From Buddleja alternifolia (Eukaryota > Streptophyta > Magnoliopsida > Lamiales > Scrophulariaceae): a stretch of DNA of 64,000 nucleotides. This document shows, in pieces, positions 1 through 64,000 of the stretch (position 1 is the stretch's first letter; each line of letters opens with the position of its first letter). Location of the stretch: assembly GCA_019426215.1 (NCBI GenBank), contig CM033399.1, positions 31,815,022-31,879,021 on the forward strand. The letters run 5' to 3'. The notes below the pieces were generated by a model. That model was given only the letters and a program-made list of their open reading frames with translations, was not told where the DNA came from and did no database searches. The position numbers were made by a program, and so were the translations under genes.

Positions 1-245
1 AGGCCTTTAGCCTTTTGGGTTTTTGGGCATTTGAGCTCTTGGGCTCGTTGCCTCGTTACCTCGCAGCTTTAGGCTTTTAAGCGTTTGGGTTTTTGGGCAT
101 TTGAGCTCTTGTGGCGAATTCAAAATATGTTAGATGAGTTCGAACCTTCATATTTTGTCGTGATTCTCTCTCTGATTAGCTTTATCCATGCTTCTGATAT
201 CTCTTCTCAGCAACTCTAAGTAGGGTTCCCACAGACGACGCCAAC
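1..245 (-). mobile_element. 5' leader and primer-binding site of a minus-strand Gypsy element (partial)
   Basis: On the minus strand the segment just inside the LTR carries TTGGCGTCGTCTGTGGG (228-244). This is the same primer-binding motif, with one change, as the plus-strand Gypsy element at 14611. Positions 1-227 are therefore the untranslated leader of a related element whose body lies outside the window to the left. The leader contains a partial direct repeat (about 14-50 and 80-114, GGGTTTTTGGGCATTTGAGCTCTTG). No coding frame is visible here. The assignment rests on the motif plus the neighbouring LTR. Confidence 0.7.
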
Positions 246-1014
246 TGATTTAGATCGATTTTGTGGGATCGATTTGCCTCAGTCTGGGCTGCTTCGTATG
301 GCACACGAAGGTGGTGACGATAAATGTATGACTGCACTTGGATTCTAGTCCAAGCTGCCTACGTACCTCCATAGAGGATCAAGTCATAATGTAGTTCAAA
401 AGTTTAAGTTCTACTAATGGGTTTGTACCCTTTTGGTCATATTGTAGGGTCGTTGGTTCGTTGGGTCGTTTGTGTAGGGTCGTATGTGTAGGGTCGTATT
501 GTAGGGTCGTTGGTTCGTTGGGTCGTATGTCTACGAGGCTAAATAGCCTAAATTTGTATATTGGGAACGTACTTCGAGTCTATTGTCAAGGTATCAGAGG
601 ATACGGTGCTAGCTCAAGAGAGTTAGGACTAGAGATTGTCCCCCTAATATGTATTGAGAGGAGGTATTTATAGATGTTTATGTTGTACGGATCTGATAGT
701 GATAGGAGTTTCACACAGATGATGACACGTGGTGCTATGAAGGGTTAGGATCTTGGATCGTAGGGTCGGGTCATGGGTCAACCCGACCCGGTCACTTAAA
801 AACACGCGGATCTTGTAGTGTTATGCAATTATGGTGCCATTAAGGACCTTTCGTGTCAATGCTTCAATGATGTCCGAACCTCGTATAATAGTGGTAATTT
901 AGCTGACCGTTAGCAGATACGAGGTAATGAGGCTACGAGCCCCAATCATAATTTATCTATATAACTATACAAGGATACGAGGCTACGAGCCTCAAGCAAA
1001 ATTTATATATATCA
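246..1014 (-). repeat. LTR of a Gypsy (Tat-like) element, minus strand
   Basis: Read on the minus strand this block starts TGATATATATAAA at 1014 and ends CA at 247-246, next to the primer site. It carries CTATAAATACCTCCTC (minus strand, TATA at about 665-672). The LTRs at 14092 and 23852 have the same TATA context and also start TGATATA, so the elements are related but the LTRs are different in length and sequence. Inside are a GGGTCGT-type short tandem array (about 447-530) and an inverted repeat GGGTCGGGT/ACCCGACCC (766-792). The 5' limit at 1014 is an inference, because no target duplication can be tested. Confidence 0.6.
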
Positions 1015-1828
1015 CACTTATAGAGAAAATAAGTGTGTAGTTCAAGAGTTAATTCATTTTGCCTCCTTAAATTATATTATAAACATATAGTGTGTCCCCT
1101 TCATCTTTATATTGTAAGTTTTTTATCTCTCTAATTTTGAAAATGTTTCGTTTCCTCTGAATAATACTTGATTTACCAATTTTGCTTAGAAACCAATGAA
1201 AGTTAGAAAAAGAAAGGAATGTACTAATCTCCTCATAGTTAACGAAGGTAGTCAAAAGTAGTTTTCCCGAAATGTAATTCGGTCACATAATTTGTCATCA
1301 ATTATTTATTTTTTTCGTCCTACATACTATTTCTTTTAACATGTCAATATAATTACGCTTTTCCATAATTTTTCATTTTCTCCTTAATTTTATATGTCTT
1401 TATGTTTTTTTAAGAAATTTTATAGTTAAGTGAAAAAACAAGGCGAGATAATGATGCCATGAGAAGATGAAAAGAACAATCTAATTTTTTACTATACTTT
1501 GAGGAGACATGGTGTAATTTACCATTTTCTATTTAAGAGTGATGAAAATGATTTAACACAATCTTTTTGCACTCTTTCTAAAAAATTATATCATAGCTAT
1601 TTTTTTTCTACTCTTCTTCTTACTTGATAATGACTTGCTGAAACAGTCGCCTCTATCACCACTGTTTCCACCACCATCGTTGGAGAACTAGGTCCGGCAC
1701 CCTCCTTCAAATTAAAATATCTCTGCTCAATTCAAACGAGTTGGCAATGGATCTAACGAGACCATGATGGATCTGAAGATCACTATTAAACATATCATCG
1801 GGGTTATATATATATATATATATATATA
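1015..1828. other. Intergenic, no gene seen
   Basis: AT-rich DNA with only short chance reading frames. It ends in a (TA)n microsatellite at about 1806-1832. No RNA gene or conserved protein fragment was recognised. Confidence 0.6.
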
Positions 1829-3372
1829 TATAGGTCAAGATCTATTACATAACTTATATTAGATAAGATATAAGACCCAATATACATCATTGGATCAATT
1901 AAATCAAACAGTCCAAATTAAACACTAGAAATAAGCGTGAAACTCAATTGTAACTGGCTGAGGGGTATAATAGTAAAATACACGCCTACAGCAAAGCACG
2001 TCCTAAATTAACTCCACAATCTCCCTAAAATCTCTCACATTTAAATCAAATTGCATTAAAGGTCTTTCTTCTCCCCTCTCTCTCTCTTCTTCTCATCCTT
2101 GCTGCAAATACCTTTTAATTCATTTCTGATTCCTTTTTATTGAAATTGCAGTGTGGATTCTCATTTGTGAGCTGGAGACGATTTCATTAAGTGGTGGATT
2201 GAATAACTTTTTTATATATAAATAAGCATTATATATTCAAAGGTGGGCGCAGAAGGTGCATTGAATGCCCCATTTACACAGAAGGTGGGCAACCACATTG
2301 AACTTTCTATATTGTAATTCCTTATACATTTTAACACATTATACAGTATATTATAACGCATTATACAATATATTATAACGCATTATACAATATATTATAA
2401 CGCATTATACAATATATTATAACGCATTATACAATATGTGTTTATAACATATTAAAATATTCAACTATACAGTATCTTATAAGCCATTATACAGTATGTT
2501 ATAACACATTATACAGTATATTATAACTCATTATACAGTATGTGTTTATAACATATTAAAAATATTCAATTATATAGTATCTTATAAGCCATTATACATT
2601 ATGTTATAACACATTATACGACATATTGTAACTCATTATATAGTATCTTATAAGACATTATACAGTATGTTATAGTACATTATACAGTATGTTATAACTC
2701 ATTATACAGTATATTAGCTGAAGGATTATTCATTCATCATCCCATTACCTGTGCGTAGTCTCACGTGGCTAAAGCTTTCCCATAATAATGAAACTAAAAT
2801 TATGTGTGATTAATTAATTTTCAATTTCTCATTAGAAGGTTCCAAATTCAAATCAATTATTTAAGTAACAACAACAGCTTCTTCTTCTTACGCCATGACT
2901 GTTCTTCGGCGACGCGGAATATGGCTTGGCAAAGGGCGAAGCGGATGGTGGTGGCGTCCGGCGGCGGCTGGAAGGGCGTGTGGCAGTTGGAGCAGTTCAC
3001 CAACATCAACATTTTATTTTGATCAAGAATTGGATTTGAGAAATTGGGATATTGTGAGAGTTATGACAGAGAGATTTATATATATCTATATTTATATATA
3101 TGCGTGTGTATATATATTACATGTGAAAAGGGGGAGACCTGTGGGGGGAGGTCAATTCGGCTGCTGTTGGTGAAGGAATTAGAGTTGTTGGGAATGATGC
3201 AGGAAAGAGAGAAAGTTTCCCTATTGACTAAAATACCCCCTATCATCATTAAATTAAAACCTAAATAATAGCTTTAATTATGGACCTTAAGATCAAATGG
3301 TTTAAATGGTTTAGGTTGGATCTTATATCTTACTTAAAATATAGAGATGTATTTGATCCATATCCTCTCTCT
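1829..3372. mobile_element. Non-autonomous DNA element with ~95-bp terminal inverted repeats
   Basis: The left end (1831-1930) and the reverse complement of the right end (3275-3372) share blocks such as ATAAGATATAAGA(C/T)CCAA and GGATCAA, in the same order over roughly 95 bp. (TA)n tracts flank both ends. The interior holds a 22-bp tandem array (2320-2716) and a GC-rich piece (2893-3000) that differs from its surroundings in composition and may be a captured host fragment. There is no transposase. Long inverted repeats suggest a Mutator-like or fold-back element, but no target duplication could be fixed because the flanks are microsatellite. Confidence 0.5.
2320..2716. repeat. 22-bp AT-rich tandem array with higher-order structure
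   Basis: The unit is CATTATACAATATATTATAAC(G). Early units (2336-2430) are nearly identical. Later ones fall into a longer repeat of about 115 bp built from a TGTGTTTATAACATATTAAA(A) spacer followed by several divergent units, seen twice (about 2438 and 2540). The array lies inside the inverted-repeat element at 1829-3372. Confidence 0.85.
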
Positions 3373-4174
3373 GTATATATATATATTAACTATGGGTTTA
3401 TAGCATTAATATTTATTGGACAGTGAAGTCAGGAAATGGTGATTGGTGACTAATGGATTTTATTTTACTATTTCAAAGTTATAATATATTACTTTTTAGG
3501 TAAAAGTTAAGCTACATCATTTATACGTGTTCCAACTTTTTTTTCATTTTTGATAACTTGGGGATATATGATGAGTCGTGCATAGATGTGTTAAAGGCTA
3601 AAATTCTCCTAAATCGACTATTCGACTCGTGAGCATTTTTATTTACATTTCCAATTTACAAGCGAGCAATGTCTAGTAAATAACAATTTATAAACATAAA
3701 AAGGATTTTATTATGTTTTAAATTTATAGATTGTAATGTAATAACAAAAAAATATTAAGAAAGAAATACAAGGTATACAATAATAAAATAATTAAATGAT
3801 ATAATTCATATTGTCCAAGTACTATATAGTGTTTTTTAGTGAACTTGTGATTTTATTGCTAGTCTAAATCTGCTTACAATTGTTTTATAGCATAATATTA
3901 TTAATAATATTGTTTTTAGGGTAGGTGTATTTCTAACAATTCAGCCATTGATGAATATATATGTAAAAAGAATTATAAATAAAGGGGAAAATTATAATGT
4001 ATGGTTGTTTCTAAGGAAAAAATTACAATTGCGCAAGCTAGAAAAGCATGTAGGGGTTAACTATTATTTTAACAATCGAGGAAGATAGATATTATGTTTC
4101 TATAATTATAAGACTCGACATTGTTAACTTTCCATCAAATATTGCATTGCTTCAACTAATACAATTATTGTAAA
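3373..4174. other. Intergenic, no gene seen
   Basis: AT-rich with scattered stops in all frames. No RNA gene, repeat pair or protein fragment was recognised. Confidence 0.55.
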
Positions 4175-4991
4175 AGGAATGATATTGACACTCCATAAAT
4201 TACTATAGGAGCTCAATCTTTAATATTTAATTTAAGATATGACAAGAATGCTCATAAATCTTAAAATACAGTTATTAATTTTCAAAAGTTAAAAGCAAAA
4301 ATATTATCAAGTTGTATATGTTTTTGTTATTATTTTGTATATCAAACTTAGTCCATTTAAAATATAGAGTATCACCACAAAACAAAACATATGGAGTAGT
4401 ATGTTAAGTTTGAAAAAAACAATTATAAAATTAATCAACAAAATATTAAATTTAACTTAAATTCTCTTAAATTTGACTCCATATGAACGTCGAATAATAA
4501 ATTACAAATCCTTGCTACAACAACAACAATTACTCATAATAAATGCTCAAATTTGCCTTGTCATTATTACTAAAAAATAAAAATTATAGAAGTAGTTAAT
4601 ACATTTTAAACATGCATATAAATAAACAAAGTATATGACTATTTCATATTTGCATACACAAAAAGTTAAAAATGATATTTTTAATTTTGGTGATCTTTTG
4701 TTTATGTTGTATAATTTTATGCTTGAATAAAATTATCATAAGCATTTTCTTTATACAAATTAAAGAGAGGCCCCCAACATTACTGCACAAAAAAAAGTTC
4801 ATGGTAAAAATAAAAATATATAAAGTAAAAAAATTCATGATTGGAAATAAAAATATATGAGTTACAAAGATCTATTTGATATAAATTTTAGGCATTGATT
4901 TGTAAAAGGGTGCTATCGTCATTTTTTTTAAAAAAAGAAATAAAAGTGGAACTATTATAATAACTTGGAGTTCTAATGTCAATTCCCTATT
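4175..4991. mobile_element. Inverted-repeat DNA element, family copy 1
   Basis: The left end (GATATTGACACTCCATAAAT..., with CTATAGGAGCTC) matches the reverse complement of the right end (about 4945-4991, GAATTGACATTAGAACTCC...). A related pair of ends bounds 51872-53110, so this is a dispersed family. The interior is AT-rich and has no credible coding frame. The terminal repeats may extend to about 100 bp with decreasing similarity. The superfamily cannot be assigned; a Mutator-like element is the likeliest reading. Confidence 0.5.
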
Positions 4992-5339
4992 GCAAATTAG
5001 CCTTCCATGTACATTGATAACATCCTTAGATTTAGTGTCGCTAATGAATCCACTATTTATTAGTTACATCGAAGGGAGCATAAAGTATACATAATTTCTT
5101 ATTTATTAACAATAGATCGATATATCAATCAATTGGTTCTCAACCATAGTATCTCGAAGTCTTAATTTTTATAAATAAAGCTAGGTTTCATCGATCAAAT
5201 TGGTGACGATTATATTCATTTTTCTTTCTTATTTTTCTGGTTTTATGAAAAGTTGATTACTGAAAAAACACGCATAAATATTTATATTTATTTATTAATA
5301 ATAGAGTATCCAAATTTTCTGATTTTTGCAAGAAAAAGT

Positions 5340-6235
5340 CTCATACATACCCCACTCGTAGTCAAAGCGAGTGCTTCACACCCTCCCACCCTGAAACTTT
5401 ATCTCTCCATCCTCATCATCATCACAGTCCAAACTTGTGCACTCAGGTGGACCCCTCTCTATTCTACAAATCATCTCCCTCATTCAATCTCCAATTCCCT
5501 CATATATACATACACACACATATATATATGCAAGATACTACTCTTTTATGATCTTTTCTCCAAAAGGGTAGATTCTTTGAAAGAATGGACTTTTACCCTT
5601 TTTGATTTTTCAGAGCTTTTAAGGCCTAAAAAAAGCAGTATCTTTTGCCAAACTCTCCCGTTGATTCATTCACATTCTTAGCTTGTCCTTTTCTCAGGTA
5701 CACATATACATACATACATACTTTGAGACCTCTTTATTTTCACTCTTTTTCCCTGTTCTTTTATGCTGCGTTTTGTAAAGTTAAAACCTTTTTATTTATT
5801 TTTTTCATGACTTTTCTAGGTACCCATCTTAACTTTGTGCATAAAAATGAAAATTGTATACATATGTGTGTATTTAAAGATGGGGTCAGGTAATGGAGTT
5901 GGTTTGGTAGTTGAGAGTTGATTTTGTGATGGGTTTGGAATTTTTACTTTATTTGAAAGTTATGACTAATTGACTATGAAATTATCAACTTTTATTATTC
6001 TGAACCTTTCCTTTTCAAGTTAACAACTTTGATTGGACTGTTGATTTTGTGAGTTCTTAATGTTCGATCTGTATTTTCAATAATTCTTTCCAATTTGAGG
6101 GCTTTTCATCTATGGTGCAGGTAATCTGTATTTGTATTGTGTTACTCACATATGTTTTAAGGCATATTTAGATCTTGGTGAAAGTTCATACTTGATTGTT
6201 GAGATTAGTGGGGATAGATTATATTGGTCTTAGGA
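5340..6235 (+). promoter_or_regulatory. Probable 5' UTR and 5' UTR intron of the XLG3-like gene
   Basis: A pyrimidine-rich tract typical of plant leaders runs from about 5345 to 5697. It ends in TTCTCAG followed by GTACAC (possible donor at 5698). A possible acceptor, TATGGTGCAG, ends at 6120, leaving about 115 bp of leader before the start codon at 6236. This arrangement is inferred from splice-like motifs only. No clear TATA box was fixed. Confidence 0.4.
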
Positions 6236-12314
<6,079 letters not shown>

Positions 12315-12550
12315 AATGTGTTATTCGTAGAAGGTTCGAGAACGATCGTGTCTGTATTTATGTGGGGTCCATTATGCATAGATGGTCGGTGATTGCTATT
12401 GAGACTTGAGGTCGGGGGACTCCTTAATTCTTGAGAAGGTGTGTGCTCCTCGTCATTTCATCGTGTAGAAGTAATGTATAATTCTTCAGAAATGCATTTG
12501 AGATTGTACATGGAGAAAAGGAGAGAGATGAAATAATAAACTTCTTTGAC
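12315..12550 (+). other. Probable 3' UTR of the XLG3-like gene
   Basis: Follows the TGA stop directly. A polyadenylation-like AATAATAAA lies at about 12531-12539. The end point is an estimate. Confidence 0.45.
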
Positions 12551-12848
12551 TAATTTTTTCAACATAGGAGCTATAATGTTAATTGTTAAACTTAGAAGGT
12601 CTTTTTGAAGATTGTTGGCTGGTTTTTGATTGTAATATTATGGTGTATTTATTGGTGTGACATGTGAGAATAGTACTCCATTGATTTATAATTTTATTAT
12701 TTTAAAAAAAATATTAATTGAATATATGCAATTAAATAAATACAAAAAATGAATAATTTATGAAAATATTAATTATTTTTTCAAAAACTTATCTTTTTTT
12801 ACTTTGTTATAATACAAAATTAATTCAAGACGAAGGAATATTTTAAAT

Positions 12849-13004
12849 ATCTAGCTCGACAAATTCAGGTTAATAATCATAATTCTAAAACTATACTTAG
12901 CTCCATAAAAGAGCAAAGAATCACGATTTGTGGCAGTCTGGATTCGGATCAAGGTCTCTCACATAAAGTAGGAGGTGGATACCACTAGATCAACATGTCT
13001 TGGG
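12849..13004 (-). mobile_element. tRNA-derived SINE, copy 1
   Basis: Read on the minus strand it has a tRNA-like head: GATCTAGTGGTATCC resembles box A, and GACCTTGATCCGAATCC stands where box B is expected. A body follows (TGCCACAAAT..., CTCTTTTATGGAGCTA, GATTATTAACCTGAATTTGTCG). The copies at 13263 and 41779 share this body in the same order. No protein is encoded. SINEs of this kind are transcribed by RNA polymerase III and moved by LINE reverse transcriptase. Confidence 0.7.
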
Positions 13005-13262
13005 TTGTTATAATACAAATTATAAACCATACAAAATAATTTTTATCTTAAACAAAAAGCGAGTACATGCATAATGCATCCGATATATTTACATTTATAT
13101 TTCGTATGTCTACATATCAATACGTTTCCATTATTTTGAGCTTAGTTTCTGAATAATTTTTAAATCTTAACTTTATAGTACATACTATCAAATAACGAAA
13201 TTATTCCATCTCATATTTAACTAGCTAGAAATTTTCCTATCTTATATTTTTTTGAAAAAAAA

Positions 13263-13412
13263 TTTAGACGATTGGGATGCTTTGACCCGACAAACTCAGT
13301 TCGATAGTTTTTTAATCATGAACCACACATGCCCTACATAACGCCAAATAAGGAGTGAAAATCACAACTTATGACAGTCTAAAATTGAGTTCGGAACCTC
13401 CCACGTGAAACT
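13263..13412 (-). mobile_element. tRNA-derived SINE, copy 2 (5'-truncated, diverged)
   Basis: On the minus strand it contains GGAGGTTCCGAACTC, then a degenerate body ending GAACTGAGTTTGTCGGG. The box A end is missing or unrecognisable. It lies only about 260 bp from copy 1 in the same orientation. It is older or more damaged than copies 1 and 3. Confidence 0.5.
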
Positions 13413-13480
13413 TATTCCATCTCATATTTAACTAACTACCACAACTGAATGGGCTTAGAGTCTATGAGCCCAAAACCTGT

Positions 13481-13641
13481 TTAGCCCAATGTTTAGTGTC
13501 CAGTCCAGTCTTAAAACAATTCCACACACCAGAACGTGTTTTCTCACACAGTATTCATCTCCGGACCGGTAAAATTAACAGTATACAATTAGCCCAATGT
13601 TTAGTGTCCAGTCCAGTCCTAATAGCACTGTTAATTTTACA
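13481..13641. repeat. 30-bp exact direct repeat plus 14-bp inverted repeat
   Basis: The 30 bases at 13481-13510 recur exactly at 13589-13618 (start TTAGCCCAATG). GTAAAATTAACAGT (13569-13582) is the exact reverse complement of 13628-13641. The two arrangements interleave. No mobile element was identified as the cause. Confidence 0.8.
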
Positions 13642-14091
13642 ATCGTACGATTCAGTTTTCCAGTGCGATTCGAGCTCGAGAATTTAGGTTTTAGGGTTTC
13701 GATTTCTGTATTAGGAGTATGAAATTACAAGTTTGTCCCGGTAAGGATGGCATAATTATCTTTGTAGTTATGGAAGATTTCATTTGGAGGCATTTATGAT
13801 AGCCAGAATCTGAGATTAAGGCGTTTAGATATGATCCTTATTTGGGAAAATTGTATCTGGAGGAGTGTGATCATTGATGAGAAATATATTGTGGTTTAAT
13901 TGAAAGCTGAAAGTTTAATTTCAGCCGACAAAGTATTCATATAGTTCTGACACTTGGCGATGGTTTGAGATGGGACGGTTTCCCGGATTGAGCTAGCGTT
14001 GCGGTGTGGCGAGCCACAGGAGGTCGGTGGGCGCTACAGTTGGTGAGAGATTGGAATTGAGAATGAGGGATAAAGGTTTGGATAATATGGT

Positions 14092-14609
14092 TGATATAGT
14101 AAAACCAATAGAATATGCTATAGGGCCCAATTTGAGTTGAGTAAAGAACCTAGGCCCAACAGAGGCCCAAAAATTAAACTCACTAGACTAGGTCCGCGCT
14201 AAGTAACAACCCACAGGAACGAGTCATCCACCGTCCATTAGTGTCACCTGTTAGCATCCTATGAATGCCCAACTACCATTGGACATGGTGTTCTCTATAA
14301 ATACCCCCTCATAACATTCATTAAGGGCTGGAATCTAAAGAATATTCTCTCAAGAATTAGCCTCGTATGTAAATAACGAGTTTATAGACTGAGGAGTACG
14401 ATCCTATAAACATACAAATTGGAGTCTGAATTCGTTCTTCGAGTACGACCCTGAATACAACGATTATATTAGAACCATGTAGGCTTGATCCTAATTAGGT
14501 ACGTAGGTAACTTAATTATCATTGAGTGCAGCCGTAATATTTCATCATTGAGTGCAATTCAAGTCACCCCGAACTGAGAGACTCGAGTCTTCGAATTTGG
14601 GTTAGATTA
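14092..14609 (+). repeat. 5' LTR of the Gypsy/Tat element
   Basis: 518 bp, starting TGATATAG and ending TTAGATTA; the canonical CA end has become TA, while the 3' LTR keeps CA. A TATA box (CTATAAATACC) lies at about 14296-14306. It lacks about 28 bp present in the 3' LTR (near 23968-23999, with GGGTCGGGTC). The related LTR at 246-1014 has a similar piece, so this looks like a deletion here. Confidence 0.92.
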
Positions 14610-14610
14610 G

Positions 14611-14628
14611 TTGGCGCCGTCTGTGGGA
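14611..14628 (+). other. Primer-binding site
   Basis: TTGGCGCCGTCTGTGGG lies two bases after the LTR. Its first nine bases after the leading T (TGGCGCCGT) match the complement of a tRNA-Asp 3' end and later bases match less well, so the priming tRNA is uncertain. Confidence 0.65.
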
Positions 14629-14681
14629 AATCTACTTCGAGGTCGCTGAGACTTGTTAGTGTTAAGGGTGAGGTTAGGAAC

Positions 14682-16360
14682 ATGAAGAGTCGGTTGGTTC
14701 GAGAAGAGGAAGAATTGAACGCAGATCCGCCTGCCAATGGAGGAACGAGTGCTGTTATCACAATGACAAAAGAAGAGTTGGATAGGAGGATGAAGGAATA
14801 TGCCAAGGAAGAGATGCAGAAATATCTTACCCGTACTCCGGCGACTCCTAATGTAGGAGAGCCACGTACAAATCCTTCCACCAAAAGAAGTTTATTCCAT
14901 CAAGAAGAGAATCGTGATGGAGAGCAGGAAGGAGAGTCGTTAGACGATGATGATGTGGTTAGTGTTCGTCAAGAGAATGTAGAAAGCCGAGGAAAAGCTT
15001 GGGCGACGGATTCGCCGAATGCACGACGACGAGTGGTGCATTATGAGGAGGACAGACGTACAAGGATGGAAAAAGTTGCGGCTCCTATGCAGACGAGGCC
15101 AGCCCCCATGTTGATGGCCCACAATTCTCCTTTTGTCATTGAGATCATGAAGGAAGTTCCGAATGAGCTTTTTCGAATGCCAGATTTTCTAAAGTTTGAT
15201 GGGACGGGCGATCCAAGACCCCATATTACATCTTATGAGTTGTTGATGTCTTTGCAAGGACAATTGGATGCTATTAATGCAAGGATTTTCACTACGACTC
15301 TTGTGGGTCGGGCGCAAGACTAGTTCATGAGTCTAGCCCCCGCTTCCATAGAGTCGTACACACGATTGAAATATAAATTTGAAAGTCACTTTGCTAGTAA
15401 TAAAAAGACTAAGAAGTCTATATCTGTGATCATGGGACTGAAGCAGGGCTCAACCGAGTCTCTGCGTGAATTTATACACCGCTTCAATCAAGAAGCCATG
15501 GACCTTCTGGAACTTAATAATGAATTAATGTTAAGCTTCCTTATGAGAGGCTTAAAGAAGGGAAACTTTAATGATGCACTTTCTCGCCGCCCATTAATGA
15601 GGAAGAAATGAACGAGTTAAAGGACTCGGATAATTTACAAATTCTGAATGACCCTTGTGGTCGTAAAGAAAAGCGTAAAACTGAACGTTATGAGGGAAAG
15701 GGGTCGAGGAGAGATCATGATTGACCCTGTAGACTGAAATTTGAACATTACACCCCGTTGAACTCGACTCGTACGAGAATCCTGGTTGCTTCTTTACGTA
15801 CGAGTCAAATTCAACGACCTAAGCCAATGAGAGGTGGTGTGAAAAAGAACATGGATAGATACTGTGAATTCCATAAAGACCATGGCCATGACACTGAAGA
15901 GTGTTTTCAGTTGAAGGATGAAATTGAACGACTTATCAAATCTGGGGTGTTGAATGATTTTATTGATTGAACTTTGGCAGAAGTAAGAGTCCCAGAGGCC
16001 ACTCGTACGAATGAACTCTATCGACCGCGCAGTCGTTCACGAGAACGATCCCATGAGAAGTCAATTGAAAGGGATCGTTAGACTCGTAATCACGAGCAAC
16101 CCAAAAATGATGATCACAGAAGCGATAATTATCGCCCAAACAATGAACGCCCATGAGGCAACCCTCGTTATAACGAGCAAGATCACCATCGCCGCAATGA
16201 CGGTCCTTGTAATTACGAGAGAAATGACTATCACCGTAATGATGATTCTCGTAATCACGAGCGAAACAATGACTATCACCGTAATGACGGTTCTCGTAAT
16301 TACGAGCATAATGACGTTCATCACCATAATAGCGGTCCTCGTACAAACGAGAGAAGAGTC
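14682..16360 (+). pseudogene. gag region of the Gypsy/Tat element (broken)
   Basis: The ATG at 14682 opens a frame with an acidic N-terminus. A Retrotrans_gag-type domain spans about 15130-15600 and is interrupted by TAG at 15321 and a frameshift near 15600. The frame then shifts and continues through TGA at 15722 and 15968 to a zinc-finger-like CEFHKDHGHDTEEC at about 15873-15914. A basic repetitive stretch (about 16180-16350) is encoded by imperfect DNA repeats of about 57-60 bp; it reads as arginine/asparagine/aspartate-rich segments. In this copy the product would be non-functional. Confidence 0.85.
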
Positions 16361-19300
16361 GAAGTGCGGGAGGCACCCAAACAAGGTAATCGTCGAGAGA
16401 TACATATGATAGAAGGAGGACCTACTGATGGGGACTCCTCTAACGCAAGGAAAAGATATGCGAGGGAGAGTCGTTCAAGCTACTACCATAGCGAACCTGG
16501 TAGGATTTTTTCACTTACTGGAGGATCGAGTTCGAGGAACGAAGTGATTAGCTTTGATGATAGTGATTACGACGGAATGCACGGTCCTCATAATGACCCT
16601 ATGGTGATTTCAATGGATGTGGCCAATTTTGTGGTGCATAAGGTTTTGGTGGATATGGGGAGTTCTGCAGATAATATCTTTTGGGACGTTTTGAAAAAGA
16701 TGGAGCTGGATGGAACTCGGCTGCGAAGTGTAAGTACTCATTTGGTTGGTTTTACAGGATCTTCGATTATGCCTAAAGGGTCAATTGAGCTAGATGTGTC
16801 GTTGGGGGTGGGATCGAGGTCAAAGACGAACTGAATTACCTTTTTAGTTGTGGATGTACCCTTTGCGTACAATATGATTGTGGGACGACCCATGTTGAAT
16901 ACATTTAGAGCTATTGTTTTGACTCCACACTTGAAGATGAAGTTCAAAACAAACAATGGTATTGGTGAGGTGCGTGGGAACCAACTGGAGGCTCGGCAGT
17001 GCTACACAACTTCATTAAAGGTGAATTCGTCAAAGAAGAGAAAGCGCGAAGCTAGCAGAGTTGAAGTGTTAGATGAAGAAGCAAAGACTCTGATTGAAAG
17101 TTTGAAAAAAAAAAAACAGAAGCGAGTTGAGGCACGAGTTGAACCTCTGGTCCACAAATCAGTTGAACTTATATCGGGAAACCTGGACAAAATGACACAG
17201 ATTGGAGGAGAGATGGATCCTGAAGTAGAAACGAAGCTGGTGAATTTTTTGAGGAACAACTCTGATATGTTCGCATGGAAAGCTGCGGACTTCAAAGGTA
17301 TCGACCCTGCTGTTATCGTTCATCGACTCAATGTTGACCCGGAGGCACGACCTGTGAGGCAGAAGAGAAGGAATTTTGGTCCGAACAGAGACTTGATAAT
17401 TGAAGAAGAAGTCAAAAAACTCCTAGATGTAGGATATGTAAACGAGATCCAATTCACGGATTGGCTCGCTAATGTAGTCCTTGTACCCAAATCGGGAGGA
17501 AAATGGCGAATGTGTACTGATTTCACTGATTTGAATAAAGTTTGCCCTCGTGATCCTTACCCCCTACCTCGTATAGACTTACTTGTAGATTCTACTGCAG
17601 GTTGTGCTCTTTTGAGCATGATGGATGCTTACCAAGGTTTTAATCAAATAATGATGGCAGAAGAGGATCGAGAGAAGACTGCATTCGTTACAGCGAGAGG
17701 AGTTTATTGTTATAATGTCATGCCATTCGGTCTAAGAAACTCGGGGGCAACTTACCAACGACTCGTTAATATGATGTTTGAAGATAAAATAAGAAAAACG
17801 ATGGAAGTTTATGTAGATGATATGCTTGTGAAAAGTGTGAACGAGAATGACCATTTGGCACATCTCAAGAAGTCGTTCGCAATTATGAAAGAGTACGACA
17901 TGAAGTTAAACCCAAATAAGTGTACTTTCGGGGTACGAGGTGGAAAGTTCCTAGGATACATGGTCACCCAACGAGGAATCAAGGCTAATCCTGAAAAAAT
18001 TGAAGCAATTTTGAACATGCAATCTCCAACGAGTGTGAAAGATGTACAAAAGTTAACAGGAAGAATGGCTAGTTTGAATCATTTCATTTCTCGTTCGGCA
18101 GATAAGGGCCTACACTTCTTCAAAATTTTAAGGAATCTAAAACGCTTCGAATGGATGAACGAGTGCGAGGATGCTTTTAATGATTTAAAAATTTACTTGT
18201 CGTCTCCACCTCTATTAACAAAACCAATGTTGGGAGAACCACTGTTCTTATACTTAGCAATTTCGCTAGTAGCCCTTAGTGTTGTACTCATACGGGAAGT
18301 CGAAGGTGACCATCGTCCTGTGTATTATTTTAGCAAGTTGATACAAGGGGCTGAGTTGAATTATTTAGAAATTAAAAAATGGGCACTTGAGCTAATGACT
18401 GCAGCCAGGAATCTCAGACCGTACTTTCAGTCTCATCATATAATTGTATTAACAGATCAACCTTTGAAGCAAGTACTTGCAAAACCTGATGTGTCGGGGA
18501 GACTTATAAAATGGGCCATCGAGTTAGGCGAGTTTAGTATTGAATACAAGAGTCGTACTTCGACCAAAGCCCAAGTGATGGCAGATTTTCTGGTGGAGAT
18601 GACGGTAAACCCTAATGTGGTGGCCTCGATTTCATCTACAGATACAATCCCCTGGTCTTTACATGTAGATGGATCATCGATGACGAGACGAGGAGGAGTT
18701 GGAGTATGGTTTCGTTCTCCTGAAGGAAACGATTTGGAGTTTGCAATAAAACTAAACTTTGATGTAACGAATAATGAGGCAGAGTATGAAGTGTTGATTG
18801 CGGGTTTGAAAATGGCAAGGACCCTAGATATCACAAACGTGAAAATATTCACCGACTCACAATTAGTGGCGCGACAAGTTTCGGGAACTTATGAAGCAAA
18901 AGAAAAAACTATGGTGAAGTACCTGCAAAAAACAAAACAACTGATGATGGAGTTTGAGAAGATTGAATTATGTCAGGTACCGAGAGATGAAAATCAAAGA
19001 TCGGACGCACTATCCAAATTTGCAAATCAGATTGTGGGATCGACGAGTCGTTCTGTGTCGCTACTTGTTTCTGAACATTCTGAACTAGAATCTCAAGCTC
19101 TGGTCACGGCTCTAGAGGAAGAGACGAGTTGGAAAAAACCGATCGTAGAATACTTATTACAGGGAATCCTACCAGAAGATAAACGCGAAGCTCGTAGATT
19201 ATGTGGTAGAGCTGCTCGTTTCACTATCCTAAATGACGAGTTGTACAAGAGATCAAACGCCGGACCCCTGCTTCGTTGCTTTGCCCCGATGGAAGTAGAA

Positions 19301-19538
19301 TATATTTTAAGAGAAATACATGAAGGAAGTTGTGGAAATCACTCGGCCGGACGATCGTTAGCTCAAAAAATCACACGACAAGGATACTTTTAGCCAACAC
19401 TCGTGAAGGACGCACAATAGTTTGTGAAACGATGCAAACAATGCCAAATGCACTCTAATGAAATACATCAACCGGGAAAACCCATGGAAGTGATAAAAAT
19501 CGCATACCCATTTGATCAGTGGGGCATTGATATACTCG
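16361..19538 (+). pseudogene. Protease, reverse transcriptase and RNases H of the Gypsy/Tat element
   Basis: One frame continues from gag. The aspartic-protease segment has VDMGSSADNIFW (about 16651), where the active site is usually D-T/S-G; here it is DMG, so activity is doubtful. A stop at 16832 separates it from VDVPFAYNMIVGRPML. The reverse transcriptase (17300-18000) has MPFGLRNSGATYQ and the catalytic YVDDM. A retroviral-type RNase H remnant (about 18230-18500) is followed by an archaeal-type RNase H beginning LHVDGSS (about 18659), with NNEAEYE and FTDSQL. The integrase zinc finger follows (H..H near 19318-19345; CKQCQ at about 19431) after stops at 19391 and 19418. Confidence 0.88.
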
Positions 19539-19626
19539 GTTGATACTTATCTTAAACTCATCTAATATACTCGTATAATAAGACGAGTAGAGTTATGACT
19601 TATCGAGTGTTCGTATTCATTTATAG
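19539..19626 (+). other. Candidate intron 1 in integrase (88 nt)
   Basis: Begins GTTGAT and ends TTTATAG. Removing exactly GT...AG joins codons as ...GAT ATA CTC G|GT CCA TTC..., giving the continuous integrase reading DQWGIDILGPFPPVRNQKK. Read through, it hits a stop at once. The length is not a multiple of three, so the exact boundary is what restores frame. Confidence 0.6.
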
Positions 19627-20533
19627 GTCCATTCCCGCCGGTTAGGAATCAAAAGAAATATATTATAGTGGCGGTGGAGCACTTCACAAAATGGATTGAA
19701 ACTGAAGCGGTGGCTCGTATTACGGAAGAGGTTATCATTGACTTCGTTTGGAAAAATATCATCTGCAGGTTAATAAACCTAAGAAAATAAATAGAAATAC
19801 ATGTGTTATAGTAATAGATATTATAATTATGAAATTTGATTGGAAAAATATCATCTGTAGGTTTGGTATACCTCGGATTTTGATTTCTGATAATGGAACT
19901 CAGTTCAACGGGAAATCTATTACATCGTGGTGTAAAGAACTGAAGATTAAACAAAATTTTACGTCTGTGGGACATCCCCAAGCAAATGGCCTGACTGAGG
20001 TTGCTAACAGGATACTACTGCAACACTTGAAGACTAGACTCGATGGTATGAGGTCTGCTTGGGCAGACGAGCTTCCTGGGATCTTTTGGGCCTACCGCAC
20101 GACTCCAAGGTCGTCTACCGATGAAACCCCATTTTGTCTCGTCTACGGATCCGAGGCTGTCATCACAACGGAGATTGGTATGATGACTCATAGAGTATCA
20201 ACCTACGAGGTGGAAGAAAATCAGTGCGTGCGGGAGTTTGAGTTGGATGTTATTGATGAGGTACGAGAACGAGCATATGCAAAAATATTGAGACAAAAGA
20301 GCACCATGGCGAGAGCATACAACAAGAGGGTGTGAGAGAGATCCTTTCAAGTGGGAGATCTAGTGCTAAAAAGGGTAGAAGTCTCAAGGCATGTAAAAAA
20401 ATTGGAAGCCAATTGGGATGGGCCATATCAGATTACGAAGATAACCAAGGGGATGACGTTTGGATTGCAAGATCTTCAAGGGAAAGAATTACCTCGTCCG
20501 TGGCATGTTGATAATTTGAGAAGATTTTATATG
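19627..20533 (+). pseudogene. Integrase core and C-terminus of the Gypsy/Tat element
   Basis: After candidate intron 1 the frame reads YIIVAVEHFTKWIETEA, the first catalytic aspartate (GIDILG) lying just upstream. It is interrupted by candidate intron 2 (19769-19860), then continues CRFGIPRILISDNGTQFNG with the second aspartate, and the third (glutamate) in HPQANGLTEVANR. An in-frame TGA at 20333 precedes the C-terminal barrel region (VGDLVLKRVE..., WDGPYQI, RPWHVDNLRRFY), ending at 20533-20535. Confidence 0.85.
19769..19860 (+). other. Candidate intron 2 in integrase (92 nt)
   Basis: Begins GTTAAT and ends CATCTGTAG. Exact removal joins TGC AG|G TTT, giving WKNIICRFGIPRIL. The last ~20 bases of the upstream exon (TGGAAAAATATCATCTGCAG|GT) recur at the intron's 3' end (TGGAAAAATATCATCTGTAG|GT), so the segment looks like a duplication carrying AGGT at both ends. 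The two candidate introns total 180 nt. Confidence 0.6.
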
Positions 20534-20535
20534 TG

Positions 20536-20887
20536 AGAAATACATTGTTTTCTGCTTAATTTGGAATCCTTGGTTATACTCGTAAAATGATTTTATTGCT
20601 TTTTGCTCCTGACCTCTGAAACGAGTTCAAGGATAATGGGAATTTTAAATCCATGTTTTGCACTTGTAACACGAGTATCGCTCTTCGTCTTTGAAACGAA
20701 TTTATTGTACTTTAATACGAGTACGTATGAAATAAAAATATCCAAGTATGAGAAGATTAAATTATATTTTAAGTACGAGTTACCAGAGTGACATAAGCAA
20801 AAACTGTTCAGGAATGACATAAGCAAGATGCAAACAAACGACATAGAGAAAGTTTAAACTAAAAAGAACTTGGCATTAAAAAGGGCT
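20536..20887. other. Spacer between integrase and antisense gene
   Basis: No coding frame. The short motif ACGAGT and near variants recur many times. It would hold the 3' ends of both the sense pol transcript and the convergent antisense transcript; no clear polyadenylation signal was fixed for either. Confidence 0.5.
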
Positions 20888-23225
20888 TCAGCCTTGAGGG
20901 TTTTCTCCACTTTGGTTAGAAGATTGAGCTGGGTTGACCGGGGATTTGTACCAAGGAACCAGTGGGGCAAATTCTGAAAACTCAACGGGTACAAAATCCT
21001 CGTCTTCCGTCAAAAACGAATCTCGGAGGAGCTTGCGCTTATAGCAATCTTCGAGGCAATGAATATCAAAATCAGGCTTGAAGGCATTAAGGAGATTTCC
21101 ATAATCGATGCATTTGAAGAAGCCGTCCTTCTCATCCTTAAGGGCTCTAGACAGGAGCAGACGGTCGAATATAGTCGACTTCATGAAATCACGAGCCTCG
21201 CCAAAACGACCCTCGGCGAGCTCATCTGCGTATTCTTGGGATGCGAGAAACTCATGCTTCCCCTCAATACAATCCAACTCGTATGCATCCGCCTTTTCTT
21301 TTAACAACTCGTCATAACGAGCCTCGCCTTCCAAAATTCTGGCTTCCAAACGAGCGATTTCAACTTCTAATTCCCTCACAATTTCTTGATGCTTGACCCT
21401 CTCCGCAGTTAATAGACGACTTGACTCCATCAACTCGTTCTTCACTGTGGCAAACGAGTTCCTTTAGGCAGTGGTGTTGGCTACATACTTGGCGAATCTT
21501 GCCTTCTCTACCCTTAAGTCGTCTTTTAGCCCAGCACAACTTAAAGCCAAGTCATGCAAACATGATGAAGCCTGCACGAGTTGTACATGGATACTATTAT
21601 TTGATATACAAAAACACAACGACAATAGTGAGAGCAAGTAAACGAGTATTACCTTCATCAGATGAGCAGCTCCCATTCTTTCAACTGCAGCGTAAGACTG
21701 CTCAATCAGTATAGCCTTGTCACGAGGGAGATGCATGTTGCGATACATCTCCAGAGCCACATTTGTCCCTTGGGGACCCACTAATATTGAACTCTGAGGA
21801 TAAATCCTCCAATCTGGAACGATGGGATCATTTTTTGGATCTTCTTGACAGCGATCCGATACATTGTACTCCTTGAAATCTCTCAGATTAAGGGCTTCCA
21901 ACTTCTGGACGAGTTCCACGGAAGATGGTCGAGTACCAGGGAGAGTTTGGTCATCGGAGGATGACGTCTCCCTTCTTCGTTTAACTCTGCTGGATTCTGC
22001 CAGAGGTGGACGCTCAGGAAAAACCAAAGGATCGGGATCCTGACCAGCAACACCCTTATCTACAGGATCATCGACGAGAACCTCGACTCGTGCTTCCGGA
22101 CGAGTCTCAGAGATTTGACGAAACCCAGAAGTGACGATTCTAGGCAAGGGTCGCTCACGCCCTAAATCACGAGAGGTCTCCTGGAGTGGCTGTAGAGGTG
22201 GAGTGTTGGTCCTTCGCCGACCTGCAGAACCCTCGGTAGTAGGCATCTCTTCCTCGTCACGGAGGGCGGCTAGACGAGCTGCACGAGTGGCCATCTCTGC
22301 AAAAGAAGATAGATCTTACATTCAATATACATGATAAATACAAACTGTAAAAGAAACGAGTCTTACCTAAGTTGGGAACTCCAGGTATAGGTGCGGAGCT
22401 CAGACCGCAAGAAACGAGTATGGCCTCGGACATTAATTTTTCAGGAACAAAAGGCACAGAAACTAACCCTTCTAAAAACCCTCGTTCCCAAGTTGGATTT
22501 CCTATTTCTAACTCTCGTTCACGAATGCACCATTGCCTAGGAACGAGCCAATTTTCATTTTTTGGGGGTGAGATATAAATATATTTATCTTTCCACCGTC
22601 CGAATGAATCACGAGTATGAGCTTGAAGGATAGCATCTTGACGGGGCGAAAAGTAAAAGAAACGACGCCGGGGCGCTTTTTTACAACGATTAAGAAAAAA
22701 CATCCTGTGAAAATTGACTATGCTTGCTTCTTTCCCGTGAGCGGTCCTTAAAATTATAAAAAGTATTATATGTTTATAAGAATTGGGCAAGAGTTGGGTG
22801 GGACAAAGCCCGTAATTTAATAAAATATCATTAATACTTGCATGGAGGGGAAATTTAATACTGGAAATCAAATGGGCAAGATGAAATGTACTAAAACCTA
22901 TTGGAGGTTTATGCATACGATCTGAAGGACCCGGGAACCGAATTTCATAATTGGGATGAATAAAATATCGAACCCTCAACTCGTTTTACCTGGATGGCCT
23001 TATAGTCGAAACTTGGTTAAGCCAAGTGATGTGTGTATTCACATTAGCGGGACCCTCCAGATCTACGAGTTCCCCACCCTCGTTCCTCCGTGACGACTCG
23101 GGAACATCAATCGGTGGAACGAATCCCTCGACTAAATGATCGATGGCGTCTGAACCGGACCCCTCAGTAGAAGAACTTGAGATCTTGTTATTATCAACGG
23201 AGGTAGAAGATCTAGTACGAACCAT
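20888..23225 (-). pseudogene. Antisense gene of the Tat element, spliced, with two stops
   Basis: Exons on the minus strand: 23225-22367, 22296-21653, 21571-20888. Introns are 70 nt (GTAAGA...TTTTGCAG) and 81 nt (GTAATA...GTGCAG). The exons sum to 2187 nt, exactly 729 codons, and the frame is continuous apart from TAA at 22986-22988 and 21464-21466. The first exon encodes a globular region (HPNYEIRFPGPSD, FPLHASINDILLNYGL, RRRFFYFSPRQDAI) of the type called putative gypsy-type transposon or plant transposase-like domain. The second is low-complexity and charged. The third is a long coiled coil (RELEVEIARLEARILEGEAR) with an acidic tail. The function is unknown. The start is the ATG at 23225; a longer in-frame extension would need TTG. 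Confidence 0.82.
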
Positions 23226-23405
23226 AGTAAGGAAAGAGTAAGAGAAGAAGACGTACGAGAATGATGATAGAGAATTTGAATTCAACTCGGTCGTTGCGGA
23301 AGATTTCTACTTCTTTCTAAACAACCCTCTCTACAAAAAATTCTCTCTCTAAGAAAGTAAAAGTAAAAGTAAAAGTGAAAGTGAAAAGTAAAAAAATGTG
23401 TGGGA

Positions 23406-23415
23406 CTATTTATAG
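23406..23415 (-). promoter_or_regulatory. TATA box of the antisense gene
   Basis: CTATAAATAG on the minus strand, about 180 bp upstream of the antisense ATG. It is followed by pyrimidine-rich CTTTTA-type repeats (about 23355-23392), which resemble a plant core-promoter Y patch. This would drive transcription opposite to, and converging with, the LTR promoter. Confidence 0.65.
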
Positions 23416-23832
23416 GGAGAGAAGGAGAAGAGACATGAACGCTTCAGATCATATCCGACGGTTGAGGCGAAGGGATGCTTGAGATAACCAGTAACAGGGG
23501 TCATTATTAGTCGCAACTTTTGAGAACTAGAGACATGACGGCTGAGCTATTAACTGTAGCAGCACATCCCTCGAGATGATTGGGCACGTCTCTCAAGATG
23601 GGGTTATAATTAAAGAGCTTTTAATGCCACAATAACACGCTTATTTAAACTAATAATAAAATCGTCATTCATGACAAAAAATAATAAATGGAGGAGAAGA
23701 AACGGTTGAAGTAGAACACCTACTGTTGTTGAATGAAGATACGAGAACAACTCGGTTACATAAACAGTATAAAGAATTGAGTACTACTTCACCAGCATGA
23801 ATTCAAGTCGTTACACGTTTAATTCTTCACAC

Positions 23833-23851
23833 TGATGAAGTGGGGATTTAA
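23833..23851 (+). other. Purine-rich tract before the 3' LTR
   Basis: TGATGAAGTGGGGATTTA directly precedes the LTR. It is the expected position of the plus-strand primer (polypurine tract), though it is interrupted by pyrimidines. Confidence 0.5.
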
Positions 23852-24405
23852 TGATATAGTAAAATCAATAGAATATGCTATAGGGCCCAATTTGAGTTGA
23901 GTAAAGAACCTAGGCCCAACAGAGGCCCAAAAACTGTACTCACTAGACTAGGTCCGCGCTAAGTAACAGTATCGGGTCGGGTCGTTCCATGACCTGACCC
24001 CACAGGAACGAGTCATCCACCGTCCATTAGTGCCACCTGTTAGCATCCTATGAATGCCCAACTACCATTGGACAGGGTGTTCTCTATAAATACCTCCTCA
24101 TAACATTCATTAAGGGCTGGAATCTAAAGAATATTCTCTCAAGAATTAGCCTCGTATATAAATAACGAGTCTATAGACTGAGGAGTACGATCCTATAAAC
24201 ATACAAATTGGAGTCTGGATTCGTTCTTCGAGTACGACCCTGAATACAACGATTATATTAGAACTACGTAGGCTTGATCCTAATTAGGTACGTAGGTAAT
24301 TTAATTATCATTGAGTGCAGCCGTAATATTTCATCATCATACTCGAGGAGCAGTTCAAGTCACTCTGGACTGAGAGACTCGAGTCTTCGGATTTGGGTTA
24401 GATCA
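23852..24405 (+). repeat. 3' LTR of the Gypsy/Tat element
   Basis: 554 bp, TGATATAG...GATCA, with a TATA box CTATAAATACC at about 24084-24094. It is longer than the 5' LTR because of a GGGTCGGGTC-containing insert and small indels near the end. The target copy ATGGT follows at 24406. Confidence 0.92.
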
Positions 24406-24410
24406 ATGGT

Positions 24411-25796
24411 GGTATTGATATCCGATTTATCGCCTAAAAAGATCGAACTTTTTGGTGATGTTGTGGATGCTTGGGTTCAGATTGCTGTGTTCTAGGTTGT
24501 CTATTGATTTGAAGGGGGGGGGGGGGGGGGGGGGGGAGGTGCATTCAACTAGCCATGGTTAACACCCTTTGAGGCTGAGATTGCGGTTGGGGATTTGGGA
24601 TTTTGAGTGGCTGGTGGTAGAGGAATTTAAGGTGCAATGGCGGTTTGGAGTGTACGAGGAATGAAGAATGATGTGGAAACGCGAATGTGCAAAAAGGCGT
24701 GGATTATCCAATGGATTATTATGCGCAGGATTGAGGGGAATGGAACTCTTGTTACTCAAAGAAGCCTGCTTGTGATATGAGGAAAAACAATCAGTGTTGC
24801 GATGATAGTTGTGGAAAACGATAAGAATGATCATAGGGCTGTGGTTAGAATACTGATAAGAGTTCGATGTCGTGTGGATCGTCACACTCAATTTGATTCT
24901 TTGTGAGTAATTTATATTCCTATTTGAACTGATGGTTTAGTTTTTATTGCATCTGTTTAGGAGAAAGATTTGCTTTCTTTCACCCTTTTATGTATAGTGG
25001 CATGCTTGTTTTTAAGGTAGTACTTTAGAGGATCACATACTGCATGTGATTCGCTATACGTATATTGCAAACATTTCTTTATTGAATTTAGAAACCCCGA
25101 ATCGCTTTATGTTTAGTTGTTGCATTGAAATCTGTTTTTTGTTGAGAGTTGCAAACTGCTGATGATATTAGTTGAACTGCATGTAAGGAGCCTCAGCCTA
25201 CTATATAAAATGTCTGCTATATATGCTATTTAGTCTAATGTGTGAAATGAAACAATTTAATGTACTTAGTGATGTTAGCATATTATATACATGTAGAACA
25301 TGAATGCAAATCACAAAGGTCAATGCAAAAGTTTTCATGTCTAATTAAATACTTCATATGCAACAAAGGCTCACCCGAAATTACTGTTTTGGTAGATTAT
25401 CAAGGGTTTTATGGTGGAATTTTTGGACGAAGTTGCAATGTAATCCAAGGTCATCAGTGAACCAGACGGCGCGTGTTTCACATTGTGAAAAAACCCGGTA
25501 TTCGTCACCTCTGAGATTTCCCATGCAAATGATGAGATATTGATGACGCAGGGGCTGGTGGGTGCCACCGCCCTCAAATTTTAAAATTTTCAACTTTTGC
25601 CTATGAAATTTCGAAATTTTGTGATTTCGCCTACTCTCAAAATTTTAACTTTCACTTTTACCTATAACATTAACATTTATAATTTTGCACCCCTCGAAAA
25701 TGACAAAAATAACATTTATATCAATTGATTTAACCAAATATCATATAAACGAGTAGTAGTGAAATTGAAGTTATTTTTTAATGATATTATAATACT
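24411..25796. other. Intergenic, no gene seen
   Basis: Contains a run of 23 G at 24514-24536. Positions 25545-25690 (...GGTGGGTGCCACCGCC...CAAATTTTAAAATTTTC) resemble the interior of the hAT MITE at 38262, so this is a probable damaged relative. No gene was recognised. Confidence 0.5.
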
Positions 25797-27330
25797 ATTA
25801 GGACTTTATTTGGTTCAAAGTATGGGAATGGAATGATTAAATTGATGATGATGGATTACACTGTTCATTATCAAGGAAGCATGATCAATTAAGCGTTTGT
25901 GATGCGGGATTGAAAGTTGGATTAAAATCAACAACTTATCGAGTTTATCTTTATCAAATGTTTGGTTCATGTGACCTAGAGATTGATAAGTAAAATTACA
26001 CAAATACCCTTGTTTGTTAAAAGTATAGATGAAAAGGTATTTTTTTTCTCCCAAAGGATAAATAAAAAGGTATTTTTTTTCTCCCAAAGGATAGATAAAA
26101 AAGTATTTTTCTCCCAAAACATTAAATCATCTCATTAGGAAACCTTTCGATTATTTGTATGAAACATTTTTCTTAACCTTCTGGTTATCAATGTGACCAA
26201 CATGACAATAATTTTTTATTATGCATGCTTGAGTCGAGCTTGGTTTGATTGTTAATCGAGCTGAGCTCAAAGGATATTTAATCAAGTCGAACACGAGTCG
26301 AGCTCGAGTAAAATATTTTATGTATATATGTATTAAAATTTTCTACTAATTGAGCCAAGTTCCAAAACTTATTTGCGATGATTTTTAGTCCGTTTGGAGA
26401 AAAACGACACAATAACAAAATTAATATAAAGTTATACATAACATCAAAACCAAATAATTCGTCTAGAAAACGAAATGCTACATAAGCTAATAAGTATTGC
26501 GGATAATGTAAAGTAAATAGAAAAAAATATGGTTAAGGAAGTAGGAAGTTTTCAAATTTATAAAGACACAATAATTTTTAATTAATTAGAGAAAAGAGAT
26601 TGCTAAACGATATAAAATATTAGAAGGCCAATTGTAATACAAAATCAATATATGTTACTCCTTCTATTCTTTTCTTTTCTAACAAATGATGACAAATTCT
26701 TCATTTAATAATTTATTTTATCACTAATTTCTTAGCAAATTGACCCATCACATTGAATAAAAATTCAATAGTAGTTGGAAAAAATTGTGTGACACCTCTA
26801 AAGTTTTTTAAAATAATTGAAAACGATCACAATTTAAGGCCTTTAATGAGATATTTTAGTCATTTGAAAAGTTTAGAAATCCATTCTCACTAATTAATTA
26901 CAAATTGTTGTCTTTATTAATTTGAAAACTTTCTATTCCCTTAACAATAATTTTCCTAATATAAAGTAAATAATATAAAATTAATCTTTTCGGAAAATAA
27001 TATAAAGTAAATATAATTTTTTGAATATAATATCAAGTCAATGAATGGCTAAATATATGAGAATTTTATTAGTTGTAAGGATAATATTGTCTTTGCCAAT
27101 ATATTTTAAGGGGTACAAAAGTCAATCAAATTTTTTGGTTTACCACCATGAAGGTGGGATTATTTAATCTTACCATTTTGCTCATGATAAGTTATCCAAA
27201 GAATGCAGGATATATTCTCTGGCCATTAATCAATACAGGGCTTCTGACACTGAAACCAATCATTTGATAAATCTGGACTATTTAGTCTATACAGGTTAAT
27301 CAAGTAAACCAAACAAGTTCTTATTGATTA
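25797..27330. mobile_element. Possible inverted-repeat DNA element
   Basis: The left end ATTAGGACTTTATTTGGTTC and the reverse complement of the right end (AATCAATAAGAACTTGTTTGGTTTAC) are similar. Both carry the TTTGGTT core seen in many PIF/Harbinger-like and hAT-like MITEs. The interior has a three-fold tandem repeat (26037-26120) and no coding frame. The boundaries are approximate. Confidence 0.35.
26037..26120. repeat. ~33-bp tandem repeat, three units
   Basis: Three units built on GGTATTTTTTTTCTCCCAAA followed by GGATA(A/G)ATAAAAA, the last one shortened. Confidence 0.8.
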
Positions 27331-28178
27331 GTGAATAAGAACAAATAGATCTTTCCATGCTAGCTCTAGAAATGATAAATTACTAATCACATTGTTGCAT
27401 TTTATAATAAATAAGAACAATTTTTATTTTATCCAATTTGCACATGTAAAAAATTTGAAAAATTTGATTTCGCCCCCCTAAAAAATTGCAAACTTAATTT
27501 ACATACCTAATAAACTAAAGAATAACCTATATATATGGTAATTTGTAAAGTAGTTACTCCACTTTTAAACTCAAATGGACTACAACTATATACGGCCAAT
27601 ATATCTAACTATCAAGCTAAATTGTAGTTTCACTTTTGTATATATCCATCATTCACAACAGTCCAATAAATTTGCGTTAGGAGTTGTGACTTTAAATTTT
27701 TTCTTTTAACTTTCCCCTCCAAAAGTATTCTTATTAAACATAATTCTCAATTTTTTCGCATACATATAGCGTACCGTACCCCCCCGCACCCCCATACAAT
27801 CCATCATTACCGGGTAAATGAAACTCATAAAAATCTCGCCCCCCTCACCATAATTTCTGGCTCCGTCCCTGAATGTAGGCTGTTTATTGTAATAGATCTT
27901 CCTCCAGTTGTTCATATTATTGCTTCTAATAAAAGCCGTAAAATTTATATATAACACTCTTTTCCTCTGGATTTTGTGCTATTGTGTATTCCCTCTTGCT
28001 CAGGTTGTCAAACCGGCCACCACGCAGAAACTAAGAAGCGACAGAGAGGCGTATCAAGAATCAAATACTCGGTACGCATCACCTTAATTTTTATAAATAT
28101 ACCTATAGGAACTTTAGTGATATATATTTTCTTTAGTGAATTATGTTAGTATTTAATTGTTTTTTTTTCTTTTTTAAA
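27331..28178. other. Intergenic, with a hAT-like end and a possible orphan exon
   Basis: 27690-27872 ends TGGCTCCGTCCCTG, which is close to the terminal repeat of the hAT MITE at 38262-38444; it is likely another, older copy with its left end unclear. 28003-28071 is an exon-like block between TTGCTCAG and CGGTACGC, open in one frame (VVKPATTQKLRSDREAYQES...). It is too short to identify. Nothing else was seen. Confidence 0.4.
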
Positions 28179-28250
28179 GGGGTGCAACACGAGGACTTCC
28201 CAGAGGGTCACCCATCCTAGTACTACTCTCGTCCAAACACGCTTAACTTC
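28179..28250 (-). pseudogene. 5S rRNA-derived sequence, 3' part (split by Copia insertion)
   Basis: On the minus strand this reads GTTAAGCGTG...GACGAGAGTAGTACTAGG, ATGGGTGACC..., GTCCTCGTGTTGCACCCC. It is the 3' two-thirds of plant 5S rRNA with a few substitutions. It continues at 33362-33374 beyond the Copia element. Together they make about 85 nt lacking roughly the first 35 nt of 5S. The sequence just past the 3' end on the minus strand is A-rich (TTTAAAAAAGAAAAAAAAC), as expected for a retroposed copy. Confidence 0.85.
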
Positions 28251-28482
28251 TGTTAAGGAGTAATAAGTTAGTAAAGTGTTAAACCAAATAGCACTTTATT
28301 ATCAGTATTTGTTTTTATTATTGTTTTAGTTAATATAGCTGTTGGGGCTTGTATATATAGGCGGAGCTTAGTTATTTGCAGAACAATAATTCATTCCATA
28401 TATTTCTAAACAATGAAAACATCAGGTTCTCTCTATGAATGAATTCTTCTTCTTCTTTACCTAATTTCCTCTCAATTTAACA
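28251..28482 (+). repeat. 5' LTR of Copia-1
   Basis: 232 bp, TGTTAAGG...TTTAACA. A TATA-like TGTATATATAGGCGG lies at about 28351-28365. It is very short for a Copia LTR. Confidence 0.95.
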
Positions 28483-28495
28483 TGGCACCAGAGCC
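28483..28495 (+). other. Primer-binding site of Copia-1
   Basis: TGGCACCAGAGCC starts immediately after the LTR. It resembles the initiator-tRNA-Met site (TGGTATCAGAGC) with two changes. Confidence 0.7.
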
Positions 28496-28721
28496 AGAAA
28501 TTGTTGCATATATCTAGGTTTTGAGTCTATCGATTTCTCGATCGATTGATCGATCAATTTTCAACCTAATTACCGATTCTGTCTTCGATTGAATTTCTTC
28601 TTGTTCTTCGCAATTTTTTGCGATTCATCTTGGGAATTCTGCTTCCGCAATATTTCTAGTAATCTTTCTTGGAGATTTAGGCTTCTGCGACCTTGAATTG
28701 ATCATCTCTTCTCGGATTGAT

Positions 28722-29624
28722 ATGGCTTTAACCGATCCTTCAAAATCAAAGGCGGTGGACATTGATTTTCAGAATCCGCTATATTTACATCCTTCGGATA
28801 CGCCATCTCTCAATCTTGTGACTGAAATTTTGAGAGGATCGGAGAACTACAAAATCTGGAGCCGTGAGATGATTGTTGCTTTGGAGGCGAAGAATAAACT
28901 CGGCTTCATCAATGGAACCTGTACTCAGCCTGCAGTAGATTCACCTGAATTACCTCATTGGAAGAGGTATAATGCGTTGGTAAAATCTTGGTTACATAGA
29001 TCTATTTCTCGTGATTTAGTGCATGGTGTTGTTTATCAAGAATCTGCATATCTGATATGGCAAGACTTAAAAGAGCGTTTTGATAGAGTCAATGGTGCTA
29101 GACTTTACTCCTTGTATAGACAGATTAACACCATCACCCAAGGCACGAATAATGTGACTGAATATTATTCTAAGATACGTAGTCTTTGGGATGAATATGA
29201 GAGTTTAATTCCTGCTCCTTCTAAAGTTCTCTCTAAAGAATATGTTGATTTCTGCACTCAATTAAAAATGATGCAGTTCCTAATGGGGCTAAATGAGTGC
29301 TACAACAGTGTTAGATCTCAAATTTTAATGATGTCCCCTCTACCATCACATAATCAAGTATATTCTATGATAACTAATGAGGAGGCTCAGAGGGGAATAA
29401 ATACTCAATCTGCTATGTTGGAGAATACTGTCCTAATGTCTAACACTCAATCAACAAGTCTTTCTAAATCAGAAGTGAAGTGCAGTCATTGTAATCTCCC
29501 TGGTCACACTATAGACAAGTGTTTCAAATTGGTTGGATACCCTCCTAATTGGGGCAGAGGAGGGAGAAGAGGTGGCAGAAGGGGAGGTTCAAGGAACAGT
29601 AATGGAGGAGGCAGGTTTTTTTAA
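28722..29624 (+). CDS. Gag of Copia-1
   Basis: The ATG at 28722 follows a leader of about 240 nt; the in-frame extension upstream starts only with TTG. The 300-residue product has the UBN2/Copia gag fold region (SENYKIWSREM near the N-terminus, LKERFDRVNGARLYSLYRQI in the middle). A CCHC zinc knuckle (CSHCNLPGHTIDKCF) is followed by a glycine/arginine-rich tail. The frame ends at TAA directly after a run of seven T (about 29616-29622). With six T the frame would run on into protease and pol, the usual single-polyprotein layout of Copia. The seventh T is a mutation, a slippage site or a sequencing error. Confidence 0.9.
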   Translation: MALTDPSKSKAVDIDFQNPLYLHPSDTPSLNLVTEILRGSENYKIWSREMIVALEAKNKLGFINGTCTQPAVDSPELPHWKRYNALVKSWLHRSISRDLVHGVVYQESAYLIWQDLKERFDRVNGARLYSLYRQINTITQGTNNVTEYYSKIRSLWDEYESLIPAPSKVLSKEYVDFCTQLKMMQFLMGLNECYNSVRSQILMMSPLPSHNQVYSMITNEEAQRGINTQSAMLENTVLMSNTQSTSLSKSEVKCSHCNLPGHTIDKCFKLVGYPPNWGRGGRRGGRRGGSRNSNGGGRFF

Positions 29625-32600
29625 CAACAATCAAGTAAATGCAGCCTCAACTACTCCAGAAAATATGGATGCAAACAGTGGAAAGTTAAATGACAACTTC
29701 TTGTTTACTGCACAACAATACCAACAATTGCTAAAGATGTTGGGCACTACTGATAATATAAGCACATCTGTTGCTGGTAGCTCATCTCAAGCCAATTGTG
29801 CAGGTATTATATCTAATTTCTCTCCTGATATGAGTGATAATGCTTTAGATACATGGATCCTTGACACAGGGGCTAACCAACATATGTTAGCAAGCCACGA
29901 ATTTCTTAATAATAGCTTTATTCCATGTGTTTCATCTAAGCTTGTTAAACTGCCAAATGGTATATATAGCATTGTTACTTATGTTGGGAAAATTGATTTA
30001 GACACAGGTCTTCACCTTAATGAAGTTCTATTTATTCCAGATTTTAAACATAACTTGTTGTCTGTGTCTAAACCTGCCTCTGATAATGATGTTTTTGTAA
30101 AATTTTATCCTCAATTTTGTCTGATCCAGGGCATCTGGAATGGCAAGATCAAGGGGATTGGTAGATTGAAGAATGGATTGTATTACTTGCAACCAGTCCC
30201 CCATGATCTGTTGAAAGATAGTAGTGTTGTTTTTTATAGTTCTTGTAATAAGGTTTCTGGCAATCACCATGTTAATAGTACTATGTACAATAAAGCCAAT
30301 TTGTGGCATAGTAGATTTGGCCATATGGCATTTAGTAGGTTCAAATATTTGCCAGAATTAGATATCAAAGTTGATCATGCACATGTATATTGTGATGTAT
30401 GTCCCCTTGCAAAACATTCTAGAGCTGTTTTTCCTAATAGATATGATTTCAGTAAAGGTATTTTTGATCTCTTACATGTTGATGTGTGGGGCCCATATAG
30501 AGAGTCAACCTACAACCAAGAAACTTATTTTCTAACCATTGTAGATGATTATTCAAGGACTACATGGGCTTTTCTTATGAAATATAAATCAGATGTTTTG
30601 GACCTTTTAAAGAAGTTCTTGGTGTATGTTAATACTCAATATTCTTCTAAAGTAAAAGTCATTAGAACTGATAATGCTTGGGAATTTTTCAGTCATGAAT
30701 GTAATACATTATTTGAATCTGTGGGAATCATACATCAAAGCTCTTGCATATATACACCTCAACAAAATGGTGTTGTTGAGAGAAAGCATAGGCATATACT
30801 TGATGTTGCTAGGTCTTTGAAATTTCATTCTCATGTGCCTATTAAGTACTGGGGGGGTTATGTTTTAACTGCTATATATATTATAAATAGAACACCTACC
30901 CCTGTGCTTGGTGGAAAAACACCTTTTTCTGTATTGCATGGAAAACCGCCAACTTATTCTCACTTAAGGGTGTTTGGGTGCCTTTGCTTTGCAAAAATTC
31001 TGAATCAACATGATAAATTCCAGCATAGGTCTAAGCCTTGTGTTTTTATGGGATATGCACCATATCAGAAGGGCTATAAGTTGTTAGATTTGAGTACTAA
31101 TAGTTTCTTAGTTTCTAGAGATGTGATTTTTAATGAACAGGTTTTTCCTTTTGCTGTTTCCAATAGTGATGTTGATAGACAAACCTTTCCTATGCATGAT
31201 GGTAAGCTATACTATGAAGAATTTGTGTTACCATATAGCTATCAAGGTAATCTGCATAAACATTCTGATTTACATATTCCTGAACAAAGTATCTCTAGTG
31301 ATTCTCTTATGCATGATTCTGTTACTCCATCACAAGGAAATGATTCTAATGTTAATTTTGATCATCATGTGCATCTTAGAAGATCAGAGAGAGTGACTAA
31401 ACCACCTTACTGGGCAAAGGATTCTGTAACACCTTTTGATTCAGTTTCTAATATGAGTTTTGTCACTAATCATCCTTTATCTAAATATATGCAATATGAT
31501 ACCATTAACTCTAAATATAAAACTTTTCTTACTGCCTTGTCTAGTGTTTCTATTCCTAATACTTTTGATGATGCAAGAAAGCATAGAAACTGGCAGAAAG
31601 CCATGCAAACTGAGATTGATGCTTTAGAGTTAAATAAAACATGGGAAATTGTAGAATTGCCACCACATAAAAAGCCTATAGGTTGTAGGTGGGTTTATAA
31701 TGTCAAATATAAGTCTGATGGTTCCATAGATAGATATAAGGCAAGATTAGTTGCTAAGGGATATACACAGTTAGAAGGGATTGATTATAGTGAAACCTTT
31801 TCTCCTGTTGCTAAGCATGTTACTGTTAGAATATTTATTTCTGTTGCAGCCATGAACAATTGGCCTTTATGGCAAATAGATGTTACAAATGCATTTTTGC
31901 AAGGAGATTTAAATGAGGAGGTCTACATGACAATTCCTCCAGGTTTCAATATCACAGGTAAATCTAAATCTGGTAACCTCCAGGTATGTAAGCTCTTAAA
32001 ATCTCTATATGGTTTGAAACAAGCATCAAGGCAATGGAATCATAAGTTTACTCTTGCTATGCATGACCATGGTTTTGAACAATCTAAGAATGATTATTCT
32101 TTATTTATCAAATCAAGGGGGAGTAGTATTGTTTTCTTACTTGTTTATGTAGATGACATCTTGATTACTGGAAATGATTCTGATTTGATAAATGAATGTA
32201 AACAATACTTGAATTCTTCTTTTCATATGAAAGATTTAGATGAGCTCAAGTTTTTTCTTGGTATTGAGATTGCAAGGTCTAGTAAGGGCATAGTGATGAA
32301 TCAGAGAAAATACACTTTAGAGCTTCTTAGTGAAAGTGGTATGCTTGGTTGTAAACCTCTGAGTACACCAATGGAACAGAATGTTAAGTATTTTGATCAT
32401 GTTAATGACAAAGAAGATCCTGTTATACAAAATGTTAATGAATATCAAAAAATTGTGGGAAAATTGATTTACCTTTGTCTTACTAGGCCTGATATTAGCT
32501 ATGCTGTCCAAGTCCTTAGTCAATTTATGAATAGTCCAAGAAAGTCACATCTTGATGCTATGTATAGAGTGTTAAGGTATTTAAAGGGCAAGCTTAGTCT

Positions 32601-33117
32601 TGGTTTATTAATGTCTTCTGCCCCTGATTTTACTTTGAATGCTTTTTGTGATTCAGATTGGGCATCCTGTCCTATGTCTAGAAGGTCTTTGACAGGTTAT
32701 ACTGTCAAGTTAGGCAATTCTTTGGTGTCTTGGAAAGTGAAAAAACAAAACACAGTATCAAGGAGCTTGGCTAAAGCTGAATATAGAGCCTTAGGCTCTG
32801 TTACTTGTGAGATCATGTGGCTGCTCAGTATTCTCAAAGACTTGAAGGTTGAAACTAAGCTTCCAGTTCACATCTTTTCAAATAGCAAATCAACAATTCA
32901 GTTGGCTGCTAATCCAGTTTACCATGAAAGATCCAAGCACATTGAAGTGGATTGTCACTTCATTAGAGAGAAGTTGCAGCAAGGTTTAATCAAGAATATT
33001 TTTATCCCATTAAAAGATCAACCTGCTGATCTTCTCACCAAAGCTTTGGGAAGAGAACAATTTCAGTATTTACTTGGCAAACTTGATGTTCATAACCTCT
33101 TTGAACCACAAGTTTGA
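29625..33117 (+). CDS. Protease-integrase-reverse transcriptase-RNase H of Copia-1
   Basis: The open frame continues +1 relative to gag. Protease: WILDTGANQHM (about 29854). Integrase: HSRFGHM zinc region, catalytic aspartates in LLHVDVWGP and IRTDNAWEF, glutamate in QQNGVVERKHRHIL. Reverse transcriptase: WRWVYNVKYK-type start, WQIDVTNAFLQG and catalytic YVDDILITGND (about 32143). RNase H: FCDSDWASCPMSRRSLTGY, then SRSLAKAEYRAL. No internal stop was seen in about 1160 codons, so the enzymes are probably functional if translated. Confidence 0.92.
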
Positions 33118-33124
33118 GGGGGAG

Positions 33125-33356
33125 TGTTAAGGAGTAATAAGTTAGTAAAGTGTTAAACCAAATAGCACTTTATTATCAGTATTTGTTTTTATTATTGTTT
33201 TAGTTAATATAGCTGTTGGGGCTTGTATATATAGGCGGAACTTAGTTATTTGCAGAATAATAATTCATTCCATATATTTCTAAACAATGAAAACATCAGG
33301 TTCTCTCTATGAATGAATTCTTCTTCTTCTTTACCTAATTTCCTCTCAATTTAACA
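33125..33356 (+). repeat. 3' LTR of Copia-1
   Basis: 232 bp, TGTTAAGG...TTTAACA, almost identical to the 5' copy. Confidence 0.95.
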
Positions 33357-33361
33357 ACTTC

Positions 33362-33374
33362 GGAGTTCTGATGG
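33362..33374 (-). pseudogene. 5S rRNA-derived sequence, 5' piece
   Basis: Minus strand CCATCAGAACTCC, which joins through the target site to 28250. Beyond 33374 the similarity to 5S stops, so the copy is 5'-truncated at about 5S position 35. Confidence 0.8.
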
Positions 33375-34121
33375 AGTTGATTGTTCTTACTTGTTGAGTT
33401 GATTTAGATTAGTACATGAAAATATGTTAGTTATAGTGCAATCTAATTCAGGGTGCAGTTGTTGTGGGCAATAGCTTTATTGCTTATAGCTTAACTTAAG
33501 CACATTTTGTAGATTTTAGTAGCACATCACATCTTCTTACTTGGTTTTAGAGTGTGATTATTGGCTGTGCCACGTCTTCATTGCAAAATCTGAATCAGAA
33601 TCCACTTTGTTAACTTGTGGATTTCAAAAACTTGTGGTGGCGATTACTGCTTAAAACACAGTAGTAAGGGTATGTGTATCTATCTATTTATCTATATCTA
33701 TCTTTGTCATGAATATTCAAATGGCTCCACTTACTTTGTCTTTTTCTTAATCTCATGAAAAACAAATGGAAAACGTTAGGGTGACCTTTCGAAGTCTGAA
33801 CTAATAACAGCAGACACCACGTCATTTACATACAATTTAAAAGATTAATATGTTAGTGATGACGTTAAAATTGTTTTTTTTTATATTCATTTATCATAAT
33901 TAAATTTTGAAAATCAACATTGTGATATAATGAAAATTGCATGCATAAGGTCCAACTTAATGAACAATTTCCCACTATATGTGAGTATATTATGAGTTCA
34001 CAACTGTCGGTTTTTAATCGAGCCAGCTCGACTCGATATCATCCCTACTAAGAAGTAAAGGAGTAAACCTAATCCCTACTGGATCAAATATTATAAAATC
34101 ACAAAAAAGATAAAAACAGAC

Positions 34122-34163
<42 letters not shown>

Positions 34164-37082
34164 TGAGCAATCTTCCTCTGGCTCGTCGAGCTTGAATTTG
34201 TGTTGAATAATTTCGTCGAGCTAAGCTCGTTTGCCCATTTCTTAGTATGTTTGTATGGGTGTGGTGATCAAATTAGGTTATATATCCCAGAGTCTGCACA
34301 AGGAACACATCTATAGGCTTAAATTGTCTTTATCAGGGTAGTCACTACAGGTTTTATCCGAGCTAGCTTTTTCCAAAAATGTTATTATTATTCAATATAT
34401 AAGTATATAAGTATTGACAACTTCAATATGTTCCCTTGATATTTTGTTAATAACATCATTTTTTTTCCTATAGTGCGAATTGTGTAATTGCTTTCTATTG
34501 CTACTATTAAACTTTTTCGGATGTTAGTTGGATCCAGTAATCAAATTAGGTACGGTGATGCCTGATAGGACAAGTTGTTGCATAAGATGAAGTAGTGGTG
34601 GTACAATTCCAATTTTGCTTGGAAATTGGGGTATCTCCTAACTTGCATACATCACTCATGAAATGTAGAAACAAACACTTTTTTCCATGTCGAATTCACG
34701 CTTAATTCAAAAATGGATTGTGACATAAGATTTCTCTTGTTTTTTTGTAATTTTCTCGTGAATAATATTGTGACCCTTCGGAGCACTGAACAAATAAAAT
34801 ATATATGACATCATTAGCTAAAAGAAATCTTCTCAAATTTCACTTTACGAAGGAGATATTTACCGCCGAGTCCGAGCTAAAATTTCCCTGTTTGTAATTC
34901 TGTAATGAAATTATGGTGATCACAAGACTGAATGGAATGGGCCGATGAAGCCCTATGGACAAAGATGAGACTCAAAAATATAAGATGTTTAGGGTTTTAT
35001 TTTCATTGAAAGTATGTGGGTTTTTCTTTACTTATATAATAGTTGTTAATTGATTATAATAATTGTAATTGGTTGTAATTTGTCGTAATTTGATATTCAT
35101 AACATGTAACATATAACTAATTCATAAAAAAAAAAAAAAGGACTTAATGGAATGGATTGCGTCTTTGTTGTAGTGATTTTATTTTCACTTAAGAGTAATT
35201 CTTGGTCAAGATTGTAGCAATCTCACTTGAAATTGTGGTAATGACTAATGGGTTGGTGACAATTCTACTGATGTAATCTCACTAAAATCTTGATAAATAA
35301 CAATCGCATTGAAGATTGACGAAACCTTGGATAACTCGCATTGACTTTAGAGTTTGAGGTTTGACACTTTGACTCATTCTATAGGTAATATCACATTGGA
35401 AGAAGAAATAGATAAGAGAGAATGCTACCAACATATTGACATGTACATATTTTTTGGAATGATAATGAAATATCAAATAAAAGTTTTGGCTTGGAAATGG
35501 AGCTTGTAGATTTATTAGCATCTATTTATGGACAATGAAATCGTGTTTAGTTGAATTTACTGACGGGTAATTCTAATTCGTTCCCACCTCGGTCAAACCT
35601 TAAGTATATTTTATAAAATGAGGAACTAATTATATGTCAAATATGATTTATTTACTTTGTTAAAAAACACTTAGTGTGGTTGAGCGGGTTCGAATTAACT
35701 TTTATTGTCACTTTGCGAGTGAAGGAAGTTTCTCCGCAGGGCATGGACGAGCATATTGCAGCACACAAAAAAGGAAGGCAGCTTTTGTTGGGATGCTTTG
35801 GCCAAATTGGGTCATGGGTTTGAAGGTGGAATGATGAGTAGATTTTGATCTTCCTTCCTTCCTTCCTTGCACTCATGCATGAGATTATATATATATGAAT
35901 ATATGTTTCATGTATCTAAAGAATAAATATATTGATAAATTTTGTATATATTTGATCTATTCATTAGAAGTATATGTTTTGTGGGGATACTAATATTACA
36001 AATTGTAAGTTTTAATAAAGGTTGTGTTCGTAATGTGGAAATATTGGTTCATTTTTCTAACCTATTCAGAATAGTAGGGTGAGCAGAATGGCTATTTCAT
36101 ACTTTTCGAGATGAAAAATCCCTATGAAATAATCGTTTCTTACAGTTAACTATATTAAGCATAAACTTTGAGATAGATTTGAGAACGACCATTCCATTCT
36201 CGAAATTTTCCCATAAATATATCACTTTCTTAGGGTTGCACTAGTCCAAAACATTCCAAACTTTTGAATAATTGGGGCTCATATTTGGTTTAATCACATT
36301 TATAAATAACAAGTGTAGGTGGTATTCTATGTGATAGAATTTAATTGATTTGACCGGATCTAATCCATGTCAAAATTTCCTTGTTAATTCCTTTCTTAAT
36401 GATCTTTATCATTCCTTGAAATTTACCATTATATATATTGATATAATTCATCACATATTCCACTCTATCTATTCAGGATATGTGTATAAATTCTTTTGAA
36501 AATATAAAATTGACATGATTTTTGTATACGTTAGTGCATAGGTGAAGTGAAATAAAAGATAATACAACATTTTTAGGGTATAAAATCTCAAATCATAAAC
36601 TTTTCATCATTTCGTATTTCACTTCAAATACACACTACATATATTATATATACATCGCTTCTTGTATATTGAAAGGAAAAACTTGAAAAAATCACCTTCA
36701 CATGTATCCCTTAATCAACACGTACATGTGTTATAGCTTTCAATTCGTTTCTTATCACGTTTTTCATTATCCAGTTCAAACACCTCTGTAGTCTGTACCA
36801 TCACTGGATATATATATATATATCAGGAAGTACTATAATTTTTTTACCTAGGAAGTACTTATAGTTTTTTTAATTAGACAACCTTAATCCTAGTAATTGA
36901 GTACAGTTTATCTCCTCATTACGCCGAAATCACTCGTCTACACTTTTGTTTTTGTCCTTAATCTTCTGACGGTGGTAGATTCATAAATTAATGACAAGAT
37001 TTGAAACGCAAAGTCGCAAAGAGATTGGAGTTCGTATAGAATATTTATCCTACCCACCCACCTTTGAGTTTCACTTGTGCAT

Positions 37083-37133
<51 letters not shown>

Positions 37134-37450
37134 AACAAATCCACAGAAACTTTATGGCTTTGGATCCAGAATTAATGTAAGGTCAGGAAGAGCTGCTATA
37201 CGTACATATATATAATACGGAGACACGCAGACATGATCCACCAAAGAAGTCCATGACATGACTAAGCTTTATAGTACGCTTACATAAGCAATAAGCGCAC
37301 TCCCACCACCGATACGCAGGCTTAGATATTGCTTTCCGCCTCTTTTTTCTATCCTATTTTCATAACTTTATAATTAAACTCATGAAATCTCTCAGATGGA
37401 AAATATAATTAAATTAATTAACATCTCCTTTAACCAACTTTTTATATATA
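33375..37450. other. Intergenic, no gene seen
   Basis: AT-rich. Microsatellites: (TA)n at about 34126-34161, and (CA)n(TA)n at about 37081-37130. GAGC/GCTC-rich short palindromic stretches at 34015-34040 and 34176-34230 resemble one at 26230-26320. No coding frame or RNA gene was recognised. The last few hundred bases are promoter-proximal to the transporter gene. Confidence 0.5.
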
Positions 37451-37633
37451 ATATATATGTACACAAGTACTTTTCTCCACGTCCAAAATTGCCCCTTTGT
37501 CATCATCAAAGATCACAATTATATTACTCACTCTATATATTACCTTAATCCTTTTCCTCTACTTAAACCCCTTCTCCACATCCTACATATTCTACTCCAA
37601 TTTTTTTATCTTAATCCAAAAAAAAAAAAAAAA

Positions 37634-40600
37634 ATGGCCACCCCACAAATCCAATCCGACCGGGCTAGAGCCATGTGGCGGCGCTGCCTCGCCTCCGCTT
37701 TTCGCACCGCCTTGGCGTGTACGATAGTAGGTGGCGCCACCCTATTCGGCCCGGAATTTATAACCCGAGAAGTTGCATTTCCTGCATTTTCTTACGTGAC
37801 TGTAATACTTATAGTAACTGATGCTACATTAGGGGACACTTTCCGGGGGTGTTGGCTAGCGTTGTACGCCTCCCTGCAAGGCATTTGTCCGGCTATTCTA
37901 AGCTTGTGGCTGATCGGCCCGGCCCGGCTCACCAATAGCACCACCTCTGCCCTGGTGGCGATAAGTGCTTTCGTGGTGGCGTTGCCGGAGAATACACACT
38001 TGATATCGAAACGTATAGCGCTTGGACAGATTGTTATTGTGTATGTTATAGCTTTTATTAATGGCGCAGAGACGGAGCCCGTTATGCATCCTATTCATGT
38101 GGCGGCCAGCACCGCCGTGGGAGTGGTGGCGTGTGTTTTGGCACTCCTGGTGCCTTACCCGAGTTTGGCCTATTGTGAGGTAATTATTAAATAAACTGCC
38201 TGGACAAAACCCTATTTCAAATTTTAGCTAATATAGTGCTGCATGAACTTGATTTTGCATGCGGGACGGAGCCAACATTTGGAGTTTGGGGGGCGAATAT
38301 AAGAAAAAAGATCAAACCTTGATATTTTGAGTTTTTGGGGTGCAAAATTTCAAATTTCAAAAGTTTAATTATAGAGCAAAACACTAATTATTTCAAAGTT
38401 GAGGGGTGGGTGCCTCCACCTGTCCCCATGTGACTCCGTCTCTGTTTGCATGTATAAACCGGCCTCTGAATTAGTTCACATTTGATTAATAAGAATATTT
38501 TAGTTAACATGATGAAGTTGGAATACACTCGTTTAATACGATCGTCTCACATCAAACGAAGTATAATGACACATTATCACATTGTGGGTTTGATGCTAAT
38601 ATTGATCCTCAATTCCTCACTGTTTGATGTGAAAAGACGAAATTGGGTAAATTTTTAGTTTAAGTTGATGCATTATAAAAAAAAGAATTATGTTAGTTGA
38701 TTTTGCACGAAACAACTCATTAATTATCATCAATTTATTTTAATCACAAATCACCTTAGTTATTTCAGATTTTGAATGATTTAATTAATTACACAAGGAC
38801 TGATGTTAATGGAATTTGTTCTTCGAATTTTTCAGGTGAAGGGTAATTGCAAGCTATATATTGAGAATGCATCTGAAAGATTAAACCTATTTGTGAAGGC
38901 ATTTTCTGCAGAAGACAACACATTGCCAAAGGCATTAATCTCTCAAGCCAAATCTTTGAATAACACAGGAAATAAACTTCTCAAAAACATTAAATCCAAG
39001 CAAGTAAGATACATTTCAAGTATATTCTTTCTCACTACATGTTTGTTGGTTATTTTTATATATATATCTTTACTAACTTGATATTAAAAATGTTTTGATA
39101 ATCAGGAAAGCATGCAGTGGGAGACATCTCCAATCAAGTTTCTTAAATCTTACAACCAAAATCCAGGAGAAGCATTTCAAAGTATTGAAACAATCTTGAG
39201 AGGAATGGAAAATGCTCTTGAAAATTGCTCTGAATTTCCAAATACCCTTCTCAATTCTGAGCTAAAAAATGATTTAATTAATTTGGAGGAGCAAATATTG
39301 AACCAAGTAAAGGGCATGGCTCTCGAAAACTCGATTCTCCCACAATCAGATAAGGAAATGAACAAAAAGTTCCTCCAAACACTTCAAACCACCACCACAA
39401 GCTACAAAGATTTACCCTCCTTGTTCTTTATATTCTGTTTAAAGCTTCTCCAAACAAAACCAGACGCTATCTCACCAGACGTTTCCGACAAAAAACCCTC
39501 ACCGAAAGAGAAAAACTGGTTCTCATCAAAGATATGGAGTAAGAATATTAGTCCAATTACAGTTAACAAACAAAGACTAATGCCAGCTCTCAAATGCTCG
39601 TTTTCGTTGGGGTTCGCCGTCTTGTTTGGCTTGATGTATAGCAAGGAAAACGGGTTCTGGTCCGGGCTTCCGGTTGCAATAAGCCTCGCATCAGCAAGAG
39701 AAGCAACTTTTAAAGTTGCTAATATTAAAGCTCAAGGGACAGTCCTTGGAACTGTATATGGAGTTATAGGATGCTTTATTTTCGAAAGATATGTTAAAAT
39801 TAGGTTCATTTCTCTCCTTCCATGGTTCATTTTCAGCAGCATTTTGCGCCAGAGCAGAATGTATGGACAAGCTGGTGGGATTTCTGCGGTTATAGGGGCA
39901 GTTTTGATATTGGGAAGGAAGAATTTTGGCAATCCAAGTGATTTTGCTATTGCCAGAATTGTAGAGACTTTTATTGGTCTATCTTGTTCTATAATGGTGG
40001 ATATATTGTTGCAACCTACTAGGGCTGCTGTTTTGGCCAAAATTCAGCTTTCGATGAGCCTCGAGGCGTTGCGCGAATGTGTCGGGTCGATAAGTATTGG
40101 AAGTAGCAAATTTAGCTTGGAAGAAAGGGTAAAGAAGTTGAAGTTTCATGTGCATGAACTTGGTAAGTCCATTGAGGAAGCTGAGGTGGAGCCCAATTTC
40201 TGGTTCTTACCTTTTCATAGTGCTTCCTTTAGTAAGCTAAAAGGGTCATTTTCAAAAATGGTGGATTTATTGCTTTTTGGGAGTTATGCACTGAGATTCA
40301 TAGAACAAGAATCCAAAAACATGGATAGTAAAATATGGAAAGAGGGTTCTTGCAAGTTGGAAAATGATCTAAAAGTTTTTAGAGATGTAGTTTGTTGTGG
40401 GATAAAATGTTTTGAGGAGGTTAATTTGGTCCAATCACTTGCGGTTCTCGAAAACGAGTTTGAGAAGAGGAAAAGCTCTCTCGATCTCGAGATGGGAAAA
40501 TCGGGAAAGATGTGTGTGATCCAATGGTCAGGATTGGATGATGATGATGAGATGAAGAAGAACATATTTTCTTTTCTTCAACATTTAGATGAACTTGCTA

Positions 40601-40815
40601 GAGAAATTGGTGCAGAGAAAGATGAAAATGAAGAGGTGAAGAATGAATTGATTTTGAGTTTGAGTGCAGTGGCATTTTGCATGAATGGTTTGTTGAAAGA
40701 GACTAAGGAGATTGAGAAGGTAATCAAAGAAGTTGTACAATGGGAGAATCCCTCAAGCCAAGTTGATTTGCATGATATTTTATGTAAATTACGTGCAATA
40801 GAAAAGAATTTGTAA
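37634..40815 (+). CDS. FUSC-family membrane transporter (aromatic-acid exporter-like), 3 exons
   Basis: Exons 37634-38179, 38836-39003 and 39106-40815, with GT-AG introns all in phase 0; the product is about 807 residues. The N-terminal part (about residues 15-180) has some six hydrophobic segments (ALACTIVGGATLFGPEF, FVVALPENTHL, AASTAVGVVACVLALLVPYP). A cytoplasmic helical linker follows. A second membrane block at about 397-545 (ALKCSFSLGFAVLFGLMYSK, GFWSGLPVAISLASAREATF, GTVLGTVYGVIGCFIFERY) matches the FUSC/AaeB half that plant annotation calls p-hydroxybenzoic acid efflux pump subunit-like. A charged helical C-terminus ends at 40815. The substrate in plants is not established. The ATG is preceded directly by 16 A. 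Intron 1 holds a hAT MITE. Confidence 0.88.
38262..38444. mobile_element. hAT-type MITE in intron 1 of the FUSC gene
   Basis: 183 bp with terminal inverted repeats CGGGACGGAGCCA / TGACTCCGTCTCTG. It is flanked by a perfect 8-bp target duplication TTTGCATG (38254-38261 and 38445-38452). The 8-bp duplication and CnGGGACGGAGCC-type ends are typical of hAT. It has no coding capacity. Confidence 0.9.
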
Positions 40816-41752
40816 TCATTTATTTGATATGAATGTAAAGCATAAAGAATTTGCTTGTTCCAAAATATGTGTTCACCTTTTTCTTTACTTCACATTTGAT
40901 GTTTCAAATTGTATTTCCCACGAAAAACTGTTAATGATCTAGGTCGGCTTGACCTGAAAATAAATAATGACAAATTTATATGTTCTGAGATATGTGAGAC
41001 TTCTTGCTACCCCCATTGTCTTCTGAACATTCTGATTTAAATTGATATATATTTCATTTTATATTTCACTTTGTATATTTAAGCCACGCATATATCAAAT
41101 TTATTTGAGGGATATTATGGCTAATAATGTGGGGTTTATATGCTGATGGAGCCTAATTTTACTGGCGAAACTGAGATCCCAAAATATTAGAGTTCTTGGG
41201 TTCGTCTTCCACCTGCGTGTGGATATTTTTCTACTTTCATAGTAGTTTTTAGCTTATTGTAATACTTATTACTCGGTTTTAAATTTTTATTATTTGATAC
41301 TCATGAGATGTATCGTGTAACTGATTCATTTAAAAAATGTGGAGTTTATGACATTGAAACGTTGTACTTGGATTGGTATCTTTTGATGTTGAATTCTACT
41401 AAAATAATTTTAATTGGTAACGTAGCCGTCCTCAATTTCTCCCCTAGACACGGATGTTGTTGAATTTATAGCTTGGCCAGTGATAGTGTACTTTTATATT
41501 TGAAATATAAAATGTATAATCAAATTAATATAGAGATTAGAGAGTTGAAAGTGTTCCAAATTTATATTGACCGTTTCCGTAGCGATGAATGCTATATATG
41601 GATATTTAATTCTTTAGTAAATTTTCTCACTAAAATTAATGAATCAACAAATACCAGATAAAGTTAATTCACTTTACGGGGCTTCATCCCATGCGGTGAT
41701 GATGGGCCCAAGTCCCATGCAGCGGACATTAACTAATGGGCTTCATGGGAGG
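40816..41752. other. 3' UTR of the FUSC gene and intergenic
   Basis: The first ~150 bases are the probable 3' UTR. The rest is AT-rich without a recognisable gene. Confidence 0.4.
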
Positions 41753-41996
41753 GGATTCCTTAAATTTTTTAATTTTTTTTTTAATTCACGACAAAGTCGA
41801 ATTCCCCTAATTATCTAATCCGACAAATCCAGCTTGATAATCATAATCTTGAGTCATAAAGACTCTATCTAGCTCCATAAAAGAGGGAATAGCGACAACT
41901 TGTGGCATTCTGGATTCGAGCACAAAACCTCTCACATAAAGTGGGAGGTGGATACCATTAGACTATCAAGTATTAAGTAGGATTCCTTAATTTTTT
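41753..41996 (-). mobile_element. tRNA-derived SINE, copy 3, with target duplication
   Basis: On the minus strand: GATAGTCTAATGGTATCC (box A-like), GTTTTGTGCTCGAATCC (box B-like), then the body shared with 12849-13004 (TGCCACAAGTTGT, CTCTTTTATGGAGCTAGATA, GATTATGATTATCAAGCTGG). An A-rich tail (T-rich on the plus strand, about 41762-41785) marks its 3' end. Near-identical flanks GGATTCCTTAA(A)TTTTTT at 41753-41770 and 41980-41996 are the target duplication. The right copy is itself repeated at 42001. This is the best preserved of the three copies. Confidence 0.82.
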
Positions 41997-42390
41997 GTAA
42001 GGATTCCTTAATTTTTTGTAGAAGGACTTCTAAACATTATAGTTAGAGTTCATTGGGCTGACCTTTACGAAAATAGTTTAGGTTTCAAGTGAATGTGGCC
42101 CACAATCGGCAGACTTGCATAGTTGTAATCTACATCTATATATATAGTAATATGAAAAGGAAAGGGGGTTTTAATTCACAAATGGCGGTTTATGACACCG
42201 TAACACCAATTTTTCAATTATGTCGCTAATATCCTTTTTGAGTGTCTAACTAAATGTGAGGGATTTCAAGTAAATTATAGTTAATTTACGCCACGTTTCA
42301 TAACTCCTTGTATTCTCATTGTAAATTACGGTTGACAATCAGTTCTTTTAAATCTTCCCAATCTAACTCTAATGATTAAAAATTGTTCGT

Positions 42391-42972
42391 CCCAAAACTG
42401 CATTAGGAATGAGGAGATCCTTGAACTATGAACTTATATAGAGAAAGAAGAACCTTTGTCACCAAATTATAAGCCTTGTTTGTTTGTGTTTTCAAACTGT
42501 TTTTTTCATTTTCATTTTCATATGAAAATAAAAATACGCACTTTACACTGTTTTTAACTGAAAAATATTCTCATTTTCATTTTCATTTTTACGTTCCCAA
42601 TAAATTTCAACTATTTCTTTAAAATTACATTTCACATTATTCATCTCACAATTTCTTTTTATCACTTTTCTCTTTCATCTCCTTTCAATTTTTTAAACAT
42701 TTCTCTCTCCTCTCTTTTAAATTTTTAAATCCAACATTATTCATCTAATCATTACTTTTCAATCATTTCACACATCATAATCACCAATTTCAACCATTTT
42801 TAAAAACAAAACCAAACATACCTACTTTTTTCACTTTTCTCACACAAAAATCAAAAAACTCATTCCCCCATATATTTTCAAAAATGACGGTTGAAAATGA
42901 AATGAAAACACATTCGAACAAAGACTAAGCTTTTAGTTCAAGGATCTTCTCATTCCTTATTCAATTGTGGGG
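42391..42972. mobile_element. Outer inverted-repeat element of a nested pair
   Basis: GGAATGAGGAGATCCTTGAAC (about 42406) and the reverse complement of 42937-42957 differ at one base, and weaker similarity extends outwards to about 40 bp on each side. The arms enclose the inner element at 42471-42930, which would make the outer one a short fold-back or MITE interrupted by the inner insertion. Confidence 0.55.
42471..42930. mobile_element. Inner MITE with TTTG-rich terminal inverted repeats
   Basis: The left end AAGCCTTGTTTGTTTGTGTT and the reverse complement of the right end (GCTTAGTCTTTGTTCGAATG...) match in order over about 25 bp. The 460-bp interior is dominated by CATTTTCATTTTC-type repeats with no coding frame. 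Confidence 0.5.
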
Positions 42973-43596
42973 TGAATAATTTACATCTTTAATTAGAGTG
43001 ATGTCCTGGTCATAACTCAAGCATTTTTCATATTAATCATAATTTCTTTGATGCAAAGGGAGCAACAACAACGTGAATATAATTCAGTAAATATACTTTG
43101 TATATGTGCTCAATTTCTTTGGCTCTTTTCTATTCTTCTCACAATTTACTTCAGTATTATTCTATTCTTATGTTTATGAACATTTAAGGTGTTTTTAACA
43201 CAAATTTGAACGCTTTGAAGTAATTTAACTTACTCGAGCTCATGCATGGATACATGACAAAAATAATCCTATATCTTTGAGATTCATTGTGGAAACAAGT
43301 TAACTGCACCAATTGTGAGCACCTCATAACTACAATGAACATCTAGAGACTAATAAGGGACGCGTCCCTCATGATCGATACAAATATTGCATTCAATCAA
43401 CAAATTATATGTGTGAGGACCGCGTGACACAACTGTTAGGGAAATAAATAAAGAAGCCTAGTAACACTCAAAAAACAAGTACATAAACCATAAGAACATA
43501 GAGACTAGAGAGGTACAAATACATTTTTATTGAAGCATAAACCATAAAATTACCAGATAAACACAAATTTCAGCAATTAGTCCTAGCTTGATGTAG

Positions 43597-44592
43597 TTAG
43601 CTAGTCTTGAACATCAAACCAGATCCCTCTAACTTACTCTCCATGATCTTCATGATTCGACCAGCCATCATCGGAGTTAGATAATTTTTTCAATCTCCGA
43701 CTTCTCCCTTTCTAAAGAATGAGCTATTTTTTACCATACCAAGAAAATTCCCATTCTTGTTCACCTCCAAAGTACTGAGATGTTCAAAGCTACAAAATCT
43801 TGATATTTGTTGTATCGCCCCTTGTTTTTGTTCATCCAATGAAAAAGGGAAACCGAGGAATTCAGCTATCTTCTTTATAGAGAGCGTGATATCCTCCTTC
43901 AGATCCTCGTACTTTAAAAACAAAACGTTTTGAGGGCTATTCAGATGAGCATTCCAATATCCTAACATATGTGCCCAAAAGGGCCCGAAGGGATGATTTC
44001 CCTGACAAAACATGTCGAAAGCCTCATCCATCGCAAGTGGCTTTGCATCTTTTCCTATCTTCATTTCAAGCATGAAAAGCCAGTGTGAAATAAACTGATC
44101 CAAAGGGTTTTTGCAGATGTAGATAATTCGACAATTCGATTCGCGAATGGAATTAGGAAGGACATTGAATGATATGTGGGTTGAGAAAATTCTTGGACTA
44201 GGAATGTGTTCGAGATCAGGATTTTCTTGCTCCGCATAAGTATTATACTCAAAGAAAGGCACAACTGTGTGGGGAGTAGCAGTAAGCAAAGGGTTCTCAT
44301 CAATGATATATACATCGCGATTGACTATACAAAAAGTGAGCGCTTTCAACCACGTCGTTCCAGATTTAGGCATGGTCGATAATATTATATCAGTTTCTTT
44401 TGCTTTGAAATACTTTCGAGTTGATAGTATTGCTTTAAATAACCTTACCGGAAACCAAAACCCATCGTATTTAACGAACCAACTGGAATTCCAAACGAGC
44501 TGTTGTTCAAGTGTTTGGAGCAACTCTTGTGACTCATCTTTTGGATCTTGAACTTGTGCAGAAGAGCATTTTGAGTCTGCCTTTTTCTCCAT
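43597..44592 (-). pseudogene. Cytosolic sulfotransferase with a nonsense codon in the PAPS motif
   Basis: PAPS-dependent sulfotransferase of the plant SOT family, which sulfates small hydroxylated metabolites. Single exon, ATG at 44592. Motifs: P-loop-like PKSGTTWLKAL (75-85) binding PAPS 5'-phosphosulfate; catalytic His in FSTHISFNVLP (His139); YICKNPLDQFISHW (158-171), the 3'-phosphate site, with Lys where Arg is usual. The open frame stops after RKGEVGD at a TGA (43690-43692), exactly where the conserved RKGxxGDWK motif needs Trp. The same frame then continues for 30 more sense codons (KNYLTPMMAGRIMKIM...) to a TAA at 43597. Full length would be 331 residues, normal for the family. So one base change removes the C-terminal PAPS-binding segment. 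A Copia LTR starts 46 bp upstream of the ATG. Confidence 0.9.
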
Positions 44593-44638
44593 TAATAAAA
44601 AATACTTCTGTTATTGCCAAGAAACTATTGTATCCTTT

Positions 44639-45342
44639 TGTTGGATAAAATGGTACAAATTGTGGTTGAGTACGAAATTCGAACGCCGTTAGTATCCGGG
44701 ATACTTAAGATTATTGGATAATCTTAATCTACGTTCCGAGTAGATGAGTTTAGCATTTCGAATTTCTCTAATCGGAACGAATGAGAAATTAAGTGCTAAA
44801 TTGAAGGGTTTGAATTGTGTATCCCATATTTTGATATAATTTTATTTAATATGTCATGCATATATCATGAATGACACAACACATTTTAATGGAAAATATG
44901 TCATGAATACATCATGAATGACATATGAGCACTTCAAGGTGGTGGAGCATCTTGGATGGCTAAGATTTGATCTTAGAAATGGATGGTGTGGATTGATTCT
45001 TATGGAAATGGATTTTGCCTATAAATAGCAACCATTCCAACCATTTTGAAACACACCAACTCAAAACACAACATATTTCTCTCTAAGTGTTCTTGAGTTT
45101 TATAAAACCATCTTCATCTTTTTCTTGAGATTTCAACAGTAAATTAAGTTCGTAGTTTTCTGAAATTGAAGTGGTTTAATCTTCAGAAAAGAATATCGTT
45201 GTATCTTGGGACACTTGTTGCAAGAACTCGTACCACCAAGGCGGGGCAATTTAGTGTTAAGGATAGAGAGTTCTCTCTCGCCTCGATATAATCTTTCTTT
45301 GTTATTATCAATTTGATACGTTTGTGAAGTTTTGAAACAACA
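44639..45342 (+). repeat. 5' LTR of Copia-2
   Basis: 704 bp. TATA box CCTATAAATAGC at about 45018-45029. Direct repeats of the form (T)ATCATGAATGACA occur near 44864 and 44910. Confidence 0.95.
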
Positions 45343-45393
45343 AACTTAACACTTAATTTTCTTGTTGTTGTTCAAAAGTTATCACTTGTTCAA

Positions 45394-47760
45394 ATGGAAA
45401 ATATGGGAAATGTTGATGGTGCTACTCTTGATTTCGGTCTTGGACCAGGTGCTATTCATGGTCTCGGTATTATCAATGGCTCCGGTGGAGGTTCTGGTTT
45501 TAGTTACGGTTCAGGGCTGGGTCCTGGTTCCGGTTTTGGCATTGGCTCTGGTGGGGGTGCCGGGCTAGGTTCTGGTTCAGGGTTGGGCCCTGGTTCCGGT
45601 TCTGGCTCTGCTCCGGTCCCTCCATTTGTTTCAATGGCTAATCCTGTTATACCGGTTCAGGCTGAAAAACCGGAGAAGTTCAGCGGGGCTGACTTCAAGA
45701 GGTGGCAACAAAAGATGTTGTTTTACCTCACGACTTTGAACCAAGCAAGGTACTTAAGGGGAAATGCTCCTTATGTCCCGGTTGAGTCAACTGATAGTGA
45801 TCTGAGGAAGGCATATGATTCCTGGATACATGGTGATTTCCTTTGCAGAAATTACCTACTCAATGGATTGAATGATTCGCTTTACAGCGTATATTCTGAA
45901 GTAAAAACTGCCAAAGACCTCTGGGAGGCACTGGACAAGAAGTATAGAACTGAGGACGCTGGACTAAAGAAGTTCGTGGTCGCGAAGTTCTTAGACTTCA
46001 AAATGGTAGACTCTAAGTCTGTGACAAGCCAAGTTCAAGAGTTTCAAATTATATTACATGAAATTCATGCTGAGAACATGGCTCTGAGTGAGTCCTTCCA
46101 AGTAGCTTCTATCATTGAGAAGTTACCGCCTTCTTGGAAGGATTTCAAGAATTACTTGAAGCACAAACGAAAGGAGATGAGTCTAGAAGACTTGGTTGTC
46201 CGACTCAGAATTGAGGAAGACAATCGGGGATCAGACAAGAAGCTCCTTGTGCAGGCAATGGCAAACATTGCTGAAGTTCCGGAGAGTTCTGACCGGAAGA
46301 GAAAATTCCAAGGAAAATTCCAAGGAAATTCCCAGAAAAAGAAGGCTGCCGGGAAAGGAAAGTCAAGGGCGGGAGACCGCTGTCACAACTGTGACAAACC
46401 TGGTCATTGGGCCAGAGATTGTAGAGAGCCCAAGAAAAACAAGTTTCATGGGCAAGGTCCTAGCCATAACCAGAACAAAGGCAAGAACCGGGTGCAAAAT
46501 GAAGTGCACCTAGCTGTTGATGATGTCCAGGGTATCAACAAGATGATCGATGACCTGTCGGACAAACAGGTGCCGATCGATCTAACAGATCTTGATCTCA
46601 CTGCCGTCGTGTTCGAAGCCAACTTGGTGGACAACCCGAGGGAGTGGTTTTTTGACACTGGAGCTACTCGTCATATCTGTTCAGATAGGGCTGCCTTCTC
46701 GTCCTATACCCCAACTGAAGGACGAAGACTGTTTATGGGCAACTCAGCCACATCTCCAGTGGTTGGAATGGGGAAAGTTGTGCTGAAGATGACTTCAGGC
46801 AAAGAACTGACATTGACTGAAGTTCTGCATGTTCCGGAGATTCGCAAGAATTTGGTATCCGGTTCAACTTTGGTCAAGAATGGGTTCAAGATAGTCTTCG
46901 AGGCTGATAGATTTTCTTTAACAAAGAGAGGATTTTATGTTGGAAAAGGTTACCTTGAGCAGGGCCTTTTCAAGATGATTGTAATGAATGTAATCCGCTC
47001 TGTTGTAATTGAAAATGAAAGCAATAAAAGAATTGAGAATTCTGTTTATTTGCTTGAGTATTCTAATTTGTGGCATGTCAGACTAGGACATGTAAATTAT
47101 AATACTATTCGAAGATTGGTCAACTTGAACTTATTACCAACTTTTAAAGTTGAAAATGAACATAAATGTGGAATTTGTGTTGAGGCAAAACTAGTCAAAC
47201 AACCGTTTCCTTCAGTGGAAAGAAACACCGCACCACTAGAACTTATTCACAGTGACATCTGTGATTTGAAGTTTGTGCAAACTAGAGGTGGAAAAAAGTA
47301 TTTCATTACATTCATAGATGATTACACAAAGTATTGTTATGTGTATTTACTAAGAAGTAAAGATGAAGCTCTAGGAGCGTTTACACATTACAAAACGGAA
47401 GTTGAAAATCAACTTGAAAAAAGGATAAAGGCTATCCGTAGTGATAGAGGTGGCGAATACAGAGCACCGTTTGATGAATTTTGTGCAAATTCAGGCATTA
47501 TACATCAAACAACGGCCCCATATTCACCACAATCAAACGGAATAGCGGAGCGCAAGAATCGTACTCTTAAGGAGATGATGAATGCGTTGCTGATTAATTC
47601 AGGTTTACCTGAGAATTTGTGGGGGGAGGCGATCCTCTCCGCCAATTATATCCTTAACAAGATTCCCCACAAAAGTAGGAGTGAGACTCCGTACGAACTT
47701 TGGAAAGGTCAAAGCCTTCTTACAAGTACCTCAAAGTGTGGGGGTGTTTGGCTAAGGTAG
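45394..47760 (+). pseudogene. Gag, protease and integrase of Copia-2 (frameshifted end)
   Basis: The ATG at 45394 lies 51 nt after the LTR. The first ~85 residues are an unusual glycine/serine-rich repeat (GSGLGPGSG units). Then come the gag domain ([37 protein letters not shown]), a CCHC knuckle [14 protein letters not shown], protease [15 protein letters not shown] pre-integrase ([13 protein letters not shown]) and integrase with catalytic residues in [18 protein letters not shown] and [15 protein letters not shown]. The frame is lost near 47710, just after YELWKGQ, and runs to a stop at 47758; the following domain is in another frame. Confidence 0.9.
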
Positions 47761-49290
47761 AAATACCCAAACCCAAACAAGTTAAGATAGGGCCTAAAAC
47801 TATTGATTGCATATTCATAGGTTATGCACTTAATAGTAGCGCCTATCGATTTTTGGTACATAAATCAGAAATATCTGAGATTCATGAAGGTACTATCATG
47901 GAATCTAGAAATGCTTCATTTTTCGAGGATATCTTTCCAAGTAAGGAAAGAAATGAACAAGTTCCTCTCAAAAGAACATTTGATGAGTCTACGAGTAGTT
48001 CCAATCCCGGGGATGAAGAACCACGTCGTAGCAAAAGGGCAAGAGTTCCAAAATCATTTGGTCCCGATTATGTATCTTATACATTAGAAGGGGAGCCAAG
48101 GACGATTAAGGAAGCTATGTCCAGTCCAGATGCTCAACTCTGGAAAGAGGCTATCAATAGTGAAATCGAGTCTATTTTGCACAACCATACCTGGGAGTTG
48201 GTTGATCTTCCAAAGGGAAGTAAGCCTTTAGGCTGTAAATGGATTCTGAAAAGAAAGTATAAGGCTGATGGAACTATTGATAAGTATAAGGCCCGTTTGG
48301 TAGTCAAAGGATACCGACAAACAGAAGGTCTTGATTTCTTCGATACTTATTCTCCAGTAACGAGAATAACATCCATAAGATTATTCATCGCTATTGCTGC
48401 GCTGCATAACCTTGAGATACATCAAATGGATGTTAAGACTGCGTTTCTGAACGGAGAATTAGAAGAAGAAATATACATGGAACAACCCGAGGGGTATGTT
48501 GCTCCTGGAAAGGAGAAGAAAGTGTGTAAACTTGTAAAGTCGCTATACGGACTTAAACAAGCGCCAAAGCAGTGGCATGAAAAATTTGATAGCACAATGT
48601 TATCAAATGGTTTCAAGATCAACGAGTGTAATAAGTGCGTGTATGTTAGACAAACACATAACGCATACGTCATAGTGTGTCTATATGTAGATGACATGTT
48701 GATAATGGGTAGTAATCATGAAATTATCATGAATACTAAAGGAATGTTAAAGAAGAACTTTGACATGAAGGATATGGGACTTGCAGACGTCATCTTAGGG
48801 ATTAAAATCCTGAGGACTTCTGAAGGACTAGTCTTATCACAATCTCATTACGTTGAGACGGTTTTGGAAAAGTTCATTCCGAGTGATAGTGCACCAGTTA
48901 AGACGCCAGTGGACTTGAGCGTTCATTTACGCAAGAACCATGGCGAACCCGTATCACAGTTAGAATATGCTAGGGTCATTGGGAGTCTGATGTATATCAT
49001 GAACTGTACTCGCCCTGATCTAGCTTATTCTATGAGCAAGTTGAGTAGGTTCACAAGTAATCCAAGTGAAGAGCATTGGAATGCTTTAACTAGAGTTCTT
49101 AAGTATTTAAAGTATACTAAAGAATATGGATTACACTACTCAAGATATCCAGCTGTAATAGAGGGATACAGCGATGCTAATTGGATATCAGACACGAACG
49201 ACTCTAAGTCCACAAGTGGATATGTATTTACCGTTGGTGGAGGAGCAGTGTCGTGGAAATCTTCTAAGCAAACTTGCATAGCCGTTCCAC
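47715..49290 (+). pseudogene. Reverse transcriptase and RNase H part 1 of Copia-2
   Basis: Continues from [16 protein letters not shown] in a shifted frame. Reverse transcriptase: [53 protein letters not shown] and catalytic [10 protein letters not shown] (about 48685). RNase H begins [19 protein letters not shown]. The frame is lost a second time at [11 protein letters not shown] (about 49283), after which the reading runs to an early stop at 49308. Confidence 0.9.
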
Positions 49291-49443
49291 GATGGAATCA
49301 GAATTCATAGCTTTAGATAAAGCTGGTGAAGAAGCTGAGTGGCTAAGAAATTTCTTAGAAGATGTTCCCTGTTGGGAAAAACCTGCGCCTCCGATTTTGA
49401 TTCATTGCGACTGTATGTCGGCAATTGGGAGGGCTCAGAGTAG

Positions 49444-49479
<36 letters not shown>

Positions 49480-49633
49480 GCATAATACCATTAAGCAGTT
49501 GATCTCTAACGGGATTATTTCCATTGATTATGTGAAATCAAAGGAGAATATTGCAGATCCTTTGACGAAAGGATTGCCTAGAGATCAAATATACTGCCTA
49601 TCAAGAGGAATGGGATTAAAGTCTTCAATTTAA
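49284..49633 (+). pseudogene. RNase H C-terminus of Copia-2
   Basis: Third frame: [21 protein letters not shown], then HCDCMSAIGRAQ, KSRHIRRRHNTIKQLI and ENIADPLTKGLPRDQI, the usual end of a Copia polyprotein. It directly continues the previous block after a one-base shift. Confidence 0.9.
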
Positions 49634-50199
49634 GAATAGACACAGCGGAAACCCAACCATGTTGACTGGAGATCCCAAGATCATGGTTCAATGGGAAAAC
49701 TAAGTTGTGAACATTCAGTGAGGCACTTAAGAGTTAATTAATAAACTCTAAACCCATTGCCTAGGATAAAGAAGTGCAACCTGCAAGTTGTAGCAAAAGG
49801 TTAAGCCGGACTTTTAATGATTCCTATACTGTCTAAATGAAGTGGAGTATGGCAGGATACTCTTAATTAGGAAGTCACCTATGTAAGTGTGAGGTGTAGG
49901 CCGCCTCAACATTGAGTAAAATGTAAACACTTCTGAAACCAAGAGGGGGTGCCACGGCCAAAATGGACCCAACCGTGAGAACTGAAAAACTGCTGAAAGT
50001 TTATTATGTGAATATTGTTGTCTAGATTTACACGAACGGCTGACCAATTCAAGACATCACGTTCATTGGAGAGCCTAGTAAATCCGATGATATTTCACTA
50101 GGAAAGGTTCAAAGCCAAAAGCTACCTCTTTTGATGTGATAAACTTTCAATCGAAATCTCAAGAGCATGCATTGCATTAATTTCATTCGTGTGGGGGAT
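49634..50199 (+). other. 3' untranslated region of Copia-2
   Basis: 566 bp between the polyprotein stop and the 3' LTR, ending in the purine tract GTGGGGGAT. No reading frame of note. Confidence 0.7.
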
Positions 50200-50903
50200 T
50201 GTTGGATAAAATGGTACAAATTGTGGTTGAGTACGAAATTCGAACGCCGTTAGTATCCGGATACTTAAGATTATTGGATAATCTTAATCTACGTTCCGAG
50301 TAGATGAGTTTAGCATTTCGAATTTCTCTAATCGGAACGAATGAGAAATTAAGTGCTAAATTGAAGGGTTTGAATTGTGTATCCCATATTTTGATATAAT
50401 TTTATTTAATATGTCATGCATATATCATGAATGACACAACACATTTTAATGGAAAATATGTCATGAATACATCATGAATGACATATGAGCACTTCAAGGT
50501 GGTGGAGCATCTTGGATGGCTAAGATTTGATCTTAGAAATGGATGGTGTGGATTGATTCTTATGGAAATGGATTTTGCCTATAAATAGCAACCATTCCAA
50601 CCATTTTGAAACACACCAACTCAAAACACAACATATTTCTCTCTAAGTGTTCTTGAGTTTTATAAAACCATCTTCATCTTTTTCTTGAGATTTCAACAGT
50701 AAATTAAGTTCGTAGTTTTCTGAAATTGAAGTGGTTTAATCTTCAGAAAAAGAATATCGTTGTATCTTGGGACACTTGTTGCAAGAACTCGTACCACCAA
50801 GGCGGGGCAATTTAGTGTTAAGGATAGAGAGTTCTCTCTCGCCTCGATATAATCTTTCTTTGTTATTATCAATTTGATACGTTTGTGAAGTTTTGAAACA
50901 ACA
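50200..50903 (+). repeat. 3' LTR of Copia-2
   Basis: 704 bp. Relative to the 5' LTR it has one G fewer (TATCCGGATAC) and one A more (CAGAAAAAGAA). Confidence 0.95.
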
Positions 50904-50911
50904 CTTTTATA
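50904..50911 (-). promoter_or_regulatory. Putative TATA box of the sulfotransferase, displaced by Copia-2
   Basis: Minus strand TATAAAAG abuts the Copia-2 3' LTR. With the element removed it would sit about 46-50 bp upstream of the sulfotransferase ATG, a normal spacing. It is now about 6.3 kb away. Confidence 0.5.
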
Positions 50912-51871
50912 TTGATCACAGACACACACACACATATATATATATACATATATATACATACTTGCGTGTTCTTCAAAAATCACTTGGTGAGCAGCGAGGA
51001 CGTATGATCATACATGTGGTGTTGTACATATTTTAATGTATGTGAGCTAAGCAGAATTTTGCTTCGTAGACTAATAAATTAAAGGGTTACTCAATGGTCC
51101 TCGTGTGAAGACATTGTGTCACTTTAGTCCCTCATGTCAAACAATTGGCACTTCCGTCCCTCATGTCAAACAATTGGCACTTCCATCCCTCATGTCACTA
51201 AGTTGTATCAGATTGGTCCTTTCTTGCAATTTCTGACCATTTTATCCTGGTGAAACATGCGCGTGAAACACACACATCTCAAGCAGGGGCTTTTTCGTCT
51301 TTTAAATAGTAGATGAAATGTCCATTATCATTTATTTTGGCTTATTAAAAAAGGAGCAACATTGCAAGTTATTTGTAGACTGTATTCTTATATATAATAT
51401 TTTAGTAATTTCATGTTAAGTTAATTGCAAGAATTAGTTTTTATTAATTAAAAATAAATGTACCAGATAATTTAACACTTATACTCTTTTTAAAATTATG
51501 GACCTATAGAGAAGTTCAATCACAAATGAGAGAAGCTAATGGCCCACGTGGATATACATATATAAGGGAAAACCCCCAAAAAATTCTATATTCATGAAAA
51601 CTATAAGATTGCGCCATAATCCAATTTATGCGACAAAACTTCAACTTAAAATTGAGTTAATAAGATGATAAAAGAATATATGAAAGCAGAATGATGAAAA
51701 CTTACAAATAGATTCATTATTTAGTATTTAAATTACAAAATTAACAATAATAAATAATTAGGAAGAAAATCAATCCATGTAATTAGCTATTGAAAGGACT
51801 AAAAAGAGTAAATGGTAAATTAAGCATTTTTTTTTCTCATTTGGATCTTCTCGTCACATATGACAAATAAG
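50912..51871. other. Intergenic, with microsatellite and 29-bp repeats
   Basis: (CA)n(TA)n at about 50921-50960. Three 29-bp tandem units (51120-51198) built on CACTTCCGTCCCTCATGTC, within a longer block that looks like a dispersed repeat. No gene. Confidence 0.6.
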
Positions 51872-53110
51872 CCGGATGATATTAAAACTCCATGAAGTAC
51901 TTTAGGAGCTCCAATTTTAATTTGTATATTAAAATATGACAGCAATGCTCATACTTAAAACAATATAAACTTTAAAATTGAATTCCAAAATTATCTTTAT
52001 GCAATCTAACAAGTTACTATTATGTAATAGATATTATCTTCACCTATGATGCACAGATACTCCTAAAAATAACATAATACAGTTTCGGACACTTGGGGGG
52101 ACACAGATAAGCCCCAGACGCGACCCCGATACGTGTCAAACGCGCTAGGTGGAGTGTCCGCAAATCAAATAAAAAAGAAAAGAAAGGGACACGGTGTCAG
52201 ACGCCGTTAGGGACGTGTCCGACACGTTTCAGACACGGCGAGGATTATTTTTATATTTTCAAAACTTGGGGGCCTAAATCACTAACATGAATAACTTAAC
52301 TAAAACCAAAAATTAGATAACACCTCTTTTCTACAAAATAGCTTACGTACAACATCTTTCCCTCTTTCATTCTTACTTCTTTTAGCCCTAGAATCAAAAT
52401 TAAAAATGCAATCCAATCTTTTCTTTACCATTTTAATTTTCTTTTAGTTTGAGATAATAGCTCTAACTTCAAAGTAATAATTTATGCTTTTTCCCATTCA
52501 ATTCTAAGGGGTTGGGCTTGCATTTGTGTAAGTTTTGATTTTTCATTAATCATTACTTTGTTTTGTTTTTGTACATCATTAATTGTATGTATGTATATAT
52601 ATATATATATATATAATATAGCCGTATCTCTGCCGTGTCGTATCCTAAAATTTCTGAAAATTCGTGTCGCAGTGTCCGTATCGTATGGATCATATCCGTA
52701 TCCCCGTATCCGTGCAACCAAGATCTTCACTACTTTATCATATTAAATAATAAATACATAAATTAAAAATTGAATAATTCTGAAACTTATATATGAAAAA
52801 CCTGAAATGTAAGCCCATGATGAGTTTTTTTTAGCATAATCACAGAATAATGTGTATAATACATATCATTTGCACTACTTGTATATGCATATAGGTATGT
52901 CTATTCCAGTATTATGCTTTTGTAAACCAATTGTTTAACGAAATTATTAAGAGAGTGAAAAGATTGAAAACATTATAAGCAGACAAATTTCATCTTCTAA
53001 AAGCCTTTCACATTAGACATTTTACTAAAAAAATGGTGTGCTTGTCAATTGTTTTGAGAGATAAATAAAAATGGAGCTCTTACAGTAATATATAAATCTC
53101 CAATATCAAA
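51872..53110. mobile_element. Inverted-repeat DNA element, family copy 2, with internal GC-rich repeat
   Basis: The left end (GATGATATTAAAACTCCATG..., TTTAGGAGCTCCAAT) matches the reverse complement of the right end (TTTGATATTGGAGATTT..., GTAAGAGCTCCAT). Both are related to the ends of 4175-4991. Inside, 52085-52250 and 52618-52730 are GC-rich segments full of GACAC/GTGTC and CGTATCC motifs, in opposite sense. They are separated by AT-rich DNA and look like the two ends of another, inserted element. No transposase. Confidence 0.5.
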
Positions 53111-55790
53111 TTGAGCTACAAAAATTTTCAAGCATAATATTATTATGTAAAAGAACATTAGATATAAGTAATTTAACTGAATTATGAATATTTCTAATCA
53201 AATTAGTTATGGACCATATATTATTCGTTGATGAATGTTATGTTTTGTATATTTTGCTTACAAAATGGCTATCAAGTTAAAAGTCTTTTCTTTTTTTTTC
53301 AATAATACAGATATAAAATAAAAGCTAAGTAATGTTACTGAACAAACTAAAATAAATAAAAAATATCAATTGATCAAACTAGATTTAGTATATATAATAG
53401 GATAGTGCACACTTTAGTGTTATATTGAATTGTGGATTACCATCATAAATTTTTCTATTAACATAATAAAATGTATATATCACAACTTTTATCTTATAAC
53501 TATCAAGTTTTTTTTATTTATATATGTCTATGATGTATTACTATATGATACAAAATTTCATTTTCATACTGAAAATGAGCAAAAAATGCACTTTAGTTTG
53601 AAACATAGGGGTGCACACTCAATCACAATCATTGTAGAGTTTCACATTTAATCTCATATGATAAAATTCTTAAGCATAGTGAGTTCTTTCCATTAAAAAA
53701 TGGAAAAAAGTCATAAGTCAACTTCTGACAATTGCTTAAACCTCTTGAATTATGTAAAACTAACAAAAATTTCATTATTTAAAAAGAAAAAGAAATACAA
53801 GATTGAGGAAGTTCTGTGTTACATAAATTCAAAGATTGAGTCGGATGGAAAAGGCCAGAGAGGGTGGTGTGACGCAGTTGGGGAGAGAAGAAAAGGGAGG
53901 CAGTGTCAAAGATGGTGGTGGCGACGTAGTTGGGGAGAGAAGAAAGGGGAGGACAAGTAGTGATTGTGCTGGATATAGTGGTTGCAGTGCAAGTGGGGAG
54001 TGATGAAGGCATAGGTGGAGCGTGGTGGGGGATGAACTAGGTCTAGGAAGCAGGCTAGGGTAGGACATGATAGAGCTAGTGAGACAAGGTGAGATTGGGA
54101 TTTTTTTTTTTTTTTTTGTGCAAATTTTACATGATTCAGGAAGGGTTATGCAACTTTAAGAAGTTAACTAACAGCTTTTGTAATAAGAGAACTCAATGTG
54201 TTCCAAAATTTAATCTCATGATACTAGATGTGAAAGTCCTATAAAGATTGAGACTAAAAGTACACAACTGGCTATCTTATAGGAACAAAAATATATCTTA
54301 CCTAAAAATTAAATTAAAAATACACAGTAGACCACGGGCAACGCGCGTGAACAAGCATCATATTTTCTTGATATCTTAACTATTAGACTCGAAGTTCTCA
54401 CCCTATACAAAATTGGGCAGATCATCATCGTATATATAGTTATATACGACTCTAGTACTCGAAGTGTTCACCATTATTGAACTATGTTAGACTTAATACT
54501 CAAGTAGGTACATAGGCACCTTGGTAGTTAGCCTGTAGTCCCAATATTTTATCAGTGAATTCGTGTATGATACAAAAAACATTTTTGAGTTGATTCGTTC
54601 ATTCCAAAATCGACCGAAATCAAGTCTCAAACCACCTCTTTTTCTTTCTTTGACCAATACTAATGTTCATCAAAGTCACTATCTTAGATTTTTTCTAAAA
54701 AGGTCACTATTTTAGAAGCTAATATAATTTGCAAAAGTCCAACTCTTTTGGATTGTTTGTTGCTTTCCAACACTCCTTTTTTCTGTTTCTTTTTTCTTGG
54801 TCTTCCTTTACGTAGCAATATTACCTAGCCCAATGACCACGCCGAGTCTACTACCATTTTCATATTACCATGGGAGATTATGCAATAGTGCACAACCCCT
54901 CGCCTCGCCTGTACAGAAAGCAAAATGAAAGAGCAAAAAATTAAGGGAGATTGATATGCCTAATAAAGTTAAATAACCAAAATATCCTCAACACCCTACA
55001 TCGGGATAAATCCTAGCATGACTTTAACGAGTGTTCTTTAATTTCAAAGAGTTCCCAACCTGGACCTGGATCAAACCCAATGCTAACACTGACATACGAA
55101 GGCCCGAAATGTGTGTGTGTGTGTGTGTGTGTTTGAGAGAGAGAGAGAGAGAGAGTGTACATAAGCCATCTTTATTAATATCTTAGTCGTTTCATAGATT
55201 TTCAAGCATCAATAAATGTCAGGAAATAAGCTTAACTGATATCTAATAGCTTTTGATATATTTTGAAGTGTGGAACGAAATTGTTGAGAAAGAGTCTAAT
55301 AAGTTCTCTAAAGATATGAATTATTGCTGAATTCCTATCAAACACATCATCTTGGAAGTTGTATACTTTAAAAAGATCCATTTTTTTCTTCCATAAGAAG
55401 AGTATTTTAATGAGTAGAAAAATGCCAATGAAAAAATACTTAGTAAAATTTCATATGAAAAATTTAAAAACCGGGTCCCATTCCGTGATGTAGCAATGTC
55501 ACCTAATACATTGATCCAGTCAAGTCTTCTACCTTTCACTATATTTTAAAGAACAAAATTTATATTATTAAAGAGCACATCTCTTTTATGATTCTTCTAA
55601 TGTGGAGCCACCTCTTGTTTAATTAACACTATAAGCTTATCAAAATCCAAGTAAACGAAGACTTGAATCGGTATTCAAATCTCCATCCTCAGATTTTGAG
55701 CTAAACAGGCATCTATAATTTGAAGAAAGCACAACTTTTTTTCTTTTCTATTGAAGTAAGCATAAACTAGCATTCATTTGTTGCAGTACT
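53111..55790. other. Intergenic, no gene seen
   Basis: AT-rich. A purine-rich patch at 53830-54070 contains an imperfect direct repeat (GTAGTTGGGGAGAGAAGAAA and relatives). (GT)n(GA)n lies at 55112-55155. No gene was recognised. Confidence 0.5.
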
Positions 55791-56121
55791 ATATCAATTT
55801 CTGCGACCATCGAAGATCGATTCGCACTTGTGCTTCTTCACATGCGATTTGTCTGAGGTAAATCTATCATTTCTTTTCTATTTCTTCATAGTAATTTTCA
55901 GTTTGCTACCATTATTATACTTAATAATAATGTGTTTGTGTTACAATACATACTTTGTAAACTGTAAACTTCATTAAAATTTTCACATATTGTGATGAAG
56001 AGGGATGGACTGACTAATTTCTTATTTTTGGAAATACTCATGAATGAAGATTACCTCTGCTCTTGTCAATTAAACCAGCAAGAATTGTTTCTTCCTATCG
56101 CGAAAAGTCGAGCTAACCGGA
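55791..56121 (+). promoter_or_regulatory. Probable 5' leader of the NLR gene
   Basis: A possible 5' UTR intron runs from TCTGAG|GTAAAT (about 55857) to AACCAG|CAAG (about 56079). No strong TATA box was fixed. Confidence 0.3.
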
Positions 56122-58887
56122 ATGGCAGAGACTGCGGTATCCTTGTTGTTTAACCAAGTTTCGATCTGGCTTCAAGAAGAGCGAAAATTGCTAGGAGGAC
56201 TCAGAGAGGAAGTTGAGTATATTTGTGGTGAAATGGGGCAGATGAGGGCATTCCTAAGAGTTGCTGATGCCAAAGAAGATAGTGATCCCCATCTCAAAGA
56301 ATGGGTCAGGCAAGTGCGAGAAATTTCTTATGACACCGAAGATGTTCTTGACAGATACATGCTTCGATTTGCCCATCATGATGCATACGGATTCAGTGCC
56401 TTCAAAAAAATTTACGATTTAATAAAAAATTTGAAAGCGAGACATCAAATAGCTTCAGATATTGAAAGAATCAAACTTAGAGTAGCAAATGTTTCCAATA
56501 GTCAGCAGATGTACAAAGACATGGGTCCATACTCAAGCTCTTCCCTCGTCACCAACACATTGTATGATGGTCGAGGCGATGCACTATTACTGGAAGAAGC
56601 GGAAGTTGTGGGCTTTGAAAAGCCAAAGAAACAGCTTCTTGAGTGGCTTCGGTCTACTGATTATGGGCTTCAAGTGATTTCAGTGGTTGGTATGGCAGGG
56701 TTGGGCAAAACAACTTTGGTTAAAAAGGTGTATGATAATATATCAATGAAAATGCATTTCGTTCACCTTGTGTGGATAACTGTTTCAGAGTCGTTCAAGG
56801 TTGAGCATCTTCTGCAGGACATGATTAATCAACTCTTAGATGAGATTAAACAACCACCACCCCAAGGATTGGAAGACATGAATGCTAATGGGATGAGAGA
56901 ATACGTTTATAATTTTCTTCGAAATAGAAATTACGTAATTGTTCTTGATGATATTTGGAGACTAGATGCATGGGAAGCTATTAGATATGCATTTCCAAGA
57001 AGCAATACCAGTGGTCGGGGTTGCATCATCATCACCACGCGCTATAATAACATAGCCAAAGCTGCTTCTGACGAGAGTAATGGTCATGTCTATAGCTTGG
57101 AGCCTTTAGCTGCAAAAGAGGCGAAGAAGTTATTTTACAGAAAGGCGTTTCAAGGAAAGCAATGCCCTTATTATTTAAATGAAATTTCTGAAAACATCTT
57201 AAAGAGATGTGAGGGATTGCCGCTTGCCATCGTTGTAATTGGTGGTCTCCTACATACCAAGAACAATAGAATTGATGAATGGGAACTGTTTAATCGGAGT
57301 CTATGTTCTGAATTAAAAGAAGATAATCTTAAGAGGATATGGACGTTACTCTCTCTCAGTTTTTATGATTTGCCTTACTATTTGAAAGCCTGCTTCCTAT
57401 ACCTTGGTATTTTTCCAGAAGATCAATTGCTCGAGAAAGCCACAGTAATTCGTCTGTGGATAGCAGAAAGATTCGTGGAGGCAAAGCAAGGGAAGACAAT
57501 GGAAGAAACAGCGGAGGGCTACCTTAATGAGCTCTTCAATAGAAGTCTAATCCAAGTAGCTGAGACATCTAACGATGGAAGGCCAAGAAACTTCCATATA
57601 CATGACCTTTTACGAGAATACATTATTTCAAAGTCATTGGAACAGAACATGGTAGTTGTTCACAATCAAGGAAGGCCTGACAAAATTCACAATTCTATTA
57701 GCTGCACACAACAACCATGCAAGTTTGAATATCTTCGTTCTCTACTATTTTTTGGCTCCGTAGATTCGGAGTGCGGACCAATCTTATACAAAGTATTACG
57801 AAGCGGGTGTAAATTGCTAAAGGTGTTGAATTTGAGAAAAGCTCCATTAGAAATCATACCAAATGAAGTTTTCAAATGCTATCATCTTGAATATCTAAGT
57901 CTAAGAGATACAGAAGTCAAACTCATTCCAAAAGCAATAGGTAATCTTCGAAAACTAGAGACGTTAGATCTCAAGAGATCGAGGGTGACTGAATTGCCTA
58001 TCGAAATCCTAAAGCTTCAAAGACTGCAATATCTCTTAGTGTACAGATATAAAGTTGACTATGGCTACATACAATTCGATAATATACAAAGCTTTAAAGC
58101 TCCATATGAGATAGGAAAGTTATTGTCTTTGCAAAAGCTTTGCTATATAGATGCAGGAAGCGGAGTTAACGGAGTAAAAATAGTGAGCGAAATAGGTAAA
58201 CTAACTGAATTGCAGAGATTATGCATCACGAAGCTAAAAAGAGAAGATGGATTGGACCTTTGCTCTTCCCTCGCAAAGCTCACTAAGCTACGCTCGTTAT
58301 GCATTTACTCAATCGACGAGAGTGAAGTCATCGACTTGCAACATTCTCAGTCTCCTCCTTTCACCTTGTCATTTCTTCGAACACTCGTGCTGCAAGGATG
58401 TTTGGAGAGGGTACCTCATTGGATACCTTCTCTTAACGCACTCACAGACTTACGTCTGAGATGGAGCAGATTAAAGGAGGATCCCCTACAATATCTTCAG
58501 GGTTTGCCCAATTTGCAAGTCCTATCAATACATTATGCTTATGAAGGCGAAGAATTGAGTTTCAAAGCTGGAGGCTTTCAAAAGCTGAAGGAATTGTCAG
58601 TTACGAGATTGTTTGGATTGAGATGGATGAGAGTGGAGAAGGGTTCCATGGCCCGACTCAACAAAATGACTGTGACGAATTGTAAGGAGATGACGGAGGT
58701 GCCTGTGGGAATTGAGCATTTGAGCGAGGTTGAATATGTGGATTTTAGAGATATGGCGGAGGAATTTGTGGAGAGATTGTATGAAGATAAGAGAATAGAG
58801 GGCGATCGGTGGAAGCTAAAGCATGTTCATGGCGGAGTTAGGGTTGTCAATTGGGAAGATGATGAGTGGAAAGTGAGGCTGTTGTAG
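56122..58887 (+). CDS. CC-NB-ARC-LRR immune receptor, RPM1-like
   Basis: Single-exon, intact, 921 residues, the usual size for this class. An Rx-type coiled coil spans about 5-130 (MAETAVSLLFNQVSIWLQEE start, resembling the MADA-type helix; TEDVLD at about 73 for the EDVID motif). NB-ARC has P-loop GMAGLGKTTL (190-199), kinase-2 YVIVLDDIW (271-279), RNBS-B GCIIITTR, GLPLAIVVIGG (about 365), RNBS-D CFLYLGIFPEDQ (about 425) and an MHD-type motif HIHDLL (about 491), with Ile for Met. Irregular leucine-rich repeats run from about 550 to 880. These proteins sense pathogen effectors or modified host proteins and trigger cell death through resistosome assembly. The specificity cannot be read from sequence. 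No second NLR is in the window. Confidence 0.95.
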   Translation: MAETAVSLLFNQVSIWLQEERKLLGGLREEVEYICGEMGQMRAFLRVADAKEDSDPHLKEWVRQVREISYDTEDVLDRYMLRFAHHDAYGFSAFKKIYDLIKNLKARHQIASDIERIKLRVANVSNSQQMYKDMGPYSSSSLVTNTLYDGRGDALLLEEAEVVGFEKPKKQLLEWLRSTDYGLQVISVVGMAGLGKTTLVKKVYDNISMKMHFVHLVWITVSESFKVEHLLQDMINQLLDEIKQPPPQGLEDMNANGMREYVYNFLRNRNYVIVLDDIWRLDAWEAIRYAFPRSNTSGRGCIIITTRYNNIAKAASDESNGHVYSLEPLAAKEAKKLFYRKAFQGKQCPYYLNEISENILKRCEGLPLAIVVIGGLLHTKNNRIDEWELFNRSLCSELKEDNLKRIWTLLSLSFYDLPYYLKACFLYLGIFPEDQLLEKATVIRLWIAERFVEAKQGKTMEETAEGYLNELFNRSLIQVAETSNDGRPRNFHIHDLLREYIISKSLEQNMVVVHNQGRPDKIHNSISCTQQPCKFEYLRSLLFFGSVDSECGPILYKVLRSGCKLLKVLNLRKAPLEIIPNEVFKCYHLEYLSLRDTEVKLIPKAIGNLRKLETLDLKRSRVTELPIEILKLQRLQYLLVYRYKVDYGYIQFDNIQSFKAPYEIGKLLSLQKLCYIDAGSGVNGVKIVSEIGKLTELQRLCITKLKREDGLDLCSSLAKLTKLRSLCIYSIDESEVIDLQHSQSPPFTLSFLRTLVLQGCLERVPHWIPSLNALTDLRLRWSRLKEDPLQYLQGLPNLQVLSIHYAYEGEELSFKAGGFQKLKELSVTRLFGLRWMRVEKGSMARLNKMTVTNCKEMTEVPVGIEHLSEVEYVDFRDMAEEFVERLYEDKRIEGDRWKLKHVHGGVRVVNWEDDEWKVRLL

Positions 58888-59047
58888 AGAATTTAAGGTG
58901 ATGTGGACTGTGTTTTTTGTTGCTCGAATGTTTTCTTCTCTTGTGTGATCAAAGCCAATGGTGATAATAAATTTCATTTTTGATGTTATTTACTTTGATT
59001 TAATCGAAATCCATTTCAATTGTTTTCTAAAATGTGTCTGGTATGAG
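58888..59047 (+). other. 3' UTR of the NLR gene
   Basis: Contains AATAAA at about 58964, a likely polyadenylation signal. Confidence 0.5.
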
Positions 59048-59338
59048 CCAATGTTTTAAAATTCGACAGAACCGAAAAATCTATCAGTTCAAGTGTTATT
59101 GCCCCAATTGTGATCGAACTAGTGATATCATAATTATGATATAAATTAATTTTGATTAATTAATCTGATTTTTGAACTTTTTTTAATAATTTAATATAAT
59201 GAATACTAAAAGCCTGCTTACATTTTTACACATGTAAAAACATTGTGTATGCTCTTCACCTGTTACTTCACTCCAAGAACCTTTTACACTCATTTAAACA
59301 GTCGCGCACACATTAATAACTTTCTTAAAGCTTACAAA

Positions 59339-59382
<44 letters not shown>

Positions 59383-59873
59383 TACAACTTCATACGAAAT
59401 TACCAAAAAAAAACAGAAATTACAAATCCATACACAAAATCAAGGGAAAATGAAGTCGAGAAAATACGTATATGATGCAGCGTGAGAGACAGAGACGGAT
59501 GGAGGGAGAAAAATTCAATGTTGCTCATCTCTGCTCAGGCTTGGCCACTGCGTACTCGTTTTCTCAATACTTGATTAGAAGAAAATTAGTATTTTCCAGA
59601 TCTAACAGATTATTTGTGCTTGGTTGTTGCTGCTCGTTTTCTCAATACTAGATTAGAAGAAAAATTAGTGTTTTTCAGATTTAACAGGGTATTTGGACGA
59701 TTTATGCATCTCGGGCGGTTTGGGTGACCCGGTATCGGTTCACACGGGTCACTAGTCCAACCGTGGTTCTACTGATTTTGGGGAACTACAGGGTCGAAGG
59801 TTCTAACTAGCTCATTTAACGGCCCGATCAGACCTGCCGATTCGGGTCAGTTTTTAAAAAACTGGTTTCAGCA
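59048..59873. repeat. Dispersed repeat with inverted ends (interrupted on the right by an LTR)
   Basis: The left end CCAATGTTTTAAAATTCGAC and the right part (reverse complement CCAGTTTTTTAAAAACTGAC...) are loosely inverted. The GC-rich right half (GGTTTGGGTGACCCGG, CACGGGTCAC) resembles widespread plant MITE families with GGTTC/CCGG cores. A direct repeat of about 50 bp (CTCGTTTTCTCAATACT(T/A)GATTAGAAG) lies at about 59556 and 59634. A (TA)n tract lies at 59342-59375. The boundaries are approximate. Confidence 0.4.
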
Positions 59874-61294
59874 TGTTCCCAAAGTAATGGATTCCTTTTG
59901 AGCAAAAAACGCAGCGGGAGAATTGAGGATTCCTAAAGTCGAATCACTTTAGCGTGGTTTGATGATTTTCAAAGGTTTTACAAGAATAAACGAAATTGAG
60001 TACCTTTTTGGATTTCGTTTTCTTGAATTCGCGTAACATCAACTCTCCTAGAATTCCTGTCTCCAAAGATTCACGCGAAACGAGCCTTTCAAAGATCCCC
60101 GAAAACTCTCCTCCTGGTGGTGGTGGTGGACAGCTAGAGAGAGTAGTAGGGTAGAAGTTTCCTTCTTTTTGTGTTATGCAATTAGGGTTGAGAGTCTTGT
60201 TGCAGTTGGAGATTAAATTAAATATTTAATTTATTGATTTACCATTAAATCAATCCGTCGAATTAATTTTATCTCTCTAAAAGATTAACACAAAATGACT
60301 TCCTGTTCGTTTATTATAGCGCGACTCTTTAGGTTAGTCTCAATTGGCAATGAGAGGAATTACCATAGGATGTGAGTGTCACCTAACCAGTCCCGTGACT
60401 CACATCGTAACCCAATTGAGTAAGAAATGAACGAATCATTTACGAACCTCTAGACCATAAATACCTTATGTGTATAAACCCTTCACTGACGTATCCCGAT
60501 CAAGTGAGAGTCATGGTATATGTCAAACTCACTAAACTTGATATTGTTCATTAAATCATAGCATAATGAAATTACCAAACTACCCTCCATGTATCACATG
60601 AGTTAGTTTCATTGCTTTGGCCAAAGACTTATAATTTTATTTGTCTATGATCGCATAGGATACTTTCTCATTTACTATCGAGACAGTGAATCTCATCTTG
60701 GCGATCACTTTACAAGTGCTACTTGACTCATTGAGATCGCACTTCGAGGTCAGCCTTACCAAAGGGTGATTTCGGCCTAACTACTCTAGTAACAGATTCA
60801 ATAGTACAATTACATTGATCATAACCCCTCAGGTCTAAGGCTCACACATACTATTATGATTAGTAATCCAATCATTGACAGTCACTGAGTAAATACTCAA
60901 TTGATCAGATTACTGCGAGCCGTGTTCGAATAAACCAATTCCATTGGTATATCTATGACACGTGTTCTCACTATCCCATAGTGTTCGACTGACACTCTTT
61001 GTCAGAGCAAGTGTCATACAAGTCGAATCTTAATGCCCAATTAAGATTCCTTGACTTGCGAACCCTCTTAAGTGATCAAGAGTCAGACTCTTCCCGTGCC
61101 ACTTCTTTATTCCATAAAGGGCGAAGAGTCGACCTCGATACACATGGACTGCTTGTTCAATACTTATTAATGTCATGAAGCTTTTATATGGACAAAAGAA
61201 TAAATGCCTTTATTAAAGATAAGTTCGTACAACATAATTGGATACCTTATACAATCTATTTGTCCCCATTGACATCTAGGGCATATACGTAACA
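59874..61294 (-). repeat. Apparent solo LTR of a retrotransposon, minus strand
   Basis: Read on the minus strand it starts TGTTACGTATATGCCCTAG at 61294 and ends GGGAACA at 59874, giving TG...CA ends and 1421 bp. The start resembles a common plant Copia LTR type. No primer site, coding region or second LTR adjoins it. The flanks (CAGCA left, ATTTA right) do not match, so it is either a solo LTR formed between two elements or a truncated copy. (GGT)n at 60116-60130. Confidence 0.55.
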
Positions 61295-61974
61295 ATTTAG
61301 GTCATACAATTTTGATATCAAATCAGCTACGTAACCTTTTATTTTTTTTCTAGATAATCGGTTATATGTATCAATTACATCATGGACGTGAACCACCAAT
61401 CAACATGTAGCACTAATACTAATTTACAACAACTACCAATAAAGTAGAAAAAGACTAACACATAAGTAGAAATAAAACCCAAGATCTCTAATATCTTGGG
61501 GCATCAATTTCGCCAGTAGTACTAGGCCTCATCTACAATCAGTCGTTGTGATTTTATAAATATGTTTTTTTGTGATTTTCATAAATTTTCTTAATTATTT
61601 TCTGAATTTTATTGAATCTCAAATTTAAAATTCTGTTGAATTTCAAATTTATTTTTTTTATTTCTGAATTTTTATGGATTTCTTTTTATTTTCAGAAATT
61701 TTATAATTAATTATGATGTCTTTATGATTTTTTTCATAATTTTAATATTTAATTCTAATTTGTTTGATCCAATGGCTGAGATTAAATGAGAATAAAGATA
61801 AGGTTTATTAAAACTAGGGGTATAACGGTCATACAATACAAAAAAGTAACGCTGTTAGTGTGCACTAAAGGAAAGGGAGAGTGTGCAAACTAAATAATAA
61901 CACAGTGCTATATAAGGCAATATTTGGCTATATTTTCAACGTAAATGAATTTCGTGCAATTTTCGTATTTCACA
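61295..61974. other. Intergenic, no gene seen
   Basis: AT-rich, with short TTTC/AATTT-rich repetition at 61590-61700. No gene. Confidence 0.5.
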
Positions 61975-63144
61975 GGGTTATGTTATGCAATTTTCCCTCA
62001 TAAAATTATATACTACCTGTTTTACCCTTAAATTTTATTTCTTTTCTATTTTTTTACTTTTTCTTTCATTCCTTTCTTCTTTTTATTAAATAGAAAAAAG
62101 AAAGAAATAGAAACTTAACTTGTAAATTTTTTTATTTAACGATAATTCTAATAATAATATTTTTTAATTAAAAAAATAGTTATAACAAATAATATACTAA
62201 GCTTATTTTAAATAAACTTTTAAACATCTGGTTTTTCAGTTATCTTTTTGTAATTCTCGAATTATATTTTTAATATTCAAATAATCTTTTAATAAATTAA
62301 TAGTGCTTTATTTTATTTTATATTCTTATTAATAACAAAAAGTTTATACCTTTTTATTGACTATTACAAATAAATAAAAAATAAAAATTTAAATAATAAT
62401 TTTTCTTTAATCTGTTTGCTCACAGAGCCATATATGACTATGGAGTAGATGGCGTCATTAGGAAATAAAGAGGTTCTACATATTATTTTGATAACTGAGG
62501 TATCTCATATTTGTGTCCATTGTCATATTAGATTTTTCAAATCATAATTTTTTCGCTAGTGAATGTTTAAATTTTTTTTATATTTATTTGGTTTCTTGTT
62601 CGCCTTCTTCTACTTAAAACAAAAAAGAGACAAATTGGCTAAATAGAGCGGGAGTTTGAAATTAAAAAGAAATTATTCTTTCAATTTTTAGATTTTCATT
62701 TATAAGCAATAATGTAAAACTATAAAGATACCATTTTTAAAAACACTACTAATTTGTTAGAACTTGTTTGGAACATTAAAAATATAATTCAAGAACCACA
62801 TAATGATAATTGTGAAACCAAATATTTTAGCTTATTGAAATAAGTTTAATACATTATTTGTTATACCTATTTCTTAACTAAAAATAATTAATCATTCGGA
62901 TTATTTGTAAATAAGAATTTTCATGAGCTTAATTCTATTTCTTTCTTTTTCGATCGATTTAATAAGAAAAAGGAAAAAAAATTAAAAGAAAAGTAATAAA
63001 TAGTCAAAAAAAGAAAAATTAAGGGTAAAATAGGTGTCATATAAAAAAATTCATACATATGGGAGGTGGATGCCGAAATTTAATACATAAAGGAGGTCTT
63101 TGCCAAAGTGCAATACCTCAGGGGAGGTGGATGCAAATAACCCT
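61975..63144. mobile_element. Inverted-repeat DNA element of about 1.17 kb
   Basis: The left arm (AGGGTTATGTTATGCAATTT..., TACCTGTTTTACCCTTAA, then TTTCTTTTCT-rich DNA) and the reverse complement of the right arm (AGGGTTATTTGCATCCACC..., CACCTATTTTACCCTTAA) match in order over well over 100 bp. The right arm carries an internal duplication of GGGAGGTGGATGC. The interior is AT-rich without coding potential. A target duplication is not clear. Confidence 0.55.
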
Positions 63145-64000
63145 ATTTTTAGTTAACAAGACAATTAAAAAAAAAAACTTGAATCGTAAACAACTCTAAT
63201 TTTTCTTACTTCTTTTATCTTTTCTTCTAAATTTATTAAGCTTGGGATTAATAAGCACTTGTCCAAAACCTATAAATAATTATTGATAAGGAAAAATATA
63301 CAAGACATTAATAAATCCACACATGAGAAAAGTCGAACATCACTCTATTACTTAGAATTTATCCACCTTAAGGTATACATACAATGATATTATTAGTGTT
63401 AATAATGATTACTTTATATTATATAGTAAATGTATGTATTCTAAGTTAATCATGTCATATTTACAATTAAACCATCTATTAGCTTTTAAGTTCTCGAGAA
63501 CTAATTGACTAATACTAATTAGCTTTTAATCACGACATTATGAGCTCAATGTGCCCATTATTTGGTGTACCCTCTAATTGACCGTGTAATTCGCTTGATA
63601 TTGACTCTTCTTGTGACCACGGCAGCGACTGAAAGGTTCTCCTTGCCATGTAATTAGTGAAAAATAGACTGAGAAACAAAATTGAACATAAACTCCATCA
63701 CAAATGAATTTTATGATGTACATTATCGTTGTTTACAACTTCCATAAACTTTTTAAAAATGACTTATACATTTTGAAATTATTGTAAGTTTGTTGAAAGT
63801 TAATTTTATTTTTTCTTACACGTAATAGTTGTTATTTTACTTATTTAATAAAACTAAATAAGTTTAAGTATATACATATAACTATTGTTTAAAAAAAATT
63901 GAACGTTAACTCTGCCCCCAAACATTCATTCCTGGATCTGTCCCTGCCCGAGTGGCCTCGGAAGTTAAGGGCTTGATGGCAATAGGGGCTTCATTAAATT
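63145..64000. other. Intergenic, no gene seen
   Basis: AT-rich. Near the right edge, TGGATCTGTCCCTG (about 63933-63946) after a C-rich stretch resembles the hAT MITE end at 38431-38444 and may be a further degraded copy. No gene. Confidence 0.45.

What the first reader, a model, noticed from the sequence alone, without database searches (positions are those of the whole stretch)
19539..19860. Two GT-AG introns inside the integrase of a Gypsy retrotransposon
Directly seen: 88-nt and 92-nt segments each start GT, end AG, and break the integrase frame. Removing exactly these segments restores a continuous integrase across both junctions (…DILG|PFPP…, …IIC|RFGIP…). Neither length is a multiple of three, so the fit to GT/AG is specific. 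Tat/Ogre elements are known to have an intron near protease/RT; introns in integrase would be a different arrangement. They would let splicing decide how much integrase is made while unspliced RNA remains the genome. The donors (GTTGAT, GTTAAT) are weak, which fits partial splicing.
Basis: partly seen in the sequence, partly recalled or inferred. Interest (0 to 1): 0.85.

Follow-up and report, generated by a model that had tools for sequence, protein, structure and literature searches.

The report
Two introns inside a retrotransposon integrase
A lineage of jumping genes in this plant genome carries two ordinary-looking introns in the middle of the gene for its own integrase, so the element probably needs some of its RNA spliced to make the enzyme and some left unspliced to copy itself.

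Summary
Confirmed and extended. The 88-nt and 92-nt segments (exactly 19539-19626 and 19769-19860) are not private to the window's dead copy. Of the 40 own-genome copies first fetched, 39 carry each segment. An intron-1 donor pattern matches 107 places in the genome (20 of them fetched). GT is kept in 38/39 and 39/39 copies, AG in 36/39 and 38/39. Interiors drift like third codon positions, while the integrase exons behind them stay under purifying selection (dN/dS 0.08-0.24 between subfamilies). Twenty fetched intronless relatives from the same genome are continuous at both sites. Six copies nested in the intron lineage have lost intron 1 exactly, in about four events; only a GGT repeat flanks it, so copying of spliced RNA is the best explanation. 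New: the last 20 nt of intron 2 duplicate the end of exon 2, and the two co-vary at third codon positions, best read as strand transfer between spliced and unspliced RNA. The element is Tat/Retand, not Ogre. Literature listings showed no report of introns in an integrase domain. Splicing and dosage control were not seen as RNA.

The parts
14092..14548 (+). 5' LTR of the element (3' end approximate)
   Evidence: Direct repeat with 23852-24337
16835..19538 (+). Pol exon 1 (part after the TGA at 16832): RT, RNase H, additional RNase H (aRH), start of integrase up to GIDILG
   Evidence: Pfam RVT_1, RT_RNaseH, RVT_3; tblastn; two TAG stops inside the integrase part in this copy
19539..19626 (+). 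Intron 1 (88 nt, GT..AG); in this copy the first codon after GGT is TGA
   Evidence: absent from fetched intronless relatives; precisely lost in six nested copies
19627..19768 (+). Integrase exon 2 (PFPP..KNIIC-R)
   Evidence: tblastn; dN/dS 0.08-0.10 among subfamilies A, B, C
19749..19768 (+). 20-nt direct repeat, exon-2 copy
19769..19860 (+). Intron 2 (92 nt, GT..AG)
   Evidence: absent from fetched intronless relatives; missing in seven nested copies
19841..19860 (+). 20-nt direct repeat, intron-2 copy, co-varying with the exon-2 copy
19861..20536 (+). Integrase exon 3 (with ISDNG and TEV motifs); TGA at 20333 in this copy
   Evidence: rve domain, just under its curated cut-off; tblastn; residues counted
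20888..23306 (-). Antisense extra gene (Transposase_28 / TRP28 inside the frame 22257-22982), itself split by two GT-AG segments at 22297-22366 and 21572-21652
   Evidence: PF04195; sequence; kept in most family copies compared
23852..24337 (+). 3' LTR (end approximate), preceded by a purine-rich tract

Best explanation
The two segments are spliceosomal (GT-AG) introns that a Tat/Retand LTR-retrotransposon lineage acquired inside the integrase core, between the first catalytic D and the second D. The integrase can only be read through when both are removed. Unspliced RNA is what usually gets reverse transcribed, so the introns persist. In most subfamilies it yields a Pol that stops at the first intron codon, hence RT and both RNase H domains without a working integrase. 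Doubly spliced RNA yields the full integrase. Now and then a spliced RNA is reverse transcribed, which leaves copies that lack exactly one or both introns. Shown: presence, conservation, lineage restriction, selection on the exons behind, precise losses. Inferred: splicing in the cell, that it is partial, and that it sets the RT-to-integrase ratio.
For: Each segment in 39 of 40 copies at 81-100% identity. GT 38/39 and 39/39; AG 36/39 and 38/39 (its AG count for segment 2 also includes L045, which lacks the intron). Lengths vary (75-89; 80-111) without keeping a multiple of three. Interiors differ by 0.245 and 0.214 per site, like third codon positions (0.21-0.28) and above first and second ones (0.06-0.14). 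dN/dS among subfamilies A, B, C: exon 1 0.10-0.14, exon 2 0.08-0.10, exon 3 0.11-0.17; A against D 0.14, 0.10, 0.24. pN 0.06-0.13 with pS 0.39-0.93 among five intron groups. Twenty of 20 fetched intronless relatives have zero gap at both sites. Intron-lineage rows lie on one side of a branch, support 80/70. Precise intron-1 loss in six nested copies, about four events; intron 2 missing in seven, about six events. LTR pairs of ten copies differ by K 0.025-0.070, less than the introns differ between subfamilies (0.14-0.37), so the introns passed through many rounds of transposition. Intron 1 read in frame stops in 49 of 58 copies, in 45 at the first codon after GGT; a fiftieth, L130, was mis-set by one base and reads GGT TAA.
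Against: No RNA evidence was available. F1/F2 copies have a GTGAAT donor and an intron 1 of mostly 75-78 nt; eight of them have no in-frame stop in it, so there retention might lengthen the protein instead of truncating it. L039 lost intron 1 plus 4 nt (not precise). Intron-2 losses could come from recombination between the 20-nt repeats. Support for a single intron lineage is moderate (80/70). Exon-1 and exon-3 trees disagree in places, so elements recombine and event counts are approximate. Within groups dN/dS is higher (A 0.22-0.33, B 0.15-0.22), as expected of decaying copies. Only 2 of 40 copies have no in-frame stop in the three exon pieces. The intronless relatives were found by a search that ranks continuous copies first.
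Confidence: 0.9

Rival explanations
1. Real, spliced introns without any regulatory role: tolerated passengers gained by duplication or break repair, which survive only because the genomic RNA escapes splicing.
For: Intron 2 has a flanking direct repeat, as recalled for introns born by duplication or break repair (related papers seen only as a listing). The abstract start of PMC2809761 says newly gained Drosophila introns have weaker splice sites, so weak donors need no function. Copies without intron 1 form a small clade of three that went on multiplying (L109, L112, L113).
Against: The introns were kept across subfamilies whose synonymous sites are near saturation (pS up to 0.93), and GTTRAT is kept in both introns, although losses arise repeatedly.
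Confidence: 0.35
2. Private insertions in a dead copy.
For: The window copy has four in-frame stops in pol and repeats at both segments.
Against: 39 of 40 copies share each segment; 107 places match the intron-1 donor region, 0 match the pattern read backwards.
Confidence: 0.01
3. Family-wide insertions that are never spliced, in a non-autonomous family moved by intronless relatives.
For: Intronless relatives are abundant in the same genome (150 scored matches, each in one piece, of 15,394 candidates; the ranking favours such copies), and 38 of 40 copies have stops in the exon pieces.
Against: Exons 2 and 3 evolve under about the same constraint as the part before the introns, and intron 1 was removed exactly about four times.
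Confidence: 0.03
4. The copies without introns arose by DNA deletion between short repeats, not by reverse transcription of spliced RNA.
For: Intron 2 sits between 20-nt repeats; intron 1 between GGT repeats; L039 shows an imprecise deletion with a TC overlap.
Against: For intron 1 three bases of homology would have to be chosen exactly about four times, against one imprecise case.
Confidence: 0.15

Closest known systems
Ogre (Tat lineage) retrotransposons of legumes
   [quoted passage not shown] the primary papers were not held)
   [quoted passage not shown] here protease to RT is in one frame and two introns lie inside the integrase core
Retand (Tat lineage) retrotransposons
   Same: aRH between RNase H and integrase; antisense TRP28 gene between pol and 3' LTR (passages in PMC6317226 and PMC11963269)
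   Different: The 2025 Retand survey has no occurrence of 'intron' in its held main text
EVADE (Ty1/copia, Arabidopsis) and BARE1
   Same: Splicing makes a subgenomic RNA while full-length RNA also exists (passage in PMC12786077)
   Different: There splicing removes part of the polyprotein to make short GAG; here it joins the integrase
Penelope-like elements with introns
   Same: Retroelements that keep introns (only a title seen in the reference list of PMC6431247; content recalled)
   Different: Not LTR elements, different enzymes (recalled)

Membership tests
Tat/Retand Ty3-gypsy | aRH domain between RNase H and integrase (shared by Ogre and Retand) | tested here: met
   RT_RNaseH at 468-567, RVT_3 at 611-730 of the 852-aa frame, integrase after it
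Tat/Retand Ty3-gypsy | Antisense TRP28 (Transposase_28) gene between pol and 3' LTR | tested here: met
   PF04195 E 8.8e-08 in the minus-strand frame 22257-22982
Tat/Retand Ty3-gypsy | pol to 3' LTR region of 2,933-6,566 bp | tested here: met
   About 3.3 kb from 20537 to 23851; range from a passage of PMC11963269
Tat/Retand Ty3-gypsy | Place in a reverse-transcriptase tree of named lineages; primer-binding site type | not tested
   -
[quoted passage not shown]
   Protease to RT aligns in one frame, 16166-17398, apart from the TGA at 16832; 15965-16165 did not align and was not tested
U2 spliceosomal intron | Conserved GT and AG | tested here: met
   38/39, 39/39 and 36/39, 38/39
U2 spliceosomal intron | AT-rich relative to exons, length near 70-110 nt | tested here: met
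   GC 0.33 and 0.23 against 0.39 in exon 2; lengths
U2 spliceosomal intron | Absence in relatives and precise loss in nested copies | tested here: met
U2 spliceosomal intron | Spliced RNA seen | not testable with these tools
   No transcript data

The most novel reading that the evidence does not exclude
Spliced and unspliced RNAs of this element are packaged together, and reverse transcriptase jumps between them at the 20-nt repeat. Minus-strand synthesis that starts on a spliced template can jump at the repeat to the unspliced template and so put intron 2 back. The intron's last 20 nt are thereby rewritten again and again from the exon. The repeat would be an intron-keeping device, and its co-variation a fossil record of spliced/unspliced heterodimers.
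Probability: 0.4. Interest if true: 0.88.

Novelty: new variant of a known kind. Interest (0 to 1): 0.8.

Why it matters
A retroelement should lose an intron each time a spliced RNA is copied, so introns kept in a core enzyme this long show that splicing and genome copying are kept apart or balanced. Introns placed between the catalytic residues of integrase mean splicing could set how much integrase is made relative to reverse transcriptase, a control not known to me from plant elements. Gains, repeated exact losses, chimeric introns and a repeat under concerted evolution in one genome make intron birth, loss and retention directly testable.

Tried and rejected
Private insertion in one dead copy: rejected. 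Chance GT-AG: possible for this copy alone because of the repeats, rejected by the family. Ogre-type intron between protease and RT: not present. L039 as a spliced copy: the BLAST limits suggested it; rejected after reading the bases (92-nt deletion, frameshift). A stop at the first intron codon as a universal feature: rejected, F1/F2 lack it. L116 as an intron-loss copy: it is an intronless relative. The first repeat count with all families was off by one base and is withdrawn (repeat part); it was redone, where 3 of 59 copies (L040, L047, L135) could not be located and were left out, and the four F2 copies were set apart. The tree left out L010, L013, L019, L023 (truncated exon 3) and L022 (no exon 3 found); one search had not left them out, except L022, which inflates its exon-3 figures. 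L118 was not counted for intron 1. LTR dating: of 20 copies tried, 10 gave LTR pairs over 440 aligned columns, 2 only short pieces (116 and 81 columns; not used), 8 none. Automatic boundary calling gave GT..AG for 51 of 58 intron-1 and 43 of 59 intron-2 segments; about 10 of the 16 intron-2 misses look like acceptor offsets of one to a few bases; L113, L115 and L130 were also mis-set there and were read by eye. The third protein search, for the antisense gene, gave one partial hit and did not test its introns.

Full report
What was checked. The window holds one Ty3/gypsy LTR retrotransposon with LTRs at 14092-~14548 and 23852-~24337 (19 mismatches in 516 aligned columns, about 60 of which lie past the LTR). 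Pfam finds RT, two RNase H domains and part of the integrase core, and on the minus strand Transposase_28. Of 4,342 database proteins matching the RT-RNase H frame the best 120 were listed; the nearest are Sesamum polyproteins at 57%. tblastn of these relatives onto 19001-20600 shows the integrase in three pieces; in those read residue by residue nothing is missing or extra between the pieces. The segments are 19539-19626 and 19769-19860.

State of this copy. It is dead: four in-frame stops in pol, two stops and a frame change in gag. Segment 2 ends in a 20-nt copy of the end of exon 2, segment 1 lies between GGT repeats. So this copy alone could not decide between introns and insertions.

Family test. 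The own-genome search (853.6 Mb) returned 42 matches to 19400-20000, with 40 of 741 candidates scored; 40 places were fetched. Each segment is present in 39 of 40 copies. GT and AG are kept: 38/39 and 36/39 for segment 1, 39/39 and 38/39 for segment 2. The GT pairs rank 4th of 87 and 1st of 91 dinucleotides in conservation, the AG pairs 10th and 8th. Lengths drift without keeping the frame. Interiors diverge like third codon positions. The exons behind the segments are under purifying selection in the frame that only excision gives: dN/dS 0.08-0.10 for exon 2 and 0.11-0.17 for exon 3 among subfamilies A, B and C, against 0.10-0.14 for exon 1; A against D gives 0.24 for exon 3; within groups values are 0.15-0.33 (some truncated copies included).

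Origin. A query from an intronless Sesamum protein gave 150 scored places (of 15,394 candidates) in the same genome, each in one piece across both sites; this ranking favours continuous copies, so it shows that intronless relatives exist, not their share. Twenty were fetched: 20 of 20 have zero gap at both sites. The intron copies form one group, sister to five of these in a protein tree (32 of 32 intron tips, support 0.89; sister support 0.98); in the DNA tree they lie on one side of a branch (62 rows, 80/70). An intron-1 donor pattern with up to two mismatches matched 107 places, 0 when read backwards, and showed four further sequence groups, F1-F4. Of 20 fetched from these (five of each), 17 have a segment at both sites; L118 has most of intron 1 deleted, and L124 and L130 lack intron 2. 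Their intron-1 donors are alike partly because the pattern asked for them; the acceptors and intron 2 are free of that bias. F3 is the deepest group and four of its five copies have both introns. Synonymous sites between F3 and the others are near saturation (pS 0.73-0.93, pN 0.07-0.13), as they are against the five sister relatives (pS 0.76-0.90). A single gain before F3 split off is the simplest history; a gain before the sister relatives split off, with loss in them, is not excluded.

Precise losses. Gap patterns with the two flanks of intron 1 found 7 and then 18 places. The seven belong to this lineage; the other 11 were not fetched and by their bases look like intronless families or, in one case, unrelated sequence. 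Six of the seven have lost intron 1 exactly: L109, L112, L113 (one small clade), L110, L111 and L114. The seventh, L039, lost it with 4 extra bases. They lie inside the intron lineage in the exon-3 trees. Parsimony needs six changes for intron 1 (one gain, five losses, one of them L039) and seven for intron 2 (one gain, six losses). Intron 2 is missing in L045, L109, L113, L114, L115, L124 and L130; L109 has in addition a 1-nt deletion in an A run. Because intron 2 has long repeats, its losses do not prove splicing; those of intron 1 speak for it far better. Exon-1 and exon-3 trees disagree in places, so copies recombine and event counts are approximate.

The repeat. The last 20 nt of exon 2 and of intron 2 match; the 20 nt before them match no better than chance (13.8 of 20 differ, 52 copies). 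With one copy per subfamily (15 of 16 chosen; L047 not located), exon and intron repeats of the same copy differ by 1.00 of 20, those of different copies by 2.40; 0 of 20,000 permutations were as low. Over all 52 copies the mean is 2.00; in the first 39 it was 1.38 against 2.11, 0 of 10,000 permutations. Exceptions: L023-L025 differ by 5-6. Agreement clearly above expectation sits at columns 6, 9, 12 and 15, all third codon positions (0.85-0.94 against 0.48-0.75); the other columns vary too little to show it. Permutation does not correct for relatedness, but different subfamilies keep the match in different states. In L111, L119, L121, L122, L123, L125 and L126 intron 2 begins with a copy of the start of exon 3, followed by AT-rich sequence that resembles the 3' part of intron 2: a chimera of a spliced junction and an intron. 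Both facts fit template switching between spliced and unspliced RNA; conversion or repair at the DNA level is not excluded.

Mechanism. The first codon after GGT in intron 1 is a stop in 45 of 58 copies, 4 more stop later, 9 showed none; one of the nine, L130, was mis-set and reads GGT TAA, the other eight are F1/F2. So unspliced RNA of most subfamilies should give Pol without the integrase core. By recalled motif, the first catalytic D lies in exon 1 (D in 59 of 66 copies), the second D and the E in exon 3 (50 and 52 of 66). Donors are mostly GTTRAT (44 of 58 in intron 1, 42 of 59 in intron 2), which I recall to be weak against GTAAGT. The antisense gene has two GT-AG segments of its own: GT..AG in 12 and 16 of 17 aligned copies (18 fetched), donors GTAAG, GTGAG, GTAAT and one GTTTT. 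Partial splicing and control of integrase amount are inferences.

Known context. [quoted passage not shown] plant LTR elements are said to lack introns in general, with Ogre and EVADE as exceptions (passage); the 2025 Retand survey has no occurrence of 'intron' in its held main text. The listings showed no paper on introns in an LTR integrase; the library is open-access only. The host is probably a Buddleja: one database protein resembling the antisense gene is from B. alternifolia on a contig of 43,948,813 bases, against 43,943,338 for contig C7 here; this is a guess.

Noticed in passing
window 22297-22366 and 21572-21652, minus strand; L137-L154: The antisense TRP28 gene also carries two GT-AG segments, GT..AG in 12 and 16 of 17 aligned copies, with donors nearer the textbook form than the sense introns; being antisense they should not be spliced out of the genomic RNA.
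   Followed up: partly
L111, L119, L121, L122, L123, L125, L126: Intron 2 in these copies is a chimera: start of exon 3 duplicated, then AT-rich sequence like the 3' part of the old intron; it still begins with GT and ends with AG.
   Followed up: partly
L119-L126: Intron 1 of these F1/F2 copies is 75-78 nt with a GTGAAT donor and no in-frame stop: possibly turning into coding sequence.
   Followed up: no
window 14092-24337: ACGAGT is enriched in the element (29 copies against 8 in the rest of the window), one of them inside intron 1.
   Followed up: no
window 24338-24403: The 3' LTR is followed by sequence like the element's own 5' leader, as in a tandem or recombined copy.
   Followed up: no
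L137, L145, L146 (antisense regions of copies L012, L039, L045): These antisense regions differ strongly from the window's (70-78% identity) although the integrase regions are 93-95% alike: modular recombination.
   Followed up: no
intron 1 of F3 (L127-L131) and of the main copies: About 14 bases at the 5' end of intron 1 (GTTRATAYYTATCT) are shared although the interiors look unrelated; F3 was found by a pattern holding these bases, so the degree of conservation is overstated.
   Followed up: partly
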